A stretch of DNA of 64,000 nt from Pseudomonas sp. B28(2017) (lineage in GTDB: Bacteria > Pseudomonadota > Gammaproteobacteria > Pseudomonadales > Pseudomonadaceae), in NCBI RefSeq assembly GCF_002113025.1, contig NZ_NEJH01000005.1, forward strand, positions 124,001-188,000. Direction: 5' to 3'. Shown here in pieces: positions 1 to 64,000 of this stretch. How positions within the stretch are numbered: position 1 is the stretch's first letter; the number at the start of each line of letters is the position of its first letter. A program made the position numbers and the translations under genes. The notes beneath the pieces were generated by a model, which had not been told where the DNA came from, did no database searches, and worked only from the letters and a program-made list of their open reading frames with translations.

Positions 1-2226
<2,226 letters not shown>

Positions 2227-2232
2227 CGCCCA

Positions 2233-2296
2233 TTCGCGAGCAGGCTCGCTCCCACAGGTATTGCGTAATCCTTGAGGGAGCGAGCCTGCTCGCGAA
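2233..2296. repeat. REP doublet (REPIN) between astD and astB
   Basis: Two inverted copies of the Pseudomonas REP core (TTCGCGAGCAGGCTCGCTCC and its reverse complement) face each other across a short spacer. Each copy is itself an imperfect hairpin. The element lies inside the ast operon, where it could act as an mRNA-stabilising or attenuating structure. Confidence 0.85.
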
Positions 2297-2364
2297 GGCC
2301 GCGACTCGGTCTTATTGAACAGTTACTGAAGCCTATAACAACAGATTCTCGTGGAGCCTCGCTG

Positions 2365-3711
2365 ATGAAATCCTATGAAGTCAATTTTGACGGTCTAGTG
2401 GGGCCGACCCATAACTACGGCGGCCTGTCCTACGGCAACGTCGCGTCCCAGAGCAACAGCCAGCAGTCTTCCAACCCCAAGGAAGCGGCGCTGCAAGGCC
2501 TGGCAAAAATGAAAGCGCTGATGGACATGGGTTTCCAGCAGGGCGTACTGGCACCGCAAGAGCGCCCGGATGTGGCCGCACTGCGTCGCCTGGGCTTCGG
2601 CGGCACCGACGCTGAAGTGATCGAGCGCGCCGCCAAAGACGCGATGCCGTTGCTGGTGGCCAGTTGCTCGGCCTCGAGCATGTGGGTGGCCAACGCCGCC
2701 ACTGTCAGCCCGAGCGCTGACACCGCTGATGGCCGCGTGCATTTCACCGCCGCCAACCTCAACTGCAAATATCACCGCAGCATCGAACATCCGACCACCA
2801 GCCGCGTGCTGGGGGCGATGTTCGCTGACCAGAAACACTTCGCCCACCACGCCGCCTTGCCGGCCGTGGCGCAGTTCGGTGACGAAGGCGCGGCCAACCA
2901 CACGCGTTTCTGCCGTGAGTACGGCGAAGCCGGCGTTGAGTTCTTCGTGTTCGGCCGCAGCGCGTTCGATACGCGCTACCCGGCTCCGCAGAAGTATCCG
3001 GCGCGCCAGACCCTCGAAGCGTCACAGGCCGTTGCCCGCTTGCACGGTTTGAGCGATGACGGCGTGGTCTACGCGCAGCAGAACCCGTCGGTGATCGATC
3101 AGGGAGTGTTCCACAACGACGTGATCGCAGTCGGCAACGGTGAGGTGCTGTTCTATCACGAGGACGCTTTCCTTGAGACCGAGCAGATGCTGGCCGAATT
3201 GCAGAGCAAACTCGCCAAGGTCGGTGGGAAATTTCAGTCAATCTGCGTACCGCGTTCCGCGGTAACAGTGGAAGACGCGGTTCGTTCCTACCTGTTCAAT
3301 AGCCAACTGCTGTCACGTCCTGACGGTTCCATGCTGTTGATCGTGCCGGAAGAATGCCGTGGCAACGAGCGTGTCTGGCAGTACTTGCAGGGTTTGACCA
3401 GCTCCGGCGGCCTGATCCGCGAAGTGAAAGTCTTCGATCTCAAGCAGAGCATGCAGAACGGCGGTGGCCCGGCTTGCCTGCGGTTGCGTGTCGCACTCAA
3501 CGAAACCGAACTGGCGGCCGTCAATCCAGGGGTTATCATGACGGCACCGTTGTACGGCACTCTGACCGAATGGGTCGAGAAGCATTACCGCGACCGCATG
3601 ACTGAAAATGATCTGGCGGACCCGCAATTGCTGCTTGAGTGCCGGACGGCATTGGATGAACTGACGCAAATCCTTAAACTGGGCGCGGTTTATCCATTCC
3701 AGATCAATTGA
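2365..3711 (+). CDS. astB: N-succinylarginine dihydrolase
   Basis: This 448-residue hydrolase splits N-succinylarginine into N-succinylornithine, CO2 and two ammonia, the second step of the AST pathway. The N terminus [20 protein letters not shown] is the highly conserved AstB start, so I chose ATG 2365 over the longer open frame from 2272, whose first part reads through the REP element. A GGAG sits eight bases upstream. The segments [10 protein letters not shown] and [12 protein letters not shown], which carry family active-site histidine and cysteine positions, are intact. Length is as usual for the family. Confidence 0.97.
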
Positions 3712-3771
3712 TCGACGGTGCGCTTCGGGCACGACAGCGCGCCGCTTCATCTCAAACGAGAGCGTAATTAC

Positions 3772-4059
3772 ATGAGCGACAAACTGCAGCTGATCCTTGA
3801 AGACACTGACGGCACGCAACTGGAAACCTCCTGCACCCGCGTCGCGGTCATGTGGCAAGGCAAAGAGCTGTGGATCCAGCACGATGGCCGCGGCCAACTG
3901 CTGATCGGCGTGGACGTGGAAGAAGGCGATGCCGAATACGCCAACCTGCTGCTGCGCCCATTGGCGACTAATCTGGTAAGTCTGCAACTGGAGATGGAAC
4001 CGGCTGACCTCACCGACGAGGAACACGTTCACGGTCCGGATTGCAACCACGATCACTAA
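3772..4059 (+). CDS. Small conserved protein of the ast operon with a His/Cys-rich tail (PA0900-like)
   Basis: A 95-residue acidic protein lies between astB and astE, the position held by the uncharacterised PA0900 in P. aeruginosa. I chose ATG 3772 (MSDKLQLILEDTDGT), preceded by a weak GAGAG; the open frame begins at 3718 but that extension looks non-coding. The body is predicted beta-rich, with WQGKELWIQHDGRGQLLIG in the middle. The tail HVHGPDCNHDH holds four histidines and one cysteine and could bind a divalent metal. No catalytic motif is recognisable. It is very probably real from conserved position and the tight 12-base gap to astE; its function is unknown. Confidence 0.85.
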   Translation: MSDKLQLILEDTDGTQLETSCTRVAVMWQGKELWIQHDGRGQLLIGVDVEEGDAEYANLLLRPLATNLVSLQLEMEPADLTDEEHVHGPDCNHDH

Positions 4060-4071
4060 GGAAACCGCTCT

Positions 4072-5082
4072 ATGCTCGCCCTCGGCAAACTGCTTGAACT
4101 GACCCTCGCCGGCCGTGAACCGGCGGAGAAGACTCAACTGACTGTCGAAGGCGTGCGCATGCGCTGGTTGAGCGAAGGTGCGCTGGAAGTCCGGCCGCCT
4201 GAGGCGCGTGACAACGGCCTGGACCTGCTGCTGTCGGCGGGGATCCACGGCAACGAAACAGCGCCGATCGAGTTGCTCGATCGCCTGTTGCATGACATCG
4301 CCCGCGGCGACTTGAAGCCGCGCGCACGCATTCTGTTCCTGTTCGGCAACCCCGAAGCCATTCGCAAAGGCGAGCGTTTCATCGAACAGGACGTCAATCG
4401 GCTATTCAATGGCCGTCACGAACAAAGCAGCGGTTCCGAAGCCTTGCGCGCCTGTGAGCTGGAGCGCCTGGCCGCGAGTTTCTTCAGCCTGCCGGATCGC
4501 CAGCGTCTGCACTACGACCTGCATACCGCGATCCGTGGCTCGAAAGTCGAGCAATTCGCGTTGTACCCCTGGAAGGAGGGGCGCCAGCATTCACGCCTGG
4601 AACTGGCTCGCTTGCGCGCCGCCGGCATGGAAGCGGTGTTGCTGCAGAACAAACCGTCCATCGTGTTCAGCGCCTACACCTACGACAAGCTCGGTGCAGA
4701 GGCTTTCACCCTGGAGCTCGGCAAGGCACGGCCGTTCGGACAAAACGCCGGGGTCAATGTCTCGCTGCTGGAGGAACGCCTCAAGCAGATCATCGAAGGC
4801 GCCGAGCCGGAGCTGACGGAAGCGGCACTGGACGGTTTGCAGCTGTACAGCGTGGCACGGGAAATCATCAAGCACAGCGACAGCTTCCGCTTGAACCTGC
4901 CAGCGGACATCGAGAATTTTTCCGAGCTGGATGTGGGTTATCTGCTGGCTGAAGACATCGCCAATACCCGCTGGATCATCGAGGAAGAGGGTGCCCGGAT
5001 CATCTTCCCGAACCCCAAGGTGAAAAATGGCCTGCGTGCCGGCATCCTGATCGTACCAACCACCGACGAAAACCTGGCTTAA
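4072..5082 (+). CDS. astE: Succinylglutamate desuccinylase
   Basis: The 336-residue zinc hydrolase releases glutamate and succinate from N-succinylglutamate, the last AST step. It belongs to the AstE/aspartoacylase branch of M14 carboxypeptidase-like enzymes. The zinc ligands are visible as GIHGNETAP (His, Glu) and the later histidine in [22 protein letters not shown] carries the catalytic glutamate region. It follows the small gene by 12 bases and ends the operon, with a REP doublet directly downstream. Length matches the family. Confidence 0.96.
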
Positions 5083-5098
5083 GCACAACACTAAACCA

Positions 5099-5190
5099 TT
5101 GTGGGAGCGAGCCTGCTCGCGAAGACGGCCGATCAGTCAACATCTATGGAGACTGATACACCGCTTTCGCGAGCAGGCTCGCTCCCACAG
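5099..5190. repeat. REP doublet (REPIN) after astE
   Basis: Two inverted REP cores (GTGGGAGCGAGCCTGCTCGC and TTCGCGAGCAGGCTCGCTCC) flank a spacer of about 40 bases. It lies between the convergent ends of astE and ribH, where it may also limit read-through. Confidence 0.85.
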
Positions 5191-5202
5191 GTTTTTCGGT
5201 GA

Positions 5203-5712
5203 TTACACGGCGACTGCGCGCGGTTCAGCGCGGCGCAGCGAACGGATTTTCAACAACGTATCCGCACACGTCTTCGCAGCTTCCTGGCCTTTATGCACGA
5301 AATGCTCGAAGAAGAACTTCTGGTGCTCTTCGCCGGCATGGAAGTGGTGCGGGGTCAGGGACACCGAGAACACCGGTACTTCGGTTTCCAGCTGAACTTG
5401 CATCAGGCCGCTGACGACCGACTGGGCGACGAACTCGTGACGGTAGATTCCGCCGTCCACCACCAGGGCTGCCGCGACGATGCCGGCATAACGACCGGTC
5501 TTGGCCAGCAGCTTGGCGTGCAGGGGCATTTCAAAGGCTCCGCCGACTTCGAAGAAATCGATGTCGGACTCCTGATAACCCTGGGCAATCATTTCGGCGA
5601 CGAAGCCTTTACGGCTCTGATCGACAATATCCTTGTGCCAGCAGGCCTGGATGAACGCAACGCGCTCGCCCTGATGGTGTTTGCTTTTGCTGTCGATTGC
5701 GGTGGGTTGCAT
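5203..5712 (-). CDS. ribH: 6,7-dimethyl-8-ribityllumazine synthase, RibH2 type
   Basis: The 169-residue protein condenses 5-amino-6-ribitylamino-uracil with dihydroxybutanone phosphate to make the lumazine precursor of riboflavin. Family features are FEVGGAFEMPLHAKLLA, LVVDGGIYRHEFVAQSVVSGL and SVSLTPHHFH; the typical alanine-glycine-histidine active-site pattern is altered in the way seen in RibH2 (Brucella-type decameric) enzymes, not the icosahedral RibH. The start is supported by AGGAG seven bases upstream. An FMN riboswitch lies about 110 bases upstream on the same strand, so expression should fall when FMN is plentiful. The housekeeping ribH is presumably elsewhere with nusB. Confidence 0.92.
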   Translation of the reverse strand: MQPTAIDSKSKHHQGERVAFIQACWHKDIVDQSRKGFVAEMIAQGYQESDIDFFEVGGAFEMPLHAKLLAKTGRYAGIVAAALVVDGGIYRHEFVAQSVVSGLMQVQLETEVPVFSVSLTPHHFHAGEEHQKFFFEHFVHKGQEAAKTCADTLLKIRSLRRAEPRAVAV

Positions 5713-5821
5713 GTTCTGACTCCTGTTTGTATGAAAAACAGGGCGTTATGAATCGAAGGGGATCCAAGGGGACGCACGTTCGCACGAATGCCGGCGGACG
5801 GCCCTTTGCTGTCAATCCCGT

Positions 5822-5985
5822 TCTCTCTTCATCCGGACTATGACCGTCGGCCCCGGGATCACACCGGGTCTGCTGACCTTGCTGCCAGGCACCGCCGAAG
5901 CCGTGCTGTCACCAAGCGCTCGCGGGCTATGCGCATTGCGCGCAATTACCGCCGGTGGGGAGTTGCACCCCGCCCTGAGAACGTT
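5822..5985 (-). ncRNA. FMN riboswitch (RFN element) controlling ribH
   Basis: Read on the minus strand, the region starts with the AGGGCGGGGTGCAACTCCCC paired segment, followed by CACCGGCGGTAAT, AGCCCGCGAGCG, GGTCAGCAGA, CCGGTGTGATCCCGG and GCCGACGGTCATAGTCCGGATG. These are the conserved RFN blocks in the right order and orientation. Between the aptamer and the ribH start there is a 110-base leader without an obvious U-tailed terminator, so control may be by occlusion of the ribosome site instead of by premature termination. Confidence 0.96.
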
Positions 5986-6182
5986 TTTGCCGCCGGAATG
6001 TTTGGCGGCGCAGCGTTTTTATCACATATTTGCGGTACGCGCATGGCCCCTTTTGGATGATTGTGATCGACTTTTCCGTTGGTTTAATCGGCCTTTTCCT
6101 ACGCAAGGGTTGATTAATCATCGCCATGCCCGCAGTAATTCTTTCCTGAAAGGGATTTCCCCTGCTTACCGAGGCCAGATTC

Positions 6183-7187
6183 ATGAGCGTTATCGATCTT
6201 CGCAGCGACACCGTCACCCAACCTTGCGCCGGCATGCTCGACGCGATGGCCAACGCCGCCACCGGCGATGACGTGTATGGCGAAGATCCGACGGTCAATC
6301 ACCTGGAAGCCGAACTGGCCAGGCGCCTGGGGTTTGCCGCGGCACTGTTCGTGCCGACCGGCACCATGAGCAACCTGCTTGGGTTGATGGCCCATTGCGA
6401 GCGCGGTGACGAGTACATCGTCGGCCAGCAGGCCCACACTTATAAATACGAAGGGGGTGGTGCAGCGGTGCTCGGCTCGATCCAGCCGCAACCGCTGGAA
6501 GTTCAGGCCGATGGTTCACTGGACCTGGCCCACGTCGCGGCGGCGATCAAGCCGGATGACTTCCACTTCGCCCGCACCCGGTTGTTGGCGCTGGAAAACA
6601 CCATGCAGGGCAAGGTCCTGCCGCTGGAATACCTGGCGCGGGCGCGCAGTTTTACCCGCGAGCATGGCTTGCAACTGCACCTGGACGGCGCACGTTTGTA
6701 TAACGCGGCAGTGAAGCTGGGGGTGGATGCCCGGGAAATCACCCAACATTTCGATTCTGTCTCGGTGTGCCTGTCCAAAGGGCTGGGTGCACCGGTCGGT
6801 TCGGTGCTGTGCGGCTCGGCCGAGCTGATCGGAAAGGCCCGGCGCCTGCGCAAAATGGTCGGTGGCGGCATGCGCCAGGCCGGGATTCTGGCGGCGGCCG
6901 GCCTGTATGCACTGGATCACAACGTAGAGCGCCTGGCCGACGACCACGCCAACGCACTATTGCTGGCCGAAGGCCTGCGTGTGGCGGGCTTCGAGGTCGA
7001 ACCGGTGCAGACCAACATGGTTTATGTGCAAATGGGCGACAAGGCCGAGGCGCTCAAGGCGTTTGCCGCCGAGCGCGGGATCAAGCTAAGTGCCGTCGCG
7101 CGTCTGCGCATGGTCACGCACATGGACGTCAGCCGTGCGCAAATCGGGCAAGTCGTCGCGACATTCGTCGACTTTTCGCGCAAGTGA
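6183..7187 (+). CDS. ltaE: Low-specificity L-threonine aldolase
   Basis: The 334-residue PLP enzyme cleaves L-threonine and allo-threonine to glycine and acetaldehyde. The N-terminal [14 protein letters not shown] is the family signature, [15 protein letters not shown] and [16 protein letters not shown] follow, and the PLP lysine is in [14 protein letters not shown]. The same position, just upstream of alaS, is held by PA0902 in P. aeruginosa. The sequence upstream is the divergent riboswitch leader region. The gene is monocistronic by spacing; alaS has its own candidate -10 box. Confidence 0.95.
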
Positions 7188-7253
7188 TAGCGTTAGCGTT
7201 CCAATTGACCGTTTCTATCGTATAAACACGCTGTACCCCGCGCGCAGGGCCGA

Positions 7254-7259
7254 TATAAT
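7254..7259 (+). promoter_or_regulatory. Candidate -10 box for alaS
   Basis: A perfect TATAAT lies 75 bases before the alaS start codon. No good -35 hexamer is found at 16-18 bases, so only the -10 element is claimed. A GC-rich palindrome (CCCCGCGCGCAGGG) sits directly upstream of it. Confidence 0.45.
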
Positions 7260-7333
7260 GCGGCCCTTTGCCGTCGCTTCGTCTGTTGACGTTTCGAACA
7301 GGCCTTTGGCCGCAGCCTCCGTGGAAGAACCTA

Positions 7334-9955
<2,622 letters not shown>

Positions 9956-10046
9956 GGCAGTACTTGCGGCTCGCAGTCTAGTGGTGGGCCGCAACGCTGT
10001 TTGAGTGATTATTTGGGCGCCCTTCATGGGCAGAGGCGGCTTTGAA

Positions 10047-11288
10047 ATGGCTTTGATCGTACAGAAATTTGGAGGCACCTCGGTCGGCACTGTCGAGAGA
10101 ATCGAGCAGGTCGCCGACAAGGTTAAGAAATTCCGCGATGCCGGCGATGACCTGGTGGTTGTGCTGTCTGCAATGAGCGGCGAAACCAACCGTCTGATCG
10201 ATCTGGCCAAGCAAATCAGTGGCGACGGTCAACCGGTTCCGCGCGAGCTGGACGTGATCGTCTCCACCGGTGAGCAGGTGACGATTGCCCTGTTGGCCAT
10301 GGCTCTGATCAAGCGTGGCGTGCCGGCGGTGTCCTACACCGGCAACCAGGTGCGGATTCTGACGGATAGCGCACACAATAAAGCGCGTATCCTGCAGATT
10401 GATGACCAGAAGATTCGCGGTGATCTGAAGGCAGGTCGTGTGGTAGTGGTCGCCGGTTTCCAAGGCGTCGACGAGCACGGCAATATCACCACCCTCGGTC
10501 GTGGCGGTTCCGACACCACCGGCGTGGCGCTGGCAGCAGCCCTGAAGGCTGACGAATGCCAGATCTACACCGACGTCGACGGTGTCTACACCACCGACCC
10601 GCGTGTGGTGTCCGTGGCTCAGCGCCTGGACAAGATCACCTTCGAAGAGATGCTGGAAATGGCCAGCCTCGGTTCCAAGGTGTTGCAGATCCGCGCGGTC
10701 GAGTTCGCCGGCAAGTACAACGTTCCGCTGCGCGTACTGCACAGCTTCAAGGAGGGTCCGGGCACCCTCATTACTATTGATGAAGAGGAAACCATGGAAC
10801 AGCCGATCATTTCCGGTATCGCTTTCAACCGCGATGAAGCCAAGCTGACCATCCGTGGCGTGCCAGACATTCCGGGCGTTGCATTCAAGATTCTCGGCCC
10901 GATCAGTGCCGCGAACATTGAGGTCGACATGATCGTGCAGAACGTCGCGCACGATAACACCACCGACTTCACCTTCACCGTGCACCGCAACGACTACCAG
11001 GCGGCGCAAGCCGTGCTGGAAAAAACCGCAGGCGAGCTGGGTGCCCGTGAAGTCGTGGGCGACACCAAGATCGCCAAGGTGTCGATCGTCGGCGTTGGCA
11101 TGCGTTCTCACGCAGGCGTTGCCAGCCGCATGTTCGAAGCCCTGGCCAAGGAAAGCATCAACATCCAGATGATCTCGACTTCGGAAATCAAAGTCTCCGT
11201 AGTGATCGAAGAGAAGTATCTGGAACTGGCTGTGCGCGCTCTGCACACGGCGTTCGAACTGGACGCACCGGCCCGCCAGGGCGAGTGA
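10047..11288 (+). CDS. lysC: Aspartate kinase
   Basis: The 413-residue enzyme phosphorylates aspartate, the committed step towards lysine, threonine and methionine. The kinase domain starts MALIVQKFGGTSVGTVERI and holds GRGGSDTT and the YTDVDGVYTTDPR signature. Two ACT domains follow (roughly residues 265-330 and 345-410) for feedback control. ATG 10047 fits family alignments; the frame is open from 10005. An in-frame internal ATG with its own Shine-Dalgarno begins the separable ACT region. A strong terminator follows at 11299. No lysine riboswitch is present upstream. Confidence 0.97.
   Translation: MALIVQKFGGTSVGTVERIEQVADKVKKFRDAGDDLVVVLSAMSGETNRLIDLAKQISGDGQPVPRELDVIVSTGEQVTIALLAMALIKRGVPAVSYTGNQVRILTDSAHNKARILQIDDQKIRGDLKAGRVVVVAGFQGVDEHGNITTLGRGGSDTTGVALAAALKADECQIYTDVDGVYTTDPRVVSVAQRLDKITFEEMLEMASLGSKVLQIRAVEFAGKYNVPLRVLHSFKEGPGTLITIDEEETMEQPIISGIAFNRDEAKLTIRGVPDIPGVAFKILGPISAANIEVDMIVQNVAHDNTTDFTFTVHRNDYQAAQAVLEKTAGELGAREVVGDTKIAKVSIVGVGMRSHAGVASRMFEALAKESINIQMISTSEIKVSVVIEEKYLELAVRALHTAFELDAPARQGE
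10794..11288 (+). other. Internal in-frame start of lysC: possible separate beta subunit (ACT domains)
   Basis: Codon 250 of lysC is an ATG preceded by GAAGAGGAAACC, a reasonable ribosome-binding site five bases away. The 164-residue product would begin MEQPIISGIAFNRDEAKLT and hold both ACT domains. Aspartokinases of Corynebacterium and Bacillus are known to make a beta subunit from just such an internal start (the Corynebacterium one begins MEEAVLTGVA). Whether it is used here is inference. Confidence 0.5.
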
Positions 11289-11298
11289 TGCGTTTGCC

Positions 11299-11333
11299 AA
11301 AAGGCGCGGTCTGACCGCGCCTTTTGTTTTTTT
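11299..11333 (+). terminator. Rho-independent terminator after lysC
   Basis: The stem AAGGCGCGGTC / GACCGCGCCTT is followed by TTGTTTTTTT, starting ten bases after the lysC stop. Confidence 0.9.
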
Positions 11334-11477
11334 GAATGGCGTGCCCCCCCGAGCCTGTTCTTTTGCTCGCGCTAGTCAATACTCAGGCATGTAGGGCTGC
11401 GACCGCTCCGGTTGTGGGTCGACTGCCTTTTTTTTGCAGACTGTAGTCCCTGAAATGAAATGCGTGAGGAGAAAGGT

Positions 11478-11666
11478 ATGCTGATTCTGACTCGTCGGTG
11501 CGCAGAAAGCCTGATTATCGGTGATGGCGAAATCACCGTGACCGTGCTCGGCGTCAAAGGAAATCAAGTGCGCATCGGTGTTAATGCTCCCAAAGAGGTG
11601 GCTGTTCACCGGGAGGAAATTTACCTGCGTATCAAGAAAGAGAAGGACGAAGAACCAAGCCATTAA
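11478..11666 (+). CDS. rsmA: Carbon storage / post-transcriptional regulator CsrA (RsmA)
   Basis: The 62-residue RNA-binding dimer binds GGA motifs in leader RNAs and blocks or alters translation. It is the effector of the GacS/GacA-RsmXYZ pathway that governs secondary metabolism, biofilm and motility in pseudomonads. It starts [20 protein letters not shown] and carries the key RNA-contacting region [10 protein letters not shown]. The Shine-Dalgarno GAGGAGAAAGG is strong and itself contains a GGA, so autoregulation is possible. Gene order lysC-rsmA-tRNA-Ser matches P. aeruginosa. The terminal EKDEEPSH tail is within the normal range of length. Confidence 0.97.
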
Positions 11667-11685
11667 TTTTTATCGTTTTTTATGT

Positions 11686-11714
11686 TTGCAAACGGGGAAG
11701 AAGCTGGTTAATAT
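11686..11714 (+). promoter_or_regulatory. Sigma-70 promoter of tRNA-Ser
   Basis: TTGCAA and TAATAT are separated by exactly 17 bases and end 14 bases before the mature tRNA. Confidence 0.7.
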
Positions 11715-11728
11715 ACGCCCCGTGTTGC

Positions 11729-11819
11729 GGAGAGCTGGCCGAGTGGCCGAAGGCGCTCCCCTGCTAAGGGAGTACACCTCAAAAGGGTGTCGGGGGTTCG
11801 AATCCCCCGTTCTCCGCCA
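11729..11819 (+). tRNA. tRNA-Ser(GCT)
   Basis: The 91-base gene has the acceptor pair GGAGAGC / GTTCTCC, a long class II variable arm, the T arm GGGGGTTCGAATCCCCC, anticodon GCT in the loop CTGCTAA, and an encoded CCA. Confidence 0.97.
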
Positions 11820-11884
11820 TTATTCGCTTAGTACGTTGTAATCTGGCTTCTTCGGTAAGTTGTTGAAATTACTAGAAAAAGTGC

Positions 11885-11912
11885 TTTACAAACAGATTGA
11901 ACGGCCTATAAT
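11885..11912 (+). promoter_or_regulatory. Sigma-70 promoter of the tRNA-Arg pair
   Basis: TTTACA and a perfect TATAAT are separated by 16 bases and end 14 bases before the first tRNA-Arg. A GC-rich discriminator follows, as is usual for stable-RNA promoters. Confidence 0.75.
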
Positions 11913-11926
11913 GCGCGGCAACAAAT

Positions 11927-12003
11927 GCACTCGTAGCTCAGCTGGATAGAGTACTCGGCTACGAACCGAGCGGTCACAGGTTCGAATCCTGTCGAGTGCA
12001 CCA
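11927..12003 (+). tRNA. tRNA-Arg(ACG), copy 1
   Basis: The 77-base gene has the acceptor pair GCACTCG / CGAGTGC, D arm AGCTCAGCTGGATAGAGT, anticodon ACG flanked by CT and AA, T arm ACAGGTTCGAATCCTGT, and an encoded CCA. A34 would be modified to inosine. Confidence 0.97.
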
Positions 12004-12075
12004 TTTAAGAGTTGTTTGCAGTGATGTAGATAACTTGGCTTCAGCCAGTTGTGGTCTGGTCTAAAAACACAAATT

Positions 12076-12152
12076 GCACTCGTAGCTCAGCTGGATAGAG
12101 TACTCGGCTACGAACCGAGCGGTCACAGGTTCGAATCCTGTCGAGTGCACCA
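12076..12152 (+). tRNA. tRNA-Arg(ACG), copy 2
   Basis: The sequence is identical over all 77 bases to the copy 72 bases upstream. It probably arises from the same precursor, which ends at the terminator eight bases downstream. Confidence 0.97.
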
Positions 12153-12160
12153 TACAACAG

Positions 12161-12187
12161 AAAGCCCGCATTTAATGCGGGCTTTTT
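12161..12187. terminator. Terminator shared by the tRNA operon and the convergent small gene
   Basis: AAAGCCCGCATTTAATGCGGGCTTTTT is a perfect stem with A and T runs on both sides, so it can work in both directions. It overlaps the 3' end of the minus-strand gene. Confidence 0.9.
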
Positions 12188-12690
12188 GCCGTCCGGGATT
12201 TGGCTTTTCCTTTCGTGCATCCCCTCTCGTCGAACTCCACCTGTGCGCTGCGACCTTTCCGGGTGTTGTAACGGTAGGTCGTGGCTGAATTGCGAATACT
12301 GATCTTGTCCGGCTTGCCAAGCGCGCTCTCGACGTCTTGCTGGCTCATGCCCGCAATCACCCGCTGATTGATGATCGCCTCTCGGCGCTCCCTGGCGCTG
12401 ATCAGGTTTCCACACTTGTCCTGCGTCCGGCCGACCACGGTTGGCTCTCTGCTTTTGTTGTTCATTGATGATGATTCGCGGGGTTCGGCCGGCGGCATAA
12501 GCGCCACCGTGCTGCCAGGGGTAAAGGCGCGGACGTCCTGAAGTGAAGCGCGTTCTCCCGCGGCACAGCTCAGCGTGGTAAAGGTAATGCGTCCATCGGC
12601 CGCTTCGCAGCGTTGAACGGTGGTGGCGAGCGCCATGGGCAGGGGGCCGAGCAGGCTGAGCAGTAAAAGCAATTGTGAAACCGATGGCAT
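12172..12690 (-). CDS. Small exported protein, SmpA/DUF4124-like features
   Basis: The 172-residue protein begins with a clear Sec signal peptide (MPSVSQLLLLLSLLGPLPMALA). After it comes TTVQRCEAADGRITFTTLSC, reminiscent of DUF4124 exported proteins. The C-terminal half contains GMSQQDVESALGKPDKI and YRYNTRKGR, the pattern of the SmpA/BamE-like fold in which a short helix precedes a GxPd turn. A strong GGAGGA lies upstream of the ATG. The 3' end runs into the shared terminator. It is a plausible periplasmic or outer-membrane-associated protein of unknown role. Confidence 0.8.
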   Translation of the reverse strand: MPSVSQLLLLLSLLGPLPMALATTVQRCEAADGRITFTTLSCAAGERASLQDVRAFTPGSTVALMPPAEPRESSSMNNKSREPTVVGRTQDKCGNLISARERREAIINQRVIAGMSQQDVESALGKPDKISIRNSATTYRYNTRKGRSAQVEFDERGCTKGKAKSRTAKSPH

Positions 12691-13010
12691 CAGGCGTCCT
12701 CCATGACGTTCCTTTTCAAGGGTAGTGGCTACAATTTTCGAAGGGGGTGTGTTTTCTTTTCAGAATACGTCGTCGCATTTTCATGGATCAGGGCGATACT
12801 CAAGATTGTTGTGCAAGCGCTTGTTTCAGCCACGATTTTTTAACGTTTAAAACCGTCAGGCGGTGTATCATTGCGCCCGTCAGCCCCGCCGGGGCTTGTG
12901 GAATACCTCCATGGACTTACCCAGTAGTTACTCAGTACCCCGTTTCACCAATCATGAATTGACTGATTGATCCTTCCGGCGTGCCCCGCTGCTGGGAGTG
13001 GAGTTCGCCT
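12691..13010. other. Intergenic region between the exported protein and mgtE
   Basis: The 320-base gap holds the divergent promoters. A self-complementary AGCCCCGCCGGGGCT lies about 120 bases upstream of the mgtE start without a U-run, and a TATCAT box precedes it near 12865. The 71-codon open frame at 12747-12962 has no coding look. No known Mg2+ riboswitch pattern was recognised. Confidence 0.5.
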
Positions 13011-14453
13011 ATGTCCGATGTTGAAGTAAAGAAAACGCAGGAAAGCTTGCAGGATCGCCTGGCTCAGGTGGTTGAGTTGCTGCAGCGCCAGCGTGTGGTA
13101 GAAGACCTGACTCACCGCCAGGAAGGCCCGCACCATGACCGGGTCGAGAACCTGGTCCACCGGCAGAACCTTGTCGAGTTGCAACGCAAGCTCGATGACC
13201 TGCACTCCGCCGACGTCGCCTATATCCTTGAAGCCTTGCCGCTGGACGACCGCCTGACGCTCTGGCAATTGGTCAAGGCCGATCGTGACGGCGACATCCT
13301 TCTCGAAGTATCCGATTCGGTTCGTGAATCGCTGATCGCCGACATGGACGATCACGAGCTCCTGGCAGCGGCCAAGGACATGGATGCCGATGAACTCGCT
13401 GACCTGGCCTCCGAGCTGCCGCGAGATGTCGTCCATGAGCTCATGGAGACCCTCGACCAGCAACAACGCGAGCGTGTGCGTTCGGCACTGTCCTACGACG
13501 AGGAGCAGGTCGGTGCGTTGATGGACTTCGAGATGGTGACCATCCGCGAGGATGTCAGCCTTGAAGTGGTCTTGCGTTATCTGCGCCGTCTCAAGGAGTT
13601 GCCGGGTCATACCGACAAGTTGTTCGTAGTCGACTACGACGGCGTCCTCAAGGGCGTGTTGCCGATCAAGCGTTTGCTGGTCAACGATCCGGACAAACAG
13701 GTTTCCGAGGTGATGGCCAGCGATCCGGTGAGTTTTCACCCGGACGAAGACGCATACGATGCTGCGCAGGCGTTCGAGCGTTATGACTTGATCTCCGCGC
13801 CCGTGGTCGACAAGAACGGCAAGCTGATCGGTCGTCTGACCATCGATGAAATGGTCGACCTGATCCGTGAAGAGAGCGAAAGCGAAGTTCTCAACATGGC
13901 GGGTCTGCGTGAAGAAGAAGATATTTTTGCGTCGGTCTGGAAGTCCCTGCGTAACCGTTGGGCCTGGCTGGCGATCAATCTTATTACCGCGTTCGTGGCT
14001 TCCCGGGTCATCGGTTTGTTTGAAGGTTCGATCGAGAAACTCGTGGCGCTTGCGGCATTGATGCCGATCGTGGCGGGGATCGGTGGTAACTCGGGCAACC
14101 AGACCATCACCATGATTGTTCGGGCCATGGCGCTGGATCAGGTGAGCACCGGTAATACCTCGCGCCTGATGCGCAAGGAATTGGCCGTCGCGTTGATTAA
14201 CGGCGTGATCTGGGGCGGGGTGATTGGTGCGGTTGCCTACCTGCTCTATGGCAGTTGGTCATTGGGCGTGGTGATGACCGCCGCGATGACGCTCAACTTG
14301 CTACTGGCGGCATTGATGGGGGTTCTGATCCCTATGACCCTGGCGAAGATGGGGCGCGATCCGGCAATGGGCGCCAGTGTGATGATTACGGCCATGACCG
14401 ACAGTGGAGGCTTTTTCATCTTCCTCGGGCTGGCGACAATCTTCCTGCTCTGA
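13011..14453 (+). CDS. mgtE: Magnesium transporter MgtE
   Basis: This 480-residue inner-membrane Mg2+ channel/transporter is gated by cytoplasmic magnesium. The N-terminal superhelical domain (about 1-170) includes LHSADVAYILEALPLDDRL. Two CBS domains (about 175-290) include VVDYDGVLKGVLPI and VVDKNGKLIGRLTIDEMVDLI. The C-terminal domain has five membrane helices with the MPIVAGIGGNSGNQTITM pore signature and the closing TDSGGFFIFLGLATIFLL. ATG 13011 gives the usual N terminus and has GGGAGTGGAG upstream; the frame is open from 12981. It corresponds to PA0913 near rsmA in P. aeruginosa. Confidence 0.96.
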   Translation: MSDVEVKKTQESLQDRLAQVVELLQRQRVVEDLTHRQEGPHHDRVENLVHRQNLVELQRKLDDLHSADVAYILEALPLDDRLTLWQLVKADRDGDILLEVSDSVRESLIADMDDHELLAAAKDMDADELADLASELPRDVVHELMETLDQQQRERVRSALSYDEEQVGALMDFEMVTIREDVSLEVVLRYLRRLKELPGHTDKLFVVDYDGVLKGVLPIKRLLVNDPDKQVSEVMASDPVSFHPDEDAYDAAQAFERYDLISAPVVDKNGKLIGRLTIDEMVDLIREESESEVLNMAGLREEEDIFASVWKSLRNRWAWLAINLITAFVASRVIGLFEGSIEKLVALAALMPIVAGIGGNSGNQTITMIVRAMALDQVSTGNTSRLMRKELAVALINGVIWGGVIGAVAYLLYGSWSLGVVMTAAMTLNLLLAALMGVLIPMTLAKMGRDPAMGASVMITAMTDSGGFFIFLGLATIFLL

Positions 14454-14467
14454 AGTCCCGTTCATTG

Positions 14468-14494
14468 AAAACCCGCCGTTGGCGGGTTTTTTTT
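14468..14494 (+). terminator. Terminator of mgtE
   Basis: AAAACCCGCC / GGCGGGTTTT is closed by a short loop and followed by a run of eight T. Confidence 0.92.
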
Positions 14495-14511
14495 GGGCCT
14501 GAATTTCAGGC

Positions 14512-14539
14512 AAAAAAAAAGCCAGCGATCAGGCTGGCT
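14512..14539 (-). terminator. Terminator of amrZ
   Basis: On the minus strand AGCCAGCCTGATCGCTGGCT is followed by nine T, about 17 bases after the amrZ stop. Confidence 0.9.
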
Positions 14540-14556
14540 TGAGCTTTCAGCTTGAA

Positions 14557-14883
14557 TCAGGACGCGTCGGCGGCCATTTCAGCGTCATGCGCGATCAGCG
14601 AAACCAGGGCGTTTTGCTGTCGATGGGAGAGTTGGCGGAAGCGTTGCAGCAGCTCCCGTTCGTGCAAGGAGAGCTCCGGGCTGTCCAGGCGCATGCTCAA
14701 CTCTTCTCCCAGTGCGCCTTCCTGAATAAGACTCTGCTCAAGGCGCGCAATGATTTCGGAGTTCATGCTGCGATGATGATTGCGAGCCACCTCGGCAATG
14801 CGTTCACGCATTCCGTCTGGCAGACGTACGACGAACTTGTCAGCCGTACGGCTGGAATAAATTGCCTGTTTCAATGGGCGCAT
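14557..14883 (-). CDS. amrZ: Ribbon-helix-helix transcription regulator AmrZ (AlgZ)
   Basis: The 108-residue protein is nearly the same throughout as P. aeruginosa AmrZ, starting [19 protein letters not shown]. The Arc-type ribbon-helix-helix spans about residues 14-66, with [18 protein letters not shown] and [18 protein letters not shown]; the C-terminal tetramerisation tail follows. AmrZ represses fleQ and flagella and controls alginate, EPS and c-di-GMP genes. It is transcribed alone and ends at its own terminator. In P. fluorescens F113 the orthologue is a global regulator of motility and iron genes, so its presence near the flagellar block fits. Identification is by recognition, not search. 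Confidence 0.95.
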
Positions 14884-15294
14884 ATATTTAACCGGTTAGT
14901 TCAGGGGAGCGGTTTTCGGGATTGGCCGCAGGATGTCTGGTAGGACAAGCACTCTGACCAAATGTTCAACCTGAATTGATAGAGACGCACATCATGCCTC
15001 AAACCAGCCAGATCATTGGCGTCAATTCTATGACAAATATTGAACGGTATAAAGGCGTTCTGCCAGCACCAATTATCAGAAATGCGGACTGGTTTGAAAA
15101 GCTCGACCGGGCCGTATTGCTTAATGCATCCCCCGCCTGACTAAAGATTTCTGACGGGAGGAATAAGCGGACTCGATCCCCGTTCCTTGCCTTTACAGGA
15201 TAGTGGCAAATGGCCGATTTACTAGGGGAAGTCGTATGGAGGGGCGAATTCGGGATGGATGGCAGGCTATTGCAGCGGATCTGCCAGGCCGGGA
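14884..15294. other. Gap upstream of amrZ
   Basis: About 410 bases hold the amrZ promoter region (minus strand) and one tiny open frame described separately. AT content is raised near 14990-15060. No hairpin with a T-run, tRNA or known sRNA was recognised. Confidence 0.4.
14994..15140 (+). CDS. Possible 48-codon ORF
   Basis: An ATG-initiated frame gives MPQTSQIIGVNSMTNIERYK and ends FEKLDRAVLLNASPA. The upstream GATAGAGACG is a poor ribosome site. The composition is less GC-rich than nearby genes. I do not recognise it; it may be a genuine small protein, a decayed fragment or chance. Confidence 0.2.
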   Translation: MPQTSQIIGVNSMTNIERYKGVLPAPIIRNADWFEKLDRAVLLNASPA

Positions 15295-15474
15295 TTAACG
15301 CAGCACCGGATCAAACTTGATCTTGCGTCCGGCAATCAGCGCGAGCACGAACAGACTGGTGAAGACACCACAGGCGATCAGGGGGAGGGTGACGACCATG
15401 TCCTGGGTCAATGACAGATGAAAAATGCCGCTCGACAAGGCGAGGATGAAAAAACTCGCGGCTGATCTGGACAT
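15295..15474 (-). CDS. Small two-helix membrane protein, 59 residues
   Basis: Starting MSRSAASFFILALSSGIFH, the protein has two hydrophobic stretches (about 5-20 and 28-48) and ends GRKIKFDPVLR, a positively charged tail. The ribosome site CCAGGAG lies seven bases before the ATG. It begins 21 bases after the stop of another small minus-strand gene, so the two are probably cotranscribed. It is too short for common ORF cut-offs. The function is unknown; the topology suggests a small inner-membrane protein with the tail in the cytoplasm. Confidence 0.7.
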   Translation of the reverse strand: MSRSAASFFILALSSGIFHLSLTQDMVVTLPLIACGVFTSLFVLALIAGRKIKFDPVLR

Positions 15475-15495
15475 GCTGTGCTCCTGGTGGGGGAT

Positions 15496-15729
15496 TCAAA
15501 ATACCAAACGTTCGGATGATGGCGCTGCAAGCAGAGTGTTTTCCTTGCTCGCTTGCGGGCTGACAAATCCGTGCCGATCACTCAATTCCGCCAGTGGCGG
15601 CGCCTTTTGCAACTGAAGGTAATGCGGCATACGTTGGGCAACCTGCGTAACGCTGCTCTCGGGAATAAAATGAAATCCCGGTAAGACTGCCAGTACGATT
15701 GCATTCGAGAGTAAAAGGACGCTGTTCAT
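15496..15729 (-). CDS. Small exported or membrane-anchored protein, 77 residues
   Basis: I chose the ATG at 15729 (MNSVLLLSNAIVLAVLPGFHF) because it gives a convincing hydrophobic N-terminal segment and has CCGAGG upstream; the open frame runs to 15813 but the extra part is Cys/His/Arg-rich and unlikely. The remainder (SVTQVAQRMPHYLQLQKAPPLAELSDRHG) is soluble and probably periplasmic. It sits just upstream of the 59-residue membrane protein on the same strand. No family is recognised. Confidence 0.55.
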   Translation of the reverse strand: MNSVLLLSNAIVLAVLPGFHFIPESSVTQVAQRMPHYLQLQKAPPLAELSDRHGFVSPQASKENTLLAAPSSERLVF

Positions 15730-15844
15730 GGCGCGGGCCTCGGTTGCTCTGTGAGAACAGTAGAAGCAGCGGGCATGCCAGAGTCTATCGGCAAATAAAA
15801 TCTTTAAAAACAATGAATTAAGTTATTTTTTGGTAAAGCGCCAC

Positions 15845-15889
15845 ATTGCATTTTGCATGGGTGGCTTTTTGCAGTAATGCAATTTGCAC
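15845..15889. repeat. Cluster of TTGCA/TGCAA palindromic half-sites
   Basis: ATTGCATTTTGCAT and AATGCAATTTGCA lie 17 bases apart upstream of the small minus-strand gene pair. The spacing and symmetry resemble a transcription-factor operator, but I cannot name the factor. Confidence 0.35.
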
Positions 15890-16021
15890 GGTAAACAGGT
15901 CCGCCCCCGGCAGAGGTGTCTGCCTACACTTAAAAAGCCCTACGGACGACATGACAAAAGCGGGCCCTGCCGTTAACATGCACGCCGTCCATCGCGCCGC
16001 GTTTCGTTGCGGCCGACTTGT

Positions 16022-16098
16022 GTCTCAGTAGCTCAATTGGATAGAGCATCCCCCTCCTAAGGGGAAGGTTGGCAGTTCGAACCTGCCCTGGGACACCA
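16022..16098 (+). tRNA. tRNA-Arg(CCT)
   Basis: The 77-base gene has the acceptor pair GTCTCAG / CTGGGAC (one G-T), anticodon CCT in the loop CTCCTAA on a TCCCC/GGGGA stem, T arm GGCAGTTCGAACCTGCC and an encoded CCA. It borders the accessory segment to its right. Confidence 0.96.
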
Positions 16099-16363
16099 TA
16101 TTTTGCAGATCCCCCCGCCTGTTTCCTGTATCAGCCCTTCATTTTCGCAACCTGTAGACAAATTCAGGTGCCTGGATGGATCGAATCCATCAACTCTACC
16201 TTCGCGACTTTCCGTCTCCCCTCCCAAGTAGTCTGAATCTCCCATTCCGCCTGGGAGTATCGGCCAATGTGCAGCCTCCGCCGCTTGTTCATAGTTGTGA
16301 CCAATAGAACCGAAAATGGTCCACGGTCGGCCCCCGATGACTGGACCCACTGAGGAGAAAGTC

Positions 16364-19300
16364 ATGACTATGCGCAAGAAAACCTCATCGTCAACGAGTG
16401 ACCTGGCCAATATCGCCGGTGACCATCCTTCACCCGTCAGCCACGACTGGACTTTTACCTATGTGAGCGATCGATCCCGCCTTTACACTCCGCTCGTCAC
16501 CACCGACCTGAAAGACTACGCCCCCGGCAGCACTGCCATCATCACGGCCAGCGGCTTCTCCGCCGGCAGTACAGTGACGCTCGAAGTGGACCACGCCATC
16601 GGTGCTGGCGCGGATGGTGTGTGGGGCACGTCCGACGATGTGCTCGATACCAACACCGGCGCGGGGCACGAGCCCTGGTCTGTGACCGACGGCGGCGCCG
16701 GCGATCTCGACGGCCAGGTCAACGGCAGCGTCACCACCTCATGGTACGTGAATCCCGACGACTCGGCAGGCGCGACGTTTTTGCTTACAGCTACCTCTGC
16801 GGGTGCCGATGGAGTCGTCGGCACTGGTGACGACACCGTGGCGACAACGTCGTTTACGGACAGCAGTCCGGGTGCCGTGGCGACCGGTGTGACCGTTACA
16901 CTGGACGAAACGGCCGGGTTGCAGAACGGTGCTGCCACTCCAGTCCCAGCAGGAGACGCTGACGACAACGACACGTCATTGACCTTGCCTACGGCGTTTT
17001 CTGGCCGGCTGGCGACACTGCTGGCCGCTACCGCTCCGACAGAAACCTTGATTGGCGCCGCATTGAGTGGTTACAACGGCTCAAACACAGGCCTCAATGC
17101 GTTCACGATCGCGCCCGCTGCCGGCGGAGTCATCACGGATATCCGGTTTACCAAAGCAGACGGCACCCTGCTCGATGGGGTGGATAGCGAACGCGACACT
17201 GCTGGCGGTGTCAGCATTTACCTCTATACCGATACGGAGAACAACAACGTTCTCCTTGGTCGCGCAGCCAAATTGAATGGCGACGCAGACCCTGCCGGTG
17301 CGATCGTCTTTGCTGCCTATATTGAAGAGACCGGATCGCCGGTCACTGGTGGCAAGATCTGGACGGTGCTGTACCAGCCGCTCTATCACGGAGATACCGG
17401 CACCCCCGACGACTCGATCAATCTGGATCAGAAGGTCTTCATTGGCACCAGCGAGGACACGAATTTCAGCCTGGCTGGGGCGCCGTCGGGGCAGCAGTTG
17501 TTCCTGATGTTCACGACCGAGGGCGCGACGGCCGATGTGAACGGTCGGATTCCCGGTGTCTCGATCATCGTCACGGGCAAGAATCCGCTGGATCAGTCGG
17601 CAAGCAGCGCTGCCATCACCAGCGCCGATACGGTCAACAGCAGTCAGGGCGGCGGCAACACGACTCTGGGCACCAATAACCAGGCGATCACCGAACAGGA
17701 AGGTCTGCGCTTCAGCTTTGTCACCGGTGCCAGGGCGGACGTCACGATCCCCAACCTGAGCCCAGGCGAAGCGGGTGTCGAATCGAACATCGACTTCACT
17801 CAATACTTCGGCGCCCGCGCCGCGACCTTCAGAGTCGTGCAGGAGACGGGTGGCACGACCGCGAAAGTCTTGCTCACAGCCTTCAAGAACGCCGACAACG
17901 TCGGCGGGTCGCAGAGCGGCGAAAACTTCATCAACAGCTACGCCAACGACAACGGCGAAAGGGTCGCAATCACCAACGGCAGTGTCACCGTGAAGACGTT
18001 CGCGGGCGCCACCGTCACCAACGCTGTCATCACCTACAACGCCGACGGCACAGTGCTGATCACCGGCGTTCCGACCGACTCACAGATTACCTACGGCACG
18101 GCGACCGACCATAACCGCGTGTTGATCGAGAACGCCGGGTTGCTGACCGCCAAGAATGGCGATAAGACGCACGCAGACTTCGACATCGGTGGTTTCAAGG
18201 TGTTGCAGACCAACACGGTAACCACCGAAATCGGCTCCAAGATCGTCTTCGAAGATGACGGACCAAGCATCAGCACCACTGGCACGGAGCCGACGCTGAC
18301 GGTGGATGAAACGGTACTGGCGACCAACGCCACCCAGAGCTTTGCCGCCAACTTCACCTCGGCGTTTGGCGCCGATGGTGCCGGCACTCTGACCTATGCG
18401 CTGGGCGTGGTGGCCGGAGCTTCCGGGCTGACCGACACGGCCACCGGCGAGGCGGTGAACCTGTCGCTCAATGGCACGGTGGTGGAGGGCCGAACGGCCA
18501 CGGGCAACTTGCTGGTGTTCACGGTCAGTGTGGCTGCCAACGGTGATGTCACCCTCGACCAGCTCCGCGCCGTGGTGCATTCCAACACCAGCAATCCCGA
18601 TGACTCGACGAGCCTGACCTCGGATAACCTGGTAACACTGACGGCAACCAAGACCGACAAGGACGGCGACAGCGCCCAGGCGACGCTGAACATCGGACAG
18701 AACCTGGTGTTCAAGGATGACGGACCAAGCATCAGCACCACCGGCGTGGAGCCGACACTGACGGTGGACGAAACGGTGCTGGCAACCAACGCCACCCAGA
18801 ACTTTGCCGCCAACTTCAGCTCGGCGTTTGGCGCCGATGGTGCCGGCACTCTGACCTATGCGCTGGGCGTGGTGGCCGGAGCCTCCGGGCTGACCGACAC
18901 GGCCACCGGCGAGGCGGTGAACCTGTCGCTCAATGGCACGGTGGTGGAGGGCCGAACGGCCACGGGCAACCTGCTGGTGTTCACGGTCAGTGTGGCCGCC
19001 AACGGTGATGTCACCCTCGATCAGATCCGCGCCGTGGTGCATTCCAATACCAGCAATCCGGATGATTCGACGAGTTTGACCTCGGACAACCTGGTGATGT
19101 TGACGGCAACCAAGACCGACAAGGACGGCGACAGCGCCCAGGCAACCCTCAACATCGGGCAGAACCTGGTGTTCAAGGACGACGGACCAAGCATCAATAT
19201 CACCGGCGTGGAGCCGACACTGACGGTGGACGAAACGGTGCTGGCAACCAACGATACCCAGAACTTTGCCGCCAACTTCACCTCGGCGTTTGGCGCCGAT

Positions 19301-22300
19301 GGCGCCGGCACCCTGACCTATGCGCTGGGCGTGGTGGCCGGAGCCTCCGGGCTGACCGACACGGCCACCGGCGAGGCGGTGAACCTGTCGCTCAACGGCA
19401 CCGTAGTGGAAGGGCGTACGGCCACGGGCAACCTGCTGGTGTTCACGGTCAGTGTGGCCGCCAACGGTGATGTCACCCTCGACCAGCTCCGCGCCGTGGT
19501 GCATCCCGACGCGACCAATCCGGATGATTCGAAGACGTTGACCTCGGACAACCTGGTGATGTTGACGGCAACCAAGACCGACAGGGACGGCGACAGTGCC
19601 CAGGCGACGCTGAACATCGGGCAGAACCTGGTGTTCAAGGACGACGGACCAAGCATCAGCACCACTGGCGTGGAGCCAACGCTGACGGTGGACGAAACGG
19701 TGCTGGCAACCAACGATACCCAGAGCTTTGCCGCCAACTTCAGCTCGGCGTTTGGCGCCGATGGCGCCGGCACCCTGACCTATGCGTTGGGTGTGGTGGC
19801 CGGGGCTTCCGGGTTGACCGACACGGCCACCGGTGAGGCGGTGAACCTGTCGCTCAACGGCACCGTGGTGGAAGGGCGTACGGCCACGGGCAACTTGCTG
19901 GTGTTCACGGTCAGTGTGGCTGCCAACGGTGATGTTACCCTCGACCAGCTCCGCGCCGTGGTGCATTCCAACACCAGCAATCCCGATGACTCGACGAGCC
20001 TGACCTCGGACAACCTGGTAACACTGACGGCAACCAAGACCGACAAGGACGGCGACAGCGCCCAGGCGACGCTGAACATCGGACAGAACCTGGTGTTCAA
20101 GGATGACGGACCAAGCATCAGCACCACTGGCGTGGAGCCAACGCTGACGGTGGATGAAACGGTACTGGCGACCAACGCCACCCAGAGCTTTGCCGCCAAC
20201 TTCAATTCGGCGTTTGGCGCCGATGGCGCCGGCACCCTGACCTATGCGCTGGGCGTGGTGGCTGGGGCTTCCGGGCTGACCGACACGGCCACCGGCGAGG
20301 CGGTGAGCCTGTCGCTCAACGGCACCGTAGTGGAAGGCCGTACGGCCACGGGCAACCTGCTGGTGTTCACGGTCAGTGTGGCCGCCAACGGTGATGTCAC
20401 CCTCGACCAGCTCCGCGCCGTGGTGCATCCCGATGCGACCAATCCGGATGACTCGAAGACATTGACCTCGGACAACCTGGTGACACTGACGGCGACCAAG
20501 ACCGACAGGGACGGCGACAGTGCCCAGGCGACGCTGAACATCGGACAGAATCTGGTGTTCAAGGACGACGGACCAAACATCAATACCACCGGTGTGGAGC
20601 CGACGCTGACGGTGGACGAAACGGTGCTGGCAACCAACGATACCCAGAACTTTGCCGCCAACTTCAGCTCGGCGTTTGGCGCCGATGGCGCCGGCACCCT
20701 GACCTATGCGCTGGGCGTGGTGGCGGGTGCTTCCGGGCTGACCGACACGGCCACCGGCGAGGCGGTGAACCTGTCGCTCAACGGCACAGTAGTGGAAGGC
20801 CGTACGGCCACGGGCAACCTGCTGGTGTTCACGGTCAGTGTGGCCGCCAACGGCAGCGTCACCCTTGATCAGCTCCGCGCCGTGGTGCATTCCAACACCA
20901 CCAATCCGGATGATTCGAAGACGTTGACCTCGGACAATCTGGTGACACTGACGGCGACCATAACCGACAAGGAGGGCGACAGCGCCCAGGCGACGCTGAA
21001 CATCGGGCAGAACCTGGTGTTCAAGGACGACGGACCGAGCATCAGCACCACCGGCGTGGAGCCAACGCTGACGGTGGATGAAACGGTACTGGCGACCAAC
21101 GCCACCCAGAGCTTCGCCGCCAATTTCACCTCGGCGTTTGGCGCCGATGGCGCCGGCACCCTGACCTATGCGCTGGGCGTGGTGGCCGGGGCTTCCGGGC
21201 TGATCGACACGGCCTCGGGCCAGGCGGTGAACCTGTCGCTCAATGGCGCTGTAGTCGAAGGCCGCACAGCCACGGGCAACCTGCTGGTGTTCACGGTCGG
21301 CGTAGCCGCCAATGGCAGCGTCACCCTCGACCAGCTCCGCGCCGTGGTGCATTCCGACGCCAGCAATCCGGATGATTCGAAGACGTTGACCTCGGACAAC
21401 CTGGTGACGCTGACGGCGATCAAGACCGACGGGGACGGAGACAGCGCTCAGGCGACGCTGAACATCGGGCAGAACCTGGTGTTCAAGGACGATGGGCCGG
21501 CACTCGCTTTCGGCAACCTGATCGGGACCGGTAGTGTCCTTGCGCAATCCGGGTTCTGGAATATGGCGACGGGAGCCGACGGGCTGGGTGCGGCCGGTCT
21601 GGATATCTCGTTGGTCAATAACCAGTTCACCCTCGTCAGGCCGGACAACACGACCACGACCGGGACCGGCACGCTTCACGAGCTGTCGCCATCACCGGAT
21701 GTCAATGGCGCGTACCAATTCACGGGAACCTTGACCGGTGATTTCGACAACAACGCCGCAACGGCGAATACCACCGTCGACTACACGTTGACCGCCTACG
21801 CCGATGGTCGCTATGCACTGGATCTGGTGCAAGGCTTCAGTTCGACGATCGTGCTCAGCAGTGCCGACGGCTCGCTCGCAGCCGGCGGCCCGGATTCGGT
21901 GCGCACATTGTTGATTCCGCAGACGAGTAACCCGGCTATTCCTTCGACCTCCGAGGAGATCGTATTCTTTTCCGCGAAGGCGCTGGCGTCGACCTCGGAC
22001 ATCCTGGCCGGCATCGGGCTCGGAGCACCCGACCCCACCGAAGCCGCGCTACAGACCAACCCGCTGCCATCGTACATAGACCCGGCGGCCATGAACGTCA
22101 GCACGTCCGGCATCGGCGTCGGCAACAACGTTTTCCAGGGAGATAACCTGGCGGCAATCAGCGCAGCCGATGAAAGTTTCGTCATCAATCCAGAGAGCCT
22201 GCTGACGGGAATGAAGGTCTTCATCGACAACTCCGTGGCGGGTTACAACACCGCGACCGAAGACCTGTACTACCGGATCTACTACGCGGATGGCACGTTC

Positions 22301-22855
22301 TCGAACCGCGTCGAGGTGAACACCCTGACTCCGGAGGCGGGCGGACAGGTGTCCTTCCTCATCCAGAAGGAGGGTGCGACACTGATCGACGCTGTTCAGC
22401 TGACGATGGGCCGGGGCGATGTCAAGATTCCGGTGATCCAGTTCATTCAGCAGAGCGAGAGCCTGGCCAGCGATGTCCAGCTGGCGTTCAGCGCGACGCT
22501 GACGGACAAGGATGGGGACTCGGCGACGAGTACATTCGATGCCAACCTGTTCGCCAACGACCCGGCCAACGCATCCTTCGACTTCACGCTGGTTGGCACG
22601 GCCGGTGAGCAAGATGCGTTCAACATCGATCTGTCAGTCAATCAGCACCTGTACCAGGTCAACGGCTTCGATGCGGGCCCGGGCTTGCGGGACAAGCTGG
22701 TGCTCAACGGCGACCCGAACGCCGTTGTCCAATCGATCAACAACACCGGCCCAGACAGCGTCGTGACGGTTACCGAGACTGGTGGACAAACAACGACCAT
22801 CACCGTGGTCGGGGTTGATGTTCAGAATACCGACATCTTTTTTGGCAGCGCCTGA
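16364..22855 (+). CDS. Giant tandem-repeat protein, T1SS-143/DUF5801-type (putative secreted adhesin)
   Basis: The 2163-residue acidic protein has no Sec signal peptide. ATG 16364 follows GAGGAG; the frame is open from 16316. Residues 1-627 include two related GADGVWGTSDD / GADGVVGTGDD segments. Residues 628-1705 are seven repeats of exactly 154 residues (462 bases each), every one opening with VF(K/E)DDGPSI and closing with DGDSAQATLNIGQNL. An eighth partial start (VFKDDGPALAFG) leads into a unique C-terminal region of about 450 residues that again contains DKDGDSATS and ends FFGSA. The repeats resemble those in large type I secreted RTX-like adhesins of Vibrio and Pseudomonas. No HlyB/HlyD/TolC genes are adjacent and no nonapeptide GGxGxDxxx array is seen. 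A clear terminator follows. Confidence 0.85.
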   Translation: MTMRKKTSSSTSDLANIAGDHPSPVSHDWTFTYVSDRSRLYTPLVTTDLKDYAPGSTAIITASGFSAGSTVTLEVDHAIGAGADGVWGTSDDVLDTNTGAGHEPWSVTDGGAGDLDGQVNGSVTTSWYVNPDDSAGATFLLTATSAGADGVVGTGDDTVATTSFTDSSPGAVATGVTVTLDETAGLQNGAATPVPAGDADDNDTSLTLPTAFSGRLATLLAATAPTETLIGAALSGYNGSNTGLNAFTIAPAAGGVITDIRFTKADGTLLDGVDSERDTAGGVSIYLYTDTENNNVLLGRAAKLNGDADPAGAIVFAAYIEETGSPVTGGKIWTVLYQPLYHGDTGTPDDSINLDQKVFIGTSEDTNFSLAGAPSGQQLFLMFTTEGATADVNGRIPGVSIIVTGKNPLDQSASSAAITSADTVNSSQGGGNTTLGTNNQAITEQEGLRFSFVTGARADVTIPNLSPGEAGVESNIDFTQYFGARAATFRVVQETGGTTAKVLLTAFKNADNVGGSQSGENFINSYANDNGERVAITNGSVTVKTFAGATVTNAVITYNADGTVLITGVPTDSQITYGTATDHNRVLIENAGLLTAKNGDKTHADFDIGGFKVLQTNTVTTEIGSKIVFEDDGPSISTTGTEPTLTVDETVLATNATQSFAANFTSAFGADGAGTLTYALGVVAGASGLTDTATGEAVNLSLNGTVVEGRTATGNLLVFTVSVAANGDVTLDQLRAVVHSNTSNPDDSTSLTSDNLVTLTATKTDKDGDSAQATLNIGQNLVFKDDGPSISTTGVEPTLTVDETVLATNATQNFAANFSSAFGADGAGTLTYALGVVAGASGLTDTATGEAVNLSLNGTVVEGRTATGNLLVFTVSVAANGDVTLDQIRAVVHSNTSNPDDSTSLTSDNLVMLTATKTDKDGDSAQATLNIGQNLVFKDDGPSINITGVEPTLTVDETVLATNDTQNFAANFTSAFGADGAGTLTYALGVVAGASGLTDTATGEAVNLSLNGTVVEGRTATGNLLVFTVSVAANGDVTLDQLRAVVHPDATNPDDSKTLTSDNLVMLTATKTDRDGDSAQATLNIGQNLVFKDDGPSISTTGVEPTLTVDETVLATNDTQSFAANFSSAFGADGAGTLTYALGVVAGASGLTDTATGEAVNLSLNGTVVEGRTATGNLLVFTVSVAANGDVTLDQLRAVVHSNTSNPDDSTSLTSDNLVTLTATKTDKDGDSAQATLNIGQNLVFKDDGPSISTTGVEPTLTVDETVLATNATQSFAANFNSAFGADGAGTLTYALGVVAGASGLTDTATGEAVSLSLNGTVVEGRTATGNLLVFTVSVAANGDVTLDQLRAVVHPDATNPDDSKTLTSDNLVTLTATKTDRDGDSAQATLNIGQNLVFKDDGPNINTTGVEPTLTVDETVLATNDTQNFAANFSSAFGADGAGTLTYALGVVAGASGLTDTATGEAVNLSLNGTVVEGRTATGNLLVFTVSVAANGSVTLDQLRAVVHSNTTNPDDSKTLTSDNLVTLTATITDKEGDSAQATLNIGQNLVFKDDGPSISTTGVEPTLTVDETVLATNATQSFAANFTSAFGADGAGTLTYALGVVAGASGLIDTASGQAVNLSLNGAVVEGRTATGNLLVFTVGVAANGSVTLDQLRAVVHSDASNPDDSKTLTSDNLVTLTAIKTDGDGDSAQATLNIGQNLVFKDDGPALAFGNLIGTGSVLAQSGFWNMATGADGLGAAGLDISLVNNQFTLVRPDNTTTTGTGTLHELSPSPDVNGAYQFTGTLTGDFDNNAATANTTVDYTLTAYADGRYALDLVQGFSSTIVLSSADGSLAAGGPDSVRTLLIPQTSNPAIPSTSEEIVFFSAKALASTSDILAGIGLGAPDPTEAALQTNPLPSYIDPAAMNVSTSGIGVGNNVFQGDNLAAISAADESFVINPESLLTGMKVFIDNSVAGYNTATEDLYYRIYYADGTFSNRVEVNTLTPEAGGQVSFLIQKEGATLIDAVQLTMGRGDVKIPVIQFIQQSESLASDVQLAFSATLTDKDGDSATSTFDANLFANDPANASFDFTLVGTAGEQDAFNIDLSVNQHLYQVNGFDAGPGLRDKLVLNGDPNAVVQSINNTGPDSVVTVTETGGQTTTITVVGVDVQNTDIFFGSA
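18245..21478 (+). repeat. Seven tandem 462-bp repeats inside the giant gene
   Basis: Repeat starts at 18245, 18707, 19169, 19631, 20093, 20555 and 21017 are exactly 462 bases apart with no indels. Copies differ by scattered substitutions; copies 3 and 5 share the HPDATNPDDSKT block while 1, 2 and 4 share HSNTSNPDDSTS, a mosaic pattern expected from recombination between copies. Short-read assembly could miscount them. Confidence 0.97.
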
Positions 22856-22875
22856 AGCATTGCGCGCGAGAACGG

Positions 22876-22917
22876 ATGCGAGGGTGGCGCAGGAGACCAC
22901 CCTCGCATTCTTTTTGC
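22876..22917 (+). terminator. Terminator of the giant repeat gene
   Basis: ATGCGAGGGTGG pairs with CCACCCTCGCAT over 12 bases and is followed by TCTTTTT, 20 bases after the stop codon. Confidence 0.9.
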
Positions 22918-23008
22918 GGTTCCAATACGAGATTCCCGTGATCGCATCTGCTGTGAACTGGCGAGCAGCACAGGGCTTAAAGAACAGGATGGCTCAGCAG
23001 GATAGGCC

Positions 23009-23089
23009 GAGAACGACTTGAACATTCTGGGCACTCTGTTCCAGGCCACTGACAAGGACGGCGACACGCTGACGGCCACCCCACCCTGA
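23009..23089 (+). pseudogene. Scrap of a second DKDGD-type repeat gene
   Basis: One frame reads NDLNILGTLFQATDKDGDTL and then TATPP before a stop. The ATDKDGDTLTA core is the typical closing motif of such repeats (compare TDKDGDSAQA and TDKDGDSATS in the intact gene). There is no start codon or ribosome site, and the piece lies beyond the terminator. It looks like the leftover end of a neighbouring or longer gene after a deletion. Confidence 0.55.
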
Positions 23090-23125
23090 AGGTGAGGGGC
23101 AGACCGTCTTGTATTGACTTGAAGT

Positions 23126-23845
23126 TCAATCCATCTCCACCCAGGAGGACTTGGGTGGTGTTTCGTTGTTGGTGAGCCCGTGTTTCAGCGCATACATCAG
23201 CAAGTCGATGCGGTTGATGAGATTCAGCTTCTGATAGATGTTGCTGAGGTGGTTGTGCACGGTGTGCTCGCTGATCCCCAGGCGCCCGGCGATGCTCACA
23301 TATTTGGCGGATGGTTCGCCCACGATGGCGCAAATCAGCTCTCTCTCGCGCAGCGTCAACCGCGCCTGTTTCGCTTGCTCAAGATTGCATTTCACGGGTA
23401 CATGCCCGGTCGCGGCATAGCCGGAAAGGCCGCCAGCCCAGGCTCTATCCATTGTGACGTCGCTATGGTGGACCTTGAGGATGGCCTGGATAATCGATTC
23501 CGTCGGGTCTTCCGCCAGCACGATGCCGCGAGCGCCAGCCTCTATCGCCCGGGCAGCGGGGACGGCTTCGTACAGGCCCTTGAACAGCAGCACTTTCATT
23601 TCAGCGTTGCGGGTGAGTCCCGCGACGACCTCCAGAGGATTCAGCGCATCCGGAAAGAAGCTGAAAAAAATGACATTGGGCCGCAACTGATCGGCAAGCT
23701 CCAGCGCATGGGTATAGGTGGTGGCCTGGCCTGTCACTTCCATTCGGGGCTTTCTGGCATCAATCAAGTCATGCAGGCCCTTGAGCACGAGGGGGCGGCA
23801 ATCGATCAGCATCACGCTTATCGGCTCTTTTGGGTCGGTGATCAT
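23126..23845 (-). CDS. Orphan LuxR/NarL-type regulator with degenerate receiver
   Basis: From ATG 23845 the protein has 239 residues; the frame is open further upstream to 24130 but that part lacks receiver homology. An N-terminal receiver-like domain (about 9-125) is followed by a LuxR helix-turn-helix (about 165-225) with LTLRERELICAIVGEPSAKY and ISEHTVHNHLSNIYQKL. The receiver has lost the conserved phosphorylation set: the acidic pair is D15-C16, the phospho-aspartate position is S62 (in VIFFSFFP), and the switch Thr and Lys are not conserved. It should therefore act without phosphotransfer. It converges on the giant repeat gene, whose expression it may control; that is inference. Confidence 0.88.
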   Translation of the reverse strand: MITDPKEPISVMLIDCRPLVLKGLHDLIDARKPRMEVTGQATTYTHALELADQLRPNVIFFSFFPDALNPLEVVAGLTRNAEMKVLLFKGLYEAVPAARAIEAGARGIVLAEDPTESIIQAILKVHHSDVTMDRAWAGGLSGYAATGHVPVKCNLEQAKQARLTLRERELICAIVGEPSAKYVSIAGRLGISEHTVHNHLSNIYQKLNLINRIDLLMYALKHGLTNNETPPKSSWVEMD

Positions 23846-24105
23846 CTTCCTGACCCCCTTGAAGAACCAACGATGGACTCTGCCCTCTGGCCTTCGAGGG
23901 TCAGCAACTGGCTTGTATGGTCGCCGCGATTGAAGGACAGATTTGAACGCCAGGAGGCCGCGATGGTACCCGCCCAGGCATTGGCACCCACCGGCCCCGG
24001 GGTCATCTCCATCAACAGCGCCGGCAGCGAGGGCGAACATTTCCAAAGGGCAGGCAAAGCCCGAGAGAGAAAATAAATACGAATAATGATCAATGGATTG
24101 CACAT
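23842..24105 (-). CDS. Possible 87-residue ORF overlapping the LuxR-type regulator start
   Basis: The frame starts MCNPLIIIRIYFLSRALPAL and stops in an ATGA overlap with the regulator's start codon, a typical translational-coupling arrangement. GAGGGAG lies nine bases before its ATG. The N terminus is hydrophobic and could be a signal anchor; the rest (GANAWAGTIAASWRS and so on) matches nothing I know. It could equally be the untranslated leader of the regulator. Confidence 0.3.
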   Translation of the reverse strand: MCNPLIIIRIYFLSRALPALWKCSPSLPALLMEMTPGPVGANAWAGTIAASWRSNLSFNRGDHTSQLLTLEGQRAESIVGSSRGSGR

Positions 24106-24733
24106 GACGATGTACTCCCTCACCCCTCAACGGAGTCTAGGTCAGCCCAAGGGGCTGCCAGCCTGACCATCCGTCAGTCGTCAATGCAAGCCCAGTGCAG
24201 GCAGGCCTGATCGATGCTCTCGAGAGGGGAGGGAACCCTCGAAAATCAAGGCATTAGGCTCGTCACAGGTGATCTGCAACCAAAGTCTGATCCTGATCAA
24301 AATCGTCAATTAGTCGACGAATGGCATTAACTTAAGAACGCTATTTTTGGCTTGTCAATTTATCGGCGTATCTTGCCGGGCCGAGCCACCTGCAAGCCAG
24401 GGCTTGGCGAAATCAGTGAATAGCAATTGCCGGGCGTTCATTTATCAGCACTTTCTTGTGCGCGATGTCTCGTTTTCAGTAACGCCTTCACCTATTCGGG
24501 GTGAGCGTTGGAGGAAGGTTCTCAAGGGAACACCACTGCTGGCCGATAACACGGGCAGTCAGGGGCCATTTTGCCTTTTGCGGTTGGCTTTGGGGTCTCA
24601 TTTCTGTGAGAGGGTGTTTGATAGCCTAGTGCCACTCGCTATCATCTGCGCGCCAAAACAGGGGGCTGCGAAGCTGAGTCCGTCCGTGTATTTGCCTTTG
24701 GGTTGTTCTTCTTAATTTGCCTGGAAATCTTCG
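24106..24733. other. Long gap between the divergent regulator genes
   Basis: About 630 bases of mixed composition, AT-richer than the surroundings near 24240-24360, presumably hold promoters for both directions. TCACCTATTCGGGGTGA near 24488 is a short inverted repeat. A 122-codon open frame at 24347-24715 lacks coding character and was not called. No RNA gene was recognised. Confidence 0.4.
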
Positions 24734-26338
24734 ATGCTGTCGTATCACCAAAAGCGTTTTCTGATCGTCGATGATTTCTCGGATTTCCGCAGTTCGGTTC
24801 GGTCGATGCTGCGCGAACTGGGTGTCAAGGAAGTGGACACTGCCGATACCGGCGAACAGGCGCTGAAAATGTGTTCGCAGAAGCAGTACGACTTCATCCT
24901 GCAGGACTTTCACCTGGGTGACGGCAAGAAAAACGGCCAGCAGGTGCTCGAAGACCTGATGGAGGAAAAGCTGATCAGCCATGAAGCGGTGTTCGTCATG
25001 GTCACCGCCGAAACCAGCCAGGCCATGGTGCTCAGTGCGCTGGAGCACGAGCCCGATGCCTATCTGACCAAGCCCTTCAACCGTTCCAGCCTGGCCCAGC
25101 GCCTGGAGCGCCTCGAGCAGCGCAAGACCCTGCTCAAGCCAATCCTGCAGGCCCTTGACCGTGGCAAGCCGATGGAGGTGCTCAACGCCTGCATCGCCTT
25201 GTGCAAGCAAGACATCCGCTATTCGCCACTGTGCCTGCGCTACCGCGCCGATGCCCTGCGCGACCTCAATCAGAACGAAGCGCTGGAGCGGCTGTACGAC
25301 GGCATCATCGCCGACCGTCCGTTGCCATGGGCGTTTGCCGGGTTGGGCAAGTTGCTGTTCAAGCGCGGCCAGGTCGGGCAGGCCAAAGGCATCTACGAAA
25401 AAGCCCTGAAGGTCTTCCCGATGATGCCGTCGCTGTATGACGGCATGGCTGACGTGCTGGTCGCCGAAGGGGACACCAAAGGTGCACAGCGCGTTCTGGA
25501 AGAGGCGATTCGCCTGTCGCCGCTGGCGGTGCGCCGGCAAGCGTTGCTGGGCAAGCTGGCGATGACCAACGAGGACTTCGACACGGCGGCCAAGGCCTAT
25601 CGCCAGGCCGTAAGCCAGGGTGCGCAGTCGCGGTTCAAGGATGCCGAGAGCAACCTCGGCCTGGCCCACGCATTGATCAGCAAGGGTAGCGAAAGGGGGC
25701 TGGACACGCGGACCCGACTGGAAATCAACACCACGTTGAGCGCCGTGGCCAAGGAAAACCCCTCCGATCCGGGCCTGCAGATCCGCGCGCGCCTGATGAA
25801 GGCCACCAGCCTGTTGCTCAACGATGCCGAGACGGCGGACAAGCTCACCGAGCAAGCCCTGTTGCGCCTGGATGGCATGGAGCAATTCATGAGCGCCGAA
25901 GCGGCGTTGGTGGTGGCCAAGCAACTGAAAATGCTCGGGCAGAGCGAGGCCGGTACTGCGATGCTGAAAAACTGCGTGGAAATCTACGGCGACGATCCGG
26001 CGGTCATGAAGGACATCGCCAAGCAGACCGACGACCCGAGCATCCTCAATTCCGGTAACGCCGCTGCGGAACTCAATCGTCAGGGCGTGCGCGTGTACAA
26101 GACCGGCAATCTGGTGGAGGCCCGGCAGGTCTTTCGCAAAGCCCTGGCAATGCAGCCCAAGAACATCAGTATCGCCCTGAACCTGGCGCAGTCGTTGTTG
26201 CACGGCACCGATACCAGCGCTCCTTCAGCGGAGCTGGAAGAGTGCCGGACCTGCCTGAAAACGGTTGGCCTGATGCCCGACACCGACGCGCGCTATCCGC
26301 GCTACCAGAAGCTCAACAGCAAGGCGTTTGGCCAATGA
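24734..26338 (+). CDS. Response regulator with C-terminal TPR repeats
   Basis: The 534-residue cytoplasmic protein has a canonical receiver at residues 6-125 with acidic pair D13-D14, phospho-acceptor D58 (LQDFHLG), T91 and K113 (LTKPFN). The rest is a helical repeat region; clear TPR-like units are seen around AFAGLGKLLFKRGQVGQAKG, the following YDGMADVLVAEGDTKGAQRV, and AAELNRQGVRVYKTGNLVEA near the C terminus. It has no DNA-binding or enzyme domain, so the output is likely protein-protein contact. Its TGA overlaps the ATG of the next gene, a histidine kinase, so the two form one system. The partner and signal are unknown. Confidence 0.9.
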   Translation: MLSYHQKRFLIVDDFSDFRSSVRSMLRELGVKEVDTADTGEQALKMCSQKQYDFILQDFHLGDGKKNGQQVLEDLMEEKLISHEAVFVMVTAETSQAMVLSALEHEPDAYLTKPFNRSSLAQRLERLEQRKTLLKPILQALDRGKPMEVLNACIALCKQDIRYSPLCLRYRADALRDLNQNEALERLYDGIIADRPLPWAFAGLGKLLFKRGQVGQAKGIYEKALKVFPMMPSLYDGMADVLVAEGDTKGAQRVLEEAIRLSPLAVRRQALLGKLAMTNEDFDTAAKAYRQAVSQGAQSRFKDAESNLGLAHALISKGSERGLDTRTRLEINTTLSAVAKENPSDPGLQIRARLMKATSLLLNDAETADKLTEQALLRLDGMEQFMSAEAALVVAKQLKMLGQSEAGTAMLKNCVEIYGDDPAVMKDIAKQTDDPSILNSGNAAAELNRQGVRVYKTGNLVEARQVFRKALAMQPKNISIALNLAQSLLHGTDTSAPSAELEECRTCLKTVGLMPDTDARYPRYQKLNSKAFGQ

Positions 26339-27027
26339 ACGACAACCGGCAGGCACTGGATTTCTCCACGGTGATCGCCTCTACCGTGCACGACATGAAG
26401 AACTCGCTGGCCATGCTGATGCAGGCCCAGAGCCAGTGGCTGGCGCGATTGCCGGAGTCGGCGCAGCAGACGCCGGAGCAGGGAGTGATCGACTTCGAGT
26501 TCGCCCACCTCAACGGCATGCTGGTGCAGTTGCTGGGTCTGTACAAGCTCGGCGTCAACCAGATGCCGTTGCAACCGGCCTACCATGAACTGGATGATTT
26601 CATCGAAGCGCAGTTGGCTTGTCATCAGGAAGTGTTCGCCAGCCGCGGCATCATGGCCACCTATGAAGTGGACCCGCTGAGCCCGCTGGGTTTCTTCGAC
26701 CGCGAGTTGATCGCGTCGGTATTGGCCAACTGCATCAACAACGCCATTCGCTTTGCACGGCATGCCATTCTGATCAGCGTCAGCGACGAAGCCGGGCAAC
26801 TGGTATTGACCATCAATGACGATGGCGAGGGGTATCCGGCGCAGATGATCGAGCGTCAGGCCGATTACGTGCAGGGCATCAATCAAAGCACCGGCAGCAC
26901 CGGGTTGGGCCTGTACTTTGCCGGGCGAATTGCTGCGTTGCATCAACGCAACGGCGTTGGCGGGCGCACCGAAATCGGCAATGGCGGTCCGTTGGGCGGT
27001 GGAGTGTTCCGTCTTTACCTGCCCTGA
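26335..27027 (+). CDS. Soluble sensor histidine kinase, partner of the RR-TPR protein
   Basis: At 230 residues this is a minimal kinase without membrane segments or a recognisable sensor domain. The H box is STVHDMKNSLAML (H19), the N box is NCINNAIRFA, and ATP-lid glycines are in NDDGEGYP and GSTGLGLYFAGRIA. ATG 26335 overlaps the upstream stop (ATGA), so I preferred it to the open frame from 26242. With no input domain, its activity is probably set by the neighbouring regulator or another partner. It may phosphorylate D58 of that regulator; this is inferred from coupling alone. Confidence 0.9.
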   Translation: MNDNRQALDFSTVIASTVHDMKNSLAMLMQAQSQWLARLPESAQQTPEQGVIDFEFAHLNGMLVQLLGLYKLGVNQMPLQPAYHELDDFIEAQLACHQEVFASRGIMATYEVDPLSPLGFFDRELIASVLANCINNAIRFARHAILISVSDEAGQLVLTINDDGEGYPAQMIERQADYVQGINQSTGSTGLGLYFAGRIAALHQRNGVGGRTEIGNGGPLGGGVFRLYLP

Positions 27028-27126
27028 CAGGCAGCATATTTATCGACGCTGCTTGAAATTCCGAACACGCGGAGCCTATTTTGTACGGTCGCCGTTCGCG
27101 GCCCGCACAATAACAAGGATAGCGTC

Positions 27127-28473
27127 ATGACCACCGTTGGCCTGAGTTCACTCGCGCAGCGATTGACGGGCATTGATGAAGTTGAATGTGTCACGCCGGA
27201 TTTGAATGGCGTACCACGGGGCAAGGTGATGACCTGCGAGGGGTTTCTCGACGGTCGACGTTTGCAGATGGCGCGGGGCGTGCTGCTGCAATGCATCATG
27301 GGCGGATACCCGCCGGCGCGTTTTTACGGCAGCGACGACGGCGACCTGGCGCTGATCCCGGACCTTGCACAAATCCATCGTCTGCCCTGGAGCCATCCGC
27401 CGCGTGCTTTTGCCATTTGTGACGCGGTTGAACTGGGCACCACCACCAGCTGCAATCTGTCGACCCGTGGTCAGCTCAAGTCGGTGATTGCCCGTTACGC
27501 AGCCCGCGGCCTGGCGCCAGTGGTGGCGACCGAGCTCGAGTTTTTTGTCTTCGCCCCCAACACTGATCCGACCCAGGCTTTTCAACCGCCGCTGGGGCTG
27601 GACGGTCGTCGCGAGGATGGCCATTCGGCGTTCAGCGTCAGCTCCAACAATGGGCTGCGTCTCTTCTTCAATGAAGTCTACGAGTGCATGGCTGCGTTGG
27701 GGTTGCCTCGCGATACCTTCATGCACGAAATGGGTGTCAGCCAGTTCGAGATCAATCTGCTGCATGGTGATCCGCTGTTGCTGGCCGACCAGACGTTCCT
27801 GTTCAAGCACCTGCTCAAGGAAGTTGCCCTCAAGCATGGTCTGAGCGTGGTGTGCATGGCCAAGCCGTTGGCGCATACGCCGGGCAGTTCGATGCATATC
27901 CACCAGAGCGTCGTCGAGATCGATTCGGGGCGCAACGTGTTCAGCGATGAGGCGGGGCAGGAGACGGCCACCTTCCGCCATTTCATTGCCGGTCAGCAAG
28001 CTTGCATGGCCGACTTCACCGCGCTGTTTGCGCCGAACGTGAACTCCTATCAGCGCTTGTGCCACCCTTACGCCTCACCGAACAATGCCTGCTGGTCCCA
28101 CGACAACCGGGCGGCTGGCCTGCGCATTCCGGCCAGTCTGCCGGTGGCCCGTCGGGTCGAGAACCGCTTGCCGGGCGCCGATGCCAATCCGTATCTGGCG
28201 ATTGCCGCAAGTCTGGCGGCGGGGTTGCATGGCATCGAGAACGCGTTGGAGCCGAGTGCGCCGATCCAGGGTGAATTCGAAGTGCCGGACAATCTTTCGT
28301 TGCCGTGTACCTTGCATGCGGCAATTGAGCGTCTGAAACGTAGCCAGTTGGCGAAGGAACTGTTCGGTGCGCAATTCATCGAAGGCTACATTGCTTCGAA
28401 GACCCTGGAGCTGAGCAGTTTCCAGGATGAAATTACTCCCTGGGAACGGCGTGTTTTAGCCGCCCAGGCCTGA
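27127..28473 (+). CDS. Glutamine synthetase-family gamma-glutamylpolyamine ligase (PuuA/PauA type)
   Basis: The 448-residue protein belongs to the glutamine synthetase superfamily. The N-terminal beta-grasp part includes VTPDLNGVPRGK, and the catalytic barrel includes ATELEFFVFAP, NNGLRLFFNEVYE, GSSMHIHQS and a C-terminal NRLPGADANPYLAIAASLA. Such sequences are the glutamate-putrescine/polyamine ligases (PuuA, PauA1-7, SpuI) and not GlnA, whose adenylylation site is absent. The reaction would be ATP-dependent gamma-glutamylation of a polyamine or monoamine as the first step of catabolism. The exact amine cannot be read from the sequence. The MFS gene downstream is a candidate partner transporter. 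Confidence 0.88.
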   Translation: MTTVGLSSLAQRLTGIDEVECVTPDLNGVPRGKVMTCEGFLDGRRLQMARGVLLQCIMGGYPPARFYGSDDGDLALIPDLAQIHRLPWSHPPRAFAICDAVELGTTTSCNLSTRGQLKSVIARYAARGLAPVVATELEFFVFAPNTDPTQAFQPPLGLDGRREDGHSAFSVSSNNGLRLFFNEVYECMAALGLPRDTFMHEMGVSQFEINLLHGDPLLLADQTFLFKHLLKEVALKHGLSVVCMAKPLAHTPGSSMHIHQSVVEIDSGRNVFSDEAGQETATFRHFIAGQQACMADFTALFAPNVNSYQRLCHPYASPNNACWSHDNRAAGLRIPASLPVARRVENRLPGADANPYLAIAASLAAGLHGIENALEPSAPIQGEFEVPDNLSLPCTLHAAIERLKRSQLAKELFGAQFIEGYIASKTLELSSFQDEITPWERRVLAAQA

Positions 28474-28488
28474 CGATCCGTCGACATC

Positions 28489-28511
28489 CGGCTATCGTTT
28501 AGCGATAGCCG
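28489..28511. other. Hairpin between the ligase gene and the MFS gene
   Basis: CGGCTATCG and CGATAGCCG form a perfect nine-base stem with a five-base loop. It has no U-run, so it may be a processing or stability structure and not a terminator. Confidence 0.5.
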
Positions 28512-28543
28512 ATTCTCACTGCAAGGAGCCGCTCGGAACGCCG

Positions 28544-29926
28544 ATGCGCCAAATCTGGAAATCCTTTCGAGCGCTGTATTTCGCCTCGCTGATGATGTTG
28601 ATCGGCTCGGGCCTGTTGAGTACTTACCTGGGCTTGCGCCTGGCTGCTGATCATGTCGACAGCCTGTGGGTCGGTGCCTTGATGGCCGCCAACTACTTCG
28701 GCCTGGTGCTGGGGGGCAAGATCGGTCACCGGTTGATTGCCCGGGTCGGGCATATCCGGGCCTATTCGGCCTGTGCCGGGATTGTCGGCGCGGCGGTGCT
28801 GGGCCATGGCCTGATCGATTGGCTGCCGGCCTGGTTGTTCCTGCGGGTGATCGTCGGCCTCGGCATGATGTGCCAGTACATGGTGATCGAGAGCTGGCTG
28901 AACGAGCAGGCCGAAGCCAGGCAACGCGGGTTGGTGTTCAGCGGCTACATGATCGCCTCTTACCTGGGCCTGGTGATGGGGCAACTGATTCTGGTCATGC
29001 ACCCGGCGCTGGGGCTGGAGCTGCTGATGCTGGTCGCCCTGTGTTTCGCACTGTGCCTGGTGCCCGTGGCCCTGACCCGTCGGATTCACCCTGCGCCGTT
29101 GCATCCGGCGCCCATGGAACCACGGTTCTTTATCAAGCGCGTGCCACAGTCATTGAGCACGGTACTCGGGGCAGGCCTGATCGTCGGTTCGTTCTACGGT
29201 CTGGCGCCGCTGTATGCCTCGCAGCAAGGGTTGTCCACGGAGCAGGTCGGCCTGTTCATGGGGTGCTGCATTTTTGCCGGATTGCTGGTGCAGTGGCCGT
29301 TGGGCTGGTTGTCAGACCGCTACGATCGGGCCGTGTTGATCCGCAGTTTCGCTTTCAGTCTGGCCCTGGCGGCATTGCCTTTGGCGATCATGCCGCAGGT
29401 GCCGCTGGAGATTCTGTTTGTCGCCGGTTTCGTCTGCTCGCTGGTGCAGTTCTGCCTGTATCCGTTGGCGGTCGCGTTCTCCAACGACCATGTCGAAGGC
29501 GATCGCAGGGTGTCCCTGACGGCAATGTTGCTGGTGACCTATGGCGTTGGTGCGAGTATCGGGCCACTGGTGGCAGGCGTGCTGATGAAGTTGTTCGGCA
29601 GCCAGATGCTTTATGCGTTTTTCAGTTTCTTCTCGTTGGTACTGGTGTGGCGGATTCGCCCGAAAGCGGTGACCAACCTGCATCAGGTGGAAGATGCGCC
29701 GCTGCATCACGTGGCCATGCCGGACAACATGACGAGTTCACCACTGGTGGCCTGCCTCGACCCGCGTGTTGACGAGCAGGTGGTGCAGGAGCAGATGCAC
29801 AGTCCGGTAAGTGCCGGGCCAGAGCCTGATTCAGAACCTGAAACTGTCACCGAAACTGAAACCGATCAGTCACCGGAAGATCCTGATACAGGGCGGGACC
29901 CAAACCTCAGCGAGGTCAGGCCTTAA
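28544..29926 (+). CDS. MFS transporter
   Basis: The 460-residue protein has twelve hydrophobic segments in two blocks of six and an acidic hydrophilic tail of about 70 residues (EPDSEPETVTETETDQ). Between helices 2 and 3 lies GGKIGHRLIARVGHIRAYS, and the second half has GWLSDRYDRAVLIRS; both are the major-facilitator G-x-x-x-D/G-R loop. It resembles the YcaD-like group. The ATG follows AAGGAG with suitable spacing. The 70-base gap to the ligase gene, with no terminator, allows cotranscription; amine or metabolite export or import is possible but unproven. Confidence 0.88.
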   Translation: MRQIWKSFRALYFASLMMLIGSGLLSTYLGLRLAADHVDSLWVGALMAANYFGLVLGGKIGHRLIARVGHIRAYSACAGIVGAAVLGHGLIDWLPAWLFLRVIVGLGMMCQYMVIESWLNEQAEARQRGLVFSGYMIASYLGLVMGQLILVMHPALGLELLMLVALCFALCLVPVALTRRIHPAPLHPAPMEPRFFIKRVPQSLSTVLGAGLIVGSFYGLAPLYASQQGLSTEQVGLFMGCCIFAGLLVQWPLGWLSDRYDRAVLIRSFAFSLALAALPLAIMPQVPLEILFVAGFVCSLVQFCLYPLAVAFSNDHVEGDRRVSLTAMLLVTYGVGASIGPLVAGVLMKLFGSQMLYAFFSFFSLVLVWRIRPKAVTNLHQVEDAPLHHVAMPDNMTSSPLVACLDPRVDEQVVQEQMHSPVSAGPEPDSEPETVTETETDQSPEDPDTGRDPNLSEVRP

Positions 29927-29937
29927 ATCCCGGGCAC

Positions 29938-29976
29938 AAAAAACGGGCAGTCATCGCAAGGGGCTGCCCGTTTTTT
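29938..29976. terminator. Bidirectional terminator between the MFS gene and flgZ
   Basis: CGGGCAG / CTGCCCG is bordered by six A on the left and six T on the right, so it serves both converging genes. Confidence 0.9.
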
Positions 29977-29988
29977 GTTGGTGCTCTA

Positions 29989-30735
29989 TCAGATGTCGTC
30001 TTTGTCGAAGCGGCGCGCTTCGCGTTGCAACTGGTAGACGAAGCGTTCGACCTGACGCTGCACCAATCCACTCATGTTGTGGAAGCGAACGCCGGCGAAG
30101 GTGGTGGAAATCTTTTCTTCGAAGTGCAGATAACGCAACTCGACCGGAGCGGTCATTTTGCCAAAGGGCAGGTCGGCACTGAAACGGTCGTACACCTGGC
30201 CCAGTTGCAGGCTGCCAGTGATGTCGCCGTCGAAACGCAGTTTGCAGCCGGTCGCGGAAATATCCAGCAGCTTGCCGCTGATGGGGGCCTTGAGCTTTTC
30301 GCCGTCGAGGTTGACGTTGACCAGTTGTGCCAGCTTCAACGCTGCGCGGAACGCATTGCGGCGCTGGTGGTACACCACTTCATCGGGCAGGGCGCCACGA
30401 TAGCAGCGGCTGCCACCGGATTCGTCGATGTTCAATTGGCCGTTGCTTTCCCAGGCAATGCGCACGCCTTCGTGGAAGCCTTCGACCTTGAACGGTTCGC
30501 CCGCCAGCAGGTAGCGCTCGCCATCTCGGGGAATCATTTCGTCCAGGGCAATCATGTTGCTGTCGCGGTCCAGATCCACCAGATAGCTCTGGAAGCGCTG
30601 GCTGCGCTCGTGGAACGTGATGATCAGCGGGTCATGGCTTTCGAGCAGCTGGCGCAGGTTGCCGGAGATTTCCAAGGGCGTGGAGAGCACCTTGGGTGGC
30701 TGCGGAGCATCATCCACGTTTAAGGCATTGGACAC
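29989..30735 (-). CDS. flgZ: PilZ-domain flagellar brake protein FlgZ (YcgR family)
   Basis: The 248-residue protein binds c-di-GMP and slows the flagellar motor. An N-terminal YcgR domain (about 20-115) precedes a PilZ domain (about 120-235). The c-di-GMP motifs are present: RxxxR in QRRNAFR and DxSxxG in [13 protein letters not shown]. It is the last gene of the minus-strand flagellar set, 93 bases after flgN, and has a candidate sigma-54 site in that gap. Position and sequence match FlgZ (PA3353 type) downstream of flgN in pseudomonads. Confidence 0.95.
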
Positions 30736-30771
30736 GGTTAATCAATCTCCAGACAAAATTTGACTACGGCT

Positions 30772-30787
30772 AGCCAGCATTTTGCCA
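30772..30787 (-). promoter_or_regulatory. Weak sigma-54-like site upstream of flgZ
   Basis: TGGCAAAATGCTGGCT keeps GG and GC ten bases apart but has TGGC in place of TTGC at the -12 element. The predicted start would lie 26 bases before flgZ. This is suggestive only. Confidence 0.3.
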
Positions 30788-30828
30788 GCATTTTTTGCGT
30801 CTTGGATAGAGCGGGGTCATCGAGCGGG

Positions 30829-31296
30829 CTAAGCCTGGCTGAGCGGGCGTGGCTTAACAAGCTTGGAGAATGTTCCGCTGGCATCGTATAGCGCCGGGGT
30901 TTCACCGCCGGTGAGGATTTTCAGCTGGGTGGCCGTAGCGGCCTGCTGAGTGAGGATCGACTGACCGTTGTTGGCGTTGATGGCCTGGCACTGGGCCAGG
31001 AGATCGGTCAGCACGTCACTTTGCGCCAGCAACTGGTCGCCAATGCTCGACTGACTGGCCAATTGCTCAAGACCGCCACGGTTGGTCGGCAGGTTGAGGC
31101 TGGCGAGAGTTTCACTGCGCTTGCGGCCATGCTGTTCGAGCAAGACGATCAATGCCTGTTTCTGCGCCAGGATGTCCTCGAGCAATGGCATGTCGCGGCC
31201 ATGCAATGCGAGGGATTCGGTCTGCAGTAATTCCAGCAAGTGTTGCGCTGGAGCAAAGTCGTCGGTGATCAGTTGCAGTAAATTAGTGTCGTGCAT
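30829..31296 (-). CDS. flgN: Flagellar hook-filament junction chaperone FlgN
   Basis: The 155-residue helical protein is the export chaperone for FlgK and FlgL. It starts MHDTNLLQLITDDFAPAQHL, and heptad-rich helices include LALHGRDMPLLEDILAQKQALI and LLAQSDVLTDLLAQCQA. The C-terminal part is Ala/Thr/Gln-rich, as in other FlgN proteins. It follows flgM by 48 bases on the minus strand and should be read from the sigma-28 promoter ahead of flgM. Confidence 0.92.
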   Translation of the reverse strand: MHDTNLLQLITDDFAPAQHLLELLQTESLALHGRDMPLLEDILAQKQALIVLLEQHGRKRSETLASLNLPTNRGGLEQLASQSSIGDQLLAQSDVLTDLLAQCQAINANNGQSILTQQAATATQLKILTGGETPALYDASGTFSKLVKPRPLSQA

Positions 31297-31344
31297 GGCT
31301 GGCCTTGGGTTTTAAGCGTCCAAAAGCCTGGCGCCGGCGGTGGC

Positions 31345-31671
31345 CTAGCGCTGGGCTTCGAAGTTGAGCAGTTTGCTGGCTACACGGTTGCTGTCGACCT
31401 TATAGCTGCCATCGGCAATCGCTGCTTTCAACTCGGCCACGCGGGCTTTGTCGACGGCAGGCTGATCGCGCAGCTTGTCAGTGACCTTCTGCAACTGTTG
31501 AGCCTCATCGCTGAGGTGTACCGATTCCCCGCTTTTGACGGTACCGGCCTGTTCGGCCGCGGACTCCAGCGGCACGGATTTGCCGGCTTCGGCGCTTTCC
31601 TTGCTGGCGCTGGTGCGTGTACTGCCCGTAAGGGACGAGGAGCTGTTCAAACGGCTGAAATCGATGACCAT
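31345..31671 (-). CDS. flgM: Anti-sigma-28 factor FlgM
   Basis: At 108 residues it holds FliA (sigma-28) inactive until the hook is complete and FlgM is exported. The N terminus [20 protein letters not shown] is flexible and Ser/Thr-rich; the C-terminal sigma-binding helices are around [20 protein letters not shown] and [26 protein letters not shown] lies ten bases before the ATG. A consensus sigma-28 promoter sits 37-63 bases upstream, giving the standard feedback loop. Confidence 0.96.
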
Positions 31672-31707
31672 GATAAAAAACCTCTGGGAATTTGGACGCT
31701 TGCCATG

Positions 31708-31734
31708 GTTTCGGCCATTCCCTGGAAAACTTTA
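31708..31734 (-). promoter_or_regulatory. Sigma-28 (FliA) promoter of flgM-flgN
   Basis: On the minus strand TAAAGTTT is followed after 11 bases by GCCGAAAC. The -35 octamer matches the enterobacterial consensus perfectly and the -10 octamer (GCCGATAA) at six of eight positions. In P. aeruginosa flgMN is known to be FliA-dependent. Confidence 0.85.
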
Positions 31735-31838
31735 GGTCCATTTATCAATGAACCTCGCGCGCGTCAGCGCTTGCCCTGCATGGAGCACAGTCTAGGGAAC
31801 AGCCGCGGCAAGTGCCACATTCCGGTGAGCCGAGAGCC

Positions 31839-32597
31839 TTACATGGACACTTCCACCTGCCCCGGCGCCATGACCTGCGCCTTGATGACTCGCTGGGAAT
31901 TGAGGTTTTTCACCCGGATCTGTTCGCTCAGGCTGCCGTTTGACAGGGCTTCACCCGGCATGCGCACGCTGAGCGTACCGCTGCGGGCGGTAATCACTAC
32001 CTGATCACCCTTGCGGATGACTTCGGCCTGTTCGATGTGCACCAGGGTAATCACCTGGTCGGCGACCGTTGGTCGGGTCAGTCGCTGCCCGATCGCCTGA
32101 TCAAGGGAGGTCAGGTAGCCCTGGCTGATCAGGCTGATATCGCGCTCGCGCAGGACCACGTCCCCAGGCTCGACAATGGCGGCGCGGCGCAGTGGCCGTG
32201 CGGTGGTCACGACATCGCGAAACAGGCGGACTTGAGCGGGCACGAAGACGGTCCAGGGGGTGGCGCCCTCGCAGCGAACCTTGACCGTGACCCGTCCCAG
32301 CGGTTTGGGGCTCTCAAGCGTTGCTGTCAATTCCTTGTCGCACATCGGCATGTGCATGCGCGGATCGAGCGGGTTGACCTGGATCTCGTAGCGACCTTCC
32401 GTTTGACTGGTCGCGAGATAGTCTTCTACGGTGAATTCAAGAAAGCCCTGAGTGACGCCGATAAGCATGTCAGGCAAGGTAACCGCGTCAGCAAGGGCAG
32501 GGCTGCCAGCGTTGAACAGGCAAACAGCCGCCAGCACGCCGAGCAATTTGCGGCAGGGTGTGGTCAGGCGTCGAAAAAATGTCGGTTCTGTGTTCAT
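31839..32597 (-). CDS. flgA: Flagellar P-ring assembly chaperone FlgA
   Basis: The 252-residue periplasmic protein helps assemble the FlgI P ring. A signal peptide ends at ...NAGSPALA, followed by a SAF-like domain (ARPLRRAAIVEPGDVVLRERD) and the conserved C-terminal region TVADQVITLVHIEQAEVIRKGD. The called ATG at 32597 lacks a Shine-Dalgarno, and the sigma-54 promoter just upstream would place the transcript start two bases before it, so translation may be nearly leaderless or start further in. It is divergent from cheV and separated from flgM by 167 bases. Confidence 0.93.
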   Translation of the reverse strand: MNTEPTFFRRLTTPCRKLLGVLAAVCLFNAGSPALADAVTLPDMLIGVTQGFLEFTVEDYLATSQTEGRYEIQVNPLDPRMHMPMCDKELTATLESPKPLGRVTVKVRCEGATPWTVFVPAQVRLFRDVVTTARPLRRAAIVEPGDVVLRERDISLISQGYLTSLDQAIGQRLTRPTVADQVITLVHIEQAEVIRKGDQVVITARSGTLSVRMPGEALSNGSLSEQIRVKNLNSQRVIKAQVMAPGQVEVSM

Positions 32598-32609
32598 AAC
32601 GATTAAAAA

Positions 32610-32625
32610 AGCAAGCGCCGTGCCG
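32610..32625 (-). promoter_or_regulatory. Sigma-54 (RpoN) promoter of flgA
   Basis: CGGCACGGCGCTTGCT matches the TGGCACG-N4-TTGCT consensus at every defined position but the first. Pseudomonas flgA is a class II (FleQ/RpoN-dependent) flagellar gene, which supports the call. The implied +1 is 32599. Confidence 0.75.
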
Positions 32626-32680
32626 TTTAGTGATGAAGGCGCGTCGCAACAACACTTGGCGTTGGTGTAGGAGTCTGGGC

Positions 32681-33613
32681 ATGGCTGGTGTAATGGATGC
32701 GGTAAACCAGCGCACGCAACTGGTGGGGCAGAATCGCCTGGAGCTGTTGTTGTTCCGTCTCGACGGTCAGCAGCTGTACGGGATCAACGTGTTCAAGGTT
32801 CGGGAGGTGCTGCAATGTCCCCAACTGACGCTGATGCCCAAGTCCAGTCCTGTCGTGTGCGGTGTAGCGAACATCCGGGGGGCGACCATACCGATCCTTG
32901 ATCTGGCGATGGCGACCGGCTCCGGTGCTTTGAAGGACAAGAACAATCCCTTTGTGATCATCACGGAGTACAACACCAAGACCCAGGGTTTCCTGGTCCG
33001 CTCGGTGGAGCGCATCGTCAACATGAACTGGGAGGAGATCCATCCGCCACCCAAGGGCACCGGGCGCGATCACTACCTGACGGCAGTGACGCGGGTTGAC
33101 AATCAGTTGGTCGAAATCATCGACGTCGAGAAGGTGCTGGCGGAAGTGGCACCGACGCCGGAAGCGATTTCTGTCGGCGTGGTGGATGTCGAAACCCAGC
33201 ACAAGGCGCTTTCGTTGCGAGTGCTGACGGTCGACGACTCGTCGGTGGCACGCAAGCAGGTCACACGTTGCCTGCAAACGGTCGGCGTCGAAGTGGTGGC
33301 GTTGAACGACGGTCGGCAAGCGCTGGATTACCTGCGCAAGCTGGTCGATGAGGGCAAGAAACCGGAAGAAGAGTTCCTGATGATGATCTCCGATATCGAG
33401 ATGCCGGAGATGGACGGGTACACACTGACGGCGGAAATCCGCAACGACCCGCGCATGCAAAAGCTTCATATCATCCTGCATACTTCGTTGTCGGGAGTTT
33501 TCAATCAGGCAATGGTCAAGAAGGTCGGTGCCGATGACTTCCTGGCCAAATTCCGCCCTGATGACCTGGCATCCCGGGTAGTCGACCGGATCAAGGCTGC
33601 AGATATCAGCTAG
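32681..33613 (+). CDS. cheV: Chemotaxis coupling/adaptation protein CheV
   Basis: The 310-residue protein fuses a CheW-like coupling domain (about 20-165, with RLDGQQLYGINVFKVREVL and NIRGATIPILDLA) to a receiver (about 180-305). The receiver has acidic residues in LTVDDSS, the phospho-acceptor in MMISDIEMPEMDGY, and T/S and K positions in ILHTSLSG and AKFRPDDL. ATG 32681 follows TAGGAG; the frame is open from 32630. It lies 45 bases upstream of cheR, as PA3349-PA3348 in P. aeruginosa, and both probably form one unit. Confidence 0.96.
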   Translation: MAGVMDAVNQRTQLVGQNRLELLLFRLDGQQLYGINVFKVREVLQCPQLTLMPKSSPVVCGVANIRGATIPILDLAMATGSGALKDKNNPFVIITEYNTKTQGFLVRSVERIVNMNWEEIHPPPKGTGRDHYLTAVTRVDNQLVEIIDVEKVLAEVAPTPEAISVGVVDVETQHKALSLRVLTVDDSSVARKQVTRCLQTVGVEVVALNDGRQALDYLRKLVDEGKKPEEEFLMMISDIEMPEMDGYTLTAEIRNDPRMQKLHIILHTSLSGVFNQAMVKKVGADDFLAKFRPDDLASRVVDRIKAADIS

Positions 33614-33658
33614 GGGCCTGCACCCCTGGCAGTCAACACGATTTAAGAGGCGGCATCA

Positions 33659-34486
33659 TTGTCTACGGGTAATTTGGATTTCGAACAGTTCCGGGTGTTC
33701 CTGGAAAAAGCCTGTGGCATTTTGCTCGGTGAAAACAAGCAGTACCTGGTCTCCAGCCGTCTCAACAAACTGATGGAACAGCAAGGCATCAAGTCTTTGG
33801 GTGAGCTGGTTCAGCGCATGCAGACCCAGCCGCGCAGCGGTTTGCGCGAGCAGGTGGTGGACGCCATGACCACCAACGAAACCCTGTGGTTTCGTGACAC
33901 CTACCCGTTTGAAGTCTTGAAGAACAAGGTACTGCCCGAAGCGATCAAGGCCAGTCCCGGCCAGCGCCTGCGCATCTGGTCGGCGGCGTGCTCCTCAGGC
34001 CAGGAACCGTATTCGCTGTCGATGTCCATCGACGAGTTCGAGCGGGTCAACATGGGCCAGTTGAGGATGGGCGTGCAGATCGTTGCCACCGACCTGTCCG
34101 GCACCATGCTGACCAACTGCAAGACTGGCGAGTACGACAGCCTGGCCATCGGCCGTGGTCTGTCGCCAGAGCGCCTGCAGCGTTATTTCGACCCGAAAGG
34201 GCCGGGACGCTGGGCGATCAAGGCGCCAATCAAGAGCCGGGTGGAGTTCCGTTCCTTCAACCTGCTGGACAGCTACGCGAGCCTCGGCAAGTTCGATATC
34301 GTGTTCTGCCGCAACGTGTTGATCTACTTCTCGGCCGAGGTGAAGAAGGACATCCTGTTGCGTATTCACAGTACGTTGAAGCCGGGGGGGTATCTGTTCC
34401 TCGGTGCTTCCGAAGCCCTGAACGGTTTGCCGGATCATTACCAGATGGTCCAGTGCAGCCCGGGGATCATTTACCAGGCGAAGTGA
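33659..34486 (+). CDS. cheR: Chemoreceptor methyltransferase CheR
   Basis: This 275-residue SAM-dependent enzyme methylates glutamates of chemoreceptors. It has the N-terminal helical domain (LEKACGILLGENKQYLVSSR, then VDAMTTNETLWFRD) and the catalytic domain with RIWSAACSSGQEPYSLSM, DIVFCRNVLIYFS and LKPGGYLFLGASEALNG. The start is TTG at 33659, giving MSTGNLDFEQFRVFLEK as in P. aeruginosa CheR1, with AAGAGG eight bases upstream; no in-frame ATG fits. A terminator follows. Confidence 0.96.
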   Translation: MSTGNLDFEQFRVFLEKACGILLGENKQYLVSSRLNKLMEQQGIKSLGELVQRMQTQPRSGLREQVVDAMTTNETLWFRDTYPFEVLKNKVLPEAIKASPGQRLRIWSAACSSGQEPYSLSMSIDEFERVNMGQLRMGVQIVATDLSGTMLTNCKTGEYDSLAIGRGLSPERLQRYFDPKGPGRWAIKAPIKSRVEFRSFNLLDSYASLGKFDIVFCRNVLIYFSAEVKKDILLRIHSTLKPGGYLFLGASEALNGLPDHYQMVQCSPGIIYQAK

Positions 34487-34501
34487 TTTGTTGGCAGTAT
34501 C

Positions 34502-34536
34502 AAAAAAACGGGGGGCCTTTGGGACTCCCGTTTTTT
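34502..34536 (+). terminator. Terminator of cheVR
   Basis: AAAAAACGGG pairs with CCCGTTTTTT after a loop of about 14 bases, just after the cheR stop. Confidence 0.85.
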
Positions 34537-34566
34537 ATGTCTGGTGATTTCTCGCGAACACCTCTG

Positions 34567-34604
34567 ACCCTGTGGGAGCGGCGGTGCGGCGGTCCCACAG
34601 GGTC
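34567..34604. repeat. Single REP-like hairpin
   Basis: ACCCTGTGGGA and TCCCACAGGGT form an 11-base perfect stem around GCGGCGGTGCGGCGG. It resembles other Pseudomonas extragenic palindromes but not the core in the doublets elsewhere in the window. Confidence 0.6.
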
Positions 34605-34637
34605 CAATGGTGTTGGTGGGAGAAAGAGATAAGCGGC

Positions 34638-34677
34638 AGAAAAGCGGCATGCGGCGGAAAACCGTTGCCGCTTTTCT
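34638..34677. promoter_or_regulatory. Inverted repeat upstream of the flgB sigma-54 promoter
   Basis: AGAAAAGCGGCA and TGCCGCTTTTCT are perfect inverted copies with a 16-base centre that itself contains GCGGC...GCCGC. The element lies 55-95 bases before the -24 box, where an enhancer-binding protein such as FleR or FleQ would bind. Binding is inferred. Confidence 0.45.
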
Positions 34678-34703
34678 GGCATTGCCGCGTTGCCATGACC
34701 GAC

Positions 34704-34728
34704 AAAGCCCCGGTTTCCGGGCTTTTTT
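34704..34728 (+). terminator. Terminator-like hairpin upstream of flgB
   Basis: AAAGCCCCGG and CCGGGCTTT close on a short loop and are followed by TTTT. It lies just before the sigma-54 promoter and would shield flgB from read-through. Confidence 0.75.
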
Positions 34729-34732
34729 GAAT

Positions 34733-34748
34733 TGGCATGGGGCTTGCT
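34733..34748 (+). promoter_or_regulatory. Sigma-54 (RpoN) promoter of flgBCDE
   Basis: TGGCATGGGGCTTGCT is a near-perfect -24/-12 element with GG and GC ten bases apart. The predicted start is 34759, 34 bases before flgB. Pseudomonas flgBCDE is known to be RpoN/FleR-dependent. Confidence 0.9.
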
Positions 34749-34792
34749 AAGTTGATCTTACGAAAAATCAGGTCACCCGAAGGTTTCCCGAC

Positions 34793-35200
34793 ATGAGCAT
34801 CAGCTTCGATAAAGCGCTCGGTATCCACGAACAAGCCCTGGGCTTCCGCGCCCAGCGTGCCGAAGTCCTGGCCAACAACATCGCCAACGCCGATACCCCG
34901 AACTACAAGGCTCGGGATCTGGATTTCTCGAAAGTGCTCGCCGAGCAGAACGAGAAAACCAAAAACGGCACGTTCGCCTTGAACATGACCAACAGCCGTC
35001 ATATCGAAGCTGAAGGTCTGGGCAATGGCGATGAGTCGTTGCTGTATCGCACGCCGATGCAACCGTCGATCGACCAGAACACCGTGGATGCTCAGCTGGA
35101 ACAGTCGAACTACGCGGAAAACGCGATCGGCTTCCAGGCCAGCTTTACACTGCTCAACAGCAAATTCAAAGGGCTGGTATCAGCCCTGCGCGGAGAGTAA
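34793..35200 (+). CDS. flgB: Flagellar proximal rod protein FlgB
   Basis: The 135-residue rod subunit is exported through the flagellar type III apparatus. It has the N-terminal rod signature VLANNIANADTPNYKARD and the C-terminal helix VDAQLEQSNYAENAIGFQAS. It is the first gene of the flgBCDE operon, starting 34 bases after the predicted transcript start. FlgC follows after three bases. Length is normal. Confidence 0.97.
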   Translation: MSISFDKALGIHEQALGFRAQRAEVLANNIANADTPNYKARDLDFSKVLAEQNEKTKNGTFALNMTNSRHIEAEGLGNGDESLLYRTPMQPSIDQNTVDAQLEQSNYAENAIGFQASFTLLNSKFKGLVSALRGE

Positions 35201-35203
35201 GCC

Positions 35204-35647
35204 ATGTCTCTATCCAGTGTTTTCAACATTGCCGGTAGCGGCATGAGTGCGCAGACCACACGTTTGAACACCGTCGCTTCGAACATTGCCAACGCCGAGA
35301 CCGTCTCGTCGAGCATCGACCAGACCTACCGCGCGCGCCACCCGGTGTTCGCCACCATGTTCCAGGGCGGCCAGAGCGGCGGCAGCGACTCGCTGTTCCA
35401 GAGCCAGGACGCGGCCGGTCAGGGCGTGCAGGTGCTGGGTGTGGTCGAAGACCAGAGCAACCTCGAGGCGCGCTACGAGCCGAACCATCCGGCGGCCGAT
35501 GCCAAGGGCTACGTCTACTACCCGAACGTCAACGTGGTTGAGGAAATGGCCGACATGATTTCCGCGAGCCGTTCGTTCCAGACCAACGCCGAAATGATGA
35601 ACACCGCCAAAACCATGATGCAGAAGGTCCTGACCCTCGGTCAGTGA
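35204..35647 (+). CDS. flgC: Flagellar proximal rod protein FlgC
   Basis: The 147-residue rod subunit contains the N-terminal signature MSAQTTRLNTVASNIANAET and the conserved C-terminal segment YVYYPNVNVVEEMADMISAS followed by RSFQTNAEMMNTAKTM. The start codon is three bases after the flgB stop with GGAGAG overlapping the end of flgB, so expression is coupled. Confidence 0.97.
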   Translation: MSLSSVFNIAGSGMSAQTTRLNTVASNIANAETVSSSIDQTYRARHPVFATMFQGGQSGGSDSLFQSQDAAGQGVQVLGVVEDQSNLEARYEPNHPAADAKGYVYYPNVNVVEEMADMISASRSFQTNAEMMNTAKTMMQKVLTLGQ

Positions 35648-35662
35648 TAAGGGGCGACTCAG

Positions 35663-36385
35663 ATGAGTGTTACCGATTCCACCAGTGGTTTGAGCCTCAA
35701 CGACATCCTGGCCAACTCCTCGATCAAGACCAACACCACGACTGACGGCCTCGCGTCGGCAACCGGCAGTGCCACTGGCAACAAGGCCTTGGGCAAGGAT
35801 GCGTTCCTGCAGTTGCTGGTGACCCAGCTGAAAAACCAGAACCCTCTGGAGCCCCAGGACAATGGCGCGTTCGTGGCCCAGCTGGCGCAGTTCAGTAGCC
35901 TGGAAGGCATTACCACGCTCAACGACACCGTGAGCGGCCTGGCCAGCAACTACAACTCGTCCCAGGCACTGCAGGCGTCGTCGCTGGTGGGCCGTTCGGT
36001 CATCGCACCGGGCGACAAGGCCGTGGTCGATACCACCAAGAGCCTTAGCGGCACGGTGGTGGTTCCGTCTTCCGTGGCGTCCGCCACCCTGAAGATCACC
36101 GACGCCAGCGGCAAGACCGTGCGCACCATCGACCTCGGTTCGCAGAAGGCCGGCAATGCCAGCTTCATCTGGGACGGCAAGAACGATGCGGGTGAGACGG
36201 TACCCGCGGGTACCTACACCTTCGGCGCCACGACCACGATCGATGGTAAGTCCGTCGCGTTGATCACCAACCTGCCTGCGACCGTCAACAGCGTGACCAT
36301 CAGCCAGACCGGCGGTGAGTTGATGCTCAATCTGGCCGGGCTGGGCAGCGTTGCCCTGTCCAAAGTACAAACCATTGGTATGTAG
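35663..36385 (+). CDS. flgD: Flagellar hook capping / assembly protein FlgD
   Basis: The 240-residue protein caps the growing hook and guides FlgE polymerisation. The family signature FLQLLVTQLKNQNPLEPQDN is at about residues 53-75, followed by NGAFVAQLAQFSSLEGI. The C-terminal part has a FlgD Ig-like/Tudor pair with GNASFIWDGKNDAGETVPAGTY. It lies 15 bases after flgC and 30 before flgE. Confidence 0.97.
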   Translation: MSVTDSTSGLSLNDILANSSIKTNTTTDGLASATGSATGNKALGKDAFLQLLVTQLKNQNPLEPQDNGAFVAQLAQFSSLEGITTLNDTVSGLASNYNSSQALQASSLVGRSVIAPGDKAVVDTTKSLSGTVVVPSSVASATLKITDASGKTVRTIDLGSQKAGNASFIWDGKNDAGETVPAGTYTFGATTTIDGKSVALITNLPATVNSVTISQTGGELMLNLAGLGSVALSKVQTIGM

Positions 36386-36415
36386 AGCCGACTAACACGG
36401 CACAAAGGAGTGATG

Positions 36416-37747
36416 ATGTCTTTCAATATCGGCCTTAGCGGTCTCTATGCAGCCAACAAACAACTGGACGTGACCGGCAACAACATCGCCAACGTCGCGA
36501 CCACCGGTTTCAAATCGTCCCGCGCAGAATTCGAAGACGTGTACTCGGCGACCCGCCTGGGCACCGGCAGCAAGACCGTCGGCAACGGCGTGCGCCTGTC
36601 CAACGTTTCCCAGCAGTTCGGCCAGGGTGACGTGAGCAACACCGGCAACGTGCTGGACATGGGTATCCAGGGCAACGGTTTCTTCGTCCTGAGCAACAAC
36701 GGTTCGCTGACCTACACCCGCGCCGGTACGTTCAAGACCGACAAGGACGGCTACGTCACCAACAGCGACGGTACTGCCCGCCTGCAAGGTTACGGTGTGG
36801 ACTCCAACGGCAAGATCGTCAACGGCGTGCTGACCGACCTGCGGATCGATACCTCCAACCTGGCGCCGAAATCCACCAGCCTGGTTTCGTCGACCATCAA
36901 CCTGAACTCCACCTCGCCGGTGATCGACCAGACGGTTGCGGCCAACAAGTTCGATCCGTCCAAGACCGAGACTTTCACCAAGTCGTTCAGTACTCCGGTT
37001 TTCGATACTCAGGGTAACCAGCACACCATGGATCAATACATGGTCAAGACTGGAGCGAACACGTGGGATACCTACACGCTGATCGATGGTCGCAACCCGG
37101 ATGGCAGTGATCCTACCGTTACCGCACCGGTTGCTTCGACCATGTCGTTCGATTCCACCGGCAAACTGACTTCGGTCAGCACACCGGTGACGCCGCCAAC
37201 CACGCCACCGACTTCGGTGATCAGCAGTGACCTGAAGATCACCAACTGGACTCCGGGCTCCGTGACCAATGGCGTCTGGACAGCCAACGGCGCCGCAGCC
37301 GACCCGGCAGGTCTGACCATCGCGATGGCCAACACCACCCAGTTCAATGCCGACACCGCGCGTTCGATTCCGGCACAGAACGGTTACGCCACTGGCCAGA
37401 TCACCAACCTGACCATCGACGGCAGCGGTGTGCTGCTGGCCAACTTCAGCAACAACCAGACCAAGCCGATCGGCCAGATTTCCCTGGCCAGCTTCACCAA
37501 CGAGCAAGGCCTGCAGCCGGTAGGCGGCACCAGCTGGAAAGAAACCTACGCATCGGGCATCCCGGGCTACGATGCGCCGGAAACCGGCACCCTGGGTTCG
37601 ATCGTTTCCAACTCCCTGGAAGAGTCCAACGTCAACCTGACCAACGAACTGGTCGACCTGATCAAGGCGCAGAGCAACTATCAGGCGAACGCCAAGACCA
37701 TCTCCACCCAGAGCACCATCATGCAGACCATCATTCAGATGACTTGA
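36416..37747 (+). CDS. flgE: Flagellar hook protein FlgE
   Basis: The 443-residue hook subunit starts MSFNIGLSGLYAANKQLDVT, and the D0 signature NNIANVATTGFKSSRAEF follows. FlgE-specific stretches include MGIQGNGFFVLSNNGSLTYTRAG, and the C-terminal helix is NLTNELVDLIKAQSNYQANAKT. GTG 36410, ATG 36413 and ATG 36416 are all in frame; I chose 36416 because it gives the usual N terminus with AAAGGAG five bases away. The central region is variable, as is normal. The genes flgFGHI and onward are not adjacent here. Confidence 0.96.
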   Translation: MSFNIGLSGLYAANKQLDVTGNNIANVATTGFKSSRAEFEDVYSATRLGTGSKTVGNGVRLSNVSQQFGQGDVSNTGNVLDMGIQGNGFFVLSNNGSLTYTRAGTFKTDKDGYVTNSDGTARLQGYGVDSNGKIVNGVLTDLRIDTSNLAPKSTSLVSSTINLNSTSPVIDQTVAANKFDPSKTETFTKSFSTPVFDTQGNQHTMDQYMVKTGANTWDTYTLIDGRNPDGSDPTVTAPVASTMSFDSTGKLTSVSTPVTPPTTPPTSVISSDLKITNWTPGSVTNGVWTANGAAADPAGLTIAMANTTQFNADTARSIPAQNGYATGQITNLTIDGSGVLLANFSNNQTKPIGQISLASFTNEQGLQPVGGTSWKETYASGIPGYDAPETGTLGSIVSNSLEESNVNLTNELVDLIKAQSNYQANAKTISTQSTIMQTIIQMT

Positions 37748-37775
37748 TGCGTGTTGGTTGATGCTGCTTCACAAA

Positions 37776-37797
37776 GAGCCCCTCGAGAGAGGGGTTT
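37776..37797 (+). terminator. Possible terminator after flgE
   Basis: AGCCCCTC and GAGGGGTT form an eight-base stem followed by only three T. A second inverted repeat of GGCCAGGCTGGCC lies further on. Termination strength is uncertain. Confidence 0.5.
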
Positions 37798-37924
37798 AAT
37801 GAGATGGTCAGCCTGACCGAAAAGCCCTGCAAGCATAAACCTGCAGGACTTCTCGGCCAGGCTGGCCATGCATTTTTGTGTCCGGTGCTTTTCTGTAGAA
37901 GGCTCGCGATAGCGGTAGTGAATT

Positions 37925-39184
37925 TTACAGCAGGCTGATCGGGTAGCTGATGATCAGGCGGTTCTCATCGAACTCGTTGTTGCTGTAGTCGCGACGCATG
38001 GTCGAGTTGCGCCATTTCAGGTTCAGGTCTTTCAGCGCACCGCTCTGCACGGTGTAGCCCAGTTCCGATTCACGTCCCCATTCCTTGCCATCGGTGATGC
38101 TGCCGGTGTGCACGTTATCGCCACTGATGTAGCGGTTCATCAGGGTCAGGCCCGGTACGCCGAGGGCGACAAAGTTGTAGTCGTGGCGCACTTGCCAGGA
38201 CTTTTCCCGGGCATTGTCGTAGCTGGAGTTGTAGCTGTCGTTGGCCAGTGTGCCGCCGCTGGTGCCGTTGACCCGCATCCAGGCGTTATCACCGGTGAGT
38301 TTCTGCAGGCCGACGTAGAAGGTGTTGCCGCCGTACTTGGCCGAGAACAAGCCATACATGGTTTTGTTGTCCAGCTCGCCGGCCCGGGCGCTGCCGTCAT
38401 CCTTTCCGTAGAAGAAGCCGAGGTTGGCGCCCAGAGTCCAGTCGCCAAGCGGTTGGCTGTGGATCAGATTGATGAACTGCTGGCTGTAGATGTCCTTGAG
38501 CTCGGCGTTCCACAGACCGATCTGGGTACGTTTGTCGTTGAACACGTATTCACCACCCTGAAAGTTGAAACGGTCGGAGGTGAACGCGGCTTTGCCGGTC
38601 ATCGACATGTCGTTCATGCTGCTGTCGTCGCGTGGGCTGTTCTGGCGGAACTGGCCGCCGTAGAGCGTCAGGCCATTGATTTCCTTTGAGGTGATCTGGC
38701 CGCCACGAAAAGTTTGCGGCAACGAGCGACCGTCGTCCGAACGCAGGATCGGCAACACGGGCATCCACTCGCCAACTTTGACTTCGGTCTGCGACAGCTT
38801 CGCCTTGAACGCCACGTTGGTGCGGCCGAAGTTGTCCGCCGGGCGGCCGTCGTGGTCCAGCGGCAGCAGTTGCGTACCGCCGGTGCCTTTGCCGCCGTCG
38901 AGCTTTACCGAATACAAACCGAGCACATCCATGCCGAACCCGACGGTGCCCTGGGTGAACCCGGACTTGGCGTCGAGGATGAAACTCTGCGTCCATTCTT
39001 CAGCTTTACCCTGGGCCTTGGTCGGGTTGGTGAAGTTGCGGTTGATGTAGAAGTTGCGCAGGTTCAGGTTGACCTTGGCGCCTTCGACAAAACCCGGCTC
39101 CTCGGCGCAGGCGGGCAGGGCGGCACTGGCCAGGGCGGCGGCGATCAGGCCGGGAACGAAATATTGCGCGGTGGAAGGCGTCAT
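37925..39184 (-). CDS. OprD-family outer-membrane porin
   Basis: The 419-residue protein has a signal peptide (GLIAAALASAALPACA) and the OprD signature that follows it: GFVEGAKVNLNLRNFYINRN. Other markers are SGFTQGTVGFGMDVLGLYSVKLDGG, the YGGQFRQNSPRDDSS loop and a C-terminal beta strand NRLIISYPISLL. This is an 18-stranded specific porin family importing amino acids (OccD) or aromatic and organic acids (OccK). The substrate cannot be settled from sequence. It stands alone, converging with the flagellar operon. Confidence 0.92.
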   Translation of the reverse strand: MTPSTAQYFVPGLIAAALASAALPACAEEPGFVEGAKVNLNLRNFYINRNFTNPTKAQGKAEEWTQSFILDAKSGFTQGTVGFGMDVLGLYSVKLDGGKGTGGTQLLPLDHDGRPADNFGRTNVAFKAKLSQTEVKVGEWMPVLPILRSDDGRSLPQTFRGGQITSKEINGLTLYGGQFRQNSPRDDSSMNDMSMTGKAAFTSDRFNFQGGEYVFNDKRTQIGLWNAELKDIYSQQFINLIHSQPLGDWTLGANLGFFYGKDDGSARAGELDNKTMYGLFSAKYGGNTFYVGLQKLTGDNAWMRVNGTSGGTLANDSYNSSYDNAREKSWQVRHDYNFVALGVPGLTLMNRYISGDNVHTGSITDGKEWGRESELGYTVQSGALKDLNLKWRNSTMRRDYSNNEFDENRLIISYPISLL

Positions 39185-39447
39185 GGACTCGGGTCTCTCT
39201 GATTCTTGGGGATGAAGCGGGGTAATGCCGCAACCCGGGGTTGCAGACGAACATTGGAAATCAGCACAAACGAAGCGGATCAGCCGGGGAGGGCGGGGCG
39301 CGGGGGCATGGTGTCGAACCTGTTGTTATTGGTTTTGTGGTTCGGATGGTGAATGGAATGTACTGGATGGTTCAATCGGTGGCGGCGGGTTTTGGGCGAT
39401 TATCGAACGCAAGATTGGCGCTGACTTTGTATTGATAGTGCGAGCCT

Positions 39448-39538
39448 CATCGCGGGCAAGCCCGCTCCCACAGTTGCCCGGTATGGACGCCAATCCTGTG
39501 TTCACAAAAGAACCCTGTGGGTGGCTTGCCCGCGATGA
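39448..39538. repeat. REP doublet (REPIN) between fumC and the porin gene
   Basis: TCATCGCGGGCAAGCCCGCTCCCACAG-type and inverted CTGTGGGTGGCTTGCCCGCG copies face each other. The core (CGGGCAAGCCCG) differs from the GCGAGCAGGCTCGC core of the other doublets, so it is a second REP subtype. The gap from 39185 to 39561 holds nothing else recognisable. Confidence 0.8.
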
Positions 39539-39561
39539 CGGACTATCAGGCGCTACAAAGC

Positions 39562-40956
39562 TCAGCCCTTGGCGCCAGCCTCAAGCATGTTCTCCGGCCT
39601 TACCCACGCATCGAACTCTTCGTCGGTCAGATACCCGAGCTGCAACGCCGCCTCGCGCAAGGTCAGTCCTTCGCTGTAGGCCTTCTTGGCGATCTCCGCC
39701 GATTTGTCATAGCCAATGTGCGGGTTGAGCGCTGTTACCAGCATCAGGCCACGTTCCAGGTGTTCAGCCATTTTTTCCGCATCCGGCTCCAGACCGGCCA
39801 CGCAATGCTGCTGGAAGTTGCTGCAGCCATCACCCAGCAAGCGGATCGATTGCAGCAGGTTATGGATGATCACCGGTTTGAACACGTTCAGTTGCAAGTG
39901 GCCCTGACTGGCTGCAAAGCCGATGGCGACGTCGTTGCCCAGTACCTGGCAGGCCAGCATCGACAAGGCTTCGCACTGGGTCGGGTTGACCTTGCCTGGC
40001 ATGATCGAACTGCCCGGCTCATTGGCCGGCAGCTTGACTTCGGCGAAGCCGGCACGCGGACCGGAGCCCAGCAGACGCAGATCGTTGGCAACTTTCATCA
40101 GGGTCACGGCGAGGGTTTTCAGCGCGCCGGACAACGTGGTCAGCGGCTCATGACCGGCCAGTGCGGCGAACTTGTTCGGTGCGGTGATAAACGGCAAACC
40201 GGAGAGGGCGGCCAATTCTGCGGCGATGGCCTCACCGAAGCCGTGGGGTGAGTTCAGCCCCGTGCCGACCGCTGTTCCGCCCTGGGCCAGCTCGCAGACC
40301 GCGGGCAGTGCGCTGCGGATCGCCCGCTCGGCGTAATCGAGTTGTGCGATGAAGGCCGAGATTTCCTGACCGAAGCTGATTGGTGTCGCATCCATCATGT
40401 GGGTGCGGCCGGTCTTGACCAGTTTCATATGGCGGGCGGACAGCTCGGCCAGCCCGCCGGACAGTTCGCTGATCGCCGGCAGCAAGTGCTGTTGCACGGC
40501 CTGGGCGGTCGCGATGTGCATGGCAGTGGGGAAACAGTCGTTGGAACTCTGGGAGCGATTGACGTGATCGTTGGGGTGTACCGGGGACTTGCCGCCGCGC
40601 GGGTTGCCGGCCAGCTCGTTGGCGCGACCGGCGATCACTTCGTTGACGTTCATGTTGCTCTGGGTGCCGCTACCGGTTTGCCAGACCACCAGCGGAAACT
40701 GGTCGTCGTGGTCGCCAGCGAGCACTTCGTCGGCCGCCTGCTCGATCAGACGGGCGATGTCGGCAGGCACGTCGCCGTTGCGATTGTTGACCCGAGCCGC
40801 GGCTTTCTTGATCAGCGCCAGGGCATGCAACACTGCCAGCGGCATGCGTTCGTTGCCAATGGCGAAGTTGATCATCGAGCGTTGCGTCTGAGCGCCCCAA
40901 TAGGCTTCATCCGGGACTTCAACCTCGCCGAGGCTGTCGGTTTCGATACGGCTCAT
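39562..40956 (-). CDS. fumC: Class II fumarate hydratase
   Basis: The 464-residue oxygen-stable fumarase interconverts fumarate and malate in the TCA cycle. Signatures are [27 protein letters not shown] and the [15 protein letters not shown] loop. I chose ATG 40956 ([20 protein letters not shown]) with CAGGAG upstream over the longer open frame to 41085. The neighbours DUF2059-bolA-trhO-DsbA-ABC-rbdA match the P. aeruginosa fumC2 (PA0854) region, so this is the FumC2-type copy. Pseudomonads usually have another fumC by sodA. Confidence 0.96.
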
Positions 40957-41147
40957 CTTGCTCACTCCTGTAGGTCCGATTGCGCAGTTTAGGCCGTGCT
41001 CGACGGCCGTGGTTCCATCAGTCTGGATTTGACCATTCAACCCCTCTAAATCAGGTGCGACAAGGCTTGGGGTTGAGCGACACACTTTTTTAGGCGCAGA
41101 ATGGACGCCCTTGGGGTCTTACCTCGCCAGCTAGAAAAGGAAACTCG

Positions 41148-41672
41148 ATGACTCGTCTTCGTGCCATCTGTACCGCCGTTGCTTTGGTCTGCGCCAGCGG
41201 CCAGGTTCTTGCCGACACCGCCAGCCATAACGCCAGTGCCGAGGCTTTCCTGACCATGGCGCACGCTGACAAACTGGGCACCCCGGTGTACATGCAAGTA
41301 CAGCAGATGTTTGCCCAGCGTTTCGAACAGTCCAAAGCTCCTGAGTCGAAAAAAGCCTTGCTGGAAACCTACCAGGCCAAGGCCAAGGCCGCTCTGGACC
41401 AAGCCATTGGCTGGAACAAGCTGAAGCCGGACATGATCAACCTCTATACCACCAACTTCACCGAGTCCGAGCTCAAGGACCTGGTAGCGTTCTATCAGTC
41501 GCCACTGGGCAAGAAAGTCCTGGAAAAAATGCCCCAGCTGACCCAGCAATCGGCCCAGATGACCCAGGCCAAGCTGGAAAGCGCGGTGCCTGTGGTCAAC
41601 AAGCTGCTGGCTGACATGACCGCCGAGCTGACGCCGAAAGACGCGGCTGCGTCCACCAAGAAAAAGCCTTAA
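41148..41672 (+). CDS. Periplasmic DUF2059-domain protein
   Basis: The 174-residue protein has a signal peptide (AICTAVALVCASGQVLA) and a DUF2059-like C-terminal domain containing LYTTNFTESELKDLVAFYQS and PLGKKVLEKMPQLTQQSAQM. Helical, Lys-rich and Gln-rich; ends KKKP. It is 12 bases upstream of bolA, so both are probably cotranscribed, as PA0856-bolA in P. aeruginosa. The function is unknown; the phrase GLYQSPLGKK pattern recurs in related exported proteins. Confidence 0.88.
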   Translation: MTRLRAICTAVALVCASGQVLADTASHNASAEAFLTMAHADKLGTPVYMQVQQMFAQRFEQSKAPESKKALLETYQAKAKAALDQAIGWNKLKPDMINLYTTNFTESELKDLVAFYQSPLGKKVLEKMPQLTQQSAQMTQAKLESAVPVVNKLLADMTAELTPKDAAASTKKKP

Positions 41673-41684
41673 GCGGAGTTCGGT

Positions 41685-41984
41685 ATGACCATGCAACAAC
41701 GCATCGAATCGACGCTGGCCTTGCTTCAGCCGGAGCATCTGCAAGTGCTGGATGAGAGCCATATGCACAGCCGTGGGTTACAGACCCACTTCAAGGCTGT
41801 GGTCGTCAGCACACAGTTCGAAGGCCTGAACCGGGTCAAGCGCCACCAGAAAGTCTACGCCACGCTCGGCGAACTGATGGGCGAGTTCCATGCGTTGGCG
41901 CTGCATACCTACACGCCGGAGGAATGGGCACAGATCGACGCCGCCCCGGCCTCGCCGACCTGTGCTGGCGGCAGCAAGCACTAA
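41685..41984 (+). CDS. bolA: BolA-family protein
   Basis: At 99 residues it has the BolA fold with SHMHSRGLQTHFKAVVVSTQ, the loop FEGLNRVKRHQKVYATLGEL and the C-terminal histidine region FHALALHTYTPEEW. BolA proteins bind [2Fe-2S] clusters with monothiol glutaredoxins and affect morphology, biofilm and stress responses. This is the BolA type, not the shorter IbaG. It is followed by a strong terminator. Confidence 0.93.
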   Translation: MTMQQRIESTLALLQPEHLQVLDESHMHSRGLQTHFKAVVVSTQFEGLNRVKRHQKVYATLGELMGEFHALALHTYTPEEWAQIDAAPASPTCAGGSKH

Positions 41985-42009
41985 ACCCCGGTTTTTTGCT
42001 AGAATCCGC

Positions 42010-42039
42010 AACGCGCCGCTAACCCGGCGCGTTTTTTTT
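42010..42039 (+). terminator. Terminator after bolA
   Basis: AACGCGCCG and CGGCGCGTT form a strong stem with a short loop and eight T. It lies between bolA and trhO, so trhO needs its own promoter or read-through. Confidence 0.92.
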
Positions 42040-42086
42040 CGCATCCGGTTCACCCCTTACGAGGGTAGCCACCTGGAGATTTACCC

Positions 42087-43028
42087 ATGACACAACAGAT
42101 TGTCGTGGCGGCACTGTATAAGTTCGTCACCCTGGAAGATTACGTCACCCTGCGCGAGCCACTGCTGCAAGCGATGCTCGATAACGGCATCAAAGGCACG
42201 CTGCTGATTGCCGAAGAAGGCATCAACGGCACCGTATCCGGTAGCCGCGAAGGCATTGACGGGCTGATGGCCTGGCTCAAGAGCGACCCGCGCATGGACG
42301 ACATCGACCATAAAGAGTCGTACTGCGACGAGCAGCCGTTCTACCGCACCAAAGTCAAACTCAAGAAAGAGATCGTCACCCTCGGGGTGGAAGGCGTGGA
42401 CCCGAACAAAAAGGTCGGTACCTACGTTGATCCGCAAGACTGGAACGCGCTGATCAGCGACCCGGAAGTGCTGTTGATCGACACGCGTAACGATTACGAA
42501 GTCTCGATCGGTACCTTCGAAGGCGCCATCGACCCGAAAACCACCAGTTTTCGCGAATTTCCCGACTACATCAAAGCCAACTTCGACCCGGCCGTGCACA
42601 AGAAGGTCGCGATGTTCTGCACCGGCGGCATCCGTTGCGAGAAAGCGTCGAGCTACATGCTCAGCGAGGGTTTTGGTGAGGTCTACCACCTCAAGGGCGG
42701 CATCCTGAAGTACCTCGAAGAGGTGCCGCAGGAAGAAACCAAGTGGCAGGGCGACTGTTTTGTGTTCGACAACCGCGTGACGGTTCGCCATGACCTGAGC
42801 GAAGGCGACTACGATCAATGTCATGCCTGCCGCACGCCGGTCAGTGTAGAAGACCGCGCGTCCGAGCACTACGTGGCCGGCATCAGTTGCCCGCATTGCT
42901 GGGATAAGCTGAGCGAGAAGACCCGTCGCAGCGCCATCGACCGGCAGAAGCAGATCGAACTGGCCAAGGCTCGTAACCAGCCTCACCCGATCGGCTACAA
43001 CTATAAGCAAGCATCCTCAGAGGCCTGA
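42087..43028 (+). CDS. trhO: tRNA uridine(34) hydroxylase TrhO (YceA), rhodanese domain
   Basis: The 313-residue oxygenase makes 5-hydroxyuridine at position 34 of tRNAs, leading to mo5U/cmo5U. The N-terminal acylphosphatase-like part has [18 protein letters not shown], the rhodanese domain (about 125-215) has [20 protein letters not shown] and the catalytic loop [15 protein letters not shown], and the C-terminal part has a CxxC pair in [10 protein letters not shown] and a second in SCPHCW, likely zinc-binding. The next gene begins three bases after its stop. Confidence 0.95.
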
Positions 43029-43031
43029 ACC

Positions 43032-43667
43032 ATGTCTGCGCGCCTGCTCTATGTGATGGACCCGATGTGTTCCTGGTGCTGGGGGTTTGCCCCGGTGGCC
43101 AACGCACTGGTCAAGCAGGCGCAAGCCGCAGGCGTGGATGTGCACCTGATCGTGGGAGGTTTGCGCACTGGCAGCGGTGCAGCGCTGGAACCGTCCACCC
43201 GTCGCTATATCCTTGAACATTGGCAGGCAGTCACCGAGGCCACCGGCCAACCGTTCAAGCTTGAAGGCGCGTTGCCCGACGGCTTTGTCTATGACACCGA
43301 ACCTGCCTGCCGGGCATTGGTGACGGCCCGCAGCCTGGCGCCGGATTGCGCATGGAAACTGCTCGGGCTGATTCAGCACGCGTTTTATGCTCAGGGTCGC
43401 GACGTCACGCAGGCCAGCGTGTTGGTGGAGCTGGCGGAGCAGGCCGGTTTGCCACGCATCGAGTTCGCCGGTGCATTCGACCGGGCCGATATGCATGCGG
43501 CCACCGCCGCCGATTTCACCTGGGTCCAGGACCTGGGCATTGCCGGTTTCCCTACCCTGCTGGCTGAGCGTAAGGGGCAACTGGCGTTGCTGACCAATGG
43601 CTATCAGCCGTTGAGCGAGTTGTCCCCGCTGCTCGGCCGCTGGCTGGAGCGTGCTGCCTGTGCATGA
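43032..43667 (+). CDS. DsbA-family (FrnE-like) thioredoxin-fold protein
   Basis: The 211-residue cytoplasmic protein has the active-site CSWC near the N terminus (MDPMCSWCWGFAPVAN) and the cis-proline region LGIAGFPTLLAER. No signal peptide is present, so it is not a periplasmic DsbA but a FrnE/2-hydroxychromene isomerase-like oxidoreductase. It is tightly coupled to trhO (three-base gap) and overlaps the ABC transporter gene at its 3' end. The substrate is unknown. Confidence 0.9.
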   Translation: MSARLLYVMDPMCSWCWGFAPVANALVKQAQAAGVDVHLIVGGLRTGSGAALEPSTRRYILEHWQAVTEATGQPFKLEGALPDGFVYDTEPACRALVTARSLAPDCAWKLLGLIQHAFYAQGRDVTQASVLVELAEQAGLPRIEFAGAFDRADMHAATAADFTWVQDLGIAGFPTLLAERKGQLALLTNGYQPLSELSPLLGRWLERAACA

Positions 43668-45477
43668 CCTGCCCGATGATGTCGCTACCGTTAAACGTGT
43701 CGATCACCTGAGCTGGGCGGAAATCCGTCGCCTGGTCCTGCATCACAAGAAGTCCCTGTGGATCGCCAACGGCGTGGCCGTGCTGGCGACCTTGTGCAGC
43801 GTGCCGATTCCCTTGCTCCTGCCGTTGCTGGTGGACGAGGTATTGTTGGGGCACGGTGATGCCGCGCTGAAGATCATGAACCACGCGCTTCCTGAAGGCT
43901 GGCAGAAAGCCGCGGGTTACATCGGCCTGATGTTGCTGGTGACCTTGACCCTGCGTTGCACGGCATTGCTGTTCAACGTGGTGCAGGCGAAACTGTTCGC
44001 CGGGTTGGCCAAGGACATCGTCTACCGCATTCGTATACGCCTGATCGAACGGCTCAAGCGTATCTCGCTGGGTGAATACGAAAGCCTGGGTAGCGGCACG
44101 GTGACCACGCATCTGGTCACCGACCTGGACACGCTGGACAAGTTCGTCGGCGAAACCCTCAGCCGTTTCCTCGTGGCCATGCTGACCCTGGTGGGCACCG
44201 CGGGCATCCTGATGTGGATGCACTGGAAGCTGGCGCTGCTGATTCTGTTGTTCAACCCGTTGGTGATCTACGCCACGGTGCAGTTGGGCAAGCGGGTCAA
44301 GCACCTGAAGAAACTCGAGAACGACAGCACTTCACGCTTTACACAGGCGCTGACCGAAACGCTGGATGCCATCCAGGAAGTTCGCGCCGGCAACCGCCAG
44401 GGGTTTTTCCTCGGGCGCCTGGGCCAGCGTGCCCGGGATGTGCGTGATTACGCGGTGAATTCGCAGTGGAAAACCGACGCATCGAACCGGGCCAGCGGAT
44501 TGCTGTTCCAGTTCGGCATCGATATTTTCCGGGCCGCGGCCATGCTCACGGTGTTGTTCTCCGACCTGTCCATCGGCCAGATGCTCGCAGTGTTCAGCTA
44601 CCTGTGGTTCATGATCGGTCCGGTAGAGCAACTACTGAACCTGCAATACGCCTACTACGCTGCCGGCGGTGCGCTGTCGCGGATCAACGAACTGCTGTCC
44701 CGCGCCGACGAACCCGAGTACGCGGGCGGAGTCGACCCGTTCAACGGTCGCGAAACCGTCGGGATCGAGGTTCAGGGATTGAGCTTCGGCTACGGTGACG
44801 AATTGGTGCTGAGCCAGATGAATCTCTCCATCGCTCCCGGCGAAAAAGTCGCGATCGTCGGTGCCAGCGGCGGCGGCAAGAGCACGCTGGTGCAACTGCT
44901 GCTGGGCTTGTACACACCATTGGCCGGCACCATTCGTTTCGGTGGTTCGACCCAGCAAGAGATCGGCCTGGAAACCGTGCGGGAAAATGTCGCCGTGGTC
45001 CTGCAGCATCCGGCCCTGTTCAACGACACCATCCGGGCCAACCTGACCATGGGCCGTGAACGCAGTGACGAGGCCTGCTGGCAGGCGCTGGAAATCGCCC
45101 AATTGCACAGCACGGTCCGCGATTTGCCCAATGGCCTGGACAGCATCGTAGGTCGCTCCGGCGTGCGCTTGTCTGGCGGGCAGCGCCAGCGCCTGGCCAT
45201 AGCGCGGATGGTGTTGGCCGAACCGAAAGTGGTGATTCTCGATGAAGCGACTTCGGCGCTGGATGCCGCCACCGAGTACAACCTGCACCAGGCACTGGCG
45301 CGGTTCCTGAGCAACCGCACCACGTTGATCATTGCTCACCGTCTTTCGGCGGTAAAACAGGCCGACCGTGTGCTGGTATTCGACGGCGGGCAGATTGCAG
45401 AGGATGGCGATCATCAGCAACTGATTGCCGACGGTGGTTTGTACGCCAAGCTTTACGGACATTTGCAGAGGTTGTAG
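43651..45477 (+). CDS. ABC half-transporter (membrane domain fused to ATPase)
   Basis: The protein of about 608 residues has a six-helix exporter domain (about 35-320) and an ATPase domain with Walker A GASGGGKST, signature LSGGQRQRLAIAR and Walker B VVILDEATSALD. It is a lipid or drug exporter-type (MsbA-like) half-transporter that would act as a homodimer; it corresponds to PA0860 next to rbdA. Two GTG starts, 43651 and 43660, are in frame; the second (MHDLPDDVAT) lies ten bases from GGAG and may be the true one. Either overlaps the upstream gene. Confidence 0.9.
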   Translation: MLPVHDLPDDVATVKRVDHLSWAEIRRLVLHHKKSLWIANGVAVLATLCSVPIPLLLPLLVDEVLLGHGDAALKIMNHALPEGWQKAAGYIGLMLLVTLTLRCTALLFNVVQAKLFAGLAKDIVYRIRIRLIERLKRISLGEYESLGSGTVTTHLVTDLDTLDKFVGETLSRFLVAMLTLVGTAGILMWMHWKLALLILLFNPLVIYATVQLGKRVKHLKKLENDSTSRFTQALTETLDAIQEVRAGNRQGFFLGRLGQRARDVRDYAVNSQWKTDASNRASGLLFQFGIDIFRAAAMLTVLFSDLSIGQMLAVFSYLWFMIGPVEQLLNLQYAYYAAGGALSRINELLSRADEPEYAGGVDPFNGRETVGIEVQGLSFGYGDELVLSQMNLSIAPGEKVAIVGASGGGKSTLVQLLLGLYTPLAGTIRFGGSTQQEIGLETVRENVAVVLQHPALFNDTIRANLTMGRERSDEACWQALEIAQLHSTVRDLPNGLDSIVGRSGVRLSGGQRQRLAIARMVLAEPKVVILDEATSALDAATEYNLHQALARFLSNRTTLIIAHRLSAVKQADRVLVFDGGQIAEDGDHQQLIADGGLYAKLYGHLQRL

Positions 45478-45663
45478 CGAGACGACATCAAGGTTGCAGG
45501 GTGCCACTTCAAAACTATAAAAACATCGTCGCGACCGAACTCAATGGCCGCGATGCTCCCTCCGGGCATAGCTTGTCGCTTGCCGGGATCGGAATCGCAA
45601 CCTAGTCTAGCTAAAGCGATTTCGTCCGGAAGACGAGCTAGCGGTGCTAAATCAAGGGACCAC

Positions 45664-48123
45664 ATGAATCAAACGCGGACTCTCGGAACGCCACGGTTGT
45701 TGGGCATCGTCTGGCCATTTATCGCCGTAGTGTTGTTTCAAGCCTTGTTGGGCGGCGTTAGCCTTTATGTACTGTCGGCGGTTCGCGGCTATGTTGCCGG
45801 CGAAAGCCTCTGGTCCAAGGGCCAGAAAGACGCCATCTATTACCTCAATCTCTACGCCGACAGCGGCGACGAAGCGATTTTTCATAAATACCAGAACGCC
45901 ATTTCCGTGCCTCAGGGTGGGCATGAGTTGCGTGTGGCGCTGGATAATCAGCCGCCGGACATCGAGGCCGCACGTGTGGCGATCCTCAAGGGCGGCAATC
46001 ATCCTGACGATGTCGCCAGCCTGATTTGGCTGTACCTCAACTTTCGTCACTTCAGTTACCTCGAAAAAGCCATCGACCTCTGGACTGTGGGTGATGCCTA
46101 TCTGGTCCAACTCGATGACGTTGCGCGGGACATGCATCAGCACATCACCTCCGGCCCGGCCTCCGGTGCGGATGTGCAACGCTGGAAGGAGCAGATTTTT
46201 GCCATCGATGACGGCGTGACGCCGGCAGCGAAGGCATTCAGCGATGCCCTGGGTGAAGGTTCGCGGGTGATTCTGCGTTTGTTGCTGGTGACGAATCTGG
46301 CCACCGCCCTGGGCCTGATTGCATTGGCCTTGATGCGCACTCACAAGCTGCTCAAGCAGCGTCATGCCTTTGCCGATGCGCTGCAACTGGAGAAGGAGCG
46401 GGCACAGATCACTCTGCAATCAATTGGCGACGGAGTGATCACCACGGACGTTTCCGGTGCGATTGCCTATATGAATCCGGCGGCCGAGGCGTTGACCCAC
46501 TGGAAGGCCGAGCAGGCGACAGGATTGCCGCTGGCGGCGCTGTTCAACCTGCTGGATGAAAATGCGCAGACCGATGGTTTCACCCTGATCGAGCATATTC
46601 TCAGCGGCCAACTCAGTGGCGGCAGTGAGCACTCCAAGCTGATTCAACGCCTGGACGGCAGCACGGTGTCGGTGACGTTGGTGGGCGCGCCAATCCGCAA
46701 TGCCGGCAAAGTCAGCGGGACGGTGCTGGTGCTGCATGACATGACCCAGGAGCGGCAATACATCGCCAATCTGTCGTGGCAGGCGACCCACGATGCCTTG
46801 ACTGGCCTCGCCAACCGCCGCGAATTCGAGTATCGCCTGGAGCAGGCGCTGCACAACCTGACCCGCTACACGGGTCGCCATGCCTTGATGTTCCTCGATC
46901 TGGATCAATTCAAACTGGTCAACGATACCTGCGGCCACGCGGCGGGCGATGAACTGTTGCGGCATATCTGTGCCTTGTTGCAATCCGGGCTGCGTGAAGG
47001 CGATACCCTGGCGCGCCTTGGCGGCGACGAGTTCGGCATCCTGCTGGAGAACTGTGCACCGGAAGCGGCGGAGAAAATTGCCGAGAGCCTGCGCCAGACT
47101 GTGCAGAATCTGCATTTTGTCTGGAAGGGCCGGCCTTTCGTCACCACTGTCAGTATCGGGCTGGTCCATGTCGCACAGAATCCGACGACGCTCGAAGCCT
47201 CGCTGCGTGCTGCCGACATGGCGTGCTACATGGCCAAGGAAAAAGGCCGGAACCGGGTCCAGGTCTATCATCCGGATGACTCGGAGTTGTCCCTGCGCTT
47301 CGGTGAAATGGCCTGGGTGCAGCGTTTGCACATGGCGCTGGAGGAGGACCGCTTTTGCCTGTATGCCCAGGAAATTGCCCCCTTGGGCCATTTCGATCAG
47401 GACGGCGGGCACATTGAAATTCTGCTGCGATTGCATGATGAAGCCGGGCGCATGATCTTGCCCGACAGTTTCATTCCAGCTGCCGAGCGCTATGGCCTGA
47501 TGAGCTCGCTTGATCGTTGGGTGGTGCAGAACGTGTTCAAGATCATTGCCCAATGCCGGGCCGGGCAAAATCATGGGCCGTTGGCCATGTGTGCGATCAA
47601 TCTGTCAGGCACGACGATCGGGGATGAGGCGTTCCTGGACTTCCTGCGCGAACAGTTTGTGACGTATTCGATTCCGCCTGAAATGATTTGTTTTGAAATT
47701 ACCGAGACCAGTGCAATTTCAAATCTTGGCAGCGCCATCCGATTCATTAATGAACTCAAAGGCTTGGGATGCCATTTTTCACTGGATGATTTTTGCGCTG
47801 GAATGTCCTCATTCGCGTACCTGAAACATTTGCCTGTAGACTTCCTGAAGATCGACGGGAGTTTCGTTAAGGATATGCTGGACGACCCGATTAACCGCGC
47901 CATGGTCGAAGTGATCAATCACATCGGCCATGTGATGGGTAAGCGCACGATTGCCGAGTTTGTCGAAACGCCCCAGATCGAGCAGGCATTGCTGGAAATC
48001 GGGGTGGATTATGCTCAAGGGTATGTGATTGAACGCCCGCATCTGTTTACCAGCGATAGCTTGCTGAGTCGTCCTGCCAGGCCTCGGCCGCTGTTGTTCA
48101 GGGCACCTGGCACGTTCCGTTGA
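45664..48123 (+). CDS. rbdA: Membrane PAS-GGDEF-EAL protein, RbdA type
   Basis: The 819-residue protein has two membrane helices (about 13-37 and 200-222) around a periplasmic sensor, then PAS (about 240-350), GGDEF (about 365-530) and EAL (about 545-800). GGDEF is intact at 453-457 with an inhibitory-site RxxD five residues before it. The EAL motif is EIL at 585-587; other catalytic residues are present in CFEITET, DDFCAGMSSF, LKIDGSF and IAEFVET. In P. aeruginosa RbdA (PA0861) is a GTP-stimulated phosphodiesterase promoting dispersal; the same gene order supports orthology. ATG 45664 follows AAGGGA; the frame is open from 45544. Confidence 0.93.
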   Translation: MNQTRTLGTPRLLGIVWPFIAVVLFQALLGGVSLYVLSAVRGYVAGESLWSKGQKDAIYYLNLYADSGDEAIFHKYQNAISVPQGGHELRVALDNQPPDIEAARVAILKGGNHPDDVASLIWLYLNFRHFSYLEKAIDLWTVGDAYLVQLDDVARDMHQHITSGPASGADVQRWKEQIFAIDDGVTPAAKAFSDALGEGSRVILRLLLVTNLATALGLIALALMRTHKLLKQRHAFADALQLEKERAQITLQSIGDGVITTDVSGAIAYMNPAAEALTHWKAEQATGLPLAALFNLLDENAQTDGFTLIEHILSGQLSGGSEHSKLIQRLDGSTVSVTLVGAPIRNAGKVSGTVLVLHDMTQERQYIANLSWQATHDALTGLANRREFEYRLEQALHNLTRYTGRHALMFLDLDQFKLVNDTCGHAAGDELLRHICALLQSGLREGDTLARLGGDEFGILLENCAPEAAEKIAESLRQTVQNLHFVWKGRPFVTTVSIGLVHVAQNPTTLEASLRAADMACYMAKEKGRNRVQVYHPDDSELSLRFGEMAWVQRLHMALEEDRFCLYAQEIAPLGHFDQDGGHIEILLRLHDEAGRMILPDSFIPAAERYGLMSSLDRWVVQNVFKIIAQCRAGQNHGPLAMCAINLSGTTIGDEAFLDFLREQFVTYSIPPEMICFEITETSAISNLGSAIRFINELKGLGCHFSLDDFCAGMSSFAYLKHLPVDFLKIDGSFVKDMLDDPINRAMVEVINHIGHVMGKRTIAEFVETPQIEQALLEIGVDYAQGYVIERPHLFTSDSLLSRPARPRPLLFRAPGTFR

Positions 48124-48166
48124 AATTCCTGCCGGTCTTATAATCACAATCAAAAGGAGCTCGACA

Positions 48167-48961
48167 GTGATCGACACATTCAACCGAACCGGACCGCTCA
48201 TGGAAGCTGCAAGTTACCCTGCCTGGGCCCAGCGCCTGATCCAGGATTGCAGCGAGAGCAAGCGCCGGGTTGTCGAACACGAACTGTACCAACGCATGCG
48301 AGACAACAGACTCAGTGCGAAGACCATGCGCCAGTACCTGATCGGTGGCTGGCCGGTGGTCGAACAGTTTGCGTTGTATATGGCACAAAACCTGACCAAG
48401 ACCCGCTTTGCCCGTCATCCCGGCGAAGACATGGCCCGTCGCTGGCTGATGCGTAATATCCGCGTCGAATTGAACCACGCCGATTATTGGGTGCACTGGA
48501 GTCGCGCGCATGGTGTCAGCCTGGAAGACCTGCAGGCACAGCAGGTTGCGCCGGAGCTTCATGCCTTGAGCCATTGGTGTTGGCACACCAGTTCAGCCGA
48601 CTCGCTGATCGTCGCGATTGCTGCCACCAACTACGCCATCGAAGGGGCGACCGGGGAATGGTCGGCGCTCGTTTGTTCCAACGGTATCTACGCCGCCTCG
48701 TTCCCCGAGGAAGATCGCAAGCGGGCGATGAAGTGGCTGAAGATGCATGCCCAGTACGACGATGCCCATCCATGGGAAGCCCTGGAAATCATCTGCACCC
48801 TGGCGGGCACCAACCCGAGCAAATCCCTGCAGGTGGAGTTACGCCAGGCTGTTTGCAAGAGTTACGACTATATGTACCTGTTTCTTGAGCGTTGCATGCA
48901 GTTGGAGCACGCAGAGAGGGCGCCAGTCGTTCGTGAACGGATGGCACTGGTCGAAGGCTGA
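48167..48961 (+). CDS. TenA/PqqC-like heme-oxygenase-fold protein
   Basis: The 264-residue all-helical protein belongs to the TenA/PqqC/iron-containing redox enzyme superfamily. Relevant stretches are YLIGGWPVVEQFALYMAQNL, NIRVELNHADYWVHW and the later YAIEGATGEWSALV, with Glu/His positions that can bind metal or a thiamine-like ligand. It starts with GTG 48167, eight bases after AAAAGGAG. It lies 43 bases after rbdA on the same strand with no terminator. It is neither a typical thiaminase II TenA nor PqqC (no pqq genes nearby), so the reaction is unknown. Confidence 0.85.
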   Translation: MIDTFNRTGPLMEAASYPAWAQRLIQDCSESKRRVVEHELYQRMRDNRLSAKTMRQYLIGGWPVVEQFALYMAQNLTKTRFARHPGEDMARRWLMRNIRVELNHADYWVHWSRAHGVSLEDLQAQQVAPELHALSHWCWHTSSADSLIVAIAATNYAIEGATGEWSALVCSNGIYAASFPEEDRKRAMKWLKMHAQYDDAHPWEALEIICTLAGTNPSKSLQVELRQAVCKSYDYMYLFLERCMQLEHAERAPVVRERMALVEG

Positions 48962-48984
48962 TTCAATCGCTGCTTGAAAAACAA

Positions 48985-49075
48985 CTGTGGGAGCGAGCCT
49001 GCTCGCGAATACGGACTGTCAGTCAACATCATCGTTGAAGGTCAGATCCCATTCGCGAGCAGGTTCGCTCCCACA
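48985..49075. repeat. REP doublet (REPIN)
   Basis: CTGTGGGAGCGAGCCTGCTC and ATTCGCGAGCAGGTTCGCTC are inverted copies with a 40-base spacer, between the convergent ends of the TenA-like gene and the GGDEF gene. Confidence 0.85.
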
Positions 49076-49099
49076 TTGTCTTGTGCCGTGGCTAATGGC

Positions 49100-50026
49100 T
49101 CAGCCTGCCATCTCCAGCCGGTTACGACCTTCGCGCTTGGCCACATACAGCGCGCTGTCTGCCCGTCGCAACAGGCTTTCGGCAGACTCGCCGGGCAACA
49201 GGGTCGAACAGCCGAGGCTGACCGTCAGCAAGATCGTATGAGCATCGGCCAGGTATTCTTCAGACTGTACTGCAAACCGGAGGCGTTCACCGACCATGGC
49301 CGCGGCCTCACGGCTGGTGTTCGACAGCAGGATCAGGAACTCTTCACCGCCATAACGAAAGACCATGTCCACGTTGCGCAGTTGGTGTTTGATCGAGGCA
49401 GCGACCGCCTTGAGCACGTCATCGCCAGTGCTGTGGCCATGGATGTCATTGACTTGCTTGAAATGATCGATGTCCAGCATCAGCACCGACAACGGTTGCA
49501 GATGGCGCCGGGAAAGCTCGATTTCCCTTTGCAGCGTCTGGTCCATGGCGATGCGGTTACCGGTACCCGTCAACGGGTCACGCAGTGCGCTTTGAGTGGC
49601 GGTACGGTAAAGCAGTGCGTTGCGCATCGGGAAAAGCAGCGCGGCCAGCAGTGATTCGAGATGGCTCTGTTCCTGTTCGCTGAAACGCTGATTGCGGCGA
49701 AAAACCAGCTCGCCCAGGTGCTCGCCTTCGTGGCTGAGGCTGTAACTGATGGAATGGTGGCCGCGCTGGCCAAACTCCAGGCGCAGGTCGCTGCTCTTGT
49801 GTTGGTAGTTCAAGGCGTCCAGCGGCACCAATCGTTGAATCTCGCGATAGAACGTTCCGAGAATGCGTTGCGGCTCCAGACTGGTTTGCAGCAGAAGGCT
49901 CAGTTGCTGGCGCATTTGCGCAAGACTGACAGGCCTTTCCAGAAGAGGCGGCTGCTGACCAAAGCCCAGGCGCTGCAATTTGGCGCTATCGAAGTCAATT
50001 GCGTTGGTCTGGGAAGGTGGTTTCAT
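49100..50026 (-). CDS. Diguanylate cyclase with N-terminal GAF-like sensor region
   Basis: From ATG 50026 (MKPPSQTNAIDFDSAKLQRL) the protein has 308 residues. The first 130 resemble a GAF domain (LGTFYREIQRLVPLDALNYQ). The GGDEF domain (about 145-305) has DPLTGTGNRIAMDQ, LMLDIDHFKQVND and an intact active site RYGGEEFLILL with an RxxD inhibitory site (RNVD) five residues before it. It should make c-di-GMP and be product-inhibited. It is cytoplasmic, with no membrane segments. Upstream start codons to 50173 are open but look non-coding. Confidence 0.93.
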   Translation of the reverse strand: MKPPSQTNAIDFDSAKLQRLGFGQQPPLLERPVSLAQMRQQLSLLLQTSLEPQRILGTFYREIQRLVPLDALNYQHKSSDLRLEFGQRGHHSISYSLSHEGEHLGELVFRRNQRFSEQEQSHLESLLAALLFPMRNALLYRTATQSALRDPLTGTGNRIAMDQTLQREIELSRRHLQPLSVLMLDIDHFKQVNDIHGHSTGDDVLKAVAASIKHQLRNVDMVFRYGGEEFLILLSNTSREAAAMVGERLRFAVQSEEYLADAHTILLTVSLGCSTLLPGESAESLLRRADSALYVAKREGRNRLEMAG

Positions 50027-50404
50027 AAGGCGTGCGCCCCTAAGCAGTAAGGCTGTCTTACAAGCAGGGTGAGAGCGGCTTAGGGCTGCGCGTCGTACTG
50101 GTCCGTCAGTCCCGTAGGACATTTCGTACAAGTTTAATCCGCTTTGTAGAAGATGAGTAACTTCTGAGCTCAAGCTTCACCCCCGTCTGCTTTCACATTG
50201 CGTGTTTGAGCAAACTTAGAGCGAAAGTCGTGCCATTCGGTTCATCCGAATAAAAGATGTGTTAAATCAATTGGTTGTTTTTCATTTATCACCTGCAGGG
50301 CGTTGCATGTGACGTTTGTTTGACAGGTGTCTGGTCTGAATTCGAGAGCCTTTGAGTACCGCGGCGGGAAGCCGGCGCGGCAGCAAAAAAGCGACGTACG
50401 GTCG
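50027..50404. other. Gap between the GGDEF gene and the SDR gene
   Basis: This 378-base region holds the GGDEF gene promoter on its left. CGACCGTACGTCGCTTTTTT (minus strand, ending near 50385) is a weak hairpin with a T-run that could end the SDR operon. The part at 50200-50320 is AT-rich. No gene or known RNA was recognised. Confidence 0.4.
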
Positions 50405-51145
50405 TTACTGGGCGTTGAACGCCTGGCCATTGACACCGGTGCTGTCCGGGCCCATCAGGTAAAGGTAGACCGGCATGATCTCCTCGGGCGTCGGGTTGTT
50501 CAGTGGGTTTTCTCCCGGGTAGGCCTGGGCGCGCATGCTGGTGCGGGTAGCGCCCGGGTTGATGCTGTTGGAGCGTACCGGGGCCACGGTATCGACTTCG
50601 TCAGCCAGGGTTTGCATCAGGCCTTCAGTGGCGAATTTGGATACGCCGTAAGCGCCCCAATACGCACGTCCCTTGCGGCCGACGCTACTGGAAGTGAACA
50701 CCACCGAGGCATCCTGCGACAGCTTGAGCAGCGGAAGCAGCGTGCTGGTGAGCATGAACATGGCGTTGACGTTGACTTGCATGACTCGCATGAAGTTTTC
50801 GCCAGAAAGCTGCTCGATCGGCGTGCGCGGGCCGATGATCGAAGCGTTGTGCAACAAGCCATCGAGATGGCCGAATTCGCTTTCGATCATCGCTGCCAGC
50901 TCATCGTATTGATGGGGCAGGGCGGTTTCGAGGTTGAACGGAATTACCGCCGGTTGTGGATGGCCGGCGGCTTCGATTTCGTCGTAGACCTGGGTCAGGT
51001 TGGCTTCGGTCTTGCCCAGCAGCAGCACGGTTGCGCCGTGGGCTGCGTAGGTTTTTGCTGCAGCGGCACCGATGCCGCGACCGGCGCCGGTGACGAGAAT
51101 GACCCGATCCTTGAGCAGTTCGGGGCGGGCGGAATAATCAAACAT
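50405..51145 (-). CDS. yciK: Short-chain dehydrogenase/reductase, YciK type
   Basis: The 246-residue SDR has the cofactor motif VTGAGRGIGAAAAKTYAAHG, the structural motif LLHNASIIGP, and the catalytic YGVSK with the upstream serine in VVFTSSSVGRKG. The start MFDYSARPELLKDRVILVTG is typical of YciK. It is the last gene of the mtaD-ubiG-mupP-yciK set, as PA3173 in P. aeruginosa. The natural substrate of YciK is not established. Confidence 0.92.
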   Translation of the reverse strand: MFDYSARPELLKDRVILVTGAGRGIGAAAAKTYAAHGATVLLLGKTEANLTQVYDEIEAAGHPQPAVIPFNLETALPHQYDELAAMIESEFGHLDGLLHNASIIGPRTPIEQLSGENFMRVMQVNVNAMFMLTSTLLPLLKLSQDASVVFTSSSVGRKGRAYWGAYGVSKFATEGLMQTLADEVDTVAPVRSNSINPGATRTSMRAQAYPGENPLNNPTPEEIMPVYLYLMGPDSTGVNGQAFNAQ

Positions 51146-51185
51146 AAAAAACCTCTACAAAAATTCTTCAGGTCAAGCGCTATCC

Positions 51186-51303
51186 CTGTAGGAGCGAGCT
51201 TGCTCCGGGCGGCGTTCCGACGATGGGCGTAAACGATGGCGCGACAAGTCTGGCACCCCGTGGCGCTCTCAGGTTCTTCGCGAGCAGGCTCGTTCCCACA
51301 AGG
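51186..51303. repeat. REP doublet (REPIN) between mupP and yciK
   Basis: CTGTAGGAGCGAGCTTGCTC on the left and TTCGCGAGCAGGCTCGTTCC on the right are inverted but less alike than other pairs, and the spacer is longer (about 75 bases). Confidence 0.75.
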
Positions 51304-51321
51304 GTCGGTCTCGGCAAAAAC

Positions 51322-51993
51322 TCAGCAACTGCAGAGTGCGCTGTCCAAAACCTTGCGCAACTCCAGCGGATGATCGACCACCACATCCGCACCCCAATGC
51401 CGCGGATTATCATCCGGGTGGATATAGCCGAAGGTCACGGCTGCGGTCCTGGTGCCGGCATCACGGCCCGACTCGATGTCGCGCAGGTCATCACCGACGA
51501 ACAACACACTGGCCGGATCGAGGTCGAGCATCTTGCATGCCAGGATCAACGGCTCCGGGTCTGGCTTGCTGTTCTTCACGTGATCCGGGCAGATCAGCAG
51601 CGCCGACCGCTCGGCCAGCCCCAGCTGTTGCATGATCGGTTCGGCGAAACGCAGTGGCTTGTTGGTGACTACGCCCCAGATCAGGTTGGATTTTTCGATG
51701 TCGGCGAGCAATTCAGGCATGCCGTCGAACAGCTTGCTGTGAACGGCGCAACCCACGAGGTAGCGCTCCAGGAACTCCTGGCGCAGTTCCTCGAAACCCG
51801 GCGATTCCGGGTCCATGGCGAAGGTCACTGCGACCATTGCCCTGGCACCACCGGAAATCTCGTCGCGGATGTGCTTGTCGTTCATCGGTGGCAAGCCGCG
51901 GTCGGCACGCATCGCCTGACAGATCGCAATGAAGTCCGGCGCGGTGTCGAGCAGAGTGCCGTCCATGTCGAAAAGAACTGCTCTGATAGGCAT
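51322..51993 (-). CDS. mupP: N-acetylmuramic acid 6-phosphate phosphatase MupP
   Basis: The 223-residue HAD hydrolase (phosphoglycolate phosphatase-like) has the nucleophile motif [10 protein letters not shown], motif II TNKP, motif III lysine in KNSKPDPEP and motif [13 protein letters not shown]. The pseudomonad protein at this position (PA3172) dephosphorylates MurNAc-6-P in the anabolic cell-wall recycling route with AmgK and MurU, bypassing de novo UDP-MurNAc synthesis. It starts four bases after ubiG. Without the context it would be called Gph. Confidence 0.88.
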
Positions 51994-51997
51994 CGGC

Positions 51998-52696
51998 TTA
52001 CTCCTCGCGCAGGGTCTGGATCATGTAGTTGACGTCCACGTCGGAGGCCAGCTTGTAGTGCTTGGTCAGCGGGTTGTAGGTCAGGCCGATGATGTCCTTG
52101 ACGGTCAGGCCGGCCATGCGGCTCCAGGCGCCGAGTTCGGAAGGGCGGATGAATTTCTTGAAGTCGTGGGTGCCGCGCGGCAGCAACTTCATGATGTATT
52201 CGGCGCCGACGATGGCGAACAGGTACGCCTTCGGATTGCGGTTGATGGTGGAGAAGAACACCTGGCCGCCGGGCTTGACCATGCGGAAGCAGGCGCGGAT
52301 GACCGACGACGGATCCGGCACGTGTTCGAGCATTTCCAGGCAAGTGACTACGTCGAATTGCTCGGGCATTTCCTCGGCCAGGGCTTCGGCGGTGATCTGC
52401 CGGTATTCGACGTTGACGCCCGACTCCAGCTGATGCAACTGGGCAACCGCCAGCGGCGCTTCACCCATGTCGATCCCCATGACGGTCGCGCCGCGCTGGG
52501 CCATGGCTTCGCTGAGGATGCCGCCGCCGCAACCGATGTCGAGGACCTTTTTACCGGCCAGATTGACCCGCTCGTCAATCCAGTTGACTCGCAGCGGATT
52601 GATGTCGTGCAGCGGTTTGAATTCGCTTTCGCGGTCCCACCAGCGATGGGCCAGGGCTTCGAATTTGGCGATTTCGGCGTAGTCGACGTTGCTCAT
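51998..52696 (-). CDS. ubiG: Ubiquinone biosynthesis O-methyltransferase
   Basis: The 232-residue SAM-dependent enzyme carries out both O-methylations in ubiquinone synthesis. It starts [20 protein letters not shown]; motif I is [16 protein letters not shown], followed by [12 protein letters not shown] and [13 protein letters not shown]. The C-terminal part has [18 protein letters not shown]. It lies 58 bases after mtaD and four before mupP on the minus strand. Confidence 0.97.
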
Positions 52697-52754
52697 GGTT
52701 TAAGTCCTCTGAAACTTGAAAAATCCTGTTGCCCCGGATTGCGCTCCAGGGGGC

Positions 52755-54089
52755 TTACGATTCGGTACGGCCGCTGATGCGCTGGCCCCAGGCCTTCGCA
52801 ACAGTGCCTAGCTGTTGTTCATCAAGGCGTGTCAGGCGACGGTCGTCGAGCAACTGCTTGCCGGCAACCCAAAGATGTTTCACACAGTCGCGGCCGGAGG
52901 CGTATATAAGCTGCGAAACCGGGTCGTAGACTGGTTGCTGGGCCAGGCCGGAGAGGTCGAAAGCCACCATGTCCGCCGCCTTGCCGATTTCCAGCGAGCC
53001 GACCTGGGCTTCGATACCCAGTGCCCGGGCGCCGTTGAGGGTGGCCATGCGCAAGGCGCGATGAGCATCCAGTGCGGTGGCCGAGCCGGCGACAGCCTTG
53101 GCCAGCAGGGCTGCGGTGCGGGTTTCGCCGAGCAGGTCCAGGTCATTGTTGCTCGCCGCGCCATCGGTGCCGACCGCGACATTGACCCCGGCCTGCCACA
53201 AACGCTCGACCGGGCAGAATCCGCTGGCCAGCTTCAGGTTCGATTCCGGGCAATGAATCACATTGCTGTTGCTTTCTACCAGCAGTGCCAGGTCTTCATC
53301 GCTGATCTGGGTCATGTGAACCGCCTGGAAACGCGGCCCCAGCAGGCCCAGGCGCGCCAGGCGGGCGAGTGGGCGTTCACCGCGCTGCTCGACCGATTGC
53401 TGCACTTCGAAAGCGGTTTCATGCACATGCATGTGGATCGAAGCGTCCAGTTCTTCGGCGATCACCCGGATTTTTTCCAGGTTTTCGTCGCCTACGGTGT
53501 AGGGGGCATGGGGGCCGAAGGTGATCTTGATGCGCTCGTGGTGCTTGAGATCGCCAAACAGCTCAACGCCCTGACGAATGGCTTCGTCCGCTGTACCGGC
53601 GCCTGGAATAGGGAAATCGAGGATCGGAATCGCGATCTGCGCGCGAATGCCGCTGTTGTGCACGCGCTCGCTGGCAACCTTCGGGAAGAAGTACATGTCA
53701 GAGAAACAGGTGATGCCACCTTTGATTTGCTCGGCGATGGCCAGATCCGTACCGTCGTGCACGAAATCCTCGTCGACCCACTTGGCTTCGGCGGGCCAGA
53801 TGTGGTTTTCCAGCCAGGTCATCAATGGCAGGTCGTCGGCCAGGCCACGGAACAGCGTCATCGCCGCGTGCCCGTGGGCATTGATCAGGCCGGGGCTGAG
53901 CAACATGTCAGGCAATTCGCGGATTTCGGTTGAGTTAAGCTTCAGGGCGGCGGAACGTGGGCCGATAAACACGATGCGTCCATCACGGATGCCCACGCCA
54001 TGTTCTTTGAGGACAACACCAGCGGGTTCGACGGGTACCAGCCAGGTCGGCAGCAATAACAGGTCGAGCGCAGCGGCAGTGTTCGGCAT
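52755..54089 (-). CDS. mtaD: 5'-methylthioadenosine / S-adenosylhomocysteine deaminase
   Basis: The 444-residue amidohydrolase has metal ligands in [20 protein letters not shown] and the terminal [16 protein letters not shown]; the [10 protein letters not shown] segment lies between. The family also holds TRZ/ATZ hydrolases. In P. aeruginosa the enzyme at this locus (PA3170) deaminates MTA to methylthioinosine, which leads to the MtnA substrate via a phosphorylase, so the divergent mtnA 108 bases away fits. I chose ATG 54089; the frame stays open to 55271 but that part is antisense to mtnA. Confidence 0.93.
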
Positions 54090-54158
54090 CGAGGGTCGGT
54101 TCCAGTGCTTTTGTAAAGGATGGCGAAGTATACCCGAGCGTCTTCGCGGGGGGATCGC

Positions 54159-54164
54159 TATAAT
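54159..54164 (+). promoter_or_regulatory. Candidate -10 box for mtnA
   Basis: A perfect TATAAT lies 34 bases before the mtnA start in the divergent mtaD-mtnA gap. A matching -35 box is not clear. Confidence 0.5.
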
Positions 54165-54197
54165 CGACGGCTTTTGTTCATGAGTGCGGGGTGAGGG

Positions 54198-55274
54198 ATG
54201 CGCGATCGACTGTTGGCTGCGGAAAAGGTAAAGGCCATCGATTGGCGTGGTGGCGCTCTCCATCTGCTGGATCAGCGTATTTTGCCGTTCGAGGAAACCT
54301 GGATCGCCTACACCAGTGCAGCTGGTGTGGCCGAGGCCATTCGCTCGATGGTGGTGCGTGGCGCGCCGGCCATCGGCATTAGCGCCGCTTATGGCATCGT
54401 GCTCGCGGCCCGTGCCCGGATTGCCGAAGGTGGCGACTGGTACGCGGCGCTGGAAGAGGATTTTGCGCTGCTGGCCGATTCCCGTCCCACTGCGGTCAAC
54501 CTGTTCTGGGCGCTGAGTCGCATGCACGATCGGCTCGATCGCCTGAAAGACAATGCCGATCCGCTGGAGGCGCTGGAGGCCGAGGCCATCGCCATTCACG
54601 AAAGTGATCGCGAAGCCAACCTGACCATGGCGCAACTGGGTGTCGACCTGATCCGCAAGCATCAGGGCAACGCCCAGGCGATCCTGACCCACTGCAACAC
54701 GGGTGCGCTGGCTACGGGTGGCTTCGGCACGGCGCTGGGGGTGATTCGCGGTGCATTCATCGAGGGCATGGTCGAACAGGTCTATGTCGACGAAACCCGC
54801 CCATGGCTGCAGGGCTCGCGGCTGACCGCGTGGGAACTGGCCAATGAAGGCATTCCCGTGACCCTCAATGTCGATTCCGCCGCGGCGCATATCATGAAGA
54901 CCAAGGGCCCTACCTGGGTCATCGTCGGCGCTGACCGGATCACCGCCAATGGCGACGTGGCCAACAAGATCGGCACCTATCAACTGGCCGTCAACGCCAT
55001 GCACCACGGCGTACGCTTCATGGTTGTGGCGCCGAGTTCGACCATCGACATGAACCTGGCCAGCGGTGATGACATTCCGATTGAGGAACGTGATGGTCGC
55101 GAGTTGCTGGAGGTCGGTGGCAAGCGGGTGGGCGCGGATGTCGAAGCGTTCAATCCGGTGTTCGACGTGACGCCGGCGGACCTGATCGATGCGATCGTCA
55201 CCGAGAAAGGCATCGTCGAGCGCCCGGATACGGCGAAAATGGCGCAGTTGATGTGCCGTAAGCGCCTGCATTAA
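54198..55274 (+). CDS. mtnA: S-methyl-5-thioribose-1-phosphate isomerase
   Basis: The 358-residue enzyme converts methylthioribose-1-P to methylthioribulose-1-P in methionine salvage. Markers are [16 protein letters not shown], the catalytic cysteine in [18 protein letters not shown] and the catalytic aspartate in [19 protein letters not shown]. It starts at ATG 54198 ([16 protein letters not shown]) with GGTGAGGG directly before it. It is divergent from mtaD and precedes gyrA as in P. aeruginosa (PA3169-PA3168). Confidence 0.97.
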
Positions 55275-55300
55275 TGATATCTGGCGTTTGACAAGGTGCC

Positions 55301-55375
55301 TTCGCGAGCGGGCTCGCTCCCACAGGGGATTTGTTTACGACGCAAATCCATTGTGGGGGCGAGCCTGCTCGCGAA
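55301..55375. repeat. REP doublet (REPIN) between mtnA and gyrA
   Basis: TTCGCGAGCGGGCTCGCTCC and TGTGGGGGCGAGCCTGCTCG are inverted copies with a 26-base spacer. The remainder of the 419-base gap, from 55376 to 55693, carries the gyrA promoter region and leader; TGTGATAACAT near 55525 is an extended -10-like box. Confidence 0.85.
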
Positions 55376-55693
55376 GAGGCCATCAAAGCCGACAAAACAG
55401 CCCGAATCAGTCACGAATTCTTCATTCAACACAGCTCTAAGCCCCTGTCGTCCCCTTCAAGCCTGTCATCGGTCAACTAACTACTCTCCATGCGCATCTA
55501 GGGGATAGGTGCGTGGCGGCTCTTGTGATAACATCCGGCGGTTTCCAGGGTTGCCCGAAGTGGCGACCCGTACTGCGCAGATCCATGGCATAACTCGTTG
55601 ATTTGTCGTAAGCCGGTGCATGGCAATCAGCCTGTATCGGCGAGCTTCGTTGGTCCTGACGAAGTTTCACCAGAAAAAGGAATCAGGCTTCTC

Positions 55694-58348
<2,655 letters not shown>

Positions 58349-58356
58349 GTGGATAT

Positions 58357-58391
58357 GAGGGGGGCGGATGAAAATTCGCCCCCTCGTTGTT
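58357..58391 (+). terminator. Terminator of gyrA
   Basis: GAGGGGGGCG pairs with CGCCCCCTC around a short A/T loop, followed by GTTGTTTGT. The T-run is imperfect. Confidence 0.75.
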
Positions 58392-58418
58392 TGTCCCTTT
58401 GGAAATACTGAAATCCCA

Positions 58419-58534
58419 TGTAGGAGCGAGCTTGCTCGCGATGGTCGTCAACGATTACGCGGGACGTCTGGTTCAACCTTGCGCACTCGGTTTTTTCGCG
58501 AGCAATCGAGCGTCGACCGGCAGCTCCTACAATG
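58419..58534. repeat. REP doublet (REPIN), diverged, between gyrA and serC
   Basis: TGTAGGAGCGAGCTTGCTCG on the left is matched on the right by TTCGCGAGCAATCGAGCG and CAGCTCCTACA. The right copy is disrupted, so this looks like a decaying doublet. Confidence 0.7.
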
Positions 58535-58578
58535 TTTGAAATATCGCGTGTTACTACCAAATCAGAGCGAGATTGGAT

Positions 58579-59664
58579 GTGAGCAAGAGAGCCTATAACT
58601 TCTGTGCCGGTCCTGCGGCGCTTCCCGAAGCCGTCCTTCAGCGCGCCCAGGGTGAACTCCTCGACTGGCACGGCAAGGGTCTGTCGGTCATGGAAATGAG
58701 CCATCGCAGCGATGAGTTCGTGTCCATTGCCACCAAGGCCGAGCAGGATCTGCGTGATCTGCTGAATATCCCCTCGAACTATAAAGTGCTGTTTCTGCAA
58801 GGTGGCGCCAGTCAGCAATTTGCCCAGATTCCTCTGAACCTGTTGCCGGAAAACGGCTCGGCCGACTATATCGACACCGGTATCTGGTCGCAGAAAGCCA
58901 TCGAAGAAGCTTCGCGCTACGGCCACGTCAACGTTGCCGGCACCGCCAAGCCTTACGACTATTTCGCCATTCCCGGCCAGAATGAATGGAAGCTGTCGAA
59001 AGACGCGGCCTATGTCCATTACGCACCGAACGAAACCATCGGCGGTCTGGAATTCCAGTGGATTCCGGAAACCGGTGATGTTCCGCTGGTCGCCGACATG
59101 TCTTCGGACATCCTGTCGCGTCCGGTGGATGTTTCGCGTTTCGGCATGATCTACGCCGGCGCCCAGAAAAACATCGGCCCGAGCGGTATCGTCGTCAACA
59201 TCGTTCGCGAAGACCTGCTGGGCAAGGCTCGTTCCCTGTGCCCGACTATGCTCAACTACAAGATCGCGGCCGATAACGGTTCGATGTACAACACTCCGCC
59301 GACCCTGGCCTGGTACTTGTCCGGCCTGGTGTTCGAGTGGCTGAAGGAGCAGGGCGGCGTCGAGGCCATCGGCAAGCTCAACGAAGTCAAGCAGCGCACG
59401 CTGTACAGCTTCATCGATGCCAGCGGCCTGTACAGCAACCCGATCAACAAGTCGGACCGCTCGTGGATGAACGTGCCGTTCCGCCTGGCTGACGATCGTC
59501 TGGACAAGCCGTTCCTGGCCGGTGCCGACGAGCGCGGCCTGTTGAACCTCAAGGGGCACCGTTCCGTGGGCGGCATGCGCGCCTCCATCTATAACGCCGT
59601 CGACATCAACGCCGTCAACGCGCTGGTTTCGTACATGGCAGAGTTCGAGAAGGAACACGGCTAA
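58579..59664 (+). CDS. serC: Phosphoserine aminotransferase
   Basis: The 361-residue PLP enzyme makes phosphoserine, and serves in pyridoxine synthesis. I chose GTG 58579 (MSKRAYNFCAGPAALPEAVL), the conserved N terminus, over TTG 58573; GAGCGAGA lies upstream. Signatures are LFLQGGASQQFAQIPLNLL and the PLP lysine in YAGAQKNIGPSG, with a C-terminal GHRSVGGMRASIYNAV. Its TAA overlaps the pheA ATG, so translation is coupled. Confidence 0.97.
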   Translation: MSKRAYNFCAGPAALPEAVLQRAQGELLDWHGKGLSVMEMSHRSDEFVSIATKAEQDLRDLLNIPSNYKVLFLQGGASQQFAQIPLNLLPENGSADYIDTGIWSQKAIEEASRYGHVNVAGTAKPYDYFAIPGQNEWKLSKDAAYVHYAPNETIGGLEFQWIPETGDVPLVADMSSDILSRPVDVSRFGMIYAGAQKNIGPSGIVVNIVREDLLGKARSLCPTMLNYKIAADNGSMYNTPPTLAWYLSGLVFEWLKEQGGVEAIGKLNEVKQRTLYSFIDASGLYSNPINKSDRSWMNVPFRLADDRLDKPFLAGADERGLLNLKGHRSVGGMRASIYNAVDINAVNALVSYMAEFEKEHG

Positions 59665-60758
59665 TGTCTGAGCAAGAACTCAAGGCACTGCGCCTGCGCA
59701 TTGATGCCCTGGACGAAAAGGTCCTGGAGCTGATCAGTGAGCGTGCGCGCTGCGCCCAGGAAGTCGCGCGAGTAAAGATGGCCTCGCTGGCCGAAGGCGA
59801 AGTGCCGGTGTTCTATCGTCCTGAGCGCGAAGCTCAGGTGCTCAAGCGTGTCATGGAGCGTAACCAGGGGCCGCTGGGCAACGAAGAGATGGCGCGGTTG
59901 TTTCGCGAAATCATGTCTTCCTGCCTGGCGCTCGAGCAGCCACTGAAAGTGGCTTACCTCGGCCCAGAAGGCACCTTCACCCAGGCGGCGGCCATGAAAC
60001 ACTTCGGCCACGCGGTGATCAGCAAGCCGATGGCGGCGATCGACGAGGTGTTCCGCGAAGTGGCGGCCGGTGCGGTGAACTTTGGCGTGGTACCGGTGGA
60101 AAACTCCACCGAGGGTGCGGTCAACCACACCCTCGACAGCTTCCTCGAACACGACATGGTGATCTGCGGCGAAGTCGAGCTGCGTATCCACCATCACCTG
60201 TTGGTCGGTGAAAACACCAAGACCGACAGCATCAGTCGCATTTACTCCCACGCCCAGTCACTGGCTCAGTGCCGCAAGTGGCTGGACGCCCATTACCCGA
60301 ATGTCGAGCGCGTGGCGGTGTCCAGCAATGCTGAAGCGGCCAAGCGGGTCAAGGGTGAGTGGAACTCGGCGGCAATTGCCGGCGATATGGCGGCCGGCCT
60401 GTACGGGCTGACCCGTTTGGCCGAGAAGATCGAGGATCGCCCGGATAACTCCACGCGCTTCCTCATGATCGGCAATCAGGAAGTGCCACCGACCGGCGAC
60501 GACAAGACATCCATCATCGTTTCGATGAGCAATAAACCGGGTGCGCTTCATGAGCTGCTGGTGCCGTTCCACGACAACGGCATCGATCTGACACGAATCG
60601 AGACTCGTCCGTCGCGCAGCGGTAAATGGACCTATGTGTTCTTCATCGATTTCGTCGGCCATCATCGCGACCCGCTGGTCAAAGGTGTGCTGGAAAAGAT
60701 CAGGCAGGAAGCAGTAGCACTCAAGGTGCTGGGTTCCTACCCGAAAGCAGTTCTCTAG
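59664..60758 (+). CDS. pheA: Bifunctional chorismate mutase / prephenate dehydratase (P-protein)
   Basis: The 364-residue enzyme converts chorismate to phenylpyruvate. The AroQ-type mutase (about 1-85) begins LKALRLRIDALDEKVLELIS; the dehydratase (about 92-270) has VAYLGPEGTFTQAA, FGVVPVENSTEGAVNHTLD and the catalytic NSTRFLMIG; the ACT domain (about 285-360) has GALHELLVPFHDNGIDLTRI and ETRPSRSGKWTYVFF, the phenylalanine-binding site. ATG overlaps the serC stop; hisC follows after 13 bases. Confidence 0.97.
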   Translation: MSEQELKALRLRIDALDEKVLELISERARCAQEVARVKMASLAEGEVPVFYRPEREAQVLKRVMERNQGPLGNEEMARLFREIMSSCLALEQPLKVAYLGPEGTFTQAAAMKHFGHAVISKPMAAIDEVFREVAAGAVNFGVVPVENSTEGAVNHTLDSFLEHDMVICGEVELRIHHHLLVGENTKTDSISRIYSHAQSLAQCRKWLDAHYPNVERVAVSSNAEAAKRVKGEWNSAAIAGDMAAGLYGLTRLAEKIEDRPDNSTRFLMIGNQEVPPTGDDKTSIIVSMSNKPGALHELLVPFHDNGIDLTRIETRPSRSGKWTYVFFIDFVGHHRDPLVKGVLEKIRQEAVALKVLGSYPKAVL

Positions 60759-60771
60759 GGGGCGGTAGCAT

Positions 60772-61884
60772 ATGAGTGGCAATTTCCTCGCTCTGGCACA
60801 GCCGGGCGTGCAACAACTTTCGCCTTACGTTCCGGGCAAGCCCGTGGACGAACTGGCGCGCGAGCTGGATCTCGATCCGGCCAGCATCGTCAAACTGGCG
60901 AGCAACGAAAACCCGCTGGGCCCCGGCCCCAAGGCGCTGGCGGCCATCCGCGATGCGCTGGCCGAGCTGACCCGCTATCCGGACGGCAACGGTTTTGCGC
61001 TCAAGACCCTGTTGGCCGAACAGTGCCGTGTCGAACTTGATCAGGTCACGCTGGGCAATGGTTCCAACGACATCCTGGAACTGGTCGCGCGTGCCTATCT
61101 GGCACCTGGCCTGAATGCCGTGTTCAGCGAGCATGCGTTCGCGGTCTACCCGATTGTCACTCAGGCTGTCGGCGCACAGGCCAAGGTCATTCCCGCCAAA
61201 GACTGGGGGCATGACCTGCCTGCCATGCTGGCGGCCATCGATTCCAACACCCGCGTGGTGTTCATCGCCAACCCGAACAATCCGACCGGTACCTGGTTCG
61301 ATGCCGAGGCGCTGGACGATTTCCTGCAGGATGTTCCGGAGCATGTGCTGGTCGTACTGGACGAGGCTTACATCGAGTACGCCGAAGGCAGTGATCTGCC
61401 GGATGGCCTGGACTTCCTGGCGGCCTATCCGAACCTGCTGGTTTCCCGCACCTTCTCCAAGGCCTATGGCCTGGCGGCATTGCGCGTGGGTTATGGCTTG
61501 TCCACGGCGGTGGTCGCGGACGTGCTCAACCGTGTACGCCAGCCGTTCAACGTCAACAGCCTGGCTTTGGCCGCTGCCTGTGCGGCGTTGAAGGATGAAG
61601 AGTATCTGGCGCAGAGCCGTCAGTTGAACGAGTCCGGCATGCAGCAACTGGAAGCCGGTTTCCGTGAGTTGGGATTGAGCTGGATTCCATCCAAAGGCAA
61701 TTTCATCTGCGTCGATCTCGGTCAGGTTGCAGCCCCTGTGTTCCAGGGCTTGCTTCATGAGGGCGTGATCGTGCGTCCGGTGGCCAACTACGGCATGCCG
61801 AATCACCTGCGCATCACCATTGGTCTGCCGGCAGACAACAGCCGCTTCCTTGAAGCGCTGAGCAAGGTTCTGGCTCGTGGTTGA
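60772..61884 (+). CDS. hisC: Histidinol-phosphate / aromatic aminotransferase (HisC2 type)
   Basis: The 370-residue PLP aminotransferase has the PLP lysine in SRTFSKAYGLAALRVGYG and family stretches VKLASNENPLGP, LGNGSNDILELVARAYL and FIANPNNPTGTW. Placed between pheA and tyrA, it most likely transaminates aromatic keto acids and histidinol phosphate; a second hisC usually lies in the his operon of pseudomonads. It overlaps the earliest possible tyrA start. Confidence 0.95.
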   Translation: MSGNFLALAQPGVQQLSPYVPGKPVDELARELDLDPASIVKLASNENPLGPGPKALAAIRDALAELTRYPDGNGFALKTLLAEQCRVELDQVTLGNGSNDILELVARAYLAPGLNAVFSEHAFAVYPIVTQAVGAQAKVIPAKDWGHDLPAMLAAIDSNTRVVFIANPNNPTGTWFDAEALDDFLQDVPEHVLVVLDEAYIEYAEGSDLPDGLDFLAAYPNLLVSRTFSKAYGLAALRVGYGLSTAVVADVLNRVRQPFNVNSLALAAACAALKDEEYLAQSRQLNESGMQQLEAGFRELGLSWIPSKGNFICVDLGQVAAPVFQGLLHEGVIVRPVANYGMPNHLRITIGLPADNSRFLEALSKVLARG

Positions 61885-61912
61885 TGTCATTGCGCTGCAA
61901 TCTGCTGAACCT

Positions 61913-64000
61913 ATGATCGGTCGCCTGGTGGTGGTCGGTCTTGGGTTGATCGGCGGTTCGTTTGCCAAGGGTTTGCGTGAAAGCGGTCTATGCCGCGAAG
62001 TGGTCGGGGTGGATCTCGATCCGCAATCGCGCAAACTCGCGGTCGAGTTGGGGGTGGTGGATCGCTGCGAGGAAGACCTGGGCGCTGCTTGTCAGGGCGC
62101 CGACGTCATTCAGCTGGCGGTGCCGATTCTGGCGATGGAGAAAGTGCTCGCGCGTCTGGCCGGCATGGATCTGGGGCAAGCGATCCTGACCGATGTCGGC
62201 AGCGCCAAGGGCAATGTGGTGCGCGCTGCCGCCGAAGCATTTGGCAGTATGCCGCCCTGCTTTGTGCCGGGGCATCCGATTGCCGGTTCGGAGCAGAGTG
62301 GGGTGGAAGCCTCCAACGCCGAGCTGTTCCGTCGCCACAAAGTGATCCTCACGCCGCTGGAGCAAACCGATCCGGCTGCCCTGTCGGTGGTCGACCGTCT
62401 GTGGCGCGAATTGGGCGCCGATGTCGAGCACATGCAGGTCGAACGTCACGACGAAGTATTGGCTGCGACCAGTCATCTGCCGCACTTGCTGGCGTTCGGT
62501 CTGGTCGATTCGTTGGCCAAACGCAATGAAAATCTTGAGATCTTCCGTTACGCTGCGGGCGGTTTCCGCGATTTCACAAGAATCGCCGGTAGCGACCCGG
62601 TCATGTGGCACGACATCTTCCTCGCCAACCGCGAAGCTGTCCTGCGCACACTCGATACATTTCGCAGCGATCTCGACGCCTTGCGCGACGCGGTCGATGC
62701 AGGGGATGGGCACCAATTGTTGGGCGTTTTCACTCGCGCCCGGGTTGCCCGCGAGCATTTCAGTAAAATCCTGGCCCGCAGGGCCTATGTGGACGCTATG
62801 AATTCCAACGATCTGATTTTCCTGGCTCAACCTGGTGGCCGCCTGTCCGGTCGGATTCGCGTACCAGGTGACAAGTCGATTTCCCACCGTTCGATCATGC
62901 TCGGCTCCCTCGCCGAAGGCGTCACCGAAGTCGAAGGTTTCCTTGAGGGTGAAGATGCCCTGGCGACCTTGCAGGCGTTCCGTGACATGGGCGTGGTCAT
63001 CGAAGGCCCGCATCACGGTCGCGTGACCATTCACGGCGTTGGCCTGCATGGTCTGAAGCCGGCACCGGGCCCGATCTATCTGGGCAACTCCGGTACTTCG
63101 ATGCGTCTGCTGTCTGGCCTGCTGGCTGCGCAGAACTTTGACAGCACCCTGACCGGCGACGCCTCGCTGTCCAAGCGTCCGATGAATCGCGTGGCCAATC
63201 CGCTGCGTGAAATGGGCGCGGTGATCGAAACCGCCGCTGAAGGTCGTCCGCCGATGACCATCCGTGGTGGCAACAAGCTCAAGGGGCTGGCCTACACCAT
63301 GCCGATGGCGAGTGCCCAGGTTAAGTCCTGTCTTCTGTTGGCCGGCCTGTATGCAGAAGGCAAGACCACGGTTACCGAGCCTGCTCCGACTCGCGACCAT
63401 ACCGAGCGTATGCTCCGTGGCTTCGGCTACCCGGTAACGGTCAACGGTGCGACCGCATCGGTCGAGTCCGGCAGCAAACTGACCGCGACCCACATTGAAG
63501 TCCCGGGTGATATTTCGTCCTCGGCGTTCTTCCTGGTGGCGGCATCGATCGCCGAAGGTTCCGAGTTGGTGCTGGAGCACGTCGGCATCAACCCGACCCG
63601 TACTGGTGTGATCGACATCCTGCGCCTGATGGGCGCCGACATTACCCTGGAAAACCAGCGTGAAGTCGGTGGCGAGCCGGTGGCGGATTTGCGCGTACGT
63701 GCAGCTAAACTCAAAGGTATCGAGATTCCGGAAGCGCTGGTGCCATTGGCCATCGACGAATTCCCGGTGCTGTTCGTGGCCGCGGCCTGTGCCGAAGGGC
63801 GCACCGTGCTGACCGGCGCCGAAGAGCTGCGGGTCAAGGAATCGGATCGCATCCAGGTCATGGCAGATGGTTTGCTGGCGCTGGGCGTCAAGTGCGAGCC
63901 AACCCCGGATGGGATCATCATCGACGGCGGCCAGATCGGCGGCGGTGAAGTGCACGGTCATGGTGATCACCGTATCGCCATGGCGTTCAGCGTCGCTTCG
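61913..64000 (+). CDS. tyrA-aroA: Fused prephenate dehydrogenase / EPSP synthase TyrA-AroA (3' end beyond window)
   Basis: One uninterrupted frame joins two enzymes. The first 295 residues are an NAD-dependent prephenate dehydrogenase with MIGRLVVVGLGLIGGSFAKG and the SKGNVV-type core DVGSAKGNVVRAAA. From the in-frame ATG 62798 onward it is EPSP synthase, with RVPGDKSISHRS, LGNSGTSMRLLSGLLA and KRPMNRV. The motifs RDHTE, GDKS, SAQVK and NPTR mark it as class II AroA. The same fusion is PA3164 in P. aeruginosa. An alternative GTG start at 61877 overlaps hisC. The window ends at about AroA residue 401, so the C-terminal part is missing. Confidence 0.95.
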   Translation, partial: MIGRLVVVGLGLIGGSFAKGLRESGLCREVVGVDLDPQSRKLAVELGVVDRCEEDLGAACQGADVIQLAVPILAMEKVLARLAGMDLGQAILTDVGSAKGNVVRAAAEAFGSMPPCFVPGHPIAGSEQSGVEASNAELFRRHKVILTPLEQTDPAALSVVDRLWRELGADVEHMQVERHDEVLAATSHLPHLLAFGLVDSLAKRNENLEIFRYAAGGFRDFTRIAGSDPVMWHDIFLANREAVLRTLDTFRSDLDALRDAVDAGDGHQLLGVFTRARVAREHFSKILARRAYVDAMNSNDLIFLAQPGGRLSGRIRVPGDKSISHRSIMLGSLAEGVTEVEGFLEGEDALATLQAFRDMGVVIEGPHHGRVTIHGVGLHGLKPAPGPIYLGNSGTSMRLLSGLLAAQNFDSTLTGDASLSKRPMNRVANPLREMGAVIETAAEGRPPMTIRGGNKLKGLAYTMPMASAQVKSCLLLAGLYAEGKTTVTEPAPTRDHTERMLRGFGYPVTVNGATASVESGSKLTATHIEVPGDISSSAFFLVAASIAEGSELVLEHVGINPTRTGVIDILRLMGADITLENQREVGGEPVADLRVRAAKLKGIEIPEALVPLAIDEFPVLFVAAACAEGRTVLTGAEELRVKESDRIQVMADGLLALGVKCEPTPDGIIIDGGQIGGGEVHGHGDHRIAMAFSVAS

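Follow-up and report, generated by a model that had tools for sequence, protein, structure and literature searches.

FleQ boxes have been described as pseudopalindromes of 14 bp that end in GxC and are AT-rich in the centre (PMC10723142), and at fliE, flhA, and fliL FleQ binds close to the sigma-54 site or downstream of it (Jyot, 2002; Baraquet and Harwood, 2016, cited in PMC6120874). The FleQ targets found by ChIP-seq in Pseudomonas fluorescens F113 and P. putida KT2440 include flgA, at a resolution that does not reach the individual box, and the passages of the same paper that deal with motif-bearing genes do not name flgA among them (PMC6120874). In Escherichia coli, PflgA was one of three promoter fusions whose activity was raised 4–7 fold by FleQ (PMC5026340). 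Leaderless mRNAs, the second kind of system with which flgA will be compared here, have been called few in the gamma-proteobacteria; 43 mRNAs of P. aeruginosa PA14 carry leaders of less than 10 nt, a number that was termed low (PMC3272035), but they demonstrate that the leaderless class exists in the genus. For the translation of such mRNAs a 5′-terminal AUG matters (PMC3616915). Among the matches listed in searches of the open-licence PMC literature, there was no report of a leaderless flgA in Pseudomonas.

The flgA gene considered here occupies positions 31839–32597 on the minus strand of the window, that is, of the whole 64,000-nucleotide stretch of Pseudomonas sp. B28(2017) DNA that was analysed. 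Its product of 252 amino acids is a P-ring chaperone precursor according to the Pfam domains PF13144 (ChapFlgA, 1.1e-35) and PF17656 (ChapFlgA_N, 2e-18). On the same strand, a sigma-54 (-24/-12) element, CGGCACGGCGCTTGCT, is located at 32610–32625, with its GG at 32624–32623 and its GC at 32612–32611, which places the -12 C at 32611. The ATG start codon (32595–32597, minus strand) lacks a Shine-Dalgarno sequence, and 13 nt lie between its A (32597) and the -12 C. The transcription start follows from a spacing rule in which the C of the sigma-54 GC is taken as -12. By this 12-nt rule the +1 is predicted at 32599, within a range of 32597–32600, and the leader would comprise 0–3 nt; since the spacing allows leaders of each of these lengths, we use "near-leaderless" as the safe wording. 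Inside the open reading frame (ORF), codons 5–10 contain a FleQ-box-like DNA site, GACATTTTTTCGAC (32570–32583, minus strand), which begins 28 nt past the -12 C in the region encoding the N-terminal end of the precursor. The divergent cheV gene (32681–33613, plus strand), which encodes CheW and response regulator domains, is separated from flgA by 83 bp and has the Shine-Dalgarno sequence AGGAG at 32669–32673; it served as a control gene. With a probability of roughly two in three, we interpret this arrangement as a FleQ-activated promoter whose predicted sigma-54-made flgA mRNA is leaderless or nearly so, with a leader of 0–3 nt and the box inside codons 5–10.

When scored against the consensus TGGCACG-N4-TTGCW, in which GG and GC are 10 bp apart, the element of the window fits 10 of the 11 fixed positions. 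A first-order random model of both strands predicts about 2.6 equally good elements per 64 kb, four were seen in the window, and a search of the whole genome for an element followed after 8–20 nt by an ATG gave five matches, compared to four for the reversed control pattern. A lone element was therefore rejected as proof of a promoter, being near chance level in one genome, and the flgA element is taken as real because it is conserved across the genus, not because of a single sighting. Among the four other matches of the whole-genome pattern, only one precedes a long ORF, of 485 amino acids, where an element lies 8 nt 5′ of an in-frame ATG (locus L232, contig C13 of the same genome, positions 369340–369364). 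This ORF, which presumably encodes a protein resembling dicarboxylate transporters, probably has its true start 41 codons later, in which case the ATG near the element would be spurious and a trap for gene callers.

Conservation was assessed in 149 Pseudomonas genomes drawn evenly from a larger group, all but one of which (G093) contain flgA. The 148 start regions, read as 30 loci and 118 further stretches, have the element at the same place in every case, with consensus scores of 10 in 146 loci, 11 in one, and 9 in one. The element is followed by the in-frame ATG at 12 nt in 100 loci and at 13 nt in 48, and the start codon is ATG in 148/148, never GTG or TTG. Similarly, among 80 named Pseudomonas loci, the best of 203, a set that overlaps with the 148 loci and like them includes close relatives, the element was found in 80/80, at 12 nt in 54 and at 13 nt in 26. 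The preliminary description of this DNA had placed a sigma-54 element before flgA and the +1 at 32599, two bases 5′ of the ATG; the element and the spacing on which this prediction was built are thus found throughout the genus. Spacings of 11 or 14 nt were not seen in any of the 148 genus loci, even though single-base insertions and deletions occur, and the 12- or 13-nt distance is kept although the spacer sequences differ. At least 15 switches between the two distances are needed on a FastTree phylogeny of cheV and mature flgA codons, an unrooted tree that was used only for counting spacing changes. The base preceding the ATG is a pyrimidine in 148/148 loci; this invariant position was rejected as a mark of the start site, as cheV has a pyrimidine there in 147/148 and flgM in 110/110. 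The flgA match in genome G034 (C1:5358226–5358909) contains a TGA in frame and extends only over query residues 1–227.

That no Shine-Dalgarno sequence is visible at the flgA ATG, as the preliminary description had stated, holds equally well beyond the window: the duplex energy with the anti-Shine-Dalgarno sequence reaches -6 kcal/mol or lower in 0/148 loci and -4 kcal/mol or lower in 1/148. The controls cheV (148/148) and flgM (110/110 loci) all reach -6 kcal/mol. The absence of this signal is not unique to flgA, however, as flgN (start at window position 31296) likewise has no locus at or below -4 kcal/mol among 110, with a mean energy of -3.0 kcal/mol. In a different reading, FlgA is mainly produced from a longer transcript with a real leader by Shine-Dalgarno-independent initiation, the promoter being an unrecognised one in the 83-bp gap or inside cheV and the sigma-54 start a minor one. 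In P. putida, reporter assays revealed only a 2–3 fold sigma-54 dependence of PflgA, with higher basal levels, and thus higher sigma-54-independent activity, in the rpoN mutant (PMC5026340), although the discussion of this paper describes the three promoters under direct activation as strongly dependent on sigma-54. This low dependence suggests another promoter and weighs most heavily against flgA being purely leaderless. A simple consensus scan of positions 32450–33000 found no sigma-70-like site, however, and no operon reads into flgA, because cheV is divergent and only 83 bp away; moreover, the long transcript would have to be translated without a strong Shine-Dalgarno sequence in all 148 genomes. 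We therefore regard a longer transcript as the main source of FlgA as unlikely.

Returning to the near-leaderless transcript, its ATG has to be the codon that is used. The frame starting from it runs for 60 codons without a stop and matches the FlgA reading frame in 148/148 loci, and the stretch preceding the LIG…FLE anchor falls into 10 length classes of 38 to 51 codons, all of them in frame. By comparison, a stop occurs within 34 codons in frame +1 of 139/148 loci, but in frame +2 of only 40/148. The pN/pS ratios of 0.04–0.82 in codons 2–3 and 11–17 are weak evidence of purifying selection on these codons as coding sequence. The preliminary description had left a choice between leaderless translation and an internal TTG or GTG start, and it is the former option that is favoured by the comparison. 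If the internal start were the true one, transcription would begin as predicted by the sigma-54 element, translation would start from an ATG, GTG, or TTG further downstream, and the first codons would be a 5′ untranslated region (UTR) holding the FleQ box. This is the layout of most of the order-level relatives that were read (see below), and in one Pseudomonadaceae genus, g6, an ATG at codon 11 is present in 4/4 loci, one of which has no upstream ATG. In the genus Pseudomonas, however, codons 2–27 contain no ATG, GTG, or TTG in 21/148 loci (codons 2–26 in 22/148), and in the remaining loci the internal in-frame starts occur at varying positions. The internal starts of the window, TTG at codon 18 and GTG at codon 21, would each leave a signal peptide whose n-region is devoid of positive charges. 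Shine-Dalgarno-like sequences (-4 kcal/mol or lower) precede an internal start in 13/148 genomes; their absence from the others is a weaker argument, since flgN and most later starts of the order-level relatives lack them, too. The scattered positions and the 21 genomes without any candidate, together with the frame that is open from a universally present ATG, led us to set aside the internal start, which is improbable, as the better reading.

Outside the genus, the near-leaderless layout was looked for in the rest of the family. A sample of 42 loci from other Pseudomonadaceae (L234, L235, and L263–L302; 47 genomes matched, five weak matches being left out) includes 29 in which the ATG is in frame at nt 12 or 13, five with the element and a later start (L293, L296, L297, L298, and L300), six without the element, among them L288, which is cut by a contig end, and one ambiguous case (L301). 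In genus g6 (L280, L282, L284, and L286), the locus that has lost the upstream ATG is L280 (genome G182), where ATA replaces it; here, the ATG at codon 11 may be used as internal start. Six of the 29 near-leaderless loci (L234, L266, L276, L277, L284, and L285) have a later candidate start with an anti-Shine-Dalgarno energy of -4 kcal/mol or lower, and with -8.6 kcal/mol before a later GTG the assignment of L277 to this group is doubtful. From the order outside the family, 26 loci were compared, chosen as the best among matches in 77 genomes. The element precedes flgA in 24/26, seven of the 24 having a weak score of 8. An in-frame ATG at nt 12 exists in three loci (L243, L244, and L248); L243 and L244 were not counted as near-leaderless, having a strong Shine-Dalgarno sequence (-8.4 kcal/mol) before a later start, so that only L248 remains. 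The later candidate starts of the order-level loci reach -4 kcal/mol in only 8/26. Between the start and the anchor there are 37–44 residues in the 29 near-leaderless family loci and 26–35 in 21/26 order-level loci, whose starts were picked by eye for the residue count before the anchor.

The site within the ORF agrees with the published description of FleQ boxes, as judged from its sequence, and matches 11/14 positions of the loose P. putida FleQ consensus quoted in PMC6120874. Over the 148 genus loci, 12 positions match in one locus, 11 in 22, 10 in 62, 9 in 50, 8 in 10, and 7 in three, whereas 0.07% of the 189,947 background 14-mers from the same loci, a background that itself consists of related sequences, reach at least 10. 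According to PMC6120874, a reliable FleQ motif could not be defined from the ChIP-seq data and consensus sequences are unreliable genome-wide; for this reason, the position of the site is a better argument than its consensus match. Constraint acts on the nucleotides themselves. The pattern CGACA-N6-CGAC at +14 to +28 from the ATG is nearly invariant, including degenerate third positions, with +15 G conserved in 148, +18 A in 143, and +27 A in 134 of the 148 loci. In three length groups (198, 13, and 400 pairs), pS is 0.06–0.07 in codons 4–10 vs. 0.26–0.34 in codons 11–17, and in a fourth (106 pairs) it is 0 vs. 0.43; synonymous divergence is thus depressed about 4–5 fold over the box. Codon 5 ends with G in 148/148 loci (ACG 127, CCG 19, ATG 2), codon 6 is ACA in 133 (133 of 138 Thr codons; also TCA 6, ACG 5, CCA 4), and codon 9 is CGA in 133/148. 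In codons 31–60, used for comparison, ACG and ACA account for 64 and 45 of 532 Thr codons and CGA for 2 of 44 Arg codons.

The distance of this site from the promoter recurs at other flagellar genes. Throughout the genus, the distance from the -12 C to the first base of the flgA box is 27 or 28 nt, and in the genome of the window the FleQ-like sites of fliE and flhA both begin 28 nt after their own -12 C. Samples of 40 genomes each yielded 30 fliE and 30 flhA loci, in which the element and the 14-mer were picked jointly as the best pair, a procedure that favours good pairs but no particular distance. The best 14-mer is located at nt 27–28 in 29/30 fliE loci. For flhA, 28 of the 30 loci have an element that scores at least 8, and 27 of these have the 14-mer at nt 26–29; the other two loci lack such an element. 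The flgA loci of the order-level relatives were scanned with a box model derived from the Pseudomonas sequences, in which numbering begins one base earlier. Of the 24 loci with an element, 15 have the best match at nt 24–27 (11/15 with shuffle p < 0.05) and six at 16/17 or 36/37, a shift of about one helical turn (3/6 with p < 0.05); in the other three it is located elsewhere. Since the box of these relatives precedes their later starts, we regard it as a DNA element that goes with the promoter rather than as a protein feature. In L238, L246, L248, L258, L261, L262, L297, and L300 the best box, weak in several of them, is found about 10 bp nearer to the promoter or farther from it, as if helical phase were kept. 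A FleQ 14-mer at flgB, a gene reported to be directly activated by FleQ in P. putida (PMC5026340), was rejected: downstream of the flgB element (-12 C at window position 34747) no 14-mer within 110 nt exceeds a match of 8/14. In the least probable alternative, the conserved nucleotides of codons 5–10 would not bind FleQ but would either enhance translation of the leaderless mRNA or belong to the cheV promoter. This would suit a site just inside the mRNA next to a divergent gene, and the first 60 nt are indeed less structured than synonymous controls (-5.1 vs. -8.0 kcal/mol; 30 of the 148 loci). It is unlikely, however, given that the site keeps its distance at fliE and flhA and lies ahead of the later starts of the order-level loci. 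In addition, greater openness than in the controls was seen for the first 14 nt in only 18/30 loci, a proportion so weak that we rejected the idea of codon choice opening up the 5′ end of the mRNA.

For the near-leaderless, FleQ-activated flgA, the following course of events can be proposed. FleQ bound at GACATTTTTTCGAC would activate the sigma-54 polymerase at PflgA from a site approximately 16–17 nt downstream of the +1, as at fliE and flhA, and the transcript would begin 0–3 nt 5′ of the flgA AUG. This mRNA could then be translated from its 5′-terminal AUG without a Shine-Dalgarno sequence. Because the flgA ORF begins before the FleQ site, the latter falls within codons 5–10, where it would fix the otherwise uncommon codons ACG, ACA, and CGA. 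In those relatives whose start lies later, a site of this kind would be part of the 5′ UTR. The simplest account of the Pseudomonadaceae layout may be that the ORF was extended upstream, through the operator and the old leader, up to the transcription start. Taken as a whole, the comparison of sequences supports the interpretation given in the preliminary description. Evenly balanced, in our view, is the further-reaching claim that flgA of the main Pseudomonadaceae branch is obligately leaderless or near-leaderless, such that the ORF start has moved past the FleQ operator, the same 14 bp act as an enhancer site while encoding part of the signal peptide, and leaderless initiation is required to make FlgA.

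If the near-leaderless reading is correct, flgA, near-leaderless across a genus and transcribed from a sigma-54 promoter that depends on an activator, would offer a natural system in which to study leaderless translation within a motility programme. It would also represent a clear case of an operator-like site within a coding sequence, and the box would account for the uncommon codons at the beginning of FlgA. Moreover, the suggested fixed-distance rule, with the FleQ box about 27–28 nt after the -12 C, could aid the identification of FleQ sites, for which ChIP-seq provided no robust motif (PMC6120874).

Compared with the known systems, flgA resembles the FleQ-dependent class II promoters of fliE and flhA in combining a sigma-54 element with a FleQ-like 14-mer at 27–28 nt. 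At fliE in the genome of the window, however, this site is located in the leader before the start codon, and flhA looks likewise, whereas the flgA site is inside the ORF and there is almost no leader. The flgA genes of other Pseudomonadales families share the sigma-54 element (24/26) and the box-like site at the same distance (15/24), but unlike in Pseudomonas their starts lie later. With the leaderless mRNAs of gamma-proteobacteria, flgA has in common the lack of a Shine-Dalgarno sequence and an AUG that is predicted to be at or near the 5′ end; it differs from them by its putative sigma-54- and FleQ-driven transcription and by its conservation over a genus. Thus, while the promoter class itself is known, a class II FleQ promoter that lacks nearly all of its leader and carries the downstream box within the ORF appears to be new.
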